Below, piece after piece: positions 1-64,000 of a stretch of 64,000 nucleotides of DNA (positions are counted from its first letter, which is position 1; each line of letters opens with the position of its first letter). The position numbers and the translations under genes were made by a program. Origin of the DNA: Moritella marina ATCC 15381. Its GTDB lineage: Bacteria; Pseudomonadota; Gammaproteobacteria; Enterobacterales; Moritellaceae. The stretch spans positions 558,001-622,000 of the forward strand of contig NZ_CP044399.1 of assembly GCF_008931805.1 (NCBI RefSeq). The letters are read 5' to 3'. The notes under the pieces are model-generated. The model was not told the origin of the DNA. It was given only the letters and a program-made list of their open reading frames with translations, and searched no databases.

Positions 1-2702
1 ATATTGTCCCAATGCTTTCTCTCTAGGAACGGTTCTACCGCTTGGCGCTTTGGTCTTACGATAAAGTTGTCGAGATTCATGCCACTAACAAGGTGATGTA
101 ACATGTCTAGCTGATAACGGTTTAGTTCTGAATATCGCTCAAAATCTTCTGGATGTTGCTCTCGAAACGCTTCATTGTTTAGCTTACTGTTGATTAATGT
201 GCTCAATAGGACGCGCTTTTCAAATACTTGCTGAGTAACAGGTTTTGCCACTCCCACAGGTAAGCCTTCAGGGTTGGCATCGAAATACTCAAAGTTCTGG
301 CAGTAATCAAATACTTTAAAGGTTTTCTTGTCGTCATTAGGCCCAAACAGATCTTTACACAAACGTGTACCACGGCCAATCATTTGGGTGAACTTCACCT
401 TTGAACGAATCACTTTGAAGAACACTAAGTTAACTACTTCGGGTACATCAATACCGGTATCTAACATATCGACAGAAATGGCGATGCGGCAAGTTGGATT
501 TTTTGGATCGAACTCGTCAACTTTGTTTTCGTCACCACCGAATTCATCGATTAGACTTTGTGCATAGGTTTCTTTGAAGGTGATGACGCGTGCAAGTTTA
601 CCTGCCCATTTGGGATAGTTCTTGTTGAACATTTTCTCAAGGAAAACCGCATGATCATTATTGGCTGCAAAGATAATGGTTTTACCGATGACATCGCCAC
701 CTTCAACATGGATACCACCTCGGTCATCTTTGCTCATTAACTGAGCAAACATCTTCTCTGCGGTATCTTCATTAAACAGAAATTTATTGACTTCAGATGG
801 CAATACTTCATCACGGTCTTCTAGTTCAGCTTTGTTTTCCCACTCATCTTGTTCTTCGTTAGACAACTCTTTGTACTTTACACCTTCACGCAAGAACTTA
901 GTTGCGACTGAAATTTTGGTTGGTGGTACTAGATATTCTTCAGCGTATGCACTGCTGTCTTCGTAAGCGTAAGTTGGCATGCCTTTTTGTAGATCAAAAA
1001 TACCATAAGTATCTTTTTCAACTTCGTCTTTTGGTGTAGCTGTTAGCCCTACTAAGAAACCATCAAAGTATTCGAAAATCTGACGATACTTGGAATAAAT
1101 AGATCTATGTGCTTCATCGACGATGATTAAGTCAAAATGACCCACACCAAACGGGCGTTCATCAGTACCGCGATCCAGTAGATTCTTCATAGTAGGGTAA
1201 GTCGAGAAATACAAGCGACTGTCGATGTTGCTCTTGCTTTGACCTGAATTTAAAATAGAGCAACTCACGCGGGGTAACAGCTTAACGAAGTTCTTCTTGG
1301 CTTGGGTGAGTAGCGCATTACGATCGGCAAGGAACAGGACGTTCTTAACCCAATCATTTTTCACCAACAAATCAACAAGGCTGATCACGGTTCGGGTTTT
1401 ACCTGTGCCCGTCGCCATGACAAACAATCCCTTGCGTTCATGTTCTAACTCAAAGTCTTGTAATAACTTAGTGATGGCTGATTTTTGATAGTGGCGGTTG
1501 GTGATCTCGTTATTAATAACAAGATTACTGTTAGGCATGGCGTTGTCGAAAAAGGGCTTACGCTCGATTCGACGTTTAACCATCAGCTCAAGCTCGGCTT
1601 GGGTGTAAAAGCCCTGAACTTGACGCGGTGGATAAAAATGATCATCCCATAAGTGCGTATCATAGCCATTGGTGTAGAAGATAACAGGGCGCACACCGCA
1701 TTGTTTTTCTAAACAATCAGCATAAAGTTTTGCTTGTTGTTGGCCATCTTCCGCGCGGCGATGGGTGCGTTTTGCTTCCACCACAGCCAGTGCTGTGCCG
1801 TCATCGCCCCACAATACGTAATCGACAAAGCCGTTACCTTTTGGATTAGCTTTAGAAATCGGCATACCTGATACAGGGTATTCTCGGTCACGTTTATGCG
1901 CTAATTTCCAACCAGCTTCATGCAGTAGTACATCAATGAGATAAGTACGGGTTTCTGCTTCGTTGTAATCATGCGTGTCTGACGTTTTCTCTGCACTTTG
2001 TTTAGCTTGTGCAATCTGTTCTAGTAATGCTTGGTTAGCCGCTTTTAACGCTGCGTTTTCTTTAAGCTGCTGCTGATATGTCTCACGCTCTACTTTGTCG
2101 CCTTGTTCTAATTGCTTTTCAAGCTCTTTGACACGCTTCAAGCTACTAAGTGCTTTTGTTGCAACGGCTTTCGTAATCACCACTTGCTGCGGTATTAATG
2201 ATTCATCGAAGGGTTGAACGATAAACTTGTTACGATCAAGGTTTGGCGTATATGTGCGAACAAACCAATACAATACATGGTGGAGCTCTTTTACCGCTTG
2301 CAGGGAATCACGTTGTGGCAGTGTTGTTTTACTGTGTACCGCTTCGTTACCCACTTGGATAACTAGCTTGAGCTTAGGGAACAGATTTGTAGTCAGGTTT
2401 TGTTTAAAACTCTTGTCATGAATCAGCGACATTAAAGTGGCATCATGGCGGGGGCGAGTCAGCCAGTTGTCGATGTCAAATACGGTTTCAACCATCAACT
2501 CCAAGGCATTACGAGCGTAAAATCCTGCAATGCGTGGGTCGGTTTTGATGTTGCTTTCAGCGTTTTTCGCACGAGTTTGAATTTCCGCACAACGAGTTGA
2601 ATACACATCGTTATCGTGCAACTTACTGGTAGCATTCGCGCCTTTAATGGCGACATCCATAAAGTCGAAATTGCTAGTTGAACCGTTCACCGTATCTGAC
2701 AT
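1..2702 (-). CDS. hsdR: Type I restriction enzyme R subunit HsdR (3'-truncated by window edge)
   Basis: This is the motor and nuclease subunit of a type I restriction system. It translocates and cuts unmodified DNA together with HsdM and HsdS. The frame is open from an ATG at 2702, preceded by AAGGA, to base 1, which gives 900 codons without a stop. Visible in order are an N-terminal DUF4145-like region, a coiled-coil stretch near residues 185-225, the nuclease motif VVEAKR, Walker A (ATGTGKTR), the DEAH box (VDEAHRS), TATP, and the helicase motif VI region (QMIGRGTRL). The C-terminal part is beyond the window. It lies 56 bp behind hsdS and is the last gene of an M-S-R operon. The family match is certain; the exact type I subfamily is not determined. 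Confidence 0.95.
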   Translation of the reverse strand, partial: MSDTVNGSTSNFDFMDVAIKGANATSKLHDNDVYSTRCAEIQTRAKNAESNIKTDPRIAGFYARNALELMVETVFDIDNWLTRPRHDATLMSLIHDKSFKQNLTTNLFPKLKLVIQVGNEAVHSKTTLPQRDSLQAVKELHHVLYWFVRTYTPNLDRNKFIVQPFDESLIPQQVVITKAVATKALSSLKRVKELEKQLEQGDKVERETYQQQLKENAALKAANQALLEQIAQAKQSAEKTSDTHDYNEAETRTYLIDVLLHEAGWKLAHKRDREYPVSGMPISKANPKGNGFVDYVLWGDDGTALAVVEAKRTHRRAEDGQQQAKLYADCLEKQCGVRPVIFYTNGYDTHLWDDHFYPPRQVQGFYTQAELELMVKRRIERKPFFDNAMPNSNLVINNEITNRHYQKSAITKLLQDFELEHERKGLFVMATGTGKTRTVISLVDLLVKNDWVKNVLFLADRNALLTQAKKNFVKLLPRVSCSILNSGQSKSNIDSRLYFSTYPTMKNLLDRGTDERPFGVGHFDLIIVDEAHRSIYSKYRQIFEYFDGFLVGLTATPKDEVEKDTYGIFDLQKGMPTYAYEDSSAYAEEYLVPPTKISVATKFLREGVKYKELSNEEQDEWENKAELEDRDEVLPSEVNKFLFNEDTAEKMFAQLMSKDDRGGIHVEGGDVIGKTIIFAANNDHAVFLEKMFNKNYPKWAGKLARVITFKETYAQSLIDEFGGDENKVDEFDPKNPTCRIAISVDMLDTGIDVPEVVNLVFFKVIRSKVKFTQMIGRGTRLCKDLFGPNDDKKTFKVFDYCQNFEYFDANPEGLPVGVAKPVTQQVFEKRVLLSTLINSKLNNEAFREQHPEDFERYSELNRYQLDMLHHLVSGMNLDNFIVRPKRQAVEPFLERKHWDN

Positions 2703-2758
2703 TTGACTTCCTTTTTACATCATCATTCTTATTATTAGGTATGAGCTATTGATATTCG

Positions 2759-3928
2759 CTATAGGTTTAAGTCGCCTTTAAAGGCTTTTAACATCAAAGA
2801 ACTGAATAGCTCATCATAATCTTTGATTTTTGTTGAGCCTTTGAGTAGATTTCGCGTCTCTTGATATACAGCTCTAAATCTTTTTTGAAGCTCTATTGGC
2901 GGACAGTAGATTTCAATTTTCTTAATATCTTTACCTGTGATGGTCTTTTTGGCCGTTTTTGATATGTATTTTTCTATTTTTTTCTGTCCTCCATTTGAAG
3001 TCAGAAAGTAGTATAAAAAGATAGGATCTACTTTATGTCGGTTAGCTCTATACATGATGAGGTTAGGACTTATATTCCCATTAACGACATTTTCAGATTC
3101 AACTAAACCGATTCTCTTACCTGTAGAGCCGTCCCCTCTAACAGCCATAACAATATCACCAAGCTTTAAAATTGTTCGAGGGTACTCTTTTGAAATAGAT
3201 TCAGGCATAAAGTCATATTTTGAAAGGTCATCTCCGACATATCCATCTTTCGTAATATTTCCTATCTTAACTACAGGTATGCCTTCATCGACATAATCAA
3301 ACCCATAAAACGTCGGATACCTGTATATGTCAGTGCAAACATCATCAAGAGTTTTAATATCCCACTCTTTCGGATTAGTTATCGGCTCTCCAAACATATC
3401 AATAAACACTGACTGAGCGAGGCTGTTTAGCTCTTGCTCCACTTGCCGGCAGTTTTTTCGCAGTTGGTCAGCTTTTTCTAACACCGCTGCAATTTTCTTT
3501 TGGGTTTCTAGTGGAGGGAGTGGGATTTTTGTACCCAAAAAATCCCCTCTATTGACGTGTTTCATGGTTGAACCACGAGTAAATTTAAGCATTGCTGAGA
3601 TTGCATCTCTCAAAGCGTATCGCAAGTAATCTTTATTTACTTTTTTATAGTCAGGTTCAACTTTAAAAATATGCTGATTTAAGAGTGCATCTTCTCTATG
3701 CCACTCAAAAACATCCAAGGTTGCAGACCAAGAAACAAGCAAGTCACCACTGACTACATGGTACTTTTCAGGAATGTCCATTGAAGAATAATTAAATGGT
3801 TTAGAAGGATCGGTTAGATTCTGGATGCGAATAATTGGTTTTCCATTTTCTTCCCAGTGTGCGGGCTTGAATGCAAAGCCATTTATAAAGCTAGCTATTG
3901 AGCCTAATTCAACTAATGGCCAATTCAT
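2759..3928 (-). CDS. hsdS: Type I restriction-modification specificity subunit HsdS
   Basis: HsdS carries the DNA-recognition part of the type I complex and sets the target sequence for both methylation and restriction. At 389 aa it has the usual length. Two target-recognition halves are visible. The first starts with WPLVELGSIASFINGFAF, and the second starts near residue 185 after a helical spacer rich in Q, E and L (LETQKKIAAVLEKADQLRKN). A similar spacer motif (IELQKRFRAVYQETRN) closes the second half, as is typical of the duplicated HsdS architecture. Its ATG overlaps the hsdM stop by 4 bp, so the two are translationally coupled. The recognition sequence cannot be read from the protein by eye. 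Confidence 0.93.
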   Translation of the reverse strand: MNWPLVELGSIASFINGFAFKPAHWEENGKPIIRIQNLTDPSKPFNYSSMDIPEKYHVVSGDLLVSWSATLDVFEWHREDALLNQHIFKVEPDYKKVNKDYLRYALRDAISAMLKFTRGSTMKHVNRGDFLGTKIPLPPLETQKKIAAVLEKADQLRKNCRQVEQELNSLAQSVFIDMFGEPITNPKEWDIKTLDDVCTDIYRYPTFYGFDYVDEGIPVVKIGNITKDGYVGDDLSKYDFMPESISKEYPRTILKLGDIVMAVRGDGSTGKRIGLVESENVVNGNISPNLIMYRANRHKVDPIFLYYFLTSNGGQKKIEKYISKTAKKTITGKDIKKIEIYCPPIELQKRFRAVYQETRNLLKGSTKIKDYDELFSSLMLKAFKGDLNL

Positions 3929-5703
3929 TTCAGTAACCCTTCTAACTCAACAACACCCTTCGCCATTTTATCCTGCAATGTCTTAATGCGTTTTAGAATG
4001 TCTTTTGGCGCATCGTACTGCACTTCTTCGTATATAACTTCTTTGTAGCGGTTGAGGCTTAAGTCATAGGCACTTTCTTGGGTAATAACATACTCTGTAC
4101 CATCTTCACCTACAAACGTTGAGTAGGACTTATCTTTGTAGGCTTTCGGTTTTTTACCCTCTTCTTCTGCTTTAGCTGCCGCGTCTTTAGCTGCTTGTTT
4201 ATCTTTGGCACGAAGAGCAGACAATTTCTCGATTACTTCATCGGCTTTTAGGTCTGCTAAAGAAACCATAAAGCTCTGTTCGCTCTTGTTGCGGTTAAGC
4301 TCTGGGCTGTCGTTGTTAAAGAGGCCGTTTTCGTCTGTTAACGTATTGAAACGCGCGATGATGTCTGCGATATTACTTTGTTGATGCGTTGGTTTTTCAT
4401 CTTCTTTAAACAGCTTTGTTCTCTTATCATCTAGTGAGTAGCCGTCTGCCTGCATGTCGTAAAACCAAACGTTGTCTGTACCGCCACTGTTGGTTTTAGT
4501 GAAAATTAGAATGGCAGTGCTCACGCCTGCGTATGGCTTAAACACGCCAGATGGCAGTGAAATTACTGCTTCCAGTTTTTGTTCTTCAATGATCTTTTTA
4601 CGGATAGTTTTATGGGCTTTGGTTGAGCCAAATAATACCCCATCAGGGATGATTACAGCGGCGCGACCACCGACAGTCAGCATGCGTAAAATTAACGCTA
4701 GAAATAGCACTTCAGATTTTTCAGTTGGGCCTTTTTTCTTAACATCAACTTGAATTTCATTACCATTTTCATCGAGTTCAGTTTTTGTTTTTACTACTGC
4801 ACTTTTATTGAGCGGTGTTTTGCCTAACGCTCTGAGTAAGTCAGGTGAGATAATGTCGAAGTCGACAGCGCCTTTGAACGGCGGGTTCGCTAAAATAAGA
4901 TTGTAAGCTTCAGAAATATTATCATCACCTTGATCGCGTAAGCTATCTCGATAATGTACAGATGGATTTTCAATACCATGCAATAACATATTCATCGCGC
5001 CAATCCGCAGCATGCTTTTATCAAAATCAAAGCCAGTAAACATCTCGTTGTTAAAGTGCTTACGATTATCTGGCTTGTTGATCTCATTCTGATGATGCTG
5101 TTCCACATATTCGAGTGCCGCCATTAAGAAGCCACACGTACCCGATGATGGGTCACAGATGGTATCGCCAACCTTCGGCTGCATGAGCTCAACCATCATT
5201 TGAATGATATTACGCGGAGTTCGAAATTGACCGTTCACACCCGACTGTTGCAGTTTACTTAACAGGTATTCGTATAGGTCACCTTTGGTGTCTTTGTCGT
5301 TCATGTCGATGGCGCTAAGTAAATCCACGACCTGTGACAATAACTTTGAAGATGGGATCATGAAAATTGCATCTTTCATGTGCTCTGCAAAGCTACCTTT
5401 ATCGTGTAGGTTTTTAATCTTTGGGAATACACGGTCGCGGACGATTTCCATCATCACGTCTGGATCTTTATCTTTAAAGCTGCTCCAGCGTAGGGCTTGT
5501 TCATCAGGCGAAAACGTGGTGTTGTTTAACGGCAGACCTGTTGCTTGGCTTCGACGCTCAGCAGTCTTTTGTAGTTCATCTAAACGACGAATAAATAGTA
5601 GGTAGGAGATCTGCTCGATCACCGAGATCGGGTTGGCGACACCACCAGTCCAAAACATTTCCCAAACTTGGTCGATCTGATTACGAATTTTGCCTGTTAG
5701 CAT
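3925..5703 (-). CDS. hsdM: Type I restriction-modification DNA methyltransferase HsdM
   Basis: HsdM is the N6-adenine methyltransferase subunit; it uses S-adenosylmethionine and works with HsdS. The protein is 592 aa. It has the N-terminal helical HsdM domain (residues 5-140), the SAM-binding motif DPSSGTCGF (about 184-192) and the catalytic NPPF motif (about 273-276). This is the first gene of the hsdMSR operon, which lies between tnsE and the missing left end of the transposon and is therefore most simply read as transposon cargo. The 273 bp upstream, to tnsE, must hold its promoter; I could not pick a clear -10/-35 pair there. Lys- and Ala-rich residues near 495-520 form a charged linker. 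Confidence 0.95.
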   Translation of the reverse strand: MLTGKIRNQIDQVWEMFWTGGVANPISVIEQISYLLFIRRLDELQKTAERRSQATGLPLNNTTFSPDEQALRWSSFKDKDPDVMMEIVRDRVFPKIKNLHDKGSFAEHMKDAIFMIPSSKLLSQVVDLLSAIDMNDKDTKGDLYEYLLSKLQQSGVNGQFRTPRNIIQMMVELMQPKVGDTICDPSSGTCGFLMAALEYVEQHHQNEINKPDNRKHFNNEMFTGFDFDKSMLRIGAMNMLLHGIENPSVHYRDSLRDQGDDNISEAYNLILANPPFKGAVDFDIISPDLLRALGKTPLNKSAVVKTKTELDENGNEIQVDVKKKGPTEKSEVLFLALILRMLTVGGRAAVIIPDGVLFGSTKAHKTIRKKIIEEQKLEAVISLPSGVFKPYAGVSTAILIFTKTNSGGTDNVWFYDMQADGYSLDDKRTKLFKEDEKPTHQQSNIADIIARFNTLTDENGLFNNDSPELNRNKSEQSFMVSLADLKADEVIEKLSALRAKDKQAAKDAAAKAEEEGKKPKAYKDKSYSTFVGEDGTEYVITQESAYDLSLNRYKEVIYEEVQYDAPKDILKRIKTLQDKMAKGVVELEGLLK

Positions 5704-5976
5704 TTGAAAAACTCTTATTAATAAGGGGGCTATATCTATTTAGATATTGCGAAATTTTACGGTATTTTACTGTATGAGACTAATTTTAGCTAACTATTTG
5801 GTGATACCTGGCTCATTGAGATATTTTGTTGTATAGGACTAGAACAAAGATGTTCAATTCAGAATGCTTGATATTCAGCAATGGAGTCAACCGTATCAGG
5901 AGTTAACTAACTTGACCGGTATTATTCTAATGAAAATTTTTTGACTGATAAATTAAGCTCTGAATATGGATTTATA

Positions 5977-7584
5977 TTAATCAATGAACTTGCTGAACAC
6001 ACGAGCAGACCACCTATGTAATGTCGCTTCATCTATGTTTTCACAGTAATTAATCTTCTGTGGGTGTGAGGCACTGACTTGCCGATTACCAGAGAGTAAA
6101 TTTAATCTTTCTTGTGGCCAAAGAAGTGATTTTTTGACTAACCGCTCCTTGATGTCATTCAGTTCTGCTTCGAGGTCGATATTAGATTGGAAGTTTACAA
6201 CTTTTGTAGCAAGCGGTTTTGCTGAATCGGAAGTATCAACTTCAAGAATATGATAAACCTTAGTACCTATCGCGATTTCAATGACAGCAATACAGCGCGG
6301 TTCAGCTGTGCTCTGTAATAAGTGCTTTTTATGTTTTTCGATAATAGGGAGCTTGGTTATATTTTTAGATATAACTTGGCAATCAAAGTTGTTCTCGAGA
6401 AATGAAATCATTTGGAAAAATAGTGAAAATTTATTTTCATATACACGTTCATCGTCTTGGGTGTTTACAGTCGTATCCCATTCTGCACGTAATATAGTAC
6501 CGGTATTAGAGCCTTCTTCAGTACCGATATGACTGATTATATCACTATTATCATCCTTGCTTTGATCGTCAAAGGAAACTGTAGAGAGCGTTTGTCTTTT
6601 TTTAGGTTCTTTTCTTGTATTTATTGGTGTCGCAAATCCAATCATCGTTGATGGTGCACTGACCATACGATGAGTTGTATCAGAGTTTGGTGTTAGATTG
6701 TCGTATAAAGCATACTTGTCGGCAATCTTTTGTTCTTTGGTATAGTTTTTGGACTCTACGGTGGGATCTAACTCTGTAAAGTTACTGTGAGTGAATATTA
6801 TTGGCTGAGATAGCGAATGTCTTAAATTGGTAATCGACGTTATTTCGTTAACAAAAAAGATATCATCACTGTCGTTATATAAACCTTTAATTTGTAGTTT
6901 AGCGCCGTCTAAATTAGGTTGATCAAATTGAAAAAACCAATGTTCGTAATTATTTTTTAAATATACATTCTTGCGATAATAACGATGGATGCTCTCATAT
7001 GAGGTTCGAGCGTTGGGATCGAGAAGGACCCAGCTGAGAGTAGACCTTGCTGCTTCATTGTTAAAATGTTCAATACAATAACTTGTGCTATCAAGAACAT
7101 TAACAATGACTGAGTCATCATCACTATTATGGTCTATATCAAACTCAATACTCAGTTCAGTTGAATTCATCGCAGTTCTAGATAAATAGCCATCACGAAA
7201 AAATAATACGCGTGCAAGCTCAAACTGAGGGAGGTAGACCGTCATTCCTGAGTTAGTTGTAAACTTGAAGCAAAACTGTTCATTTTCAGACTTATTCTTA
7301 TTGTTTAATATAGGGCAATCAGCGATCTTACATGTTTTCCATATTTGGGCATTTTCAATCTCTATATTACGTAAATAACCTTTTTTATAAATGTCATTTG
7401 TTGCGTTAATAATACGTTTACGGGTTAATATTGGCGCTTGTGATAAAGACGTAAATTGTTTAGTTTGATTAGGTGAAACACTTAAATTGATATTCCATCG
7501 TGCTGCGTTATTATGTTTGAAAAAGCTCCCGAAGCCATGTATCTCCGTATTATCTTCAAATCCGTCTATATGTAAGTTATTCAC
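5977..7584 (-). CDS. tnsE: Tn7-type transposition protein TnsE
   Basis: In Tn7, TnsE directs insertion toward replicating DNA, especially conjugating plasmids, by contacting the beta clamp and 3'-recessed ends. The protein is 535 aa, against about 538 for Tn7 TnsE. Family-like segments are visible, including LPQFELARVLFFRDGYLSR in the N-terminal half and LEVDTSDSAKPLATKVV in the C-terminal domain. The start codon is GTG at 7584, overlapping the tnsD stop by 4 bp, so translation is probably coupled. An intact tnsE implies that the element keeps the plasmid-directed pathway as well as the glmS pathway. The central third (residues 280-370) is polar and poorly conserved compared with Tn7, as expected for a linker. 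Confidence 0.9.
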   Translation of the reverse strand: MNNLHIDGFEDNTEIHGFGSFFKHNNAARWNINLSVSPNQTKQFTSLSQAPILTRKRIINATNDIYKKGYLRNIEIENAQIWKTCKIADCPILNNKNKSENEQFCFKFTTNSGMTVYLPQFELARVLFFRDGYLSRTAMNSTELSIEFDIDHNSDDDSVIVNVLDSTSYCIEHFNNEAARSTLSWVLLDPNARTSYESIHRYYRKNVYLKNNYEHWFFQFDQPNLDGAKLQIKGLYNDSDDIFFVNEITSITNLRHSLSQPIIFTHSNFTELDPTVESKNYTKEQKIADKYALYDNLTPNSDTTHRMVSAPSTMIGFATPINTRKEPKKRQTLSTVSFDDQSKDDNSDIISHIGTEEGSNTGTILRAEWDTTVNTQDDERVYENKFSLFFQMISFLENNFDCQVISKNITKLPIIEKHKKHLLQSTAEPRCIAVIEIAIGTKVYHILEVDTSDSAKPLATKVVNFQSNIDLEAELNDIKERLVKKSLLWPQERLNLLSGNRQVSASHPQKINYCENIDEATLHRWSARVFSKFID

Positions 7585-9119
7585 TCAATGATATCTCCGA
7601 TTACATGATCTAAAAAATGACGAGCTAGGCTGGTTAGCCTTTCTTCGCTTAATCCCGCTTTTCGTAATACACGCCATCTCGAAGTATTGATTAGTTCGGT
7701 TCGCAATATTTGAATTGAGCGAGTTATCCGGCGGATTTGATAATCATCTGTTTTTTCACAATAGCGTTGAAAAAAACTATTACATAAAGGCAACTTATCC
7801 AGATGCTTTTCAATGTTGGAAGGTGATGGCAGTTGAGTTAAATACCAACCCCTTGTCAGCTGTGGATGTTCCAACTGTAATTCTATTATTTTACTCTTAG
7901 TTATTAATTGCTTACAAAGTTGGCGATCACGTTTACGCCAATTAACGCGATTATTAACAGTCTTGTGTGGTAGATGATAGGATTTATTAAGCTTTAGTAA
8001 CCAAGCTTTATCGTTACGGTAGAGGTACGCATATAGTGCGCCGCCATTTTCTTTATGCCTAGACGCTTTCACGCCCCATTTAGACACTAAGGCTTTCCAA
8101 CTGTTTTGATGATCTTTGAGTGTTTCAATATCAATGTTATTTTTATTTTCTTCATCGGGCTTAGTCGTGGCACATGGTAAGTTGCTTATTTTATTTATTA
8201 CTTCGCATATGTCCCATTTATTATTTGAATCTGGATCATAAAATGAACTAAGTACGACAATATGTTCTAGATAACTAAATGATTTACGGTGTTTCCTAAA
8301 GATGGCTTTAAGCCAGCAGGTATCTTTATTATTGAGTTCTAGCCCATGTTTTTTAAGCCAGTAATGAGACCAACGATTAAGTATTAATTGCTTAATTTCA
8401 TCGTGTTTTACATGGTATACCCCCTTAGCATAACCATTGTTATTCGCCATCTGCTTATAAAACAAAGACCATTGTGTGAACGTTGGTGAACATATTGGTA
8501 ACTGTTGCAATAATCTATTCACCTGGGTTGTAACAGTCTTGGCCTCTTGTGTTGCTTTAGCCTGTGGCCTCATCAAACAATGTACGGGGGACGCAGCAAC
8601 ATATTCGTGTCTGTGGTTAGTATTTATAGAGATATCAGAGTCGATAAGCATGCCATGCTCAAGACAGCATTCAGCTCCTGTAACTTGCCAACTTCGTTTC
8701 CAATAGTACTCACCATATTGCTGTAACTGTTCATCAATACACTGCGGACAGTATTTTAATTTGATGTTTTTATTCACTCTTGACGCGGAGATGCCAAGCA
8801 TTAAATGAGCTGAGCCTTGAGATCGACTCGACAATAACTTTAAGCATTTATGCTTACGTGATTCTAAGGTGAAGGGTGCATAAATGGGAAATAACGTGTG
8901 TTTGTAGGCAAGATTAATTTCAGAAAAGTCAGTAAGGGCTGGTAGCTGGTTGGAAATTTTACTCAACTGGTTAGGCAAGTCTATGGTAGCGATTATTTTT
9001 CGGTCGCTGAAAATGTCATCCAATACCGCTTTTGGACTTGTTCTGCCAAAGTGAACGCCATATCGAGCTATGACGCTGTAGATGAGCTCATCTGGATAAG
9101 GAATCGGAAGAATGCGCAT
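7581..9119 (-). CDS. tnsD: Tn7-type target-selection protein TnsD (TniQ family)
   Basis: TnsD binds the 3' end of glmS and recruits TnsC to attTn7. I place the start at the ATG at 9119 rather than at the in-frame TTG at 9143. AGGA lies 5 nt upstream, and the 512-aa product then numbers like Tn7 TnsD. The zinc-finger residues fall at C124, C127, C152 and H155, the positions reported for Tn7. The N-terminus MRILPIPYPDELIYSVIAR is the TniQ signature. A very conserved block, NKDTCWLKAIFRKHRKSFSY, lies in the middle. The gene starts 2 bp after tnsC and overlaps tnsE by 4 bp. The intact protein and intact target site indicate a functional site-specific pathway. Confidence 0.95.
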   Translation of the reverse strand: MRILPIPYPDELIYSVIARYGVHFGRTSPKAVLDDIFSDRKIIATIDLPNQLSKISNQLPALTDFSEINLAYKHTLFPIYAPFTLESRKHKCLKLLSSRSQGSAHLMLGISASRVNKNIKLKYCPQCIDEQLQQYGEYYWKRSWQVTGAECCLEHGMLIDSDISINTNHRHEYVAASPVHCLMRPQAKATQEAKTVTTQVNRLLQQLPICSPTFTQWSLFYKQMANNNGYAKGVYHVKHDEIKQLILNRWSHYWLKKHGLELNNKDTCWLKAIFRKHRKSFSYLEHIVVLSSFYDPDSNNKWDICEVINKISNLPCATTKPDEENKNNIDIETLKDHQNSWKALVSKWGVKASRHKENGGALYAYLYRNDKAWLLKLNKSYHLPHKTVNNRVNWRKRDRQLCKQLITKSKIIELQLEHPQLTRGWYLTQLPSPSNIEKHLDKLPLCNSFFQRYCEKTDDYQIRRITRSIQILRTELINTSRWRVLRKAGLSEERLTSLARHFLDHVIGDIIE

Positions 9120-9121
9120 AA

Positions 9122-10783
9122 TTATCCTACATATTCGAGCCAAGAATCTGAACTAAAAATCATACCTTTAAGTTTTAGTTGTTCATAGACTGAATAGGGC
9201 CCTTTATCAGATTCTGAATGCATAAAGCGCATATCGTCAGAGGGTAACGTATTCCAGTTTTGTTTCTTAATTACTGGTGTCGGCGATTTAATGATTTTTT
9301 CTTTTGGCTCATTATACCACTCGAGGATGATAGGCATTAATTGTTGCATTGTCATCGTCGGGTGTAATTCAAATGCTTTATTTACTAAGGGTTTTATCAG
9401 GTCTGAGTTACAGTCCATCGCGACTAACAACTGATGTAAACGTTTAGCATTTTGATTGCCATGATAAATGTTATCTAATGAATCTTCGTTATTAAGCTCA
9501 TGTTCTATTTTCTGAGATAAGGTTAATAATTGTTTATCAATATCCGGCATACAAAGATCTGAAAATTCAACTATGCGTTCAGGGTCATTAGATCGCAGAG
9601 CGTCTAGCATAGGGTGTACTGGCTTTAGTTCATCTTCGTATACCTGTGTAAGGATATTTATTGTTAGCCGCTCAGTTTTTAATACGATAGCTCTTAGTTG
9701 AGACAAGACAAAGATCTTTACTACGATATCGAGAACACCTTGCGATAAGTCATACCAGCATTCACGTAACTCATCTGATAAAGGCGTGTCATTTTTTTGA
9801 AGCCATTGATAGCCCCATAACTTATCTGTAAATGCTACCCATTCACTTTTACTTAACTTTCCTGTTCGAGGATTTTCTTTAGATGGAAGATTCTTCATCG
9901 GTTCCCAAAATAAAGCGCCAAATCCAGCCCCTCGTCTGGCAGAACGAAAATCAGATTCAAATATAGGTCTAGCTTTAGGTGTTCCTATCAGAATGACGGG
10001 TAACCCGATGACATTAACTAACGTAACAAAGAAGTTGAGCATCTTATCTATGCCACCGGATAGACTCAAATGCTGAATTTCATCAATAACTAATACACCT
10101 ACTGCGTGCACATTAGCGATTTGGCTCATTAACGTTAATAGCGTTTCAACACCATGCCGTTTTAGTGCGTACTTTGTCTCATAGTTAGTGCCTAATATTT
10201 TGTCTATGGCTGTGAAAAAGTGATGGCAGAGGCTTTTTGTTGACCCATTTGATGGGCAGTCTAATTTTAAATATACGATTTGAGTGATATTCGTTTTTTC
10301 ATGATAAATAGCTTGTGGATAGGTCGCGAGTATTCTGTTTAGCGTACTTGTTTTACCGCAACCAGAGTTACCAATCAAAGCCATACTTAGTGCTGTAGAT
10401 TTAACATTTGTAAATCTAAAACTGTTTAAATCACCGCTTTGTATTCTCTCGTAACCATTTTGCATATGGCTATTTAAAGCGCCATTATCTGGGTTTCGAC
10501 CTACATAGCCTTGGCGGATCATGATCGATATTTTACTTTCTAGCTGTAGGTGATTAGAAATAGGCTGGAAAAAATCATTTAACAGGTTAGCTATTATGTG
10601 AATTCTTCTATTGGCATCAATAAAGATATCCTTGGGATCAAAGTCAACTTTGCCTGTGAGCCCTGTTTTTATCTGTGCTGTGGACATAATAGGAGGTAAC
10701 GCTTCGATAAATGCATTACCTTGGTATTTTTTGATACCGGGATCTTGATAGCAGGCGTCATGAACGAAATTGTTAGTACTCAT
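9122..10783 (-). CDS. tnsC: Tn7-type transposition regulator TnsC (AAA+ ATPase)
   Basis: TnsC is the ATP-dependent adaptor that links target recognition (TnsD or TnsE) to the TnsAB transposase and gives target immunity. The protein is 553 aa, against about 555 in Tn7. Walker A GNSGCGKT is at about 138-145 and Walker B VLVIDEIQHL at about 230-239. A segment with RSARRGAGFG follows, in the region expected for sensor or arginine-finger function. The ATG has GAGGA 6 nt upstream and begins 2 bp after the tnsB stop, whose last codons contain that ribosome site. The C-terminal 130 residues, which in Tn7 contact TnsA and TnsB, are present. Confidence 0.95.
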   Translation of the reverse strand: MSTNNFVHDACYQDPGIKKYQGNAFIEALPPIMSTAQIKTGLTGKVDFDPKDIFIDANRRIHIIANLLNDFFQPISNHLQLESKISIMIRQGYVGRNPDNGALNSHMQNGYERIQSGDLNSFRFTNVKSTALSMALIGNSGCGKTSTLNRILATYPQAIYHEKTNITQIVYLKLDCPSNGSTKSLCHHFFTAIDKILGTNYETKYALKRHGVETLLTLMSQIANVHAVGVLVIDEIQHLSLSGGIDKMLNFFVTLVNVIGLPVILIGTPKARPIFESDFRSARRGAGFGALFWEPMKNLPSKENPRTGKLSKSEWVAFTDKLWGYQWLQKNDTPLSDELRECWYDLSQGVLDIVVKIFVLSQLRAIVLKTERLTINILTQVYEDELKPVHPMLDALRSNDPERIVEFSDLCMPDIDKQLLTLSQKIEHELNNEDSLDNIYHGNQNAKRLHQLLVAMDCNSDLIKPLVNKAFELHPTMTMQQLMPIILEWYNEPKEKIIKSPTPVIKKQNWNTLPSDDMRFMHSESDKGPYSVYEQLKLKGMIFSSDSWLEYVG

Positions 10784-10785
10784 AT

Positions 10786-12864
10786 TTAATCCTCATCAAA
10801 AAGCTCGTCAATATAATCAGGGAAACTGCAATCATCATCTTGCTTTGTGATAGGAATGATATCGGCAGATTGGTTTTTTTTGTTCACATTTGGGTGAAAA
10901 GCTGTTTCTTTTCTTTCTGCTTCTTTAGCCTTCTCCTTATTGTCATTTATCTGTCGTAACCTTTCTGCATCAGACATTTGAGCTGTATTGATTGCATTTT
11001 TTTCAATGTCTTTGACTTTTTTAGCCATTGCACTTTCTAGCGCTCTAAGTTTATTATCAGAGGTCATTTTAGATTTAGATATAGCCTGCTTTTGCTCAGA
11101 TTGTACTTTTTCAACTTCCCAAAATGTGCAGTCTATAAACTCACGGCTTCGGTCTGCTAATTTGCATATCCAATATTTATTGTTATTTTTTTCAGGAAAT
11201 AAATAAATTTGATTTGCTGTTCGTGGATCATAAGCTGCTTTAAGATTCTGAGGCCTTTTTACTGATTTCCCTCTATGTAGCCATCCTTGTTCTAAAATTT
11301 CACTACTTGTGAAATAGATGCCTAAAGCTTTAATTCCTAAAGGTGAGCAAGTCACATCGACTTGCGGTAATAATGCAATTTGAATCGCTTCTTCTGGGGC
11401 ACTTCTTAATTTACCTGTTCTATTTTGAATACCCCAATTCCATAGTGAGAGAGGAGTCATAGCAAGGTCTTCCGGCATATCAATATCGCGGTCATAGTAT
11501 TCTAGTGTATGAAATTGATTATGATATAAAACAGAGGTTAAGATAATTTCAATAAATTCATTAAGTGTTACCTTGGCATCAAGTCGATAATCTCTATCAC
11601 CTTGTTTTTTGATTTTAGTGCCAGTGACTATACCTGGTAAAAAGGGCTTGAATATGGCCTGAATAGTTCCGAAATATCGCTCTACAATACCTTTTGCATC
11701 GCCACGATAAGGGCCTGTATTTTCGATGCGAATTGAAAAATTGCGTTCGAGAGATTCAATTTGATATCCTATCAATTCGCCTCTATCAGCTAAGATGGCA
11801 TCGGGTAATCCATTAACCGGCCATTCTTCATTCGTGATATCAATGCCATATTTTGCACAGTAAGCCACTTTATCTGTTAGTGCATTAGTGAGAGCCTGCA
11901 TGGCTGTAGCGTAAGATGGACTTTCCATCCCGACATAAATACCAGCTACCATACGGCTAAATGAGTCTATAACTGTATATACAACAGGACGACCAATAAT
12001 ACATGCCCGTTCACTGTTTGAGGTAATGTAGATATCAGCAATCGTTGCGTCAATTTCAAAGCGTGAACCTGGTCCTAATGTATTTGTATTGACTGTACTT
12101 AATAGAGGGCGAACGTCTTTTTGATATGTAATGTTTGTTACTTTTTTAGACATTACTTCAGCTTGTTTATACTCTCGAGTATAGAAGTGCTTCATTTGCC
12201 ACAATGATGGAATTTCTTCTTCTGGCGTTTCAGGGTAATAAGTATCATAGATGCTTTTAAATTGTCGATGAGTGAAGGGAAATGTATTTTTTTTGGCAAC
12301 AAGTAAATATTTCTCAATTGTTCGACGAAATAGTTTTTCAACTTCAGGGGTTATAATCGCTCCCTTACCAGACGTAATGATGCGAGGTCTACCCAGTTTT
12401 TTATCTGTAGCTTGCCTTTTTTTTCCTTTACCACCAGAGAGCTTATAGTCAGGAAGTAGGGCATTTTGTATTTGACCTCGCTGCCAATAGCGCCTGAGTT
12501 GTTTATACAAAGTACGCTTAGTTGATACATGACTGTCAATTAATGCGTTAATTAATTTAGCTCGAGCTTTAGGGTTAAATATCTGTTCGTCAGAAATAAG
12601 AGGCAATATGAGTTCATAATTATGATTTCGTTTTTTGTAAAACGTACTACCTTTTTCTGGTTTTTCAAAAGCTAAAAACTCGAATGGGTCAGTTCCTCTG
12701 GTTAGAGTCCCATCGTCAATAGCTTCTACTAACTCGTCTTTAGAAATCCAAGACGGAAAAGCTTTCTCATCATCTAATGAAATCCAAACTATTTCATCAA
12801 GGTAAATAGTTAAGATCCGATATTGTTCATCATTAAAATTGACTACCTCGTTAACTCTAAACAT
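10786..12864 (-). CDS. tnsB: Tn7-type transposase TnsB (DDE integrase)
   Basis: TnsB binds the transposon ends and makes the 3' cuts and strand transfer. The protein is 692 aa, against 702 in Tn7. The catalytic triad is readable as D272 (SRFEIDATIADI), D360 (ILADRGEL) and E395 (GIVERYFG), each one residue off the Tn7 numbering of 273/361/396. The N-terminal helix-turn-helix region contains the conserved LYKQLRRYWQRGQ. The C-terminal tail is highly charged and ends in an acidic stretch (DYIDELFDED), where Tn7 TnsB contacts TnsC. The ATG has GGGAGG upstream and overlaps the end of tnsA by 22 bp. In Tn7, TnsB also represses the tns promoter at the right end. Confidence 0.96.
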   Translation of the reverse strand: MFRVNEVVNFNDEQYRILTIYLDEIVWISLDDEKAFPSWISKDELVEAIDDGTLTRGTDPFEFLAFEKPEKGSTFYKKRNHNYELILPLISDEQIFNPKARAKLINALIDSHVSTKRTLYKQLRRYWQRGQIQNALLPDYKLSGGKGKKRQATDKKLGRPRIITSGKGAIITPEVEKLFRRTIEKYLLVAKKNTFPFTHRQFKSIYDTYYPETPEEEIPSLWQMKHFYTREYKQAEVMSKKVTNITYQKDVRPLLSTVNTNTLGPGSRFEIDATIADIYITSNSERACIIGRPVVYTVIDSFSRMVAGIYVGMESPSYATAMQALTNALTDKVAYCAKYGIDITNEEWPVNGLPDAILADRGELIGYQIESLERNFSIRIENTGPYRGDAKGIVERYFGTIQAIFKPFLPGIVTGTKIKKQGDRDYRLDAKVTLNEFIEIILTSVLYHNQFHTLEYYDRDIDMPEDLAMTPLSLWNWGIQNRTGKLRSAPEEAIQIALLPQVDVTCSPLGIKALGIYFTSSEILEQGWLHRGKSVKRPQNLKAAYDPRTANQIYLFPEKNNNKYWICKLADRSREFIDCTFWEVEKVQSEQKQAISKSKMTSDNKLRALESAMAKKVKDIEKNAINTAQMSDAERLRQINDNKEKAKEAERKETAFHPNVNKKNQSADIIPITKQDDDCSFPDYIDELFDED

Positions 12865-13673
12865 TCAGCCTCCCGTATAGCGTCATAATTAGCCAAATGT
12901 AATTCATTGATTTTTAATTTTTTTATTGGAATATTTATATCGAATTCAAAACATCTATGGGCTAACAGTTGGCGTAATTCACGGAGTGTCTCACCTAATT
13001 CAAGATCGTAAGTACTATCTAATAACTTGGAGAGCGTAATAATTGTTTTAGTCGGATGACTTTTAAAGATATGTTGATAAAAATTAATACGTTCAATAAA
13101 TTCATCTAAATCTATTTCATCCCGCTGGGCAGGATAGAGCCATTTAATGTTTTCAAAAACAACTTTTGGGATATCATTTTCAGTGACGATAAACCATGGT
13201 ACTGATTTTAATTCCCAAAATTGGCGTTCAATTTCAAGCTTTTCTATTGTTCTTGGATCTTCTAAATCTGCTGCGTATTTAGCTTGTAACGCAAATTTAG
13301 GTTTGTTGAGGAAATTTGTATTCACGAGGAAGTCGGATGACATAATTTGCTGCACACCTTTATCTACGGGGTGTTTAATTTGTGCGTTACGAGCGATGGA
13401 TTGTGTGTCTTTAAGGTTAAGTGGAAATTGTTCTCGTATATCAGTGACTGATAGGTCCCATTCTAAAATGAAAAATACAGCTAATTCTAAATCTGATAAT
13501 AGATGATGAGTTCGGGCACTTTTATGTCCAAAGACTCGACTTGAACGACCTCTTGATGGTAGGTCCCGCACTGTAAGCCAAGGTTTGTAATTGATCCCAT
13601 GGCCAGAACCTCGTCCTTGTTTAATCCATTTAATATTTTTAGCTTCAGAATTGAAGTAACGATTTTGTGACAT
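12843..13673 (-). CDS. tnsA: Tn7-type endonuclease TnsA
   Basis: TnsA is the restriction-enzyme-like subunit that cuts the 5' strands at the transposon ends, making Tn7 a cut-and-paste element. I choose the ATG at 13673, not the in-frame ATG at 13709. With this start the 276-aa protein has its catalytic residues at E63 (SDLELAVF), D114 (SSDFLVN) and K132 (LQAKYAAD), exactly the Tn7 TnsA numbering. The conserved GRGSGHG segment also sits where Tn7 has it. The 13709 start would lie inside a strong hairpin. This is the first gene of the tns operon. Its ribosome site is weak (GGATGGG, 7 nt upstream), and that stretch is also one arm of the hairpin. Confidence 0.94.
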   Translation of the reverse strand: MSQNRYFNSEAKNIKWIKQGRGSGHGINYKPWLTVRDLPSRGRSSRVFGHKSARTHHLLSDLELAVFFILEWDLSVTDIREQFPLNLKDTQSIARNAQIKHPVDKGVQQIMSSDFLVNTNFLNKPKFALQAKYAADLEDPRTIEKLEIERQFWELKSVPWFIVTENDIPKVVFENIKWLYPAQRDEIDLDEFIERINFYQHIFKSHPTKTIITLSKLLDSTYDLELGETLRELRQLLAHRCFEFDINIPIKKLKINELHLANYDAIREAECLELTR

Positions 13674-13723
13674 AAAAAAGCCCATCCATATTTGCTTATT
13701 ATTAAGCATAGTACGGATAGGCT
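13674..13723 (-). terminator. Hairpin plus U6 just upstream of tnsA, facing glmS read-through
   Basis: On the minus strand, AGCCTATCC (13723-13715) pairs with GGATGGGCT (13687-13679), with one mismatch. An inner perfect stem TGCTTA/TAAGCA (13708-13703 and 13698-13693) lies within it, and a run of six T follows at 13679-13674, directly before the tnsA ATG. This has the shape of an intrinsic terminator in the glmS-to-tns direction. It overlaps the weak ribosome site of tnsA, so it could also limit translation. Its function is inferred. Confidence 0.7.
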
Positions 13724-13791
13724 CAGTATACGACTTTATTACTCGGTATACGTCTTTATTACTTGGTATACAACTTTATTACTCGAATACA
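13721..13791. repeat. Transposon right end with three 20-bp TnsB-type binding repeats
   Basis: Three head-to-tail 20-bp copies of the form NCTNNGTATACNNCTTTATT occupy 13721-13740, 13741-13760 and 13761-13780. A partial copy (ACTCGAATACA, 13781-13791) ends at the element terminus. Read inward from the terminus this is TGTATTCGAGTAATAAAG and so on. Closely packed 20-22-bp TnsB sites are the known layout of the Tn7 right end. Each full copy contains the palindrome GTATAC. Confidence 0.88.
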
Positions 13792-13796
13792 TGTTA
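13792..13796. other. Probable 5-bp target-site duplication, glmS side
   Basis: Tn7-family insertion duplicates 5 bp. The five bases next to the mapped terminus are TGTTA, so this is the expected right-hand copy, centred 23 bp before the last base of the glmS stop. The left-hand copy is outside the window, so the duplication itself is not verified. Confidence 0.6.
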
Positions 13797-13816
13797 AATA
13801 ACACTGAAGAGTATCT

Positions 13817-13852
13817 TTACTCAACCGTTACCGCTTTAGCAAGATTACGTGG
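13817..13852. promoter_or_regulatory. attTn7 TnsD-binding region in the 3' end of glmS
   Basis: In E. coli TnsD contacts positions +23 to +58 from the insertion point. Here that range is the last 36 bp of glmS, encoding NLAKAVTVE plus the stop and the codons before them. The peptide differs from E. coli GlmS by one residue (Ala for Ser) over the last 15 residues, so the recognition site is preserved. Confidence 0.8.
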
Positions 13853-15649
13853 TTGATCCACATCTGTGCCTTTAATCAGTGCGACATGATATGAAAGCAG
13901 CTGCATAGGTAATGTGTAGAAGATTGGCGCGGTAATTTCGCTTACATGCGGCATAGTGATGATTTTCATCCCTTCTGATGCCACAAAACCAGCGTCTGCG
14001 TCAGCAAATACATACAGTAGTCCGCCACGAGCACGTACTTCTTCAATATTCGATTTTAGTTTTTCTAATAGTTCATTGGTTGGTGCAATAACCACAACTG
14101 GCATATCTGCATCCACTAGCGCTAACGGACCGTGTTTTAATTCACCAGCTGCGTATGCTTCTGCGTGAATGTAAGAGATCTCTTTCAGCTTCAGTGCGGC
14201 TTCCATCGCGATAGGGTAAAACTCACCGCGGCCTAAGAATAAGGTGTGGTGCTTATCGGCAAAATCTGTTGCTAGTGCTTCGATTTCTTTATCAAATGAT
14301 AATGATGTTTCGATTTGTGCAGGCAATGCGTGCAACGCTGTGACAATTTCAGCTTCGGTATCAGCACTAATTACTTTTTTCTCTTTACCTAATGCGGTTA
14401 CTAACATTAATAATGCAGAGAGTTGGGTGGTGAATGCTTTGGTTGAAGCCACGCCAATTTCTGTCCCAGCACGTGTCATGAATGCGAAATCTGATTCACG
14501 TACCAGTGAAGATCCTGCTACGTTACATACTGTCATTGCCGCCATGTAACCTTTTTCCTTGGCAAGGCGTAGTGCAGCTAAAGTATCTGCTGTTTCACCT
14601 GATTGCGATAACGTGATAAGTAGGCTGTTAGGACGGGTTACAAATTTACGGTAGCGAAATTCAGACGCAATTTCGACATCACAACTTACGCCAGCGAGTG
14701 ATTCAAACCAATAGCGTGCTGTCATACCTGCATTGTAAGAAGTACCACACGCGATAATTTGTACGTGCTCTACTTTTGGTAAGATCTCTGCTGCGTTAAC
14801 ACCGATACTCTGAGTGATCACGCTGTTCGCAGAAAGGCGACCTTCCATTGTATTGGTTAATGCAACGGGTTGTTCAAAGATCTCTTTTTGCATGAAGTGA
14901 CGGTATTTACCTTTATCACCAGCATCGTGTTCTGCGTTAGATTCAGTTATCTCACGTGTTACTGCGTTACCATTAATATCAAATACTGATACATCGCGAC
15001 GCGTTACCTCTGCCACATCACCTTCTTCAAGGTACATGAAGCGACGTGTTACGCTTAGTAGTGCTAATTGATCAGATGCTAAGAAGTTCTCACCAACACC
15101 TAAACCGATTACAATTGGGCTACCTGAACGTGCGACAATTAATTTACCTGGTTCTAGACGATTGAGTACCACAGTGCCATAAGCGCCATCTAATTGCGCT
15201 GCAGTTTTCTGTACGGCATCGAGTAGACTATCTGTCGAGCGTAATTCCCATTCAACTAAGTGGGCGATAACTTCAGTGTCAGTTTGTGATTGGAATACAT
15301 AACCACGCTGTTGTAATAATTCACGTAGTGCTTCATGATTTTCAATAATACCGTTATGTACAACGGCAATATCGCCAGAAACGTGTGGGTGTGCATTGAC
15401 TTGCGAAGGTTCACCGTGTGTTGCCCAGCGTGTATGCGCAATACCAGTACCGCCAATCGGTTGTTCTGTATCTACCGCAGCTGCTAGCTCTTTTACTTTA
15501 CCTAAGCTACGAATACGTTGCAGGTTGTTATCTTGATCAACAATCGCCACACCAGCAGAATCATAACCGCGGTATTCTAAACGACGTAAACCTTCAACTA
15601 AAATTTCAGCGATATCTCTTTGTGCAACAGCACCAACAATCCCACACAT
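13817..15649 (-). CDS. glmS: Glutamine-fructose-6-phosphate aminotransferase (isomerizing)
   Basis: GlmS makes glucosamine-6-phosphate from fructose-6-phosphate and glutamine, the first step toward UDP-GlcNAc for peptidoglycan and LPS. The 610-aa protein is collinear with E. coli GlmS (609 aa). It begins [12 protein letters not shown], with the catalytic Cys2 of the N-terminal glutaminase domain. It has two SIS isomerase domains (about 290-430 and 460-600), contains SQSGETADT and [20 protein letters not shown], and ends [13 protein letters not shown]. The ribosome site is AGGAG. Its stop codon is 25 bp from the transposon end, so the gene is uninterrupted, but any native terminator further downstream has been displaced by the element. 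Confidence 0.98.
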
Positions 15650-16083
15650 GGTCTTCTCCTAACTTTATAATTTGTATAAATATGTAACAAATAAGATGTA
15701 AACAAGTAATAACCACGTGATAGTAGTGTCTATCGGTCCGTGACGATGTGCGTCCTATACAACTTGTTTTAATGATTTTAGTTCGAAACGTAACTGAAAT
15801 GAAATTCAGGGGTTACGTTTTAATAAATATAGTGTGTGATTGAAATTTATCTACTTTCACTCGTTATATTAATGCTTTAATTCTGTAAATACGACAACTT
15901 AAGTTTCGAAGTTGTCGCATTTTAGTTTCGTTTGTTTCATTTGTCTATTTAAACTTACACTTTATGTGTGGTTAAAGCATAATTAATGAAACTAACGTCG
16001 ATAATGTTTCGAAACTCAATGAAATAGGGTCTTAATGCTAGCGCCGTATTAATTTTTTTGCGTACGGTGTAAATTTAACTGCT
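15650..16083. promoter_or_regulatory. glmS upstream region with clustered TTTCG/CGAAA motifs and hairpins
   Basis: No gene is visible here. The glmS promoter must lie in this stretch. TTTCG or its complement recurs at 15784-15788, 15904-15908 and 15926-15930, and as the palindrome GTTTCGAAAC at 16006-16015. Two dyads are present: AAACGTAAC/GTTACGTTT (15786-15820) and CGACAACTT/AAGTTGTCG (about 15891-15917). TTTCG-type repeats are common in DeoR-family operators, and some marine gammaproteobacteria control glmS with a DeoR-type regulator. That link is inference. Confidence 0.4.
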
Positions 16084-16107
16084 AAAAAAGCCAGCGTAAG
16101 CTGGCTT
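16084..16107 (-). terminator. Intrinsic terminator downstream of the alkylsulfatase gene
   Basis: On the minus strand, an 8-bp stem AAGCCAGC/GCTGGCTT with a TTAC loop is followed by six T. It lies about 50 bp after the stop of the gene at 16156. Confidence 0.85.
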
Positions 16108-16155
16108 GGATAGTGGTGTCGATCGTTGTGTTGATCGTGACGTTAATAAACCTTG

Positions 16156-18222
16156 TTAATGTTTATGGCCTGTATGGTCACCAGTCTTTTCATATAACTG
16201 CGCATCGACTTCTTCGCCTTTGGCTGGGCGAGGTACAATTTCGAATTTCTCATCAAACTCGACTAAAGAGGCCATGAGTTTATTTAATACTGTTTGGTCA
16301 CCTTTAAGTCCGGCTTCTTTTGATTCAAACAAGGCTTTTAGTGTCGTTTGTTTTAATACCAGCTTAGTTACATCAGTGCGGTTAACATAGAGAGTCGCGT
16401 CTGCTTCTAGTGCTTTATCTACTTTAATGTTACTCATGTTGCCGTTAGACATCTCGACAAAAAATGTTTCTTTTGAATCCGGTAATACAACATTCAGCGT
16501 GAATGGGGTATTTTGTGCTTTTAATGAATCAACGCGTACGGCCATATAATCAAATAAATTTTCAACTGTCATATTAGCAAGTACATCTGCAGATGCTGTT
16601 TTAGGTGCGCCAGGTTTAGTGCCAATACGTAGTTCTTGGGCACCAGTAAGGTAAATATTTCTCCAACCAGCCCCTTCAGATTGATAACCAAGCTGCTCGT
16701 AAGTATCAGCTAATAGTTTACGGGCGTCTTTATTGCTAGGCTCAGTTTTCACTACTTTACTTAACACGGTCGCGACAAAACGGTATTCACCTTTGTCAAA
16801 GTCAGCATGCGCTTTTTTGAGGATCACTTCACTGCCGCCCATGTATTCAACAAATTTCTCTGCTTGTGGTGCAGCAGGTAGCGGATTGAGGTTTGCTGGA
16901 ACCATATCAAAGTAGCCTAGATACATATTATAAACGGCACGCGCATTATGTGAATAAGTACCGTGATAACCATTGGTATGCCATGCTTTTTGAATTGATT
17001 CGGGCATGACATCATAAATCTTGTCACCTAAATCCTGCATGACATAACCATCATTGGCTAATCGTAGTGTCTGGTTGTGAGTGAAACCATAGGCATCACG
17101 TTGCATTTTTAAGAAGTCTGAAATTTCTTCATTACCCCAAACTGGCGCTGAATGAGCAGAGAACAGCACTTCAGTTTCATTGCCCCATGTATGTAACATC
17201 TCATTAATTTTTTTAGACCAGAGCAGACCATCTCGTACCTTTGCACCACGTAGTGTGTATAAATTATGCATGCCTTGGTACGTTAACTCTGCCGACCACA
17301 GGGTTTTCAAACTTGGAATGTAAGTGACCATTTCCGATGATGCTTCTGTGCCTGATGCATCCATAAAGATCATTTCTAGACCATCAATAGTTAATGTTTC
17401 AAATTCATCTTGCTGGTTTAATTCATAGTCAGGTAGCACATAAGTAATTTCACCTGTGGATAGGCCTTTTGCTAGGGCTGCATCAACAATACCGTGTTCA
17501 TGGCGGTTTAATGTTGCGCCATATTGGTATGCCGTACGGCGAGACATTGCATTACCAGCTAAGACGTTTTCATCAACAATCTCTTTAGTGATGTTTTTTG
17601 AACCGTATACTTTCAGGTTTGGGAACGCGTCTTTAATTGCGCGAGAACCACCAAAGTGATCTGCATGCGAATGTGAATAGATCATCGCGACAACAGGTAA
17701 ATCGCCATCTTCGGGAACATGTTCTTGGAAGAACTTAAGAGATTGTTCTGCTGATTCTTTTGTTAATAATACGTCGTATGCGATCCAGCCGTTGTCACTG
17801 CGGATAAACGAGATTGAAGCAAGGTCAGCACCACGAACTTGATATACTTTACCTGGAACGACTTCATATAAACCTGTTGCTGCTTGGTTCAATACTGCTT
17901 GGCGCCAAAGCGATGGATTTACTGACTCGGGCGCTTTATCGGCATTGGCCGCGCTCGGGTCGATAAAGTCGAAACTATTACGAATAAGGTCACCGGTTTT
18001 TTGATCAAATGCAGCAATTAAGCCGCGGTTATTATTGTCAAAAGCGCGGGTATCTTTATAGTTCAGTGTTTTCGAAAAATCTTGGTTATAGTCAATTGTT
18101 GCTTGCGTTGCGGCTTTACCACCTTGATTGCCAATCTCACTAAAATGTTCATGATCATGTTGTGCTGCAACAGCGCCAAATGAAATTGAAAAAATTAAAG
18201 TTGCTAAGGTTGTTTTCTTCAT
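16156..18222 (-). CDS. Alkyl sulfatase, BDS1/SdsA1 type (metallo-beta-lactamase fold), exported
   Basis: The family hydrolyses primary or secondary alkyl sulfates such as SDS to the alcohol and sulfate with a binuclear zinc centre. The zinc motif HSHADH is at about residues 184-189 in the lactamase fold. A dimerisation and TPR-like middle region follows, and the C-terminal 120 residues look like the SCP2-type sterol-carrier domain of SdsA1. I start at the ATG at 18222, the sixth codon of a longer frame, because it gives a clean signal peptide (MKKTTLATLIFSISFGAVAA). The mature protein is therefore periplasmic or secreted. Both ends are His-rich (QHDHEHF; DHTGHKH). A LysR gene lies just upstream on the same strand and may control it. 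The substrate is not deducible. Confidence 0.88.
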   Translation of the reverse strand: MKKTTLATLIFSISFGAVAAQHDHEHFSEIGNQGGKAATQATIDYNQDFSKTLNYKDTRAFDNNNRGLIAAFDQKTGDLIRNSFDFIDPSAANADKAPESVNPSLWRQAVLNQAATGLYEVVPGKVYQVRGADLASISFIRSDNGWIAYDVLLTKESAEQSLKFFQEHVPEDGDLPVVAMIYSHSHADHFGGSRAIKDAFPNLKVYGSKNITKEIVDENVLAGNAMSRRTAYQYGATLNRHEHGIVDAALAKGLSTGEITYVLPDYELNQQDEFETLTIDGLEMIFMDASGTEASSEMVTYIPSLKTLWSAELTYQGMHNLYTLRGAKVRDGLLWSKKINEMLHTWGNETEVLFSAHSAPVWGNEEISDFLKMQRDAYGFTHNQTLRLANDGYVMQDLGDKIYDVMPESIQKAWHTNGYHGTYSHNARAVYNMYLGYFDMVPANLNPLPAAPQAEKFVEYMGGSEVILKKAHADFDKGEYRFVATVLSKVVKTEPSNKDARKLLADTYEQLGYQSEGAGWRNIYLTGAQELRIGTKPGAPKTASADVLANMTVENLFDYMAVRVDSLKAQNTPFTLNVVLPDSKETFFVEMSNGNMSNIKVDKALEADATLYVNRTDVTKLVLKQTTLKALFESKEAGLKGDQTVLNKLMASLVEFDEKFEIVPRPAKGEEVDAQLYEKTGDHTGHKH

Positions 18223-18352
18223 ATCGTCATCACTCATATTAAAAATAAGATAAGGCGGTATGCATCGCCTCGTTTTGATGAGTGAACTATAAGTGACTTA
18301 GGTATAATTAAAAATAGGGTGTGAGATATACCTATGATAACTATTGTTTATA

Positions 18353-19192
18353 CTAAATGAGTTTCTCCTTGAATGTTTCTCGCAGCTTTTTATGTACTGG
18401 ATCTTTAATGAAGCGCTTGTGATAAATCATGTGGTATTCAATATCACTGATCGCGAAAGGCAATGGTAACACTTGTAAATTTAACGATTTAGCAATGTGA
18501 GAAAGGCCTGCGGGCATTGCTGCAATGTAGGACGTTCCCTGTACCGCGAGCATTAAATTGGCAGGGCTAGATACTTGCACCTTAACATCTCGCTCTCGCA
18601 ATATTGTCGTTTTACTGAAAAACTCTACCGCATGCATATTATGACGTAACAAAGTCATCACTACATGGCTAGCTTGCCGGTATTGCTCTAAACTTATCTG
18701 GCCTTGAATTTCGGGGTGGTTTTGACAGCAAATCAACACTAAAGGCTCGGTGTGGACTAGCTCAAAACAAAAGTTACTGTCTTTTTTAGTGATGTTATCA
18801 ATGGCTAAATCAATGGTTCGCATACGCAAGTCGTTAAATGTTTTGTCTTCCGTATCGCCAGATTGAATGAGCTGGATATTCGGCAGGCCGATTAATTGTA
18901 AAAGAATACTCTCTGGTGCCGTGACGATAAATTGTTTTTTTGTGTCGATGGCATTATCGATCACATCAATAACACTGACAACTTGTTGGTAAAATTGTTG
19001 GGCACTGGTTGTTGTGGTTAAATTACGGCCGCTGCGTATGAATAATTGATAACCTAGGTAGTCTTCCAAACGTTTTATCGAGGCGCTAATCGCTGGTTGC
19101 GAAACATCTAAAAACTCAGCCGCTTTGGTAAAGGAGTTAAACTCATACACCTTAATAAACGGTTTTATGAGGTTCATATCAAAATCATGCAT
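18353..19192 (-). CDS. LysR-family transcriptional regulator
   Basis: This 279-aa DNA-binding regulator has the classical N-terminal winged helix-turn-helix (residues about 5-64, including SFTKAAEFLDVSQPAISASIKRLEDYLG split over the two helices). An effector-binding domain of the LysR substrate type follows, from about 90 to the end. It lies 130 bp upstream of the alkylsulfatase on the same strand, not divergent as LysR pairs usually are. The sulfatase is the likeliest target, with azlDC on the other side as the alternative. The inducer is unknown. The effector domain is a little shorter than usual (whole protein 279 aa, against about 300). Confidence 0.88.
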   Translation of the reverse strand: MHDFDMNLIKPFIKVYEFNSFTKAAEFLDVSQPAISASIKRLEDYLGYQLFIRSGRNLTTTTSAQQFYQQVVSVIDVIDNAIDTKKQFIVTAPESILLQLIGLPNIQLIQSGDTEDKTFNDLRMRTIDLAIDNITKKDSNFCFELVHTEPLVLICCQNHPEIQGQISLEQYRQASHVVMTLLRHNMHAVEFFSKTTILRERDVKVQVSSPANLMLAVQGTSYIAAMPAGLSHIAKSLNLQVLPLPFAISDIEYHMIYHKRFIKDPVHKKLRETFKEKLI

Positions 19193-19251
19193 AACAGTAC
19201 TCTCTATTTAATCAATAAGTTATTTAATAAACAACGCTCTAATAAAAAGTG

Positions 19252-19554
19252 TTAGTGAACCAAGAAAAACAACAGCATACTTAATACTGCAGTGAGTAAG
19301 GTGTTGCGAGTCAGTAAGATCAACAATACTGCAAATACAGCACCGATTAAATAACTGTTATCAAGATTTAGGTGTAAAGTATTATCTTGTAAAAAGACAA
19401 TCGGCGCTAAAATAGCGGTGAGCACTGCGGGTGCTGAGTAACTTAAAAACTTCACCATATTCGCATTCAGACGTAACGGCAACTTAGGTTCAATAAAGAT
19501 ATAACGACTGAAAAAGATAATAACTGTCATTAATATAATGGTTAGCCAGATCAT
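19252..19554 (-). CDS. azlD: AzlD-family branched-chain amino acid export subunit
   Basis: A small hydrophobic protein of 100 aa with about three to four membrane segments, starting MIWLTIILMTVIIFFSRYIF. This length and the pairing with AzlC are typical of the AzlD/YgaH small subunit of the LIV-E exporter. Its start overlaps the end of azlC by 4 bp, so the two are co-translated. The family exports branched-chain amino acids or analogues; the exact substrate cannot be read from sequence. Confidence 0.87.
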   Translation of the reverse strand: MIWLTIILMTVIIFFSRYIFIEPKLPLRLNANMVKFLSYSAPAVLTAILAPIVFLQDNTLHLNLDNSYLIGAVFAVLLILLTRNTLLTAVLSMLLFFLVH

Positions 19555-20324
19555 AAGTCGTCTCCGGGTCTTGTTAGTGGGGTTTGATTTGGATGTGCTT
19601 CATTGGTCAACTTAGCGGTAAGCATACCTGCGCTCATGCCTGACAAGGCCGCGATAAGTAAGCCGCCGGGTATATGAAATAGTTCACAGGTGACAGCCAT
19701 GACTAACGAAACCAGTACACTAACAAGAATCGACGGGGTTTTAATGGCAGGTACCACCAAGGCAATAAAGGTCGCTGCAATGGCGAAGTCTAAACCGAGC
19801 TCATCTAAATTAGGTATTTGCTGACCCGCGATAATACCGACAGCAGAGGCTAGGTTCCAAATGAGATAGAAACTAAAGCCACCGCCAAATGCAAACCAAC
19901 GGTCGAACTTGTGTTGCTTGGTTTCACTACAGATCGCAAACAATTCGTCGGTGAGTAAGAAACCTAAGGTTAACCGCCAGCGTAATGGCAGGGGACTCAT
20001 TTGGTGGCGCATTGCCATACCATATAAGAAATGACGTGAAGTAATGAGCAATGTTGTTAATAGAATACTGGTTAAGCCAATGCCTGATTTGATCATGCCG
20101 ACTGCAACCAATTGCGCTGCGCCAGCAAATACGATCGCGGACATGGCTTGGCTTTGCAGCATATTTAGTCCTGCTTCGATGGCATAAGAACCCGCTAAAA
20201 TACCCCAAGGGATCACCGCAATACTCAACGGCATAGCTGCTAATGCCCCTTTTAATGCTGACTTTAGCTTTGATTTCTGTTTGGAGTCGGGCGCTTGTTC
20301 TGAGTCGGCTTGTTGATCCTGCAT
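19551..20324 (-). CDS. azlC: AzlC-family branched-chain amino acid export permease
   Basis: The large subunit of an AzlCD-type exporter, 257 aa. A polar, Gln- and Lys-rich N-terminus (residues 1-25) precedes several membrane segments. The family-typical PLSIAVIPWGILAGSYAIEAG and the central SRHFLYGMAMR motif are present, the latter a hallmark of AzlC/YgaZ. It is paired with azlD with a 4-bp overlap. In E. coli YgaZH exports valine. The gene is separated from gnd upstream by a terminator and lies in a two-gene unit. Confidence 0.9.
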   Translation of the reverse strand: MQDQQADSEQAPDSKQKSKLKSALKGALAAMPLSIAVIPWGILAGSYAIEAGLNMLQSQAMSAIVFAGAAQLVAVGMIKSGIGLTSILLTTLLITSRHFLYGMAMRHQMSPLPLRWRLTLGFLLTDELFAICSETKQHKFDRWFAFGGGFSFYLIWNLASAVGIIAGQQIPNLDELGLDFAIAATFIALVVPAIKTPSILVSVLVSLVMAVTCELFHIPGGLLIAALSGMSAGMLTAKLTNEAHPNQTPLTRPGDDL

Positions 20325-20514
20325 CGTGTTGTCCTTGCGATAGCGAGTAAATAGGCAGATATAAATAATTATGCTTTGTGAGTTATGGGGTCGATAATTT
20401 TAAACTGGTAATGATTTAGGTAAGAATATTGTATAACAATAAATATTTATGCAATATTTTAATTTTAACGATTAAATGTAGAGTATTGTTCTAGTTGTGA
20501 TGACTGTCGCGCAA

Positions 20515-20542
20515 TAAAAAACCCAGCAAGCTGGGTTTTTTT
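20515..20542. terminator. Bidirectional-looking terminator between gnd and azlC
   Basis: CCCAGC/GCTGGG with a two-base AA loop is flanked by an A run on the left and seven T on the right. On the minus strand it ends gnd transcription about 70 bp after the stop; the symmetric U tracts would work in both directions. Confidence 0.85.
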
Positions 20543-20612
20543 ATTTTTTAACCAGCATTGGGTAATGCCGATTGCGTAATGATCATCGAGCTAGGGATCT
20601 AGCGCGGTGATA

Positions 20613-22115
20613 TTAGTGCTGTGCTTTGTGCTCGCCAGTGCCAAAGTGCCAGTCGTAGTGGAAGCTTTGACTTGCATCTTGATCTTTACGACGGTAAGTA
20701 TGGCCACCAAAGTAGTCACGCATCGCTTGGATAAGGCTTGCTGAAGAATCTGCTTCACGGTAGCAATCATAGTAGCTCATTGCTGCGCTAATTGATGGCA
20801 TTGGCATACCTTGCATGATCGCTTTCGCTAATACTTCACGCCACGCCATTTGGCTTTCTGCAAGGGTATTAGTGAAACGTTCCGCTAACATTAGGTTCAA
20901 TAGCTCAGGTTCAGCTTGGTAAGCTTTCGAGATATCATCTAAGAAGTGAGCGCGGATCACGCAACCTGCACGCCATATTTTTGCAATCGCAACGTAATCT
21001 AATGTCCAGTTATGTTCTTTTTCTGCCGCAGTCATTAATTCAAAACCTTGTGCGTAGCTACAGATTTTTGAACAGTATAGTGCGTCAGATAATTTTTCTA
21101 ACCATACGTTACGATCTTCGATAGAAACTGCAGGGCCTGCAAGTTTCGTCGCGCCAACCTGACGGATAGATTTTTGAGTACTTAGGCAACGTGCAAATAC
21201 AGATTCTGCAATTGCGTTTGCTGGTACGCCAAGCTCTAGCGCTTCACGTGCAGTCCAGTTACCAGTGCCTTTTTGGCCAGCTTGATCCATGATCACGTCA
21301 ACCATAGGTTTGCCAGTTGCTTCGTCAACAACTTTCAGGATGTTACCTGTGATTTCGATAAGGTAGCTTTGTAGCTTGCCTTTATTCCATTCACTGAATA
21401 CTTCACCCACTTCAACAGCGGACACGCCTAAGATTTGACGCATAAATTGCACAACTTCGGCAATCATTTGCATGTCAGCGTATTCAATACCGTTATGTAC
21501 CATTTTAACAAAGTGGCCAGAACCGATTGGACCAATATATTCAGCGCAAGGCTCGCCTTCAGGTAATGGTTGCTCTACTTTGGTACGTGCAATCTCAACA
21601 CCTGTTACAGGATCCACTTTCGCAGACATTGCTTGCCACATAGGTTTTAGCCATTCCCATGCTGCTTTATCACCACTTGGCATAAGTGATGGACCGAAAC
21701 GAGCGCCAACTTCACCACCAGAGATAGCACAAGTGAAGAAGTTAAACTTTCCGGCATAAGAATCCGCACGGGCAATTGAATCACGCCATTGACTATTACC
21801 TGTATCAACAACAATGTCGCTTGCTTCTAAGCCAGCTGCAATTAAGTCATTACAAATAATATCAACAACCGGGCCTGCTGGAACAGAAAGTACGATACGA
21901 CGTGGTGTATCTAGTTGTTGAATAAGCTCTGCAAGATCAGCAACGGCAATTAATTTTGCTGCTGTTAATGGTTGATGACGTTTAACGATATCTGTACGAC
22001 GCGCTTCGTTAATGTCAAAAGCGGCAACCGAGAAACCACGTTCTGCTAAGTTTAATGCCATGTTGGCACCCATTACGCCTAAACCTATTACTGCAATATC
22101 AATATTATTGTTCAT
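20613..22115 (-). CDS. gnd: 6-phosphogluconate dehydrogenase, decarboxylating
   Basis: This enzyme converts 6-phosphogluconate to ribulose-5-phosphate with NADP in the pentose phosphate pathway. I start at the ATG at 22115 (GAGGA 5 nt upstream, product MNNNIDIAVIGLG), not at 22142. The product is then 500 aa. The Rossmann motif AVIGLGVMGANMALNLAERG is at the N-terminus, and substrate-binding sequence includes CAISGGEVGARFGPSLMPSG and KMVHNGIEYADMQ. The C-terminus is longer than in E. coli Gnd (468 aa). It is divergent from gntR, and its substrate is the product of the nearby GntK, so the block forms a path from gluconate to the pentose pathway. Confidence 0.96.
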   Translation of the reverse strand: MNNNIDIAVIGLGVMGANMALNLAERGFSVAAFDINEARRTDIVKRHQPLTAAKLIAVADLAELIQQLDTPRRIVLSVPAGPVVDIICNDLIAAGLEASDIVVDTGNSQWRDSIARADSYAGKFNFFTCAISGGEVGARFGPSLMPSGDKAAWEWLKPMWQAMSAKVDPVTGVEIARTKVEQPLPEGEPCAEYIGPIGSGHFVKMVHNGIEYADMQMIAEVVQFMRQILGVSAVEVGEVFSEWNKGKLQSYLIEITGNILKVVDEATGKPMVDVIMDQAGQKGTGNWTAREALELGVPANAIAESVFARCLSTQKSIRQVGATKLAGPAVSIEDRNVWLEKLSDALYCSKICSYAQGFELMTAAEKEHNWTLDYVAIAKIWRAGCVIRAHFLDDISKAYQAEPELLNLMLAERFTNTLAESQMAWREVLAKAIMQGMPMPSISAAMSYYDCYREADSSASLIQAMRDYFGGHTYRRKDQDASQSFHYDWHFGTGEHKAQH

Positions 22116-22584
22116 CTGTTCCTCTGTGCCTTGGCAAGTCATGAAGGTGAGAATTGGCTAATGCCTGATTGTTTAAGGCATGATATAGAAAGTAGCAAAA
22201 GATACAATGTTAACGCTATCGTTATTTATCTTTTTCATCCAAATCATACTTTTTCATAAACTAATTTTAAATCATTAAAATTGATATGGTTAATCTGCAT
22301 TGCCTTATGAGAGATACCTCACACTATCCTTGTTTGCTGAAATTTAAGATTGGTTCTTTCCTGCTCAATTATATAAATATAGCTAAAATTACTAATATAT
22401 TTATACAAACGTCTTTGTGTGTATATATATAAACATAGCTGTAACATCGAAATGTCTAAGTATTAACAAATATGTTAAAAATCATACGTTTTTGCTAATT
22501 TAAAGTTAATTTAAAAGTTTATTTACCCTTAATTTTAGATAGGTATAATGTGGTAAGTATTTTATAACTAAGGATATTAGGCGT
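22116..22584. promoter_or_regulatory. Divergent gnd/gntR intergenic region; gntR promoter candidate
   Basis: This AT-rich spacer holds no gene. A good sigma-70 pair for gntR is TTTACC (22522-22527) and TATAAT (22544-22549) with a 16-bp spacer, ending 35 bp before the ATG. A weak partial match to the GntR box, TGTTAACGCTATCG, lies near 22208 on the gnd side. I would not call it an operator without more evidence. Confidence 0.5.
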
Positions 22585-23598
22585 ATGAGTTCCAACAGTC
22601 GCAAGTCTGGTCGAGTGACCTTACAAGATGTTGCAAATAAAGTAGGCGTTACTAAAATCACAGTCTCTAGAGCGATTCGTACTCCCGAGAAAGTATCGGA
22701 ATCACTACGCTTAACTATCCATAAAGCCATAGATAAAATGGGCTACGTCCCTAATCGTGCCGCGAGCATGTTAAGTGCCAAGCAAAGTAAAACGGTTGTA
22801 TTGATCGTGCCGTCATTATCTAACGGTGTATTTGCTGATGTTGTACGCGGTATTAATGATGTGATGTTAGGGCAAGGCTTCCAGATCTTATTAGGTCATT
22901 CTGGTTACTCCCTATTAGAAGAAGAGCGCTTAATCGAAACCTATCTACAGTTTGGTATTGATGGCATCATTATTTCAGGCACGCACCACACTGAACGCAG
23001 CAATCGGTTATTACGTAAATCTAACTTGCCCGTTGTCGAGATCATGGAATGTAATAATAACGCCATTGATATGTCGGTTGGTTTAGACCATGCGCAAGCG
23101 GGTTATAAGATGACAGAGCACCTCATTGGTAAAGGTTATAAAAACATTGGCTTTGCTGGTGCACGCATGGATTTACGTGCGCAACTGCGTTTAGACGGTT
23201 GGCGTAAAGCAATTTGGGAAGCTGAATTGAGTGATGAGCGCGTCGTAACGAGTAACTATTCGTCTAATTATCAAATGGGCGCGGATATGTTAACTGAAAT
23301 ACTAGGTGAATGGCCTGATACAGATTGTATCTTCTTCTGTAATGATGATTTAGCTGCGGGTGCTTTGTTTGAGTGTCAACGTCGTAATCTTAAAGTACCG
23401 AAGGATATTGCCATCGTTGGTTTTAACGATCTTGATATCTGCAGTGCAACAAATCCTAAATTAACCTCTGTGTCTATTCCTCGTTTCGATATTGGTGAGC
23501 AAGCGGCGACTATGTTACTTAAAAAAATTAATGATGAACCAATTGAAAATATGCATTTAGATCTCGGTTTTATTATTTCTGAACGTGGAAGTACTTAA
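22585..23598 (+). CDS. gntR: LacI-family gluconate operon repressor GntR
   Basis: A transcriptional repressor with an N-terminal LacI-type helix-turn-helix (residues about 11-35, VTLQDVANKVGVTKITVSRA) and hinge helix. A periplasmic-binding-protein-like effector domain follows (residues about 65-335). The length of 337 aa and the sequence pattern fit E. coli GntR (331 aa), which responds to gluconate. The context agrees: gntK and a TRAP transporter lie downstream, gnd lies divergently upstream, and two GntR-type palindromes occur in the block. One of these lies between gntR and gntK, so gntK can be controlled apart from its repressor. Confidence 0.9.
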   Translation: MSSNSRKSGRVTLQDVANKVGVTKITVSRAIRTPEKVSESLRLTIHKAIDKMGYVPNRAASMLSAKQSKTVVLIVPSLSNGVFADVVRGINDVMLGQGFQILLGHSGYSLLEEERLIETYLQFGIDGIIISGTHHTERSNRLLRKSNLPVVEIMECNNNAIDMSVGLDHAQAGYKMTEHLIGKGYKNIGFAGARMDLRAQLRLDGWRKAIWEAELSDERVVTSNYSSNYQMGADMLTEILGEWPDTDCIFFCNDDLAAGALFECQRRNLKVPKDIAIVGFNDLDICSATNPKLTSVSIPRFDIGEQAATMLLKKINDEPIENMHLDLGFIISERGST

Positions 23599-23627
23599 GC
23601 TATGCTTATAACACTTGTATTTTTTTG

Positions 23628-23641
23628 TGTTAACGGTAACA
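23628..23641. promoter_or_regulatory. GntR-type operator upstream of gntK
   Basis: TGTTAACGGTAACA differs by one base from TGTTACCGGTAACA, the core of the E. coli GntR box. It lies 43 bp before the gntK ATG, in the gntR-gntK gap. Confidence 0.75.
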
Positions 23642-23683
23642 TTGCAGTTGGTTGATTTAACGTAATGTTAAGAAGTAGATAAT

Positions 23684-24196
23684 ATGAAAGGTAGAAGTAT
23701 TATTGTCATGGGCGTTTCAGGTAGCGGAAAGTCCACGATCGGATTAAAAATTGCACAGCAGCTTGGCGTTAAATTTATTGACGGTGATGATCTGCACCCG
23801 AAAGCTAACATTTTAAAAATGGCCGCGAGCCAGCCTTTAAATGATGCCGACCGTAAACCTTGGTTAGAGCGTATCCGTGATGCGTGTTTTAGTATTGAGC
23901 AGAAGAATGAAATAGGTGTGATAGTTTGCTCGGCATTACGCAAAGATTACCGTGATCAAATACGTGATGGTAATAAGGCTGTTACTTTTATTTATTTAGA
24001 CGGTAGTTTTGATTTAATTTTAACCCGTATGAAAGCAAGAGCAGGGCACTTTTTTAGTGGCGATGACATGTTACGAAGTCAATTTAATACGCTAGAGTTA
24101 CCTTTAAAAGGTGAAAAGGACGTACTTTCAGTGCCAATTAACGGCACCATTGATGACATAGTAACACTCAGTATTGAGGCTTTAAAGCGTGACTAG
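23684..24196 (+). CDS. gntK: Gluconokinase
   Basis: GntK phosphorylates D-gluconate to 6-phosphogluconate with ATP. The protein is 170 aa, close to the E. coli GntK/IdnK length. The P-loop GVSGSGKST is at residues 10-18, and family motifs follow: FIDGDDLHPKANILKM, PLNDADRKPWL and CSALRKDYRD. It is placed 85 bp after gntR with its own operator in between. The product feeds Gnd, encoded on the other side of gntR. Confidence 0.95.
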   Translation: MKGRSIIVMGVSGSGKSTIGLKIAQQLGVKFIDGDDLHPKANILKMAASQPLNDADRKPWLERIRDACFSIEQKNEIGVIVCSALRKDYRDQIRDGNKAVTFIYLDGSFDLILTRMKARAGHFFSGDDMLRSQFNTLELPLKGEKDVLSVPINGTIDDIVTLSIEALKRD

Positions 24197-24260
24197 GCTG
24201 ATGATGTTGAACTGATATTCGATAATTTATAAAATCCAAACGTCTTTATAAAATACCATA

Positions 24261-24297
24261 ATGGTCATATTTTAACCAAAATATGACCATTTTTTTT
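24261..24297 (+). terminator. Intrinsic terminator after gntK
   Basis: A perfect 13-bp stem ATGGTCATATTTT/AAAATATGACCAT with an AACC loop is followed by seven T. It separates gntRK from the TRAP operon. Confidence 0.9.
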
Positions 24298-24443
24298 ATC
24301 TAGCAAATAAACCTTCAAATGAAACTAGAAAGTTGTACATATGTAATAATAGTGACTTAAAAGTTGAATATATCCGACGAATTTATGCGAAAATGTGATA
24401 TTACCCCTAGAGTTTAACTGTTTTGGGGAGTAAGATTGCCAGC

Positions 24444-24457
24444 AGTTACCGGTAACA
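24444..24457. promoter_or_regulatory. GntR-type operator upstream of the TRAP operon
   Basis: The perfect palindrome GTTACCGGTAAC (24445-24456), flanked by A on both sides, matches the E. coli GntR box core except at the first outer base. It lies 84 bp before the dctP-type start and predicts gluconate-responsive control of the transporter. Confidence 0.8.
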
Positions 24458-24463
24458 TAAAAA

Positions 24464-24496
24464 TTAACATGTAAAGTTAACATGTAAAGTTAACAT
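24464..24496 (+). repeat. 13-bp tandem repeat, 2.5 copies
   Basis: TTAACATGTAAAG occurs at 24464-24476 and 24477-24489, followed by TTAACAT. It lies between the GntR-type operator and the dctP ribosome site. It may be a binding array, or simply slippage that alters the leader length. Confidence 0.75.
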
Positions 24497-24540
24497 AACA
24501 ATCATTATCGGGTTTATCAGAAACAAGGATACCGCTACGA

Positions 24541-25557
24541 ATGAAAACGATTTCTAAAACAATTATTGCAGCGTCAGTTGCAACATTAATGAGTGCTTCT
24601 GCATTCGCTGCTGAATTTAATTTTAAATTCCAATCTTCTGATCCATCAGGTGAGAAGAATTTCCAAGTGCAACAAGCATGGGCTGATCAGTTAGAGAAAG
24701 ACACTGACGGCCGTATTGATGTCACTATGTTACCTGTAGGTGCTGTTATTAAGCACACAGAAACATTGGATGGTATTAAATTTGGTGTTTTACAAGGTCA
24801 CATTACAGCAACGGGTTTCTTTGCTGGTAAAGATCCTGCATTCGGCTTGATGGGGAACACTGTTGGCGCTTGGTCTGAACCAGAACAATTATTAGATTAC
24901 ATGTATAACGGCGGCGGTAACGAGCTAATGCGTGAAATCTACAAACCATACGGTATCTACTATATTGGCGCATCAGCAACAGGGCTTGAAGCGTTTGTTT
25001 CTAAAGTACCACTTAATGGCGTTGCCGATCTTAAAGGTCTTAAGTTACGTGCACCTGAAGGTCTAGTACAACAAGTATTTGCTGCTGCAGGCGCTTCACC
25101 AGTTAACTTACCGGGCTCTGAAGTATTTACTGGTCTAAGCAAAGGCGTTATTGATGCTGCAGATTACACGGTATTCTCAACGAACCATAAAGCGGGTCTA
25201 AATGATGTAGCACCACATCCCGTCTATCCTGGTTTCCATTCTTTGCCTGCAATTGAAGTATCAATCAGTGCTAAATCGTGGAACAAACTACCAGCTGATT
25301 TACAAAAAATCATGCAAGATTCAGTTAAAACGTTTGCTTATACTATGGTTGACACCTTGAAAAAAGCAGATGCAGAAGCGGTTGCTGAAGCAATGGCAGA
25401 TCCAAAAATTACTGTACATGACTGGCCTGCTGAAGAACGTAAAAAGTTCCGTACTATTGCACGTAGCCAATGGGAAGTTTACGCAAAACGTTCTCCAAAC
25501 GCGCAAAAAGTATATGACTCAGTTACTGCACATTTAAAAGCGAAAAACTTACTGTAA
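24541..25557 (+). CDS. TRAP transporter substrate-binding protein (DctP family)
   Basis: The periplasmic receptor of a tripartite ATP-independent periplasmic transporter, 338 aa. It has a signal peptide cut after about residue 23 (MKTISKTIIAASVATLMSASAFA). The mature protein starts with the DctP-type sequence FNFKFQSSDPSGEKNFQVQQAWADQLEKDTDGRID, and a central region has LRAPEGLVQQVFAAAGASPVNLPGSEVFTGL. The GntR-type operator upstream and the neighbouring gntK point to gluconate or a related hexonate as substrate; this is inference from context. A hairpin behind the gene probably raises its output over the membrane subunits. Confidence 0.92.
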   Translation: MKTISKTIIAASVATLMSASAFAAEFNFKFQSSDPSGEKNFQVQQAWADQLEKDTDGRIDVTMLPVGAVIKHTETLDGIKFGVLQGHITATGFFAGKDPAFGLMGNTVGAWSEPEQLLDYMYNGGGNELMREIYKPYGIYYIGASATGLEAFVSKVPLNGVADLKGLKLRAPEGLVQQVFAAAGASPVNLPGSEVFTGLSKGVIDAADYTVFSTNHKAGLNDVAPHPVYPGFHSLPAIEVSISAKSWNKLPADLQKIMQDSVKTFAYTMVDTLKKADAEAVAEAMADPKITVHDWPAEERKKFRTIARSQWEVYAKRSPNAQKVYDSVTAHLKAKNLL

Positions 25558-25578
25558 TTTAAGTAAATGTTATACCTG

Positions 25579-25602
25579 AAGGCTGCGCTGCAGCCTTTTT
25601 TT
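25579..25602 (+). terminator. Attenuator-like hairpin between the TRAP receptor and permease genes
   Basis: AAGGCTGC/GCAGCCTT with a 3-base loop is followed by seven T, 21 bp after the receptor stop and 12 bp before the next ATG. Partial termination here would give excess binding protein, a common arrangement in binding-protein operons. Confidence 0.8.
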
Positions 25603-25613
25603 CCACTTAGAAG

Positions 25614-26159
25614 ATGAAAAAATCGATGAGTAATCCAGAAGAACTGCAACCAAGAAACCGCCTCGATGCCGGCATTATATGGGCTGGCAATGCAATCAGT
25701 GTGTTGTTTCTGTTTACGGTATTAATATCGTTTTATGAAGTACTGATGCGTTATGTATTTAATGCGCCGACGATTTGGGTACATGAAACTGCATCTTTTA
25801 TTGGCGGTACTTTATTTGTACTTGGTGGCGCTTATGGATTAGCGACAGATAAACACGTACGTGTTGTCCTTATTTATGATCATGTATCTGAGCGTACAAA
25901 ACAGTACTTGAATGTGTTCCATCATATTATGGGTTTATTGTTCACTGTATTACTTTCTTTTGCTGCATGGACGATGACTGAAGGTGCTTGGTATGCACCT
26001 TGGGGCGAGATGCGCTTAGAAACATCGGGCTCTGCTTGGGATCCTGCATATCCTGCGCTACTGAAAGCGTTAATTTTTGGTACTCTGTGCTTAATGTCGG
26101 TGCAATTTGTTTTGCACCTAATTCAAGAAATTCATGGCTTAGTTAAGAAGAATAAATAA
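25614..26159 (+). CDS. TRAP transporter small permease subunit (DctQ family)
   Basis: The small membrane subunit of the TRAP transporter, 181 aa with four predicted membrane segments (about 24-44, 59-79, 101-121 and 146-166 by hydrophobicity). It contains the DctQ-like motif YEVLMRYVFNAPTIWVHE. The ATG at 25614 has only AGAAG directly against it. A second ATG at 25626 is possible and would remove four residues (MKKS). The next gene follows after one base. It works with the large subunit to import the substrate caught by the receptor, driven by a Na+ or H+ gradient. Confidence 0.9.
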   Translation: MKKSMSNPEELQPRNRLDAGIIWAGNAISVLFLFTVLISFYEVLMRYVFNAPTIWVHETASFIGGTLFVLGGAYGLATDKHVRVVLIYDHVSERTKQYLNVFHHIMGLLFTVLLSFAAWTMTEGAWYAPWGEMRLETSGSAWDPAYPALLKALIFGTLCLMSVQFVLHLIQEIHGLVKKNK

Positions 26160-26160
26160 T

Positions 26161-27483
26161 ATGTTTGATCTTTCATCTATTGGTATTGGTTACGGCAGTT
26201 TGTTAATGTTGGTGCTTATGATTGGCCTGTTATTAACAGGTATGCAATTGGCATTTGTAACGGGCTTAGTTGCTGTTATTTTCACATTTGGTTGGTTTGG
26301 TCCAGAGGTTTTACCGCTGATCACCAGCCGGATTTATAGTTTTGTTAGTGGGTACGTTTTCTTAGCTGTACCTATGTTTGTATTGATGGCTGCCTTGCTT
26401 GACCGTTCTGGTATTGCGCGTGACTTATTCGATGCAATGAAAAAAGTAGCGCGTAACATCCGTGGTGGTGTTGCGGTTCAAACATTATTAGTCGCTGTGT
26501 TACTTGCTTCAATGTCTGGCGTTATCGGTGGTGAAACCGTATTGCTTGGTATTCTTGCATTGCCGCAAATGCTGCGTCTTGGTTACGATCGTAAATTAGC
26601 GATTGGTACAACGTGTGCTGGTGGTGCTTTGGGTACTATGTTACCGCCAAGTATCGTATTGATTATTTATGGTCTAACAGCAAGTGTTTCAATTGGTGAT
26701 CTGTTTAAAGCATCATTCTTACCGGCTGCGATACTCGCGTTATTGTATATTGTCTATGTATTGGTTCGTTGTTACTTAAACCCATCATTAGCACCATTAC
26801 CAACAGCGGAAGAATTAGCGGAAGATGAAGCGAAAGATATTAACTTTAAGAAAGCGTTATTATTCCCAATGTTATCAGTTGCTGTGGTACTCGGTAGTAT
26901 CTACAGTGGTATCGCATCGATTACAGAAGCATCGGCATTAGGTGTTGTGGGCATTGCGATCAGTGCGGCAATCCGTGGTGAGCTTAACTGGAACATGCTA
27001 AAAGAAAGTTCAATTGCGACATTACGTACTTGTGGCATGATCATCTGGATTGGTATTGGTGCGAGCGCATTAGTGGGTGTTTATAACCTAATGGGCGGTA
27101 TTGATTTCGTCAGTGACGGTATTCTGGCGATGAGTGGTGGTAGCCCAATGGGGACTATCCTAATCATGATGGCAGTGCTGTTTGTATTAGGTATGTTCCT
27201 TGATTGGGTTGGTGTTGCATTATTAACTATGCCTATCTTTGTACCGATTGTTGTTGGTTTAGGTTTTGACCCAATTTGGTTTGGTGTGGTGTTCTGTATG
27301 AATATGCAGGTGTCATTCTTATCACCGCCATTTGGTCCAGCTGCTTTTTACCTTAAATCGGTAGCACCAAAAGATATTAGCTTGGGCGAAATATTCAGTG
27401 CTCTGGTACCGTTTATCTGCTTGCAAGTTGTTGCGTTAGCCTTGCTTATTATGTTCCCTCAATTAGCGTTATGGTGGAAATAG
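26161..27483 (+). CDS. TRAP transporter large permease subunit (DctM family)
   Basis: The translocating subunit of the TRAP transporter, 440 aa and strongly hydrophobic with about 12 membrane segments. DctM-like motifs are visible: RNIRGGVAVQTLLVAVLLAS, GTTCAGGALGTMLPPSIVLI and VSFLSPPFGPAAFYLKSVAP. The last is the typical C-terminal half of the family. It is the final gene of the operon, and a strong terminator follows within 50-85 bp. Substrate specificity lies in the receptor; the GntR-type box suggests gluconate. Confidence 0.94.
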   Translation: MFDLSSIGIGYGSLLMLVLMIGLLLTGMQLAFVTGLVAVIFTFGWFGPEVLPLITSRIYSFVSGYVFLAVPMFVLMAALLDRSGIARDLFDAMKKVARNIRGGVAVQTLLVAVLLASMSGVIGGETVLLGILALPQMLRLGYDRKLAIGTTCAGGALGTMLPPSIVLIIYGLTASVSIGDLFKASFLPAAILALLYIVYVLVRCYLNPSLAPLPTAEELAEDEAKDINFKKALLFPMLSVAVVLGSIYSGIASITEASALGVVGIAISAAIRGELNWNMLKESSIATLRTCGMIIWIGIGASALVGVYNLMGGIDFVSDGILAMSGGSPMGTILIMMAVLFVLGMFLDWVGVALLTMPIFVPIVVGLGFDPIWFGVVFCMNMQVSFLSPPFGPAAFYLKSVAPKDISLGEIFSALVPFICLQVVALALLIMFPQLALWWK

Positions 27484-27535
27484 CGTATTTAAATACGTGA
27501 TGTAACCGACAATGCTATAAATTCAATAGTTTAAA

Positions 27536-27568
27536 AGCCCATCGTTAGTAATAACGATGGGCTTTTTT
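27536..27568 (+). terminator. Intrinsic terminator after the TRAP operon
   Basis: AGCCCATCGTTA/TAACGATGGGCT, a 12-bp perfect stem with a GTAA loop, is followed by a run of T. It insulates the adhesin locus from the transporter operon. Confidence 0.92.
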
Positions 27569-27986
27569 GTTTAAATTTAATGAGCATCAGTATGTATAGC
27601 AAGTTAATGCTTAAGTTATTAAATTAAAATAATCATTAATTACAAAGGCTTACTTTAAATTAGGTGTTGTTGCTATGGTGTTAATCTTATTGGTAAGTCG
27701 AGTAGGCATTTATGTGTGGACAAACTTATTATCATACAATGGTTTATTGAATGTTAAATATGTATAATAAAAAGCCATTTGAACTAATTATTTATTGAGA
27801 ATGTGTATTTAACGTTAATCGCTCTGCTTTTAATGTGAGTATTATGTACTAAATTAGATTATTGAATTAGGTTAATTGTTATATCGGTAAAAATAGTGGT
27901 TATTGTATATATGATCATAGCGTAAATCGATAATTATGCAGGTATTTACCTGTGCCATGGAATAAGATAGTTAAAAGGATTTATTC
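27569..27986. promoter_or_regulatory. Long AT-rich leader region of the adhesin operon
   Basis: No gene and no recognisable RNA are seen. The lapA-type promoter must lie here. The adhesin ATG is preceded by AAAGGA with 7-nt spacing. I could not assign a promoter or regulator site with confidence. Confidence 0.35.
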
Positions 27987-30900
27987 ATGATTACATTTGT
28001 TATCCCTCAGCACGCACAAGTTATATCTGTTAACGGTAAAGCGGAACATATACTTGAGCAGGATAGTCAATCTCTAGAAAGCGGTTATGAAATCGCTGCG
28101 GGTGGCAAAATTGAGATCACATCCGGTGCTCAAGTTATATTGAAGTATGCTGATGGCTCGCAAGTGATCATTGATGAACACTTTAAAGCAACTGATAATG
28201 CTGACACGTCTGATGTAGCGATGGATGTGTTAGATGAAATTACCGAAGATAGTGACCAATCTATATCGGAAAAACCGCAAGTTAGCGATGATGTTTTAGC
28301 CGAAATTAGTGCCATTCAAGAATTAATCCTTTCTGATGAAGAGTTTATTGACCCTGTTAGTACTGCTGCGGGTAGTGCTAGCGATGGTGGCCGTTCGTCA
28401 GCGATCTCTGTCGCGCGTACTGGCGATGAAACTCTAGCTCACGCTGAATTTGAAACTAAAACCTTTACGCAGAATGGGCAAAATAAGGTATTTGTTGATA
28501 CGAGTATGATGGATGCGCTTGGGTCCGTTGATACGAGCATTGTAACGCCAACAGCTGACATCAATGCGGGCTCAGATAGCGCAATCGATGATGACGACAT
28601 TACGAACATTAATACACCAACGGTTGATGGTACGGGTGAGATAGGTTCAACGGTTGTTATTACCAATACTGCCGGCGTTGAAGTGGGTACGGCAGTTGTT
28701 GATACTGATGGTAACTATTCGATTACCACTGCTGAATTAGCTGATGGCACACAAGACTTAACGATCACCACGACGGATGTTGCGGGTAACTCTGCTGCGA
28801 CGACGCAAGCTATTACTGTTGATACCGGCATTATGACGCCAACGGCGGACATCAATGCGGGCTCTGATAGCGCGATTGATAATGACGATATTACCTCTGA
28901 CAATACGCCAACCATTGATGGTACGGGCGAGATAGGTTCAACGGTTGTTATCACCAATGCCGCAGGCGTTGAAGTGGGCACAGCAGTTGTTGATACTGAT
29001 GGTAACTATTCGATTACCACAGCTGAATTAGCTGATGGCACACAAGACTTAACGATCACCACTACAGATGTTGCTGGAAACTCAGCCTTTGTTACGCAAG
29101 CTATCACGGTTGATACTGGCATTGTAACGCCAACGGCGGACATCAATGCGGGCTCAGATAGTGCCATTGATAATGACGATATCACCTCTGACAATATGCC
29201 AACCATTGATGGTACGGGCGAGATAGGTTCAACGGTTGTTATCACCAATGCCGCAGGCGTTGAAGTGGGCACAGCAGTTGTTGATACTGATGGTAACTAT
29301 TCGATTACCACAGCTGAATTAGCTGATGGCACACAAGACTTAACGATCACCACTACAGATGTTGCTGGAAACTCAGCCTTTGTTACGCAAGCTATCACGG
29401 TTGATACTGGCATTGTGACGCCAACGGCGGATATCAATGCTGGCTCAGATAGCGCCATTAATAATGACGATATTACCTCTGACAATACACCAACGATTGA
29501 TGGTACTGGCGAGATAGGTTCAACGGTTGTTATCACCAACGCTGCAGGTGTTGCAGTGGGCACGGCAGTTGTTGATAGCGACGGTAATTATTCGATCACA
29601 ACTTCGATATTAGTCGATAGCACACAAGACTTAACCGTTACTACGACGGATGTTGCGGGTAACACAGCTGCGACGACGCAAACTATTACAGTTGATACCG
29701 GCATTGTGACGCCAACGGCGGATATCAATGCTGGCTCAGATAGCGCCATTGATAATGACGATATTACCTCTGACAATACACCAACGATTGACGGTACGGG
29801 CGAAATTGGTTCAACGGTTGTTATCACCAATGCCGCAGGCGTTGAAGTGGGCACAGCAGTTGTTGATACTGATGGTAACTATTCGATTACCACAGCTGAA
29901 TTAGCTGATGGCACACAAGACTTAACGATCACCACTACAGATGTTGCTGGAAACTCAGCCTTTGTTACGCAAGCTATCACGGTTGATACTGGCATTGTAA
30001 CGCCAACGGCGGACATCAATGCGGGCTCAGATAGTGCCATTGATAATGACGATATCACCTCTGACAATATGCCAACCATTGATGGTACGGGCGAGATAGG
30101 TTCAACGGTTGTTATCACCAATGCCGCAGGCGTTGAAGTGGGCACAGCAGTTGTTGATACTGATGGTAACTATTCGATTACCACAGCTGAATTAGCTGAT
30201 GGCACACAAGACTTAACGATCACCACTACAGATGTTGCTGGAAACTCAGCCTTTGTTACGCAAGCTATCACGGTTGATACTGGCATTGTGACGCCAACAG
30301 CGGACATCAATGCGGGCTCAGATAGTGCGATTGATAATGACGATATCACCTCAGACAATACGCCAACAATTGATGGTACAGGCGAGATTGGTTCAACGGT
30401 TGTTATCACCAACGCTGCTGGCGTTGCAGTGGGCACAGCTGTTGTAGATAGCGACGGTAATTACTCGATTACCACAGCTGAATTAGCTGATGGTACACAA
30501 GACTTAACTATCACCACGACGGACACAGCTGGTAACTCTGCTGCGACGACGCAAGCTATCACGGTTTATACCGGCATTGTGACGCCAACAGCGGACATCA
30601 ATGCGGGCTCGGATAGTGCGATTGATAATGACGATATCACCACTGACAATACGCCAACGATTGATGGTACAGGCGAGATTGGTTCAACGGTTGTTATCAC
30701 CAACGCTGCCGGCGTTGCAGTGGGTACGGCTGTTGTAGATAGCAACGGTAACTACTCGATCACGACATCGATATTAGCAGATGGCACACAAGATTTAACC
30801 ATTACCACGACGGATGTTGCGGGTAACTCTGCCTCTGTTACTCAAGCTATCACGGTTGATACCGGCATTGTGACGCCAACGGCGGACATTAATGCAGGCT

Positions 30901-33900
30901 CTGATAGCGCGGTTAATGATGACGATATTACCTCTGACAATACACCAACGATTGACGGTACTGGCGAGATAGGCTCAACGGTTGTTATCACCAACGCTGC
31001 AGGTGTTGCAGTGGGCACGGCAGTTGTTGATAGCGACGGTAACTACTCGATTACCACAGCTGAATTAGCTGATGGCACACAAGATTTAACCATTACCACA
31101 ACGGACACGGCAGGTAACTCAGCTTCTGTTACTCAGGCGATTACCGTTGATACCGGCATTGTGACGCCAACGGCGGATATCAATGCTGGCTCAGATAGCG
31201 CGATCGATAATGATGATATTACCTCTGACAATACGCCAACGATTGACGGTACGGGCGAGATAGGTTCAACGGTTGTTATTACTAATGCGGCAGGCCAGGT
31301 TGTTGGCTCGGGCACAGTGGATGCGGATGGTAACTACTCAATCACGACATCGATATTAGCAGATGGCACACAAGATTTAACCATTACCACGACGGATGTT
31401 GCGGGTAACTCTGCCTCTGTTACTCAAGCTATCACGGTTGATACCGGCATTGTGACGCCAACGGCGGACATTAATGCTGGCTCAGATAGCGCGATCGATA
31501 ATGATGATATTACCTCTGACAATACACCAACGATTGACGGTACTGGCGAGATAGGCTCAACGGTTGTTATCACCAACGCTGCTGGCGTTGCAGTGGGCAC
31601 AGCTGTTGTAGATAGCGACGGTAATTACTCGATTACCACAGCTGAATTAGCTGATGGTACACAAGATTTAACCGTTACCACGACGGATACGGCGGGTAAC
31701 TCAGCTTCTGTTACTCAGGCTATCACGGTTGATACGGTTAATCCAACACTGGCTATCGCGTTTACTGAAAGCGCATTAAGTGATGGTGAAACATCAGGCG
31801 TAACCTTTACGTTCTCAGAAGCACCGAGTGATTTCGTTATCGGTGATATCAACTCGCCGAATGGCACGATCACGGCGCTTGTGGCAACGGCAGATCCAAC
31901 TGTTTGGACTGCGACGTTTACTCCGAATGATAACTTTGATGGTAGCGCGACAATCACTGTCGACAACGACAGTTACACCGATGCCGCGGGCAACCTGGGC
32001 AGCGGCAATACGGATGCGATCACGGTTGATACGGTTAATCCAACACTGGCTATCGCGTTTACTGAAAGCACATTAAGCGATGGTGAGACATCAGCAGTCA
32101 CGTTTACCTTTAGCGAAGCACCGAGTGATTTCGTTATCGGTGATATTAACTCGCCGAATGGCACGATCACGGCGCTTGTGGCAACGGCAGATCCAACTGT
32201 TTGGACTGCGACGTTTACCCCAAGTGATGACTTTGATGGTAGCGCGACAATCACTGTCGACAACGACAGTTACACCGATGCCGCGGGTAACCTAGGCAGC
32301 GGTAATACGGATGCGATCATCGTTGATACGGTTAATCCAACGCTGGCCATTGCGTTCACTGAAAGCGAGTTAAGTGATGGTGAGACATCAGTTGTCACGT
32401 TTACATTTAGCGAAGCACCAAGTGATTTCGTTATCGGTGATATCAACTCGCCGAATGGCACGATGACGAACCTTGTTCAAGATGCAACGAATGGAAAAAT
32501 CTGGACTGCGACGTTTACACCCAATGATAACTTTGATGGTAGCGCGACAATCACGGTTGATAACGACAGTTACACCGATGCCGCGGGCAACCTGGGCAGC
32601 GGTAATACGGATGCGATCATCGTTGATACGGTTAATCCAACACTGGCTATCGCGTTTACTGAAAGCGCATTAAGCGATGGTGAGACATCAGCAGTCACGT
32701 TTACCTTTAGCGAAGTACCGAGTGATTTCGTTATCGGTGATATTAATTCGCCGAATGGCACGATCACGGCGCTTGTGGCAACGGCAGATCCAACTGTTTG
32801 GACTGCGACGTTTACCCCAAGTGATGACTTTGATGGTAGCGCGACAATAACTGTCGACAACGACAGTTACACCGATGCCGCGGGTAACCTAGGCAGCGGT
32901 AATACCGATGCGATCACCGTTGATACGGTTAATCCAACACTGGCTATCGCGTTTACTGAAAGCGCATTAAGTGATGGTGAGACATCCGCTGTCACGTTTA
33001 CGTTTAGCGAAGCACCGAGTGATTTCGTTATCGGTGATATCAACTCGCCGAATGGCACGATGACGAACCTTGTTCAAGATGCAACGAATGGGAAAATCTG
33101 GACTGCGACGTTTACCCCGAATGATAACTTTGATGGTAGCGCGACAATCACGGTTGATAACGACAGTTACACCGATGCCGCGGGCAATCTGGGCAGCGGT
33201 AATACGGATGCGATCATCGTTGATACGGTTAATCCAACACTGGCTATCGCGTTTACTGAAAGCGCATTAAGTGATGGTGAAACATCAGGCGTAACCTTTA
33301 CGTTTAGCGAAGCACCAAGTGATTTCGTTATCGGTGATATTAACTCGCCGAATGGCACGATCACGGCGCTTGTGGCAACGGCAGATCCAACTGTTTGGAC
33401 TGCGACGTTTACTCCGAATGATAACTTTGATGGTAGCGCGACAATCACGGTTGATAACGACAGTTACACCGATGCCGCGGGCAATCTGGGCAGCGGTAAT
33501 ACCGATGCGATCATCGTTGATACGGTTAATCCAACACTGGCTATCGCGTTTACTGAAAGCGCATTAAGTGATGGTGAAACATCAGGCGTAACCTTTACGT
33601 TTAGCGAAGCACCAAGTGATTTCGTTATCGGTGATATCAACTCGCCGAATGGCACGATGACGAACCTTGTTCAAGATGCAACGAATGGAAAAATCTGGAC
33701 TGCGACGTTTACACCCAATGATAACTTTGATGGTAGCGCGACAATCACGGTTGATAACGACAGTTACACCGATGCCGCGGGCAACCTGGGCAGCGGTAAT
33801 ACGGATGCGATCATCGTTGATACGGTTAATCCAACACTGGCTATCGCGTTTACTGAAAGCGCATTAAGCGATGGTGAGACATCAGCAGTCACGTTTACCT

Positions 33901-36900
33901 TTAGCGAAGTACCGAGTGATTTCGTTATCGGTGATATTAATTCGCCGAATGGCACGATCACGGCGCTTGTGGCAACGGCAGATCCAACTGTTTGGACTGC
34001 GACGTTTACCCCAAGTGATGACTTTGATGGTAGCGCGACAATAACTGTCGACAACGACAGTTACACCGATGCCGCGGGTAACCTAGGCAGCGGTAATACC
34101 GATGCGATCACCGTTGATACGGTTAATCCAACACTGGCTATCGCGTTTACTGAAAGCGCATTAAGTGATGGTGAGACATCCGCTGTCACGTTTACGTTTA
34201 GCGAAGCACCGAGTGATTTCGTTATCGGTGATATCAACTCGCCGAATGGCACGATGACGAACCTTGTTCAAGATGCAACGAATGGGAAAATCTGGACTGC
34301 GACGTTTACCCCGAATGATAACTTTGATGGTAGCGCGACAATCACGGTTGATAACGACAGTTACACCGATGCCGCGGGCAATCTGGGCAGCGGTAATACG
34401 GATGCGATCATCGTTGATACGGTTAATCCAACACTGGCTATCGCGTTTACTGAAAGCGCATTAAGTGATGGTGAAACATCAGGCGTAACCTTTACGTTTA
34501 GCGAAGCACCAAGTGATTTCGTTATCGGTGATATTAACTCGCCAAATGGGACTATCACGGCGCTTGTGGCAACGGCAGATCCAACTGTTTGGACTGCGAC
34601 GTTTACCCCGAATGATAACTTTGATGGTAGCGCGACAATCACTGTCGACAACGACCGTTACACCGATGCTGCGGGCAACCTGGGCAGCGGCAATACTGAT
34701 GCGATCACAGTTGATACGGTTAATCCAACACTGGCTATCGCGTTTGCTGAAAGCGCATTAAGTGATGGTGAGACATCCGCTGTCACGTTTACGTTTAGCG
34801 AAGCACCGAGTGATTTCGTTATCGGTGATATCAACTCGCCGAATGGCACGATGACGAACCTTGTTCAAGATGCAACGAATGGAAAAATCTGGACTGCGAC
34901 GTTTACACCCAATGATAACTTTGATGGTAGCGCGACAATCACGGTTGATAACGACAGTTATACCGATGCCGCGGGCAACCTAGGCAGCGGTAATACCGAT
35001 GCGATCATCGTTGATACGGTTAATCCAACACTGGCTATCGCGTTTACTGAAAGCGCATTAAGCGATGGTGAGACATCAGCAGTCACGTTTACCTTTAGCG
35101 AAGCACCGAGTGATTTCGTTATCGGTGATATTAACTCGCCGAATGGCACGATCACGGCGCTTGTGGCAACGGCAGATCCAACTGTTTGGACTGCGACGTT
35201 TACTCCTAATGATAACTTTGATGGTAGCGCGACAATCACGGTTGATAACGACAGTTACACCGATGCCGCGGGCAACCTCGGCAGCGGCAATACGGATGCG
35301 ATCACGGTTGATACGGTTAATCCAACACTGGCTATCGCGTTTACTGAAAGCGCATTAAGTGATGGTGAAACATCAGCAGTCACGTTTACCTTTAGCGAAG
35401 CACCGAGTGATTTCGTTATCGGTGATATTAATTCGCCGAATGGCACGATGACGAACCTTGTTCAAGATGCAACGAATGGGAAGATCTGGACTGCGACGTT
35501 TACCCCTAATGATAACTTTGATGGTAGCGCGAAAATCACTGTCGACAACGACAGTTATACCGATGCAGCGGGCAACCTAGGCAGCGGTAATACCGATGCG
35601 ATCATCGTTGATACGGTTAATCCAACACTGGCTATCGCGTTTGCTGAAAGCGCATTAAGCGATGGTGAAACATCAGACGTAACCTTTACGTTCTCAGAAG
35701 CACCAAGTGATTTCGTTATCGGTGATATTAACTCGCCGAATGGCACGATCACGGCGCTTGTGGCAACGGCAGATCCAACTGTTTGGACTGCGACGTTTAC
35801 TCCGAATGATAACTTTGATGGTAGCGACAATCACGGTTGATAACGACAGTTACACCGATGCCGCGGGCAATCTGGGCAGCGGTAATACCGATGCGATCAT
35901 CGTTGATACGGTTAATCCAACACTGGCTATCGCGTTTACTGAAAGCGCATTAAGTGATGGTGAAACATCAGGCGTAACCTTTACGTTTAGCGAAGCACCA
36001 AGTGATTTCGTTATCGGTGATATCAACTCGCCGAATGGCACGATGACGAACCTTGTTCAAGATGCAACGAATGGAAAATCTGGACTGCGACGTTTACACC
36101 CAATGATAACTTTGATGGTAGCGCGACAATCACGGTTGATAACGACAGTTACACCGATGCCGCGGGCAACCCAGCGGTAATACGGATGCGATCATCGTTG
36201 ATACGGTTAATCCAACATTGGCTATCGCGTTTACTGAAAGCGCATTAAGCGATGGTGAGACATCAGCAGTCACGTTTACCTTTAGCGAAGCACCAAGTGA
36301 TTTCGTTATCGGTGATATTAACTCGCCAAATGGGACTATCACGGCGCTTGTGGCAACGGCAGATCCAACTGTTTGGACTGCGACGTTTACCCCGAATGAT
36401 AACTTTGATGGTAGCGCGACAATCACTGTCGACAACGACAGTTACACCGATGCTGCGGGCAACCTGGGCAGCGGCAATACTGATGCGATCACAGTTGATA
36501 CGGTTAATCCAACACTGGCTATCGCGTTTGCTGAAAGCGCATTAAGCGATGGTGAAACATCAGACGTAACCTTTACGTTCTCAGAAGTACCGAGTGATTT
36601 CGTTATCGGTGATATTAATTCGCCGAATGGCACGATGACGAACCTTGTTCAAGATGCAACGAATGGGAAGATCTGGACTGCGACGTTTACCCCGAATGAT
36701 AACTTTGATGGTAGCGCGACAATCACGGTTGATAACGACAGTTACACCGATGCCGCGGGCAACCTGGGCAGCGGTAATACGGATGCGATCATCGTTGATA
36801 CGGTTAATCCAACATTGGCTATCGCGTTTACTGAAAGCGCATTAAGTGATGGTGAAACATCAGGCGTAACCTTTACGTTTAGCGAAGCACCAAGTGATTT

Positions 36901-39900
36901 CGTTATCGGTGATATTAACTCGCCAAATGGGACTATCACGGCGCTTGTGGCAACGGCAGATCCAACTGTTTGGACTGCGACGTATACCCCGAATGATAAC
37001 TTTGATGGTAGCGCGACAATCACTGTCGACAACGACAGTTACACCGATGCTGCGGGCAACCTGGGCAGCGGCAATACTGATGCGATCACAGTTGATACGG
37101 TTAATCCAACACTGGCTATCGCGTTTGCTGAAAGCGCATTAAGTGATGGTGAGACATCCGCTGTCACGTTTACGTTTAGCGAAGCACCGAGTGATTTCGT
37201 TATCGGTGATATCAACTCGCCGAATGGCACGATGACGAACCTTGTTCAAGATGCAACGAATGGAAAAATCTGGACTGCGACGTTTACACCCAATGATAAC
37301 TTTGATGGTAGCGCGACAATCACGGTTGATAACGACAGTTACACCGATGCCGCGGGCAACCTGGGCAGCGGTAATACGGATGCGATCATCGTTGATACGG
37401 TTAATCCAACATTGGCTATCGCGTTTACTGAAAGCGCATTAAGCGATGGTGAAACATCAGACGTAACCTTTACGTTCTCAGAAGTACCGAGTGATTTCGT
37501 TATCGGTGATATTAATTCGCCGAATGGCACGATGACGAACCTTGTTCAAGATGCAACGAATGGGAAGATCTGGACTGCGACGTTTACCCCGAATGATAAC
37601 TTTGATGGTAGCGCGACAATCACGGTTGATAACGACAGTTACACCGATGCCGCGGGCAACCTGGGCAGCGGTAATACGGATGCGATCACCGTTGATACGG
37701 TTAATCCAACACTGGCTATCGCGTTTACTGAAAGCGCATTAAGTGATGGTGAAACATCAGGCGTAACCTTTACGTTTAGCGAAGCACCAAGTGATTTCGT
37801 TATCGGTGATATTAACTCGCCAAATGGGACTATCACGGCGCTTGTGGCAACGGCAGATCCAACTGTTTGGACTGCGACGTTTACCCGAATGATAACTTTG
37901 ATGGTAGCGCGACAATCACTGTCGACAACGACAGTTACACCGATGCTGCGGGCAACCTGGGCAGCGGCAATACTGATGCGATCACAGTTGATACGGTTAA
38001 TCCAACACTGGCTATCGCGTTTGCTGAAAGCGCATTAAGCGATGGTGAAACATCAGACGTAACCTTTACGTTCTCAGAAGTACCGAGTGATTTCGTTATC
38101 GGTGATATTAATTCGCCGAATGGCACGATGACGAACCTTGTTCAAGATGCAACGAATGGGAAGATCTGGACTGCGACGTTTACCCCGAATGATAACTTTG
38201 ATGGTAGCGCGACAATCACGGTTGATAACGACAGTTACACCGATGCCGCGGGCAACCCAAGGCAGCGGTAATACGGATGCGATCATCGTTGATACGGTTA
38301 ATCCAACATTGGCTATCGCGTTTACTGAAAGCGCATTAAGTGATGGTGAAACATCAGGCGTAACCTTTACGTTTAGCGAAGCGCAAGTGATTTCGTTATC
38401 GGTGATATTAACTCGCCAAATGGGACTATCACGGCGCTTGTGGCAACGGCAGATCCAACTGTTTGGACTGCGACGTATACCCGAATGATAACTTTGATGG
38501 TAGCGCGACAATCACTGTCGACAACGACCGTTACACCGATGCTGCGGGCAACCTGGGCAGCGGCAATACTGATGCGATCACAGTTGATACGGTTAATCCA
38601 ACACTGGCTATCGCGTTTGCTGAAAGCGCATTAAGTGATGGTGAGACATCCGCTGTCACGTTTACGTTTAGCGAAGCACCGAGTGATTTCGTTATCGGTG
38701 ATATCAACTCGCCGAATGGCACGATGACGAACCTTGTTCAAGATGCAACGAATGGAAAAATCTGGACTGCGACGTTTACACCCAATGATAACTTTGATGG
38801 TAGCGCGACAATCACGGTTGATAACGACAGTTACACCGATGCCGCGGGCAACCTGGGCAGCGGTAATACGGATGCGATCATCGTTGATACGGTTAATCCA
38901 ACACTGGCTATCGCGTTTACTGAAAGCGCATTAAGCGATGGTGAGACATCAGCAGTCACGTTTACCTTTAGCGAAGTACCGAGTGATTTCGTTATCGGTG
39001 ATATTAATTCGCCGAATGGCACGATCACGGCGCTTGTGGCAACGGCAGATCCAACTGTTTGGACTGCGACGTTTACCCCAAGTGATGACTTTGATGGTAG
39101 CGCGACAATAACTGTCGACAACGACCGTTACACCGATGCTGCGGGCAACCTGGGCAGCGGCAATACTGATGCGATCACAGTTGATACGGTTAATCCAACA
39201 CTGGCTATCGCGTTTGCTGAAAGCGCATTAAGTGATGGTGAGACATCCGCTGTCACGTTTACGTTTAGCGAAGCACCGAGTGATTTCGTTATCGGTGATA
39301 TCAACTCGCCGAATGGCACGATGACGAACCTTGTTCAAGATGCAACGAATGGAAAAATCTGGACTGCGACGTTTACACCCAATGATAACTTTGATGGTAG
39401 CGCGACAATCACGGTTGATAACGACAGTTATACCGATGCCGCGGGCAACCTAGGCAGCGGTAATACCGATGCGATCATCGTTGATACGGTTAATCCAACA
39501 CTGGCTATCGCGTTTACTGAAAGCGCATTAAGCGATGGTGAGACATCAGCAGTCACGTTTACCTTTAGCGAAGCACCGAGTGATTTCGTTATCGGTGATA
39601 TTAACTCGCCGAATGGCACGATCACGGCGCTTGTGGCAACGGCAGATCCAACTGTTTGGACTGCGACGTTTACTCCTAATGATAACTTTGATGGTAGCGC
39701 GACAATCACGGTTGATAACGACAGTTACACCGATGCCGCGGGCAACCTGGGCAGCGGCAATACGGATGCGATCACGGTTGATACGGTTAATCCAACACTG
39801 GCTATCGCGTTTACTGAAAGCGCATTAAGTGATGGTGAAACATCAGCAGTCACGTTTACCTTTAGCGAAGCACCGAGTGATTTCGTTATCGGTGATATTA

Positions 39901-42900
39901 ATTCGCCGAATGGCACGATGACGAACCTTGTTCAAGATGCAACGAATGGGAAGATCTGGACTGCGACGTTTACCCCTAATGATAACTTTGATGGTAGCGC
40001 GAAAATCACTGTCGACAACGACAGTTATACCGATGCAGCGGGCAACCTAGGCAGCGGTAATACCGATGCGATCATCGTTGATACGGTTAATCCAACACTG
40101 GCTATCGCGTTTGCTGAAAGCGCATTAAGCGATGGTGAAACATCAGACGTAACCTTTACGTTCTCAGAAGCACCAAGTGATTTCGTTATCGGTGATATTA
40201 ACTCGCCGAATGGCACGATCACGGCGCTTGTGGCAACGGCAGATCCAACTGTTTGGACTGCGACGTTTACTCCGAATGATAACTTTGATGGTAGCGCGAC
40301 AATCACGGTTGATAACGACAGTTACACCGATGCCGCGGGCAATCTGGGCAGCGGTAATACCGATGCGATCATCGTTGATACGGTTAATCCAACACTGGCT
40401 ATCGCGTTTACTGAAAGCGCATTAAGTGATGGTGAAACATCAGGCGTAACCTTTACGTTTAGCGAAGCACCAAGTGATTTCGTTATCGGTGATATCAACT
40501 CGCCGAATGGCACGATGACGAACCTTGTTCAAGATGCAACGAATGGAAAAATCTGGACTGCGACGTTTACACCCAATGATAACTTTGATGGTAGCGCGAC
40601 AATCACGGTTGATAACGACAGTTACACCGATGCCGCGGGCAACCTGGGCAGCGGTAATACGGATGCGATCATCGTTGATACGGTTAATCCAACATTGGCT
40701 ATCGCGTTTACTGAAAGCGCATTAAGCGATGGTGAGACATCAGCAGTCACGTTTACCTTTAGCGAAGCACCAAGTGATTTCGTTATCGGTGATATTAACT
40801 CGCCAAATGGGACTATCACGGCGCTTGTGGCAACGGCAGATCCAACTGTTTGGACTGCGACGTTTACCCCGAATGATAACTTTGATGGTAGCGCGACAAT
40901 CACTGTCGACAACGACAGTTACACCGATGCTGCGGGCAACCTGGGCAGCGGCAATACTGATGCGATCACAGTTGATACGGTTAATCCAACACTGGCTATC
41001 GCGTTTGCTGAAAGCGCATTAAGCGATGGTGAAACATCAGACGTAACCTTTACGTTCTCAGAAGTACCGAGTGATTTCGTTATCGGTGATATTAATTCGC
41101 CGAATGGCACGATGACGAACCTTGTTCAAGATGCAACGAATGGGAAGATCTGGACTGCGACGTTTACCCCGAATGATAACTTTGATGGTAGCGCGACAAT
41201 CACGGTTGATAACGACAGTTACACCGATGCCGCGGGCAACCTGGGCAGCGGTAATACGGATGCGATCATCGTTGATACGGTTAATCCAACATTGGCTATC
41301 GCGTTTACTGAAAGCGCATTAAGTGATGGTGAAACATCAGGCGTAACCTTTACGTTTAGCGAAGCACCAAGTGATTTCGTTATCGGTGATATTAACTCGC
41401 CAAATGGGACTATCACGGCGCTTGTGGCAACGGCAGATCCAACTGTTTGGACTGCGACGTATACCCCGAATGATAACTTTGATGGTAGCGCGACAATCAC
41501 TGTCGACAACGACCGTTACACCGATGCTGCGGGCAACCTGGGCAGCGGCAATACTGATGCGATCACAGTTGATACGGTTAATCCAACACTGGCTATCGCG
41601 TTTGCTGAAAGCGCATTAAGTGATGGTGAGACATCCGCTGTCACGTTTACGTTTAGCGAAGCACCGAGTGATTTCGTTATCGGTGATATCAACTCGCCGA
41701 ATGGCACGATGACGAACCTTGTTCAAGATGCAACGAATGGAAAAATCTGGACTGCGACGTTTACACCCAATGATAACTTTGATGGTAGCGCGACAATCAC
41801 GGTTGATAACGACAGTTACACCGATGCCGCGGGCAACCTGGGCAGCGGTAATACGGATGCGATCATCGTTGATACGGTTAATCCAACATTGGCTATCGCG
41901 TTTACTGAAAGCGCATTAAGCGATGGTGAAACATCAGACGTAACCTTTACGTTCTCAGAAGTACCGAGTGATTTCGTTATCGGTGATATTAATTCGCCGA
42001 ATGGCACGATGACGAACCTTGTTCAAGATGCAACGAATGGGAAGATCTGGACTGCGACGTTTACCCCGAATGATAACTTTGATGGTAGCGCGACAATCAC
42101 GGTTGATAACGACAGTTACACCGATGCCGCGGGCAACCTGGGCAGCGGTAATACGGATGCGATCACCGTTGATACGGTTAATCCAACACTGGCTATCGCG
42201 TTTACTGAAAGCGCATTAAGTGATGGTGAAACATCAGGCGTAACCTTTACGTTTAGCGAAGCACCAAGTGATTTCGTTATCGGTGATATTAACTCGCCAA
42301 ATGGGACTATCACGGCGCTTGTGGCAACGGCAGATCCAACTGTTTGGACTGCGACGTTTACCCCGAATGATAACTTTGATGGTAGCGCGACAATCACTGT
42401 CGACAACGACAGTTACACCGATGCTGCGGGCAACCTGGGCAGCGGCAATACTGATGCGATCACAGTTGATACGGTTAATCCAACACTGGCTATCGCGTTT
42501 GCTGAAAGCGCATTAAGCGATGGTGAAACATCAGACGTAACCTTTACGTTCTCAGAAGTACCGAGTGATTTCGTTATCGGTGATATTAATTCGCCGAATG
42601 GCACGATGACGAACCTTGTTCAAGATGCAACGAATGGGAAGATCTGGACTGCGACGTTTACCCCGAATGATAACTTTGATGGTAGCGCGACAATCACGGT
42701 TGATAACGACAGTTACACCGATGCCGCGGGCAACCTGGGCAGCGGTAATACGGATGCGATCATCGTTGATACGGTTAATCCAACATTGGCTATCGCGTTT
42801 ACTGAAAGCGCATTAAGTGATGGTGAAACATCAGGCGTAACCTTTACGTTTAGCGAAGCACCAAGTGATTTCGTTATCGGTGATATTAACTCGCCAAATG

Positions 42901-45900
42901 GGACTATCACGGCGCTTGTGGCAACGGCAGATCCAACTGTTTGGACTGCGACGTATACCCGAATGATAACTTTGATGGTAGCGCGACAATCACTGTCGAC
43001 AACGACCGTTACACCGATGCTGCGGGCAACCTGGGCAGCGGCAATACTGATGCGATCACAGTTGATACGGTTAATCCAACACTGGCTATCGCGTTTGCTG
43101 AAAGCGCATTAAGTGATGGTGAGACATCCGCTGTCACGTTTACGTTTAGCGAAGCACCGAGTGATTTCGTTATCGGTGATATCAACTCGCCGAATGGCAC
43201 GATGACGAACCTTGTTCAAGATGCAACGAATGGAAAAATCTGGACTGCGACGTTTACACCCAATGATAACTTTGATGGTAGCGCGACAATCACGGTTGAT
43301 AACGACAGTTACACCGATGCCGCGGGCAACCTGGGCAGCGGTAATACGGATGCGATCATCGTTGATACGGTTAATCCAACATTGGCTATCGCGTTTACTG
43401 AAAGCGCATTAAGCGATGGTGAGACATCAGCAGTCACGTTTACCTTTAGCGAAGCACCGAGTGATTTCGTTATCGGTGATATTAACTCGCCGAATGGCAC
43501 GATCACGGCGCTTGTGGCAACGGCAGATCCAACTGTTTGGACTGCGACGTTTACTCCGAATGATAACTTTGATGGTAGCGCGACAATCACGGTTGATAAC
43601 GACAGTTACACCGATGCCGCGGGCAATCTGGGCAGCGGTAATACCGATGCGATCATCGTTGATACGGTTAATCCAACACTGGCTATCGCGTTTACTGAAA
43701 GCGCATTAAGTGATGGTGAAACATCAGGCGTAACCTTTACGTTTAGCGAAGCACCAAGTGATTTCGTTATCGGTGATATCAACTCGCCGAATGGCACGAT
43801 GACGAACCTTGTTCAAGATGCAACGAATGGAAAAATCTGGACTGCGACGTTTACACCCAATGATAACTTTGATGGTAGCGCGACAATCACGGTTGATAAC
43901 GACAGTTACACCGATGCCGCGGGCAACCTGGGCAGCGGTAATACGGATGCGATCATCGTTGATACGGTTAATCCAACATTGGCTATCGCGTTTACTGAAA
44001 GCGCATTAAGCGATGGTGAGACATCAGCAGTCACGTTTACCTTTAGCGAAGCACCGAGTGATTTCGTTATCGGTGATATTAACTCGCCGAATGGCACGAT
44101 CACGGCGCTTGTGGCAACGGCAGATCCAACTGTTTGGACTGCGACGTTTACTCCGAATGATAACTTTGATGGTAGCGCGACAATCACGGTTGATAACGAC
44201 AGTTACACCGATGCCGCGGGCAATCTGGGCAGCGGTAATACCGATGCGATCATCGTTGATACGGTTAATCCAACACTGGCTATCGCGTTTACTGAAAGCG
44301 CATTAAGTGATGGTGAAACATCAGGCGTAACCTTTACGTTTAGCGAAGCACCAAGTGATTTCGTTATCGGTGATATTAACTCGCCAAATGGGACTATCAC
44401 GGCGCTTGTGGCAACGGCAGATCCAACTGTTTGGACTGCGACGTTTACTCCGAATGATAACTTTGATGGTAGCGCAACTATCACGGTTGCCGATGGCAGT
44501 TACAGCGATGCAACAGGTAATGCCGGAACAGGTCATAGTGATACGATTACTGTTGATACGCTTGTGCCAAGCGTGCCGACCGTGATCGCACAAACGACAA
44601 GTGACACAAGTCCTGTTATTACGGGTTCAGCGGTAGTTGCAGACGGTGAAAGCTTAACCGTGACGGTGAACGGCGCAACCTATAATAACGTTACAGTGAC
44701 CAACGGGAACTGGAGCATTGATACAGAGACGGCAACAGTTGATAGCGGCACGCTGGCACCATTCCTTGATGGTCAAACTTACAACGTCGAAGCAACCGTT
44801 ACTGATAGCGCTGGAAATCAATCTATAGACAGCACCAATAGTGAGTTGATCATCAATGCAACGCCAACGACTGTCGACAGTATTATTAATTCGGTTGAAG
44901 ACGTTGCTTATATACTGAATGAAACTGACTTTAACTTTACAGATACCCAAGGCGATACATTAGCTAGTGTGCGTATTGATTCTTTAGCTTCAGAAGGTGA
45001 CATTCAAGTATTCGTAGGCAATACCTGGGTTAATGTTACTGAAGGACAGGAAATATCAATCAGTGATATTAATGATGGTAATTTAAGGTTTGTTAATGAC
45101 GAACATGAATCGGGTTCAGATTACAGTAGCTTTGAATTTAGTGTTTCTGATGGTCATGAATGGAGTAATTCAGCTACAGGTTCAGTAAATGTTGAAGCTG
45201 TTGCTGATGCACCAACAATAACACTTTCCAATAACGTCATTGCTCCTGCTGATTACACGCCACCTCAAGGTTCAGGCTTACTCGTTGAAACATTTAGTAA
45301 TGTTATTGCTTTTACTACCGCTCAAGTATCTGGTTCAAATGCGGGGTATATGGAACAGGCGCTTGCTAATGAAACACCAACATCGACAGGTAATTTATCA
45401 GAGTTAACTGATAATGGCGGCCGAATTAATTTACCGGCTGATACCGCTGTTAGAGCGACTGGTTTAGTTTATTTAGAAGCTGGTACAAGTTACGAATTTA
45501 CTGGTTATCGCGATGATACCTTCCATATGGAAATCGGTGGGGATGTCGTATTTTCTCAGGGGTATGATAATTGGGGTAATTATACATCTTCTGCTTATAC
45601 ACCTACAGAATCTGGTTATTACAGTTTTGAAATGTATGGTTATAATGCCGCTGGTCCAGGGTCTTATGATGTTAGCGTTAAAATTAATGGTGGCTCAGCA
45701 CAAGAGTTATCTGTGTTACCGACTTATACAGATATAGATGAAATCAACAATTTAGGCGCGCAACATAGCGGTCATAATGACGTTAATAGTGATGGTGGCT
45801 TCTATCCGGTCCGCCTCAATGAAGGAATGGAAGGGCAGGATATACAATTGTCGACTGTAACAGCTGCGCTTGTTGATATCGATGGTTCAGAGTCTCTTGG

Positions 45901-48900
45901 TCTCGTTGTTAGTGGTGTGCCGATTGGCGCTGTTATAAGTGATGGTACTAACTCAGTGACCAGCGATGGCAATGATATTGATATTAGCGATTGGAATCTC
46001 GCAGACCTGACTTTCAATGGTACTGCGACAGGTGTATCTACTACGCATACGTTAAGTTTCACGGCTACGTCAACAGAAGCGAACGGTATAGGTAGTAATG
46101 AAACTGCATCTACAACAGTGCAACTTGACGTTGTCGTTTTAGACGGTGAACCGACTGCAGTTGATGACCTTGATAGTGTTGGTTACGGCGGTACTATTTA
46201 CGGTAACGTCATTACAGGTGCGGGCGGGCAAACTGATGGTGAAGATCAAGTCAGTGTCGATACTGTTAGTTTAACGGAGGTTAATGGCCAGAGTTTAGTT
46301 AATGGTACATTAACGTTGAATACGAATAACGGATCTATCACTTTCGAAGAAGATGGAAGTTATAATTATACTTCATCAGTTAACGACACGTTAGTCGCGA
46401 ATGGAGTTTTAGATCCTAGCGACAAATTGAATTGGAATGGTACTGGTATAGGTGTTTATGGCCTTACTGCATCGGCAGCTGATAATAATAATGTATTTGG
46501 GGCAGATAATCCTTGGAATGGGTTAAATGTAGGTAATTTGAATAATCTTGATAGCCAAAGTAATAGTGCTATATCAAATGTCAATCTGGATGGTATTGGA
46601 GTTGGTTCGGGATCAGGTTCAAAAATAGGAAAAGATGAATCAATAGTACTTGATTTAGGTACATCAACCTCAAAAATTACTTTAGATTTTGCAGATTTTG
46701 GCACTAATGAATTTATTTATATTTATGGCTATGATGCTACCGGCTCTCGAGTTGGAGCTGGAGGTTGGGCTTCTGGTGACGCGGATAAAATTGTATCTCA
46801 AGATTTTACTTTCAGCAGTGATGTTTCTTATATTGCAATACACCAAAATTACAATAACTCAGCGATGGTACTTACTGGTATCACAATCCCTGTTGTTGAT
46901 ATTGATATCTCCCCTGAAGCGTTCGAATATGTAATTTTCGATTCAGATGGAGATACGAGTAAAGCAACTTTGACTGTTGAGCATGCGGGTGATTCGACAG
47001 CATTTAATGATAGTGGCACTGTGTTTGAATCAGGATTAACAGGCGGAACATCAGAAGGAAACTCGGTTACTGTCCTTACTGGTAACTTACTTGATAATGA
47101 TGCTGGTATTGGCGCGTCTACAACGATTACAGAGGTCGATGGTTCTACAGCTACTGGCGGTTCATCAACTATAACGGTGAGCATGGATCAGGGTTCTTTG
47201 GTTGTTTATATTGCTGATGATGGTAGCAATAGAGCGGGTGATTATACTTATACACTCGATAATGCTGTCAATGTCGGTGGTGAGGGTACAACAGATTCAA
47301 TTACTTACCAACTGACGGACCAAAGTAGTGGTCATCAAACAACTGCACAGTTTGACGTGAGCATTGTCGATGATGCTCCGGTTGCTAATGATGTCGAATT
47401 AACTCTTGAAGCCGCATCGGAAGCATATACAGTTAATTTAATCGTAGTGTTAGACAAATCTGGTTCAATGGGAAGTGCTGCAGCGGGGAATTCTGGACCT
47501 AGCCGTATGGATTTAGCTAAAGAAGCTATTGCTAGTATGCTTTTTGAATACGATAAAGTAGGTAATGTGAATGTTCAATTTGTTACTTTTAGTAGCAGTG
47601 TTATAGAGTCACAGTGGTTTGAAGATGACCTTAATAAGGCTAGTAACTACTTAGATGGAATTCAGACCGGAGGCGGTACACACTACGATAAAGCGCTTGA
47701 TTCCGTGATGGATAATTACCAAGTGCCACAAGGTAATGTTGCCGATAAATCCCTTGTTTATTTTATCTCTGATGGTGCACCAAGTAACAATCATGGCATT
47801 GATAATAATGCTAAAATAGCATGGGAAAACTTTATTGATAATAACAATATTGATACGTCATTCTCGATTGGTATTGGTGGCTCTACTTCATTAAATGAGC
47901 TAAATCCGATTGGTTACCCGAATACTGGTGATAATGGTGAAGTTGAACCGAATACAATTAGAATATCGTCTGCTGTGGAACTATCTGATACGTTATTAAG
48001 TACTATTGATGGTGGTATTCTTAGTGGTAATGTTTCATTGCTAGCGGCTAGTGGTAATGCTGGCGCTGCTTTAGGGGCTGATGGTGGCTTTATATCCGAA
48101 ATTACAATTGATGGCGTTACTTATTACTATCAACCGGGTGATGCAACGTCTGAAATATCAATCGACACAGCTAAAGGTGGCACGCTGACCTTAGATTTAG
48201 CGACATTAGAATATAGTTACAAAATTGAGTTAGATAAAAGTATCACTGGCGAACAAGATATTTTCAATATTACTATTGTAGATAACGATGGTGATAGTAC
48301 GCAGCTTGATATGATTATCAATTTGGAGTATCAAGCCAATTTGGATGCTAACCGTGATTTAATTTTAACTAATCAAAACGGATTAACCATATTAGAAATC
48401 CCGACATTGGCATTGTTGCATAACGATACGAAAGGTTTATCAGGTAATATCTCAGCGATTAGCAATGAGACGGACACAACAGTTATTACTCATAATTCGC
48501 AGTACGATATGGTTGAAGTAACAGTTACTTCAGGTAATAACCTTGACGACGTTAGTTTCGACTATACATTAAATAATAATGATGCAAACGATCAAGCAAC
48601 AGTTAACTTTAAAGAAATTAGTGGTTTAACTATTACCGGTAGTAAACTCGATGAGATTTTACTCGGTAGTGACAGCGCAGATATATTAATTGGTAATGGC
48701 GGTGATGACGCTTTAGTTGGTGGTGCTAATACCGATGATTTAAGAGGCGGTACTGGTGATGACTTACTCATGGGTCAAGAGGGGGGAGATATATTAATTG
48801 GTGGTGACGGCGAAGATACGCTAATCGGTGGCAGTGGTGATGATATACTTACAGGTGGTGCTGGTATTGATACTGCAGTGTGGTTTGATGGTGATCAAGG

Positions 48901-49216
48901 TACAGAGCAAGCTCCAGCTACTGATCACATTACTGATTTTGATATTGGTAAAGATAAGTTAGATTTGAGCGATTTACTGCAAGGTGTTGGAAGTGATGAT
49001 CTAAGCAATTATTTAGACATGAGCTTTACAAATGAAAGTGATGGTAGTGTTACGACAACGATCAATATTCACACTGAAGGTAATGGCGCAGGTATCAGCC
49101 AAGTGATCATTTTAGATAATGTTGACTTAAGTGCCGCTTATAGTAATGTTGACCTTACTAGCAAGGACGGTATCAACAGTATATTGAATGACTTAGACGA
49201 TCCGTTGGTCTTCTAA
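27987..49216 (+). CDS. Giant LapA/BpfA-type RTX adhesin, frame interrupted by eight small indels as written
   Basis: A cell-surface adhesin of the c-di-GMP-controlled LapA class. In order: an N-terminal retention module (MITFVIPQHAQVISVNGKA onward) with the LapG cleavage site TAAG at residues 126-129; 11 Ig-like repeats of 97 aa; 43 Ig-like repeats of 99 or 100 aa; further Ig/cadherin-like domains; a PA14-like domain (about 45268-45690, with YRDDTFHMEIGG); a von Willebrand A domain with MIDAS motif DKSGSMGS (about 47431-48015); RTX glycine/aspartate nonapeptides (about 48670-48890); and a type I secretion tail. The written frame is open for 27987-35840, 36218-38038, 38463-43112 and 42941-49216, with short bridging pieces. 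Undoing indels of net -10 gives 21,240 bp, 7,079 aa plus stop. I read it as one gene; it could be genuinely broken. Confidence 0.85.
28542..31736 (+). repeat. Adhesin repeat array 1: 11 copies of a 291-bp unit
   Basis: Each unit encodes about 97 residues starting VTPTADINAGSDSAIDNDD and ending TQAITVDTGI, a bacterial Ig-like fold with Ca-binding Asp-rich linkers. Starts are spaced exactly 291 bp from 28542; the last unit is 6 bp shorter where it joins array 2. Some neighbouring copies are almost identical in DNA (for example 29.1 kb and 30.0 kb, three units apart). Confidence 0.93.
34651..43430 (+). repeat. Segmental tandem duplication inside array 2 (15-unit period, 4,479 bp when corrected)
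   Basis: Bases 34651 to about 38950 recur at 39121 to about 43430. The offset is 4470 at the start, 4477 in the middle and 4478 at the end. The changes equal the indels passed, so the corrected period is 4479 bp, i.e. 7 A plus 8 B units. Unit-specific markers (the GSAKITV variant at 35531 and 40001; both B-B pairs) recur in the same order. Confidence 0.88.
35822..38482 (+). other. Zone of seven clustered indels in the adhesin frame
   Basis: Compared with neighbouring units: -2 near 35825 (GCGCGAC to GCGAC), -1 near 36077 (five A to four), -4 near 36171, -1 near 37888 (CCCC to CCC), +1 near 38258, -1 near 38382 and -1 near 38481 (CCCC to CCC). An eighth, -1 near 42959, is the second-copy counterpart of the last. 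Each restored base puts the reading back into the family sequence. Confidence 0.9.
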
Positions 49217-49268
49217 ATAACTTCAACTTTTAGTCATTGAATGATAGTAGTTAAATTTAAGGGAATAA

Positions 49269-51455
49269 ATGGTAGTGCAGGCAGCAGCGAATACAGCGTC
49301 AACATCACAGTGGAACATTCATCCGTCTCAACAGACTGTTGAAGATCCACTGCTGGATTGTTTAATCTTACTGACTGAACACTTCGGTAACCCGTGTTCG
49401 GGTGAAGCGTTGACGGCTGGTCTATCTATATCGGGGGCACATCTTTCACCTGAATTGGTGCCTCAAGCTGCATCCCGAGCAGGATTAAGTGCAAAATTAA
49501 GTCAAAAAGGCCTGAATGAATTACCACGCATGTTATTGCCGTGTATTTTATTGTTAAAAGATCAACAGGCTTGTGTGTTACAAGAATTGGATTTTGCTGC
49601 TGATAAAGCGGTTATTTCCATGCCGGAAACAGGCGGTGAAGTATTACTGACTATCGTTGAATTAGAAGCCATTTATGTGGGTTATCTGTTCTTAGTTAAG
49701 CAGCAATACCACGGCGATCGTGAATTTGATGTGCATTTACATGACACTAAAAAACACTGGTTATGGCAAACTGTAAAGTCTTCGAACTCTATTTATCGTG
49801 ATGTTATTATCGCTTCGGTCTTAGTCAATTTATTTGCTTTAGTATCACCGCTATTTGTGATGAACGTGTATGATAAGGTCGTGCCTAACTTAGCGTTTGA
49901 ATCGCTTTGGGTATTAGCTATTGGCGCAACTGTGGCTTATATTTTTGACTTCATCATGAAGCAATTACGTGGCTACCTTATCGATGTCGCGGGTAAAAAA
50001 GTTGATTTAGAAACGTCTGCGAAACTATTTGCTAAAGTGATTGGCATGCCATTAGAAAAACGCGCATCGAGTGTGGGTGGTATGGCTAAACAACTCAGCG
50101 AGTTTGATAGTGTGAGGGAGTTTTTATCTTCCGCGACAATAACCGCCTTAGTTGATTTACCTTTTGCTATCTTATTCATGGTGATTATCTGGCTCGTTGC
50201 CGGAGATTTAGCCATGTTTTCGGTTATCGCTACCTTACTGATAATCGGGTATACCTTAATGATACAACCGCGTTTACGTCATGCGATTGAAGAAGGTAAT
50301 AAATTCTCTAGCCTACGGCATGGTCATTTAGTCGAAAGCCTCTCGGTACTTGAGTTGATTAAAGCTAACGGTGCTGAAGGTGTGGTACAACAAAGCTGGC
50401 AACAAATGCTTGGGCACATTTCTACTTGGCAGCTGAAAGCGAAAGTGATCACTAACTCTGTGGCCAATGTGGCTAGCTTGATTGTACAAGTATCTGTTAT
50501 TGGTGTGGTCGTGTTAGGGGTGTATCGCGTTGCTGAAAACGAGATATCGATGGGGGCAATCATTGCCGCTGTAATGTTGTCGAGTCGTGCAATTTCACCT
50601 ATGGCTAAGATTGCCTCACTCATGACTCGTTCTAATCAAACTATCAGTGCGATGCGCCAACTCGATGCAATAATGGAACAAGTTGATGAGTTTGAAGATA
50701 AAGCACACCTGCCAAGTCGCAATAAACTCGAAGGTAGAATAGGCTTAGAGCAACTTGGTTTTAGCTATCCAGACATTGATAAACCGAGCTTATACCCTCT
50801 GTCTTTACAAATTAAACCTGGTGAGAAAGTCGCGATCATTGGACGTAATGGTTCAGGGAAAAGTACCTTAGCTAAATTATTACTAGGTTTATACCAACCA
50901 ACAACAGGTAGTTTGCAGTTTGATGGCATGAGTCAACAGCAGATACACCCGAGTGATCTACGTCGTAACTTCGGCTATTTACCGCAAGATATCACCTTGT
51001 TCCACGGTACGATTAAAGAAAATATTTTGTTTGGTGCGAAACAAATCACTGAATATCAATTGATCCGAGCAGTGCAGTTCTCTGGTGTGAATATGTTTAC
51101 CGATCTTGACTCTCAAGGTCTGGATCAACAAGTCGGTGAAGGCGGTAAAGCGCTATCTCGTGGTCAGCGTCAGTCTATTGCTTTGGCGCGAGCAATCTTA
51201 AATGACCCACAGATTCTGTTATTAGATGAACCGACAGCCAGCCTTGATGCACGCTCTGAGAAGCAATTTATTAACTCAATGCAACTCATTGCTAAAGATC
51301 GTACACTATTGTTGATTACACATAAAATGCATTTATTACAATTGGTTGACCGAATAATTGTATTAGATAAAGGTCGCTTAGTCGCAGATGGTCCAAAAGC
51401 ACTCATTCTTGAAAAGCTTAAAAGTGGTGCTTTAGTTCCAGGAGCAACACAATGA
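49269..51455 (+). CDS. lapB: Type I secretion ABC transporter (LapB-like)
   Basis: The inner-membrane ATPase of the adhesin secretion system, 728 aa. The N-terminal 150 residues resemble a C39-like peptidase domain that lacks an obvious catalytic Cys-Gln motif, as in RTX transporters that do not cleave a leader. A six-helix exporter domain follows (about 175-460). The nucleotide-binding domain has Walker A GRNGSGKST, signature LSRGQRQ, Walker B ILLLDEPTAS and the switch His in LLITHKM. The ribosome site is AAGGGA. It begins 52 bp after the adhesin stop, and its stop overlaps lapC by 4 bp. It is expected to export the giant adhesin. Confidence 0.93.
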   Translation: MVVQAAANTASTSQWNIHPSQQTVEDPLLDCLILLTEHFGNPCSGEALTAGLSISGAHLSPELVPQAASRAGLSAKLSQKGLNELPRMLLPCILLLKDQQACVLQELDFAADKAVISMPETGGEVLLTIVELEAIYVGYLFLVKQQYHGDREFDVHLHDTKKHWLWQTVKSSNSIYRDVIIASVLVNLFALVSPLFVMNVYDKVVPNLAFESLWVLAIGATVAYIFDFIMKQLRGYLIDVAGKKVDLETSAKLFAKVIGMPLEKRASSVGGMAKQLSEFDSVREFLSSATITALVDLPFAILFMVIIWLVAGDLAMFSVIATLLIIGYTLMIQPRLRHAIEEGNKFSSLRHGHLVESLSVLELIKANGAEGVVQQSWQQMLGHISTWQLKAKVITNSVANVASLIVQVSVIGVVVLGVYRVAENEISMGAIIAAVMLSSRAISPMAKIASLMTRSNQTISAMRQLDAIMEQVDEFEDKAHLPSRNKLEGRIGLEQLGFSYPDIDKPSLYPLSLQIKPGEKVAIIGRNGSGKSTLAKLLLGLYQPTTGSLQFDGMSQQQIHPSDLRRNFGYLPQDITLFHGTIKENILFGAKQITEYQLIRAVQFSGVNMFTDLDSQGLDQQVGEGGKALSRGQRQSIALARAILNDPQILLLDEPTASLDARSEKQFINSMQLIAKDRTLLLITHKMHLLQLVDRIIVLDKGRLVADGPKALILEKLKSGALVPGATQ

Positions 51456-52819
51456 AAATAAGCAAACAAGATCTTGAAATGGCGGATGACGTTTATGGTG
51501 CGCTGTTAACGCAAAGCCCGCGTATTCATCGATTAACTATATGGGCAGTCACCGCTTTTGTATTTAGCTTTATCATTTGGGCTTATTTTGCCAAGTTAGA
51601 TCGTGTTACCACTGGCATGGGAAAGGTGGTTCCTTCTTCTCAAATCCAAATAATCCAGAGTTTGGATGGTGGTATTTTACAAGAGTTATATGTACAAGAA
51701 GGTGCATTAGTGACGAATAACCAAGCTTTAGCGCGTATCGATGATACCCGTTTTAGAGCAGATCTAGCGCAGCAACGTCAGGAAGTTGATAGTTTACGTG
51801 CTGACATTATTCGATTGCGTAGCGAATTGAGCAGTATTTTGGTAGCCGATGTGCCGAATTGGAAATTACAAATTAAGATAACGAAAACGGCACTTTTTTT
51901 CCCTGATGATTTACAGCAAAACTTACCCTATTTAGTGACGCGCCAACAAGATGAGTATCGTGCTCGATTAGATAGTTTAACTAACTTAGTGGCGATCCAA
52001 GGGCAGCAGATACAGCAGCGCGTGGAAGAAAAGCAAGAATTAAAATCAAAAATTAAAACCCTTGAAATAAGCTATAAACTTGCTGCCCGTGAATTAGAGC
52101 TAACGCGACCATTAGCGAAAAAATTTATTATTTCAGAAGTTGAGCTGCTTAAGTTAGAGCGCAGTGTTAATAGTATTAAAGGGGAATTGAATTCGATTAA
52201 GTTGATGGTACCAAAGTTAAAATCAGAGATGGCTGAAGCGGTATTAAAACGACGTGAGGCGGTACTCAATTATCGCGCGGATGCCAGAGCACAACTCAAT
52301 GAATTACAAAGTAAGTTTTCTCGCATAACAGAAGCTAAAGTCGGGGCGGAAGATAAGGTTAATAAAGCCCTGATTGTCTCACCTGTTGTTGGCACGATTA
52401 AAACAATCCATATTAGGACTCTAGGTGGTGTGGTTCAGCCTGGTCAGGCTTTGCTAGAGATAGTACCAACAGAGGATAAGTTATTAATTGAAGCTAAAAT
52501 TAAGCCTAAAGATATAGCCTTTGTGCATTTAGGTTTAACTGCTGTTGTCAAAATAACGGCTTATGATTTCACTCGATATGGCGGTTTGAAAGGTGTTGTT
52601 GAGCATATAAGTGCTGATACGACCCAAGATGAAGACGGTAATAGCTTTTATATCATTCGCGTTAGAACCGATATTTCAGATATTCAGGGCAATAATGAGA
52701 TGCCCATTATTCCAGGCATGATGACGTCTGTTGATGTCATTATCGGTAAACGAACTGTACTTGAGTACATACTAAATCCAGTGTTGAGGGCCAAAGCGAT
52801 GGCTCTCAGGGAGCTTTAA
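51452..52819 (+). CDS. lapC: Type I secretion membrane-fusion protein (HlyD family, LapC-like)
   Basis: The periplasmic adaptor joining the ABC transporter to the outer-membrane channel, 455 aa. It has a short cytoplasmic N-terminus and one membrane anchor (about residues 27-48, LTIWAVTAFVFSFIIWAYFA). A lipoyl/beta-barrel half begins IIQSLDGGILQELYVQEGALV, a long coiled coil spans about 100-290, and the HlyD signature region VVGTIKTIHIRTLGGVVQPG comes before the C-terminal barrel. It is coupled to lapB by a 4-bp overlap with AGGAG upstream. Confidence 0.93.
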   Translation: MKISKQDLEMADDVYGALLTQSPRIHRLTIWAVTAFVFSFIIWAYFAKLDRVTTGMGKVVPSSQIQIIQSLDGGILQELYVQEGALVTNNQALARIDDTRFRADLAQQRQEVDSLRADIIRLRSELSSILVADVPNWKLQIKITKTALFFPDDLQQNLPYLVTRQQDEYRARLDSLTNLVAIQGQQIQQRVEEKQELKSKIKTLEISYKLAARELELTRPLAKKFIISEVELLKLERSVNSIKGELNSIKLMVPKLKSEMAEAVLKRREAVLNYRADARAQLNELQSKFSRITEAKVGAEDKVNKALIVSPVVGTIKTIHIRTLGGVVQPGQALLEIVPTEDKLLIEAKIKPKDIAFVHLGLTAVVKITAYDFTRYGGLKGVVEHISADTTQDEDGNSFYIIRVRTDISDIQGNNEMPIIPGMMTSVDVIIGKRTVLEYILNPVLRAKAMALREL

Positions 52820-52853
52820 ATTGCACATGAACACATATTATAAGGACAAAAAA

Positions 52854-54245
52854 ATGCCAATTAGTGACGCTTTATGTCAGCCTAAATTGTTAACTAAAGG
52901 GTCTCTTTATCAAGCGCTATTGTGCTCAGTGATTGGCTGGTCTGCAACTGTTAATGCACAGTCTGTAGAGGAAGCGGTAGCGATGACGTTAAGCACTCAT
53001 CCAGATATTCGCATTGCTTTTACTAAATTTAAAGTGCGCGAAGAGCAAGTCCAGCAAGCTGAAGCGGGCTATTTACCTAACATTAATGTAACAGCTGGTT
53101 ATGGGTATGAATATACCAATAGTCCTGGGACACGAGCCACAGCTGATGAAACAGCGGATCTCAACCGCGGTGAATTTGGTGTTAGTCTTAAACAAAGTTT
53201 ATTTAGTGGTTTTCAAACCAGCAGTGATGTTAGTCGTACAAGTTATGCGACTAGCGCAGAGCAATGGCGTTTATTTAGTACTGCTGAAGATGTCGCATTG
53301 GATGTCACTAAAGTGTATACCAACTTGCTAAAGAGTCAGCGCATTTTAGAGTTGTCAGAGCGTAACTTATCGACGCATAAAACTATTTTTGGTCAAATCG
53401 AAGAACGGACAAGTTCGGGGTTGGGCAGTATTGCTGATTTATCACAAATCACAGGCCGATTGGCGCGTGCACAATCCAATGTTATTTCAGCAAAGAATAA
53501 TTATTTAGATAACCAAGCACAATTCATTCGGGTGACAGACCAGCAACCAGATAATTTAGTCATTCCTATTCCTGATGTAGAGCTGTTACCTGTCAATCGT
53601 GAAACGGGTTTACGCGATGCGCTTGTTAACCACCCAGTGGTTAAATCATCGAATAATGATATTACCTCTGCGCGCTATCAGCATGATGCTGCTAAATCGA
53701 ATTATTATCCGAAAGTAACATTCGAAGTTGATGCTAATTTTAATAATGATCTGGATGGTGTGGATGGTAATGGCGTCGGTGGTCATAGTAATGATGTTAC
53801 TGCTATGGTGCGCTTGTCTTATAATTTGTATACAGGTGGTCGAGACAAAGCGTTAGCGAAAGAAACGGCATATCAGATCACAGAAGCGAGTGAGATTAAT
53901 CGTAGTGTGCATCGTCAAATCACGGAAGGGTTTACGTTAGCTTGGAATGCGCATGAGCTATTAGGCTTGCAGATGCAGTACATTAAAGAGCATGTTATAG
54001 CCTCGAAAGACTCGCAAGCGGCTTATGAACAACAGTTTAAACTGGGACAGCGTAGTCTTCTTGATCTGCTTGATACCGAAAATGAATTATTTGAAGCGCG
54101 AAAAGAATTTGTTGATGCTGAGTTTGATGAAATTGTTACTCAATATCGTTTATTAAATGCCACTGGCCAACTATTAGATTCGTTAAGAGTGACCCGACCT
54201 GCTGTGTGGCAAGGTGAAAATCAATACGCAGGAGGCGTTGAGTAA
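52854..54245 (+). CDS. lapE: TolC-family outer-membrane channel (LapE/AggA-like)
   Basis: The outer-membrane component of the adhesin exporter. I start at the ATG at 52854, with AAGGA 7 nt upstream, rather than at the in-frame TTG at 52821 or ATG at 52827. The product is then 463 aa, with a signal sequence ending near VNAQS (about residue 36). The TolC outer-membrane efflux repeats are visible as two similar halves, with SVEEAVAMTLSTHPDIRIAF at the N-terminus and GLRDALVNHPVVKSSNNDI in the middle. YNLYTGGRDKALAKETAYQ and GQRSLLDLLDTENELFEAR are typical of type I channels. Its stop shares one base with the next start (TAATG). Confidence 0.92.
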   Translation: MPISDALCQPKLLTKGSLYQALLCSVIGWSATVNAQSVEEAVAMTLSTHPDIRIAFTKFKVREEQVQQAEAGYLPNINVTAGYGYEYTNSPGTRATADETADLNRGEFGVSLKQSLFSGFQTSSDVSRTSYATSAEQWRLFSTAEDVALDVTKVYTNLLKSQRILELSERNLSTHKTIFGQIEERTSSGLGSIADLSQITGRLARAQSNVISAKNNYLDNQAQFIRVTDQQPDNLVIPIPDVELLPVNRETGLRDALVNHPVVKSSNNDITSARYQHDAAKSNYYPKVTFEVDANFNNDLDGVDGNGVGGHSNDVTAMVRLSYNLYTGGRDKALAKETAYQITEASEINRSVHRQITEGFTLAWNAHELLGLQMQYIKEHVIASKDSQAAYEQQFKLGQRSLLDLLDTENELFEARKEFVDAEFDEIVTQYRLLNATGQLLDSLRVTRPAVWQGENQYAGGVE

Positions 54246-54889
54246 TGAAATTATTAAGCATTTTTATAATGAGTTTTCTGCTGCTAGGTTGTGAAACTAT
54301 CGCAGAATTACAAGCGACTGCAGCTGCGCCATCAACGCCAACTGAAACGATCGCGATGCCAGAGCTACAGTTGCAAGAAAATGATCTCAGTGATGATGAT
54401 GCTGACGGGGTTATTACTTATCGTGAGCAGTGCTTAAACTCCGTACTCGGTTCACAAGTCAATAATAGCGGTTGTGGTGGTGATACTGTTAATACTGTCA
54501 GGCAAGAATTAAAGGTTAATTTTGGTAATAACTCAGCGGTTATTGCAGCGCGATATTTTAGTGATATTAAAGAACTTGCTGATTTTATGTCTCGTTATCC
54601 AGACCTGGATGTGATTATTGAAGGTCATTCGAGCAAGCAAGGTAGTGCAGCATTAAATATGGATTTATCACAGCGTCGAGCGCAAGCTGTGATGGATTTG
54701 TTGGTGAATCGATTTGGCGTATCAACGTCACGGGTATCGGCGATTGGTTATGGTTTTGAACGTTTACTTGATGAAGGCAATAGTAAATCTGCACATAAAC
54801 GTAATCGCCGCATTGTGGCGGAATTAAGCGGTGAAAACTTAACTCAAGATATGAAATGGACTATTTACAGTGTTGATAAAACACTTTAA
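54245..54889 (+). CDS. OmpA-family lipoprotein
   Basis: A 214-aa lipoprotein with a type II signal ending in the lipobox LLGC (residues 13-16). A short acidic, thrombospondin-type-3-like segment follows (DLSDDDADGVITYREQC), with two further Cys that may pair. The C-terminal OmpA domain has the peptidoglycan-binding pattern IEGHSSKQGSAALNMDLSQRRA and SAIGYGFERL...NRRIVAEL. An OmpA-like gene in this place is known from LapA/BpfA-type operons of related marine bacteria. Its role may be to anchor the export machinery or adhesin to the wall; that is inference. It is translationally coupled to lapE. Confidence 0.88.
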   Translation: MKLLSIFIMSFLLLGCETIAELQATAAAPSTPTETIAMPELQLQENDLSDDDADGVITYREQCLNSVLGSQVNNSGCGGDTVNTVRQELKVNFGNNSAVIAARYFSDIKELADFMSRYPDLDVIIEGHSSKQGSAALNMDLSQRRAQAVMDLLVNRFGVSTSRVSAIGYGFERLLDEGNSKSAHKRNRRIVAELSGENLTQDMKWTIYSVDKTL

Positions 54890-54959
54890 TTGTGAGTGTT
54901 ATTAGTTTCGTTTTCCATGGGATGGATGTATCCGATTCGTTAAGTTAACAGCTCTGCTG

Positions 54960-55604
54960 ATGTTATTTCTGGTTTTCGGTTTACCAGCGAAATCAGTGCC
55001 TAAACTGAATAATCAAAAAATTGTGGCTGCGCTGACTGATAATTATGGTCAACGAGCCGGGCTACGAGGTCGTGCTTGGTTAACGATTATGGCAGACGCG
55101 AGTGATGCGTCTAACGCTGATAAACTGGCTCAGGTAAATGGTTTTTTTAATCAACTACGGTTTATTGATGATATTAAACTGTGGGGGGTTGAAAACTATT
55201 GGGCAACGCCAATCGAATTTATTGGGGTGAACGGTGGTGATTGTGAAGATTTTGCAATTGCTAAATATTTTAGTTTGTTAGAGCTCGGGATCGCGGACGA
55301 AAAAATGCGTATTACTATGGTTAAGTCCTTAACGCTAAATCAGTATCATATGGTCGTTGCCTATTATCCAACACCTGGCTCAGTACCACTGATTTTGGAT
55401 AATATTGATGGCGAGATAAAACCTGCGGATCAGCGTAATGATTTGCTGCCGGTATACAGTTTTAACGGTAAGCAATTATGGCTAAACAAAGAAAAAGGCC
55501 AAGGTGTTTTGGCCGGTAAATCACAACGTTTAAAACGTTGGAGTAATTTAAATCAGCGTATGGGCTTGCTAAACCTTAAGCAAGCAAAGCTGAGTTTGGA
55601 GTAA
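54960..55604 (+). CDS. lapG: Periplasmic adhesin protease LapG (BTLCP family)
   Basis: A transglutaminase-like cysteine protease that cuts LapA-type adhesins at the TAAG motif when released by LapD. The catalytic residues are readable as C95 (NGGDCEDFAIAKY), H130 (LNQYHMVVAYY) and D147 (LILDNIDG). D94 and E96 are in the position of the Ca-binding residues of the family. The only ATG (54960) gives a short, uncharged leader (MLFLVFGLPAKS). In-frame codons upstream (VKLTALL) would make a proper signal peptide but lack ATG, GTG or TTG, so the true start may be a rarer codon. It is followed 4 bp later by lapD. Confidence 0.9.
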   Translation: MLFLVFGLPAKSVPKLNNQKIVAALTDNYGQRAGLRGRAWLTIMADASDASNADKLAQVNGFFNQLRFIDDIKLWGVENYWATPIEFIGVNGGDCEDFAIAKYFSLLELGIADEKMRITMVKSLTLNQYHMVVAYYPTPGSVPLILDNIDGEIKPADQRNDLLPVYSFNGKQLWLNKEKGQGVLAGKSQRLKRWSNLNQRMGLLNLKQAKLSLE

Positions 55605-55608
55605 TGGA

Positions 55609-57555
55609 ATGACCTTGTTTAAACAGATCTACTCGTTGTTATTTGGCCTTTTTGTATTAGTGATGGCAAGCTTAGCTTACTTTCAGTTTACTGAAACTCG
55701 TCACTTTATGGCCAATCAAATGGAGTCAGAGCTGAATAATGCCAGTACATCGTTAAGTTTGATGCTAAAACCACATTTACAAACAGGTGATATGGTTGCC
55801 GCAGAAACCTTAGTTAACGTGATCTTTGAAGGCGGATTTTACCGTAAAGTCAGCTTGACTTGGTTAGCTGATCAGCAGGTTCAAGAGTGGGAAAACCCTG
55901 TCTTAGTCGAAGGGGTACCGCAATGGTTTATTGATTTGGATTTGTTTACCAGCCAAAGCAGTGAGACGGTCATTACATCGGGATGGCTACAGCTTGCCAA
56001 CTTGAAGATTGAAGCACACCCTGGTTTAGGCTACCGTGAGTTATGGCGAGTGATGAATAATACCTTGTTAGTTATATCGGTTTTATTTTTAATGTCTATT
56101 TTGGTATTACATTTTAGATTGAAGGCATTATTAACACCACTAAACGACATTGCTATTCATGCAAGTGAGATAGCACAGCGGGTATTTAACCCTGATATGG
56201 CATTGCCAAAAACAGCGGAATTGAAAACCGTTGTTAAGGCGATCAACTCGATGTCAGGACAGCTTAAGCAAGTGTTTAATACCTTAGATAATGAAGTGGA
56301 TAGTTTACGTCGTGATAACTTGATTGATGGCGTGTCTAATTTACCTAATCGCCAATATCTTACTGGGCAAATAACGAGTTGGTTAACGGAGCCCGGTTAT
56401 GGTGGCCTGTTATTAGTTAAAATGGATTGGCTGGAAGAGATCTACAGCAAATACGGTTATCAAGTGCGTGATGAAACAATCCGCGTATTGGCGCTACGAA
56501 TGCAAGAGCAGTTACCGCCAATAGCTGAAAGCGTGATTGCCCGTATTGCTAACACTGAGTTTGCTTTATTAATCACGAAGGGCGAACGTCAGAATATTAA
56601 TTTATACTTACAATCCTTGATCAGGTTGATTAATCAAGAGATGTCAAAAGCAGGTTGTGCTCCAAATCGCGGCTTTGCCATTGGTGTGACAGAACGTACT
56701 CTTGATATGAAAACCAGCGAATTATTATCACAAGCTGATAACGCTTTACAGCAGGCCGTTTCGTCTAATATAGCCAGTAGTTGGTTTGATAGTCGAAGCC
56801 AGCAAGAGTTTAATCGAGAACAATGGCGCGAACGTTTAATGACGGCGATTAATCAAAACCAGTTCGTATTCCAGTGGCAATCCGTGTTCGATAGTGAGAG
56901 TCATGAGGTAATGCAGCGTGAACTCTATTGCCAATTGAACATTGATGGTAAGCAAGTGCGCGCAGGCCAATTTATGCCATATGTTGAATTGCTATCATTA
57001 GGTAGTCAGCTCGATCGTTGTTTATTAGAGTCGGTTGTTGAGCAAGGTCTTTTGGAGATTAACAGTGAACCTGTTGCGATAAATTTAACGCATGATAGTT
57101 TACAAGACCCTGACTTCCATACATGGTTAGCTACATTTTTGCAGAAAACGAAGTTTGCAGATAAAATTTATTTTGAAATACCAGAGTTCGGTGCGAATAA
57201 TAATTTAGTTGAATGTACGCGGCTAGCTGACCTGATCCGTGCAGGGGGGGCGCAACTGGGAATTGACCATTGTGGTCGCCAGATGGGCTCATTAAGTTAT
57301 CTACAGCAGTTAAAACCGCATTATGTAAAACTAGACCAATCGTTGGCCTTTTACAGTAATAACCAACAAAATAATGAGTTATGTCGCGCGTTAGTTAATA
57401 TTGCTAAAGGGCTTAATATCGAAGTGATTATGACTGCGATTGAAGAGCAGCAGCAATTAGAGCAGATCCAATCATTACGAGCAACCGGATATCAAGGTTA
57501 TATTTCTGCACCTGAAGATGTGATGAGTATGCATGATGTCGGGAGTATGAATTAA
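55609..57555 (+). CDS. lapD: c-di-GMP receptor LapD (degenerate GGDEF-EAL, HAMP)
   Basis: An inner-membrane receptor that binds c-di-GMP in its cytoplasmic EAL domain and then sequesters LapG in the periplasm. The protein is 648 aa: membrane segment 1 (about 6-24), periplasmic domain (25-145), membrane segment 2 (about 147-166), HAMP (about 167-220), then GGDEF and EAL domains. Both are degenerate. The GGDEF position reads ANTEF (IANTEFALLI), and the EAL position reads REL (QRELYCQL), so neither cyclase nor phosphodiesterase activity is expected. This matches LapD exactly. The ribosome site is GGAG, 7 nt away. It is the last gene of the Lap locus and is followed by a terminator. Confidence 0.93.
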   Translation: MTLFKQIYSLLFGLFVLVMASLAYFQFTETRHFMANQMESELNNASTSLSLMLKPHLQTGDMVAAETLVNVIFEGGFYRKVSLTWLADQQVQEWENPVLVEGVPQWFIDLDLFTSQSSETVITSGWLQLANLKIEAHPGLGYRELWRVMNNTLLVISVLFLMSILVLHFRLKALLTPLNDIAIHASEIAQRVFNPDMALPKTAELKTVVKAINSMSGQLKQVFNTLDNEVDSLRRDNLIDGVSNLPNRQYLTGQITSWLTEPGYGGLLLVKMDWLEEIYSKYGYQVRDETIRVLALRMQEQLPPIAESVIARIANTEFALLITKGERQNINLYLQSLIRLINQEMSKAGCAPNRGFAIGVTERTLDMKTSELLSQADNALQQAVSSNIASSWFDSRSQQEFNREQWRERLMTAINQNQFVFQWQSVFDSESHEVMQRELYCQLNIDGKQVRAGQFMPYVELLSLGSQLDRCLLESVVEQGLLEINSEPVAINLTHDSLQDPDFHTWLATFLQKTKFADKIYFEIPEFGANNNLVECTRLADLIRAGGAQLGIDHCGRQMGSLSYLQQLKPHYVKLDQSLAFYSNNQQNNELCRALVNIAKGLNIEVIMTAIEEQQQLEQIQSLRATGYQGYISAPEDVMSMHDVGSMN

Positions 57556-57590
57556 TTAGAGTAGTATATAGCGCCGTAAAATAGACAAAT

Positions 57591-57630
57591 AAAAATGCCA
57601 AAATATCATCGGTGATACTTTGGCGTTTTA
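57591..57630. terminator. Bidirectional terminator between lapD and the SHOCT lipoprotein
   Basis: GCCAAAATATCA/TGATACTTTGGC, a 12-bp stem with one mismatch and a TCGG tetraloop, is flanked by five A on the left and TTTT on the right. It serves convergent genes on both sides. Confidence 0.85.
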
Positions 57631-57652
57631 TTTAGAACAGCATTTTAATCAA

Positions 57653-58282
57653 TTATATTTTTAAAATAGCTTTCTTCTTCAGGCTATATTCTTCTTCAGT
57701 GATAATGCCTTCTTTATAGAGCTTGTTTAGTGCGCGAATAGATTCAAAGCTGTTAATTAACTCTGCTTCTTCTGCTGCTTTTTCTGTACTGATGACTTTT
57801 GCTGTTTCTGCTGTGACTGTAATGTTGTCGATACTTGCGTATTCACCAACAGTAAAGCCAGTTTCATTTTTTAATGATTCATAACCTTTACCATCATATA
57901 CAGTATCAATGTTATTGCCTTCAAAGCGAACATAGTAATGCGTTAGTTCGTTATTACTGCTTGATAAATATTTGAATATCGCTTTACCTGGAATACCAAC
58001 TTCTGCAACCCAAGCATGCCATTTTATACCACCACCTAAACCTGCAACCGATGGTTGTGAACGATAAAATTTCATTGGTTCGCTAATAACATACTCTGCG
58101 ACTTCAGGGTTATTCAACTCTTGGGCAAAATAATCTTTAATGGTTTGTTGGTAAGCTTGCGGTGCAGGACCAAATTCCGTGTCTGCATTTAGCTTTTCGA
58201 TATTACCTGCACAGCCTGAGGCTAATACGGGTAACGCGATAACCAATAATAATTTACGCATTTTTTGGCTGATAATATTCAT
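57653..58282 (-). CDS. Putative lipoprotein with C-terminal SHOCT domain
   Basis: The function is not recognised. The 209-aa protein starts with AGGGA well placed before the ATG. It has a lipoprotein signal (MRKLLLVIALPVLASGC, lipobox ASGC at about 21-24), so it is probably attached to the outer membrane. The middle part has no motif I know. The last 30 residues (SIRALNKLYKEGIITEEEYSLKKKAIL) are a clear SHOCT oligomerisation motif. It is convergent with lapD and shares its terminator, so it is not part of the Lap operon. Confidence 0.75.
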   Translation of the reverse strand: MNIISQKMRKLLLVIALPVLASGCAGNIEKLNADTEFGPAPQAYQQTIKDYFAQELNNPEVAEYVISEPMKFYRSQPSVAGLGGGIKWHAWVAEVGIPGKAIFKYLSSSNNELTHYYVRFEGNNIDTVYDGKGYESLKNETGFTVGEYASIDNITVTAETAKVISTEKAAEEAELINSFESIRALNKLYKEGIITEEEYSLKKKAILKI

Positions 58283-58420
58283 AACTATTCCCTGATGTCG
58301 AACAAATTGTATGGTCTACATTGTCTATTTAGTGCAATGTAAACAGATAGTTTATTGTGCTTCACCATACAGGAATGAGATAAGTTTTCAAATTTAAATC
58401 TACAACTCACTGACACACAC

Positions 58421-59215
58421 TTACAATGTAAATAACACATCACTGCGAATGATGTATTTAGTACCACGATAAATTGGCTCTGAGCTATGGATACAATGCA
58501 ACGGATGCATACCATGCGGAAAACATAAAATACTGCCTGCTGGTGTACGAATATCTACCTCTGTGATTTGATCACCACGACGAGCTGGTTGACTTGTATC
58601 ATTAGCATTGACTAAGAATCGCGTTGCACCACCGTCAAAATCTTCAGAAAGTAAGATCAAAAAGGTCATTTGGCTATAGCGATCACCGTAAGAATCGGCA
58701 ATTAATTTATGGTTAATTACACGACTACCAGGCCAAGAACCATCTGAATGAGGCTTAAAATAATCGCCTTTATTGTAACGATAGAATCGAAAGCGAGCGT
58801 TAATACCGACTGCAGCTTTACTATCGAAGATACCTTCATCATCAGTCATTAAATGTTTCACTCGGTTCCAAATGATGGCGTCAGTTTGCTTATCGACAAC
58901 CCAAGTTAAACTATCGTTATGGCGCACATCACGGGGCAACGATACCGCGGCATCGGCTAAATACCCCATTGCTTCGCTAGTATTGATAAGTCGCTGGCAT
59001 TCCTCTGGTGAGAAAACATTTAATAGCTGAAATGCGCCGGGTACTTGTGGTATGGCTTTTTTTGATACGTTACTGGTGGTTAACAGTGATAATGCCGCTA
59101 AATTTTCCTTGTTGTTAGCCCATGTAGGTAAGGCGGGGTGCTCTGCACCGGCTTCATAGGCGGCAACAAAAAAGTCACTCTTGTGAATGCCTGTATTAGT
59201 TGGTTTAAAACTCAT
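58421..59215 (-). CDS. 2-oxoglutarate/Fe(II)-dependent oxygenase, prolyl-4-hydroxylase-like
   Basis: A cytosolic oxygenase of 264 aa. The C-terminal half has the double-stranded beta-helix signature of P4H-type enzymes. The iron-binding HxD is in YFKPHSDGSW, the distal His is within HPLHCIHS, and a basic residue for 2-oxoglutarate follows in GTKYIIRSDVLF. The N-terminal half has the FSPEECQRLINTSEAMGY segment usual in this group. The ribosome site is AAGGA. It lies 14 bp behind the aldehyde dehydrogenase, so they form an operon. The substrate is unknown; a role in modifying a small molecule handled by the dehydrogenase is only a guess. Confidence 0.82.
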   Translation of the reverse strand: MSFKPTNTGIHKSDFFVAAYEAGAEHPALPTWANNKENLAALSLLTTSNVSKKAIPQVPGAFQLLNVFSPEECQRLINTSEAMGYLADAAVSLPRDVRHNDSLTWVVDKQTDAIIWNRVKHLMTDDEGIFDSKAAVGINARFRFYRYNKGDYFKPHSDGSWPGSRVINHKLIADSYGDRYSQMTFLILLSEDFDGGATRFLVNANDTSQPARRGDQITEVDIRTPAGSILCFPHGMHPLHCIHSSEPIYRGTKYIIRSDVLFTL

Positions 59216-59229
59216 TTTATCAATCCTTA

Positions 59230-60564
59230 TTATTTACTGATAACGCGTACTTGGGCAAATTGACGATGACCTGCCGTAGTACCATGAAAACCAAAACCAC
59301 TTTGTTTCGCGCCTACCCAAGGTGCTGCACCGCCACCGATGCCTTGATTAACACCAATCATGCCTGCCTCAAGTTGTTCTGCTACGGCTGCAGCTCCTTG
59401 GCCACCAAATACCACCGCGCCTAAACCATATGGACTATCATTAGCACGGCAGATCGCCTCATCAATGTGTTTAAAATGGCTGATCGCCACAACGGGACCA
59501 AAAGTTTCATCACGCTCTAGGAGCATATCTGTGGTCATGCCTGTGACGATTGTCGGCTGGATAAAAGGTAATGGGTAATCATCTCGGCCTAAGAGTAATT
59601 GCGCACCTTTTTGGGTAGCATCTTGTAATTGATTTAATACTTTTTGATGCTGTAGTGGATTAACGAGAGGGCCTATATTCACGCCTGGTTTATCCCAAGC
59701 ACCCACCTGATATTGACGTGCTAGAGCGACGACTTTCCGTTCAAACTCTGCTGCTATACGGCTATCAACATAAACGCGCTCGGTTGATGTACACATCTGT
59801 CCGGCATTCTCAAAGGAGCTGGCCACCGCAAATTGTACTGCTGCATTTATGTCAGCACTTGCCATTACGATCATTGGGTCGTTACCACCAAGCTCCATCA
59901 CCAAACGTTTCAATGCAGGTGCTGCACTGGCCATGATATGTTTCCCCGTTGCCATCGAACCGGTAAAGGCCACCATATGGATCGCGCTAGCCACTAATGC
60001 TTTACCTGTTTCACTATCGCCTTGAGCGAGCTGTAATAACCCCTTTGGTAGTATTTTATTTAGCGTATTAACAAACAACTCTGCCACTAAAGGTGTTTCT
60101 TCCGATGGCTTTAAGATCACGGCATTACCGGCCATTAATGCTGGCATTAATAGATTGTTTGCCATGGCTAAAGGATAATTCCAAGGTGCAATGACGGCAA
60201 CAATACCTAGCGGTCGATATTGTAATTCGGTATTACGATCTAAACGTTCAGGTGCCAGCGCTTGGGCTATTTCATCAGTAAAATAAGCTGCACTTTGGAT
60301 AGTACCGCCAGCTTCATAAGTTGCACGGCGATAGTCTTTGCCCATTTCTTGGCTGATTAATGTCGCCAACTGATCTTGCACTGGTGTTAGCTGTTGAAAA
60401 GCGCGGTTGAGCTGTTGCTGACGCATACCTAACGATAATGTTGCCCAGTCTCGTTGTGCTTGTTGAGCGGCACTGACGAGCATGGGTAATTGCGCTGCTG
60501 TGGTGATGTTCACTGTGCCGATAGCAGCGCGACTGATTGGTTCATAAGAAGTTAACGTTGGCAT
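59230..60564 (-). CDS. NAD(P)-dependent aldehyde dehydrogenase
   Basis: An aldehyde dehydrogenase superfamily enzyme of 444 aa. The Rossmann region has VIAPWNYPLAMANNLLMPAL and GNAVILKPSEETP, the catalytic Glu lies in MELGGNDPMIV, and the catalytic Cys lies in FENAGQMCTSTERVYVD. The protein is close in layout to short succinate-semialdehyde-type dehydrogenases (YneI/Sad class) but the substrate cannot be read. It is transcribed divergently from an HxlR regulator, with the 2OG oxygenase gene behind it. This suggests an aldehyde- or quinone-responsive two-gene operon; HxlR proteins often sense such electrophiles. Confidence 0.9.
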   Translation of the reverse strand: MPTLTSYEPISRAAIGTVNITTAAQLPMLVSAAQQAQRDWATLSLGMRQQQLNRAFQQLTPVQDQLATLISQEMGKDYRRATYEAGGTIQSAAYFTDEIAQALAPERLDRNTELQYRPLGIVAVIAPWNYPLAMANNLLMPALMAGNAVILKPSEETPLVAELFVNTLNKILPKGLLQLAQGDSETGKALVASAIHMVAFTGSMATGKHIMASAAPALKRLVMELGGNDPMIVMASADINAAVQFAVASSFENAGQMCTSTERVYVDSRIAAEFERKVVALARQYQVGAWDKPGVNIGPLVNPLQHQKVLNQLQDATQKGAQLLLGRDDYPLPFIQPTIVTGMTTDMLLERDETFGPVVAISHFKHIDEAICRANDSPYGLGAVVFGGQGAAAVAEQLEAGMIGVNQGIGGGAAPWVGAKQSGFGFHGTTAGHRQFAQVRVISK

Positions 60565-60621
60565 CTGATTAATTCCTGAATATACGTAAGTTTGTAAGGT
60601 GTTTATGTGTACTATTTTGAT

Positions 60622-60660
60622 ATACTAGGATATAAAAGCAACCAGTATACTTTTAGTAAC
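60622..60660. promoter_or_regulatory. Inverted repeats, candidate HxlR operator
   Basis: ATACTAGG (60622-60629) and CCAGTAT (60642-60648) form an interrupted dyad. Overlapping it is TACTTTTAGTA (60648-60658), an inverted TACT/AGTA pair. TACT-N-AGTA is the kind of site bound by HxlR/YodB-type regulators. The site lies in the gap between the divergent genes, close to both starts. Confidence 0.5.
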
Positions 60661-60673
60661 CTAGGCGGGTGTC

Positions 60674-61030
60674 ATGAAAAAAACAATAGAAACAATGGCT
60701 AACGGTCAAAAAAAAGTTATAAATGCATGTGCTGAGCCTTGTTCTGTTGAACGTGGTATGCGTATGTTGGGTGGAAAGTGGAAAGCATCAATACTCTGGC
60801 ATCTACAAGATGGTCCTGTACGTTTTAACGATCTGTCTCGCATGCTAGGTGGTGCAAGCAAGAAAATGGTCGATCAGCGTTTAAAAGAGTTAGAAAGCCA
60901 AGGTTTGGTTATTCGTGAAGTCATTAGTGATAGACCTATTGCGGTCACCTATGAGATCACTGAATTTGGTCGTACCGCCTTGGATATTTTAAACCGCTTA
61001 AAGGATTGGTCAGAAGAACACGGCATATAA
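60674..61030 (+). CDS. HxlR-family transcriptional regulator
   Basis: A small winged-helix regulator of 118 aa with the HxlR/MarR-like core: CSVERGMRMLGGKWKASILWHL, FNDLSRMLGGASKKMVDQRLKELE and ITEFGRTALDIL. Two Cys near the N-terminus (NACAEPCSV) include the position used for redox or electrophile sensing in YodB-type proteins. It is divergent from the aldehyde dehydrogenase with a dyad-rich gap between, so it most likely controls that operon and itself. Confidence 0.9.
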   Translation: MKKTIETMANGQKKVINACAEPCSVERGMRMLGGKWKASILWHLQDGPVRFNDLSRMLGGASKKMVDQRLKELESQGLVIREVISDRPIAVTYEITEFGRTALDILNRLKDWSEEHGI

Positions 61031-61079
61031 ATATCAGTCTATTAACTGTTTATATTAACTGTGTATATTAGTTATGTAA

Positions 61080-61094
61080 TGTTATATTATAACA
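61080..61094. promoter_or_regulatory. Zur box upstream of the DUF1007-NicO operon
   Basis: TGTTATATTATAACA is a perfect 7-1-7 palindrome. It matches the core of the gammaproteobacterial Zur consensus (GAAATGTTATANTATAACATTTC), and the flanks AA and CTT agree in part. It lies 42 bp before the DUF1007 start, where Zur would block transcription when zinc is plentiful. Confidence 0.85.
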
Positions 61095-61136
61095 CTTAGT
61101 TTGATTTGCTATTTATTAGCTGTTTAGAGAGTTTAA

Positions 61137-61811
61137 ATGAATTTTTATATAATATTAACAGGTGATTATTTCTATTTGTTGAGGAAATTCGCGTTGTTGT
61201 TGTTAGCTTTTACTAGCTTCAGCAGTGTGGCTCACCCGCATTCATGGGTAGATATGCAAACTGAAATTCAGGGGGACGGTAAGTATATTACTGGCTTTAA
61301 GATGTCGTGGGAGTTTGATGCTATGACCTCTGCTTACATGCTCGATGGTGAAGATTTATCTGTAGAAAATAAAGCACAAACATTACAAGATCTTGCTGAC
61401 TCGATTATGCAGAATATGACCACCAATCATTATCTGACTTATTTTTACGAAGCGGGTATGCCAATTAAATACGCGCTAGCAGAAAAAGGATTGTTAGCGC
61501 AGGATAAACTGAAAGCGCGATTGGACTTTTACCTGCCACTTAAAAAGCCGTTAATGTTATCTGATAAAACACTCAAACTGCTCATTTATGATCCAAGTTA
61601 TTACGTGGATATGAGTTGGCCTGCTAAAAATGGTATTCAGCTATCGCCGACATTGGCACAGTACTGTAAATTGTCAGTTATTGATGCTACACCTACATCT
61701 GAACAAATGGCGTATGTGATGTCCTTACCTGTCGATTCTTCGCGCGATGATGCGCTTGGGGAATTGTTTACTCAAACGGCGATAATTAATTGCCAGCCTT
61801 CGCAGATATGA
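61137..61811 (+). CDS. DUF1007 family periplasmic protein, metal-uptake associated
   Basis: A 224-aa exported protein. After a membrane or signal segment (RKFALLLLAFTSFSSVA) comes the typical HPHSWVDM start of the mature DUF1007 protein, whose two His could bind metal. The family has no proven biochemical role but is found beside NicO/RcnA-type permeases. The start at 61137 gives an unusually long N-region (16 residues before the hydrophobic core); a TTG at about 61176 is an alternative. It is 15 bp upstream of the permease gene in one operon behind a Zur box, so a role in zinc handling is likely. Confidence 0.82.
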   Translation: MNFYIILTGDYFYLLRKFALLLLAFTSFSSVAHPHSWVDMQTEIQGDGKYITGFKMSWEFDAMTSAYMLDGEDLSVENKAQTLQDLADSIMQNMTTNHYLTYFYEAGMPIKYALAEKGLLAQDKLKARLDFYLPLKKPLMLSDKTLKLLIYDPSYYVDMSWPAKNGIQLSPTLAQYCKLSVIDATPTSEQMAYVMSLPVDSSRDDALGELFTQTAIINCQPSQI

Positions 61812-61826
61812 ATACAGGAGTAAATA

Positions 61827-62930
61827 ATGGCATCGTTATCTTCTAATAGTCGGATGACTAAGGAACAGGTTATTAAATCGCACTTGGTTACTAAATTAAG
61901 CTTTATCATGATCATCGCCAGTATTGCTATTTTGGGCTACGGAATTTGGACTTTTTGGCCTACGCTAATGACGACTGGTATGCAGTGGCAAAAGCAGATA
62001 AATAGTGAGCTTAGTGAGTTGTTATATGCGGCTAAACATGAAGGCTTAATGGCGGGTATATCGCTTATGATCATGAGTTTTCTCTATGGCATTTTACATT
62101 CTGTAGGCCCCGGTCATGGTAAGTTGATCGTCACCACTTATATTGCAACACAAGATGCTAAGGTGAAGTTAAGCTTGATCATTACGCTAATATCTTCACT
62201 TATGCAGGCACTCGTTGCTGTGGTGCTGGTGTCGGTATTATTGATGTTGTTTGATGCATCGATGCGTGACATAAACCATAAAGCTGAGCTGCTTATTCCT
62301 TTAAGTTTCTATACGGCTATTTTATTAGGTGTAGTGATTATTTGGCGTAACCTGGTGTTGATGTACCGAGTCATGAAAGACAATAAAAAAGCATTACACA
62401 GTCGTGAGGTTGGCGTTATTCAGCGTTTAACACCATTATCGGATGCACATAGCAGTGTACGGACAAATGTGTATAAAACAGAATTTACGGCGTCAGCGTT
62501 AACCAACCATGTGCATGATGATAAGTGTGGTTGTGGGCATCAACACGTTGTGTCTTCAGCACAAATTAACGATGCTTCATCTATGAAAGAATATTTGGCT
62601 ATCATCTTGAGTATTGGTATTCGTCCTTGTACTGGCGCTATTATGGTATTGTTATTTTCCAATATGCTTGATATTTATTGGCTTGGAATTGTTAGTGCGG
62701 TCGTGATGGCATTAGGTACGGCGCTAACAACATCGACGATTGCCATTATGACGATTACCGGTAAACAAGTGGTTAGACGTTATTTATCCGCAGGAAAGCA
62801 GCGTCAAGTATCGAATAATCAAGTGAGTTTCAGCAAATTTATTGTCCCGATTATAGGTGGTTTGGTACTGATATTACTTGGTGTATTATTACTTGAATCT
62901 CGACCTGTTGGTATGTCGCCGATGTTTTAG
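61827..62930 (+). CDS. NicO/RcnA-family metal permease, probably for zinc
   Basis: An inner-membrane transporter of 367 aa with six or seven membrane segments. It has the family motif HSVGPGHGKLIVTTY (first metal-binding helix, about residues 90-104), a cytoplasmic or periplasmic loop rich in His and Cys (NHVHDDKCGCGHQHV), and the second signature GIRPCTGAIMVLLF. Relatives move nickel or cobalt, some outward (RcnA). The Zur box and DUF1007 partner argue for a zinc-related function here; that is inference. AGGAG precedes the ATG. A bidirectional terminator follows. Confidence 0.85.
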   Translation: MASLSSNSRMTKEQVIKSHLVTKLSFIMIIASIAILGYGIWTFWPTLMTTGMQWQKQINSELSELLYAAKHEGLMAGISLMIMSFLYGILHSVGPGHGKLIVTTYIATQDAKVKLSLIITLISSLMQALVAVVLVSVLLMLFDASMRDINHKAELLIPLSFYTAILLGVVIIWRNLVLMYRVMKDNKKALHSREVGVIQRLTPLSDAHSSVRTNVYKTEFTASALTNHVHDDKCGCGHQHVVSSAQINDASSMKEYLAIILSIGIRPCTGAIMVLLFSNMLDIYWLGIVSAVVMALGTALTTSTIAIMTITGKQVVRRYLSAGKQRQVSNNQVSFSKFIVPIIGGLVLILLGVLLLESRPVGMSPMF

Positions 62931-62963
62931 TAATAAGTGTTCTAGCAGTAAACCGTAATCATT

Positions 62964-63033
62964 AAAAAAGCCCGAAAACCTATTTTGCGACTGCCTATCA
63001 ATACTGCAGTCACTGAGGTTTTCGGGCTTTTTT
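62964..63033. terminator. Long bidirectional terminator between the permease and znuA
   Basis: An 18-bp outer stem (AAAAAAGCCCGAAAACCT at 62964-62981 with its exact complement at 63016-63033) encloses an inner stem GACTGC/GCAGTC (62989-62994 and 63006-63011). The A and T runs make it work in both directions for the convergent genes. Confidence 0.9.
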
Positions 63034-63067
63034 GTGTCTTGTTATTGTTACTCTACAGCGTTAGCTA

Positions 63068-64000
63068 CTACTTTAAAGCGCTAACGATAGTATCTACGTT
63101 ATGTTGCATCATCTTAAGGTAGGTTCCTGCTGGTTGGTCGGCAGAAGATAATGCATCAGAGTATAGCTTGCCACCTACTTTAGCGTCAGTTTCATGGCTA
63201 ATCTGTTCTATTAGGCGATTATCAGCGATATTTTCCATGAATACAGCATTCACATTATCATGACGTATTTGTTTTATTAATTTAGCGACATCAGCAGCAC
63301 TTGCTTCAGAGCCTGTACTTGTTCCTTGTGGCGATAAAAAGGTGACATTGAAATCTCGCGCGAAGTAACCAAAAGCATCATGGGGGGTGATCACCTTGCG
63401 TTGGGCTTCTGGTATTGTTGCTAGTTGAGCACCTAATGTTAATGCTAGTTGGTCTAACTCTTGAATATAGTCAGTCGCGTTTTGCTGATAATCAAGGCGG
63501 TTTTCTGGATCCACTTGAATCAGTCCCTTTGCGATGTTTCGTACATAGACTTTTACGTTTTTAATACTGTGCCAAGCATGCGGGTCTATATCACCGTGGT
63601 CATGATGTGCATGTTCGTCGTTGTGCTGTTCGTGATCATGGTCTTCATGTTTGTCGTTGTGCTGTTCGTGATCATGGTCTTCATGTTTGTCGTTGTGCTG
63701 TTCGTGATCATAGTCTTCATGTTTGTCGTTGTGCTGTTCGTGATCATGGTCTTCATGTTTGTCGTTGTGCTGTTCGTGATCATGGTCTTCATGTTTGTCG
63801 TTGTGCTGTTCATGACCATGGCTTTCATGTTCATCGTGATGTTGCTCATGTCCGCTGCCACCTTCTTTGTTACTGAGCTCATCGATGCCATTCGCAGCGA
63901 CAACTTGTACGCCTCGGTAGTTGGCTGCTTCAATTAAACGCGGCATCCAACCTTCAAACTGTAATCCATTGATGACGACTAACTGTGCTTTGGCAATCGC
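63068..64000 (-). CDS. znuA: Zinc ABC transporter substrate-binding protein ZnuA (5' end outside window)
   Basis: The periplasmic zinc receptor of the ZnuABC importer. The frame is open past the first in-window ATG (63946) to the window edge, with AIAKAQLVVINGLQFEGW in frame before it, so the true start is outside. Zinc ligands of the family are visible in DIDPHAWHS, TPHDAFGYFARD and KLYSDALS. The His-rich loop between the first two ligands is unusually long and built of six 12-residue repeats (HEQHNDKHEDHD). The C-terminus ends DTIVSALK. It is convergent with the Zur-controlled DUF1007-permease operon. Confidence 0.94.
   Translation of the reverse strand, partial: AIAKAQLVVINGLQFEGWMPRLIEAANYRGVQVVAANGIDELSNKEGGSGHEQHHDEHESHGHEQHNDKHEDHDHEQHNDKHEDHDHEQHNDKHEDYDHEQHNDKHEDHDHEQHNDKHEDHDHEQHNDEHAHHDHGDIDPHAWHSIKNVKVYVRNIAKGLIQVDPENRLDYQQNATDYIQELDQLALTLGAQLATIPEAQRKVITPHDAFGYFARDFNVTFLSPQGTSTGSEASAADVAKLIKQIRHDNVNAVFMENIADNRLIEQISHETDAKVGGKLYSDALSSADQPAGTYLKMMQHNVDTIVSALK
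63617..63832 (-). repeat. 36-bp minisatellite, six copies, coding for the ZnuA His-rich loop
   Basis: Copies start at 63617, 63653, 63689, 63725, 63761 and 63797 with only a few base differences (for example CATAG for CATGG in the third). Each encodes 12 residues, so copy-number change keeps the frame. A degenerate flanking copy follows. Confidence 0.92.

Follow-up and report, generated by a model that had tools for sequence, protein, structure and literature searches.

Restriction-modification (RM) is well documented as Tn7 cargo, and it is an ordinary kind of cargo for these elements. In the sections of Benler et al. (2021) used here, which deal with 6,549 bounded Tn7-like transposons, RM is the commonest defence cargo, with 947 transposons in their Table 1, and nonribosomal peptide synthases are named as known Tn7 cargo (PMC8649781). 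For Shewanella I-F3 CASTs, the available sections of a second study describe complete type I HsdR/M/S in over half of 42 bounded elements, scattered over the tree (PMC12452197). The locus described here has the sequence hallmarks of canonical Tn7 (TnsABCDE), namely tnsA-E in one operon, inverted repeat arrays, a 5-bp duplication and the glmS site. It shares TnsABCDE and terminal repeat arrays with the RM carriers of the former study but has a type I Mokosh system beside the RM genes, and Mokosh is not named in the sections of that paper used here. The element differs from the Shewanella I-F3 CASTs in lacking cas genes, in encoding TnsD and TnsE and in its position at glmS, although we found close relatives of its hsdMSR in seven I-F3 CASTs. 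Literature joining Mokosh, transposon and restriction-modification terms exists, as far as its accessible parts show. In a literature search with most subscription journals outside it, no paper joining Mokosh and Tn7 was found, and none of the accessible titles and abstracts described one hsdMSR lineage common to canonical Tn7 and CAST elements.

In order to look for the missing transposon end, we retrieved 100 kb to the left of the window, which is the whole 64,000-nucleotide stretch of Moritella marina ATCC 15381 that was analysed (G000:C2:558001-622000, from a 4.76-Mb genome in two contigs). What could be inferred only from a truncated view is now a fully bounded element. It is very probably a complete tnsABCDE transposon at attTn7 whose cargo is a two-system anti-phage island, with hsdM-hsdS-hsdR followed by mkoA-mkoB. 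The gene content, both ends, the target duplication, the position and the absence from nine siblings were observed directly; defence by type I restriction and Mokosh is what the sequences predict. The features are as follows (plain numbers are window positions; features given by C2 coordinates lie outside the window).

C2:549344-549489, left end of the element, three repeats
C2:549520-549759, minus strand, xre, 79 aa, by the left end
C2:549840-550358, plus strand, orf172, by the left end
C2:550661-552115, minus strand, mkoB, 484 aa
C2:552112-556956, minus strand, mkoA, 1614 aa
1-5703, minus strand, window part of the cargo, which continues 8.6 kb left of the window
3-2702, minus strand, hsdR, first 900 codons, cut by the window start
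2759-3928, minus strand, hsdS, specificity subunit, 389 aa, two Methylase_S stretches
3925-5703, minus strand, hsdM, N6-adenine methyltransferase subunit, 592 aa
5977-7584, minus strand, tnsE, TnsE_C match of 110 bits
7581-9143, minus strand, tnsD, TniQ and TnsD domains
9122-10783, minus strand, tnsC, AAA ATPase, Tn7_TnsC_Int
10786-12864, minus strand, tnsB, transposase, 99% identical to the copy in sibling genome G002
12843-13709, minus strand, tnsA, endonuclease (Pfam)
13726-13791, no strand, right end of the transposon, three tandem TnsB-site-like repeats, outermost base 13791
13792-13796, target duplication TGTTA; the other copy (L002:11339-11343, C2:549339-549343) adjoins the left end on its outer side
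13817-15649, minus strand, glmS, host gene that marks attTn7

The complete Tn7-like transposon spans 22,448 bp (C2:549344-571791). Its left end was located by a search with the right-end motif at L002:11344 (C2:549344), outside the window, and the 5-bp duplication TGTTA flanks both ends. The insertion point is 25 bp past the glmS stop, with the tnsA side facing glmS. Each end has three putative TnsB-site-like repeats in inverted arrays, with AGTAATAAAGNNGTATAC sites at L002:11352, 11418 and 11472 on the plus strand and at window positions 13726, 13746 and 13766 on the minus strand. The AGTAATAAAGNNGTATAC pattern search tolerated up to 3 mismatches. In the 20 kb with the left end it gave 5 matches compared to 0.33 expected (at least 5 in 0 of 200 shuffles), 3 of which fall in the outermost 146 bp of the left end. 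The window yielded 4, a number reached in 1 of 100 shuffles, and three of these are perfect and tandem (13726-13783). The same search, with the same tolerance, returned no TnsB-site-like repeat in the interval between tnsE and hsdM. The preliminary description had proposed hsdMSR as Tn7 cargo lying between tnsE and a left end beyond the window. The end found past mkoB and xre, with its matching TGTTA, bears this out, and the lack of any such repeat between tnsE and hsdM likewise supports cargo.

Just outside the left end, in DNA read in the orientation of glmS, an inverted repeat rich in GC with a stretch of T residues behind it can be recognized by eye. This is probably the terminator that glmS had originally, and the element thus seems to have been inserted between the gene and this terminator. 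On the inner side of the right end there is a hairpin (window 13673-13724, -24.6 kcal/mol, z of -6.6, equally stable in 0 of 200 shuffles) that has a T-run and abuts the likely tnsA start codon, the true start being probably the ATG at 13673. This hairpin was not listed by a simple terminator scan; it looks like a terminator serving glmS and shielding tns from read-through.

The tnsE-D-C-B-A genes occupy 5977-13709, next to glmS at 13817-15649, and are open frames. Pfam matches above curated cut-offs were obtained for TnsA, TnsC, TnsD and TnsE. TnsB had no Pfam match; it scored 50.5 bits with the PADLOC model TnsB_0_V-K and can be aligned from end to end with plasmid transposase genes beside annotated TnsA. 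The same chromosome has a second Tn7-like set, tnsABC with two TniQ-like genes (L183, G000:C2:3022134-3028968), for which no TnsE match was found within the 40 kb retrieved.

From the left end, the cargo order is xre, orf172 (on the opposite strand), mkoB, mkoA, hsdR, hsdS and hsdM, followed by tnsE. The distance from the tnsE end (5977) to the hsdM start is 273 bp, hsdM and hsdS overlap by 4 bp, and the complete hsdR runs from C2:557073 to window position 2702 (1209 aa). The three genes encode an HsdM methylase, an HsdS with two TRDs and an HsdR with nuclease and translocase domains. They are ordinary type I RM genes, having the same HsdM, two-domain HsdS and HsdR with N-terminal nuclease and helicase as other systems of this type. 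A MADS identity for HsdM and HsdS was rejected, the NCBIfam matches being far under the cut-offs, and so was a Cas4 match on HsdR, which at 18.6 bits is at chance level.

The gap between hsdR and mkoA, on the same strand, is 116 bp, and mkoA and mkoB overlap by 4 bp. MkoA matches the PADLOC MkoA model over its whole length (1653 bits) and contains NERD, kinase-like and helicase domains; MkoB matches its model with 350 bits. This adjacent pair is that of type I Mokosh (PADLOC MkoA/MkoB), here on a Tn7 element, and the two matches mean that the cargo has two defence systems and not one. Since a type I Mokosh adjoins hsdR, the suggestion that the element could act as a defence island is now better supported. 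The closest other MkoA in a 295-genome sample is 47% identical (L169/L170, G160:C1:638000-673500) and has a TnsABC-TniQ set about 9 kb away; at the 6 further MkoA loci, no tns match was found in the stretch retrieved. The orf172 product had no family match in Pfam, PADLOC or NCBIfam. It is 26-32% identical to a gene paired with a helicase gene in all seven I-F3 CASTs and in the locus L061, and the I-F3 CAST loci inspected for its relatives have an XRE gene besides the helicase gene. A PADLOC scan of the 12 genes of the element detected no cas gene, and the tniQ-cas8/5-cas7-cas6 plus tnsABC set of I-F3 CASTs was not there.

We then compared the 11 genomes of the genus group, M. marina ATCC 15381 included. 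The glmS gene is present in all 11; a close TnsB is encoded in 2, and in three others the only TnsB matches are distant. Neither HsdM (at 1e-150) nor MkoA (at 1e-100) was found in the 10 sister genomes. In the roughly 12 kb after glmS, none of the nine siblings without the element gave a tns, hsd or mko match (tblastn and custom HMMs), and this absence of hsd again favours the cargo assignment. The left flank of the element is a cellulose-synthase-like cluster, which follows glmS in 0 of the 9 siblings. Because siblings have other genes after glmS, no sibling offers a base-for-base empty site, and the search for one was dropped.

The second genome with a close TnsB, G002, from another species of the genus, has a sister element (C110:18747-51006) with the duplication ATTTA. 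The insertion site is fixed and the cargo variable, the G002 element having other cargo at the same place. That cargo consists of an NRPS/PKS cluster together with genes for a thioesterase, a PPTase and an MFS transporter (L026:15154 to L027:17302, G002:C110:27153-49301). Identity between the two was calculated in 300-bp windows, with 5900-13616 compared for the tns genes. It is 97-99.7% from tnsA through most of tnsC (one window at 94%), varies between 79 and 97% over tnsD-tnsE, and is 80-88% in glmS. Similarity ends 6 bp past the tnsE stop, and at the left end the terminal 151 bp are alike again (83%). The 99% identity of TnsB at another duplication suggests recent movement. From this identity pattern we infer that the element moved between species and that recombination replaced its left half, that is, a recombinational exchange of cargo. 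A defence-carrying Tn7 can therefore have nearly the same tnsABC as a sister with a biosynthetic cluster, and this near-identity of tnsABC to a sibling with NRPS/PKS cargo goes beyond what was known.

In order to place the RM genes, we defined a close clade of 16 loci, consisting of M. marina, the 12 closest of 80 loci returned from a collection of named genomes and three loci from a Vibrio search, with HsdM at least 72% identical to that of M. marina (83-85% over the aligned part for the three Vibrio-search loci). Eleven of the 16 are in Tn7-superfamily elements of three kinds. Besides the M. marina element, three copies are in a second TnsABCDE family (L053 and L055, both next to glmS; L077 on a contig with tnsD and tnsE only). 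Seven are in I-F3 CASTs, of Vibrio (L056, L058, L063, G401, G488, G350) and Shewanella aestuarii (L060). The Cas and TniQ identity was given by PADLOC for L060, and TniQ also for L056; the other CASTs were assigned by custom models. When the genomes were searched for TnsA (PF08722), the S. aestuarii CAST escaped detection; its tnsABC was found by the custom models only. The remaining five (L054, L057, L059, L061, L062) are without Tn7 genes in the DNA available. L061 has the orf172-helicase pair and no tns genes; both the pair and tns genes are absent from L057 and L059, and L062 extends past the end of its contig. L054/L151 (Vibrio zhanjiangensis) has a close hsdMSR (HsdM 85%) about 6 kb after glmS on a contig without tns, and may be what is left of Tn7 cargo that decayed.

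Of the 68 HsdM loci that are more distant, 2 (L121, L129) carry tnsABC on the same fragment and one (L104) a lone TnsB-like match. Among loci of at least 20 kb, a tns set is present in 6 of 9 close loci compared to 0 of 36 distant ones, these being the only ones of the 68 that span 20 kb or more; as the custom Tns models were built partly from close-clade elements, distant Tn7 types near the 68 could be missed. A control in 227 Vibrio genomes used Pfam models, which are fairer than the custom ones, and start-to-start distances. TnsA matches were found within 15 kb of 8 of 10 close hsdM genes, compared to 5 of 150 within 15 kb and 7 of 150 within 40 kb for the best-scoring 150 of a larger number of other HsdM_N matches. 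Copies within one genus are not independent, and the Fisher comparisons are descriptive.

In each of the 12 relatives compared, DNA similarity sets in at the hsdM start (window 5703-5706). Ten of them have a complete hsdR, and in these the similarity ends no more than 32 bp from the hsdR stop; L054 and L062 are cut by contigs. We do not claim exact junctions at these two points, since intergenic DNA decays faster. Within hsdS, only conserved segments align at the DNA level in the 12 relatives. Of the 11 close-clade HsdS proteins, the nearest shares 36% identity with that of M. marina over 316 residues; a higher value, 39%, comes from L132, which is more distant. Between M. marina and the Vibrio and Aliivibrio copies, HsdR identity amounts to 87-90%. 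For TnsB, in contrast, the values are 38-39% against the second TnsABCDE family and, over the parts that align, 22-27% against three CASTs. With HsdR conserved while TnsB is very divergent, the module must have changed transposon family. Within one family, between L053 and L055, the divergence is about equal (TnsB 94.4%, HsdR 95.1%). Only 42-50% of hsdR fourfold-degenerate sites match in six Vibrio copies and 38% in the Shewanella copy, which places the change of family long ago. A recent transfer of hsdMSR from Vibrio had been considered because HsdR (89% to L053) exceeds GlmS (82%), and it was rejected on the 42-50% match at these sites.

It could be argued that hsdMSR and mkoAB belong to the resident chromosome and that a smaller tnsABCDE element was inserted next to them, as Tn7-like elements can be small and some relatives (L057, L059) have hsdMSR without a Tn7 context. 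We regard this as extremely unlikely, because the sole left end with a matching duplication is beyond mkoB and xre with no repeat between tnsE and hsdM, no sibling has the genes at this place, and close HsdM or MkoA is in 0 of 10 sister genomes at the cut-offs used. That the five genes form one composite defence system, and not two neighbours, would agree with their common strand, the 116-bp gap and the mkoA/mkoB overlap. It is nevertheless very unlikely: the 15 other close hsdMSR loci have no mkoA or mkoB match in the DNA available, 6 of the 7 other order-level MkoA loci are without HsdM nearby (G128 has a weak HsdM match of 46 bits), and the genes after hsdR differ among copies.

The preliminary description also raised stabilisation of the element by post-segregational killing. 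RM systems can be selfish addiction modules according to the sections used of PMC12707154, and the RM genes might be carried chiefly in order to kill cells that lose the element. The same sections report that type I restriction is delayed or alleviated in naive cells, with EcoKI restricting only after about 15 generations and ClpXP proteolysis alleviating type I restriction (PMC12707154), and on that ground such killing looks unlikely for a type I enzyme. Moreover, the element has existed without any RM, in G002, and we consider a chief role in addiction very unlikely.

For the preferred reading, a Tn7-borne island of two defence systems, the protein families and general Tn7 biology suggest that TnsABC with TnsD would insert the element into attTn7, with TnsE giving a second route into mobile DNA. 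By analogy to RM systems in general, HsdM and HsdS would methylate one specific sequence and HsdR would cut incoming unmethylated DNA, and Mokosh, judging from its family, may be an independent second layer. The hsdMSR genes represent an old Tn7-superfamily cargo lineage, passed between transposon families with varying HsdS and post-hsdR gene, and the identity pattern to G002 suggests that cargo is swapped through recombination within the left half.

Six kinds of gene follow hsdR in the 11 Tn7-borne copies, and five of them clearly match known defence models:

Mokosh, in the M. marina copy
DRT1, in L053, L055, L056 and G488
BrxH/DrmD-like helicase, preceded by a protein without PADLOC match, in L063, G401 and G350
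CBASS-type cyclase, in L060
HEC-03B, in L077
Weak Tiamat-like match, in L058

PADLOC was used for these genes in L053, L056, L058, L060, L063 and L077; L055 and G488 were assigned by a custom DRT1 model, and G401 and G350 by the likeness of their sequence start to L063. Of the copies outside Tn7, the gene after hsdR was scanned in L061, where it has no PADLOC match, and in L059, where the match is weak; L054 and L062 are cut. That one hsdMSR lineage was taken up by very different Tn7-type transposons, often beside a different second defence, also goes beyond what was known. On the basis of 11 copies, we tentatively raise the possibility that this lineage serves the Tn7 superfamily as a specialised cargo core, with a variable hsdS and a dock for swappable defence genes after hsdR, and not a random defence island. 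The hsdMSR genes would then circulate among two kinds of attTn7 TnsABCDE elements and RNA-guided I-F3 CASTs with very divergent transposases, with hsdM and hsdR as conserved arms flanking the variable hsdS. Exchange at the dock might occur via homologous recombination between elements in tandem at attTn7 or sharing one cell. If this is true, the place after hsdR is a practical spot to seek undescribed defence genes, and a comparison of these elements would reveal how Tn7 cargo is exchanged.

Vibrio methylphosphonaticus has two Tn7-like sets in tandem after one glmS (L053:20774-21604 and L152:1094-8813), with TnsA of the second set 48% and of the first set 32% identical to that of M. marina; tandem sets of this kind could allow cargo exchange. 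Among the Vibrio CASTs, hsdM is broken in G350 (L147/L148), and tniQ is interrupted in G401 (L144) by an insertion resembling an IS66-type element.
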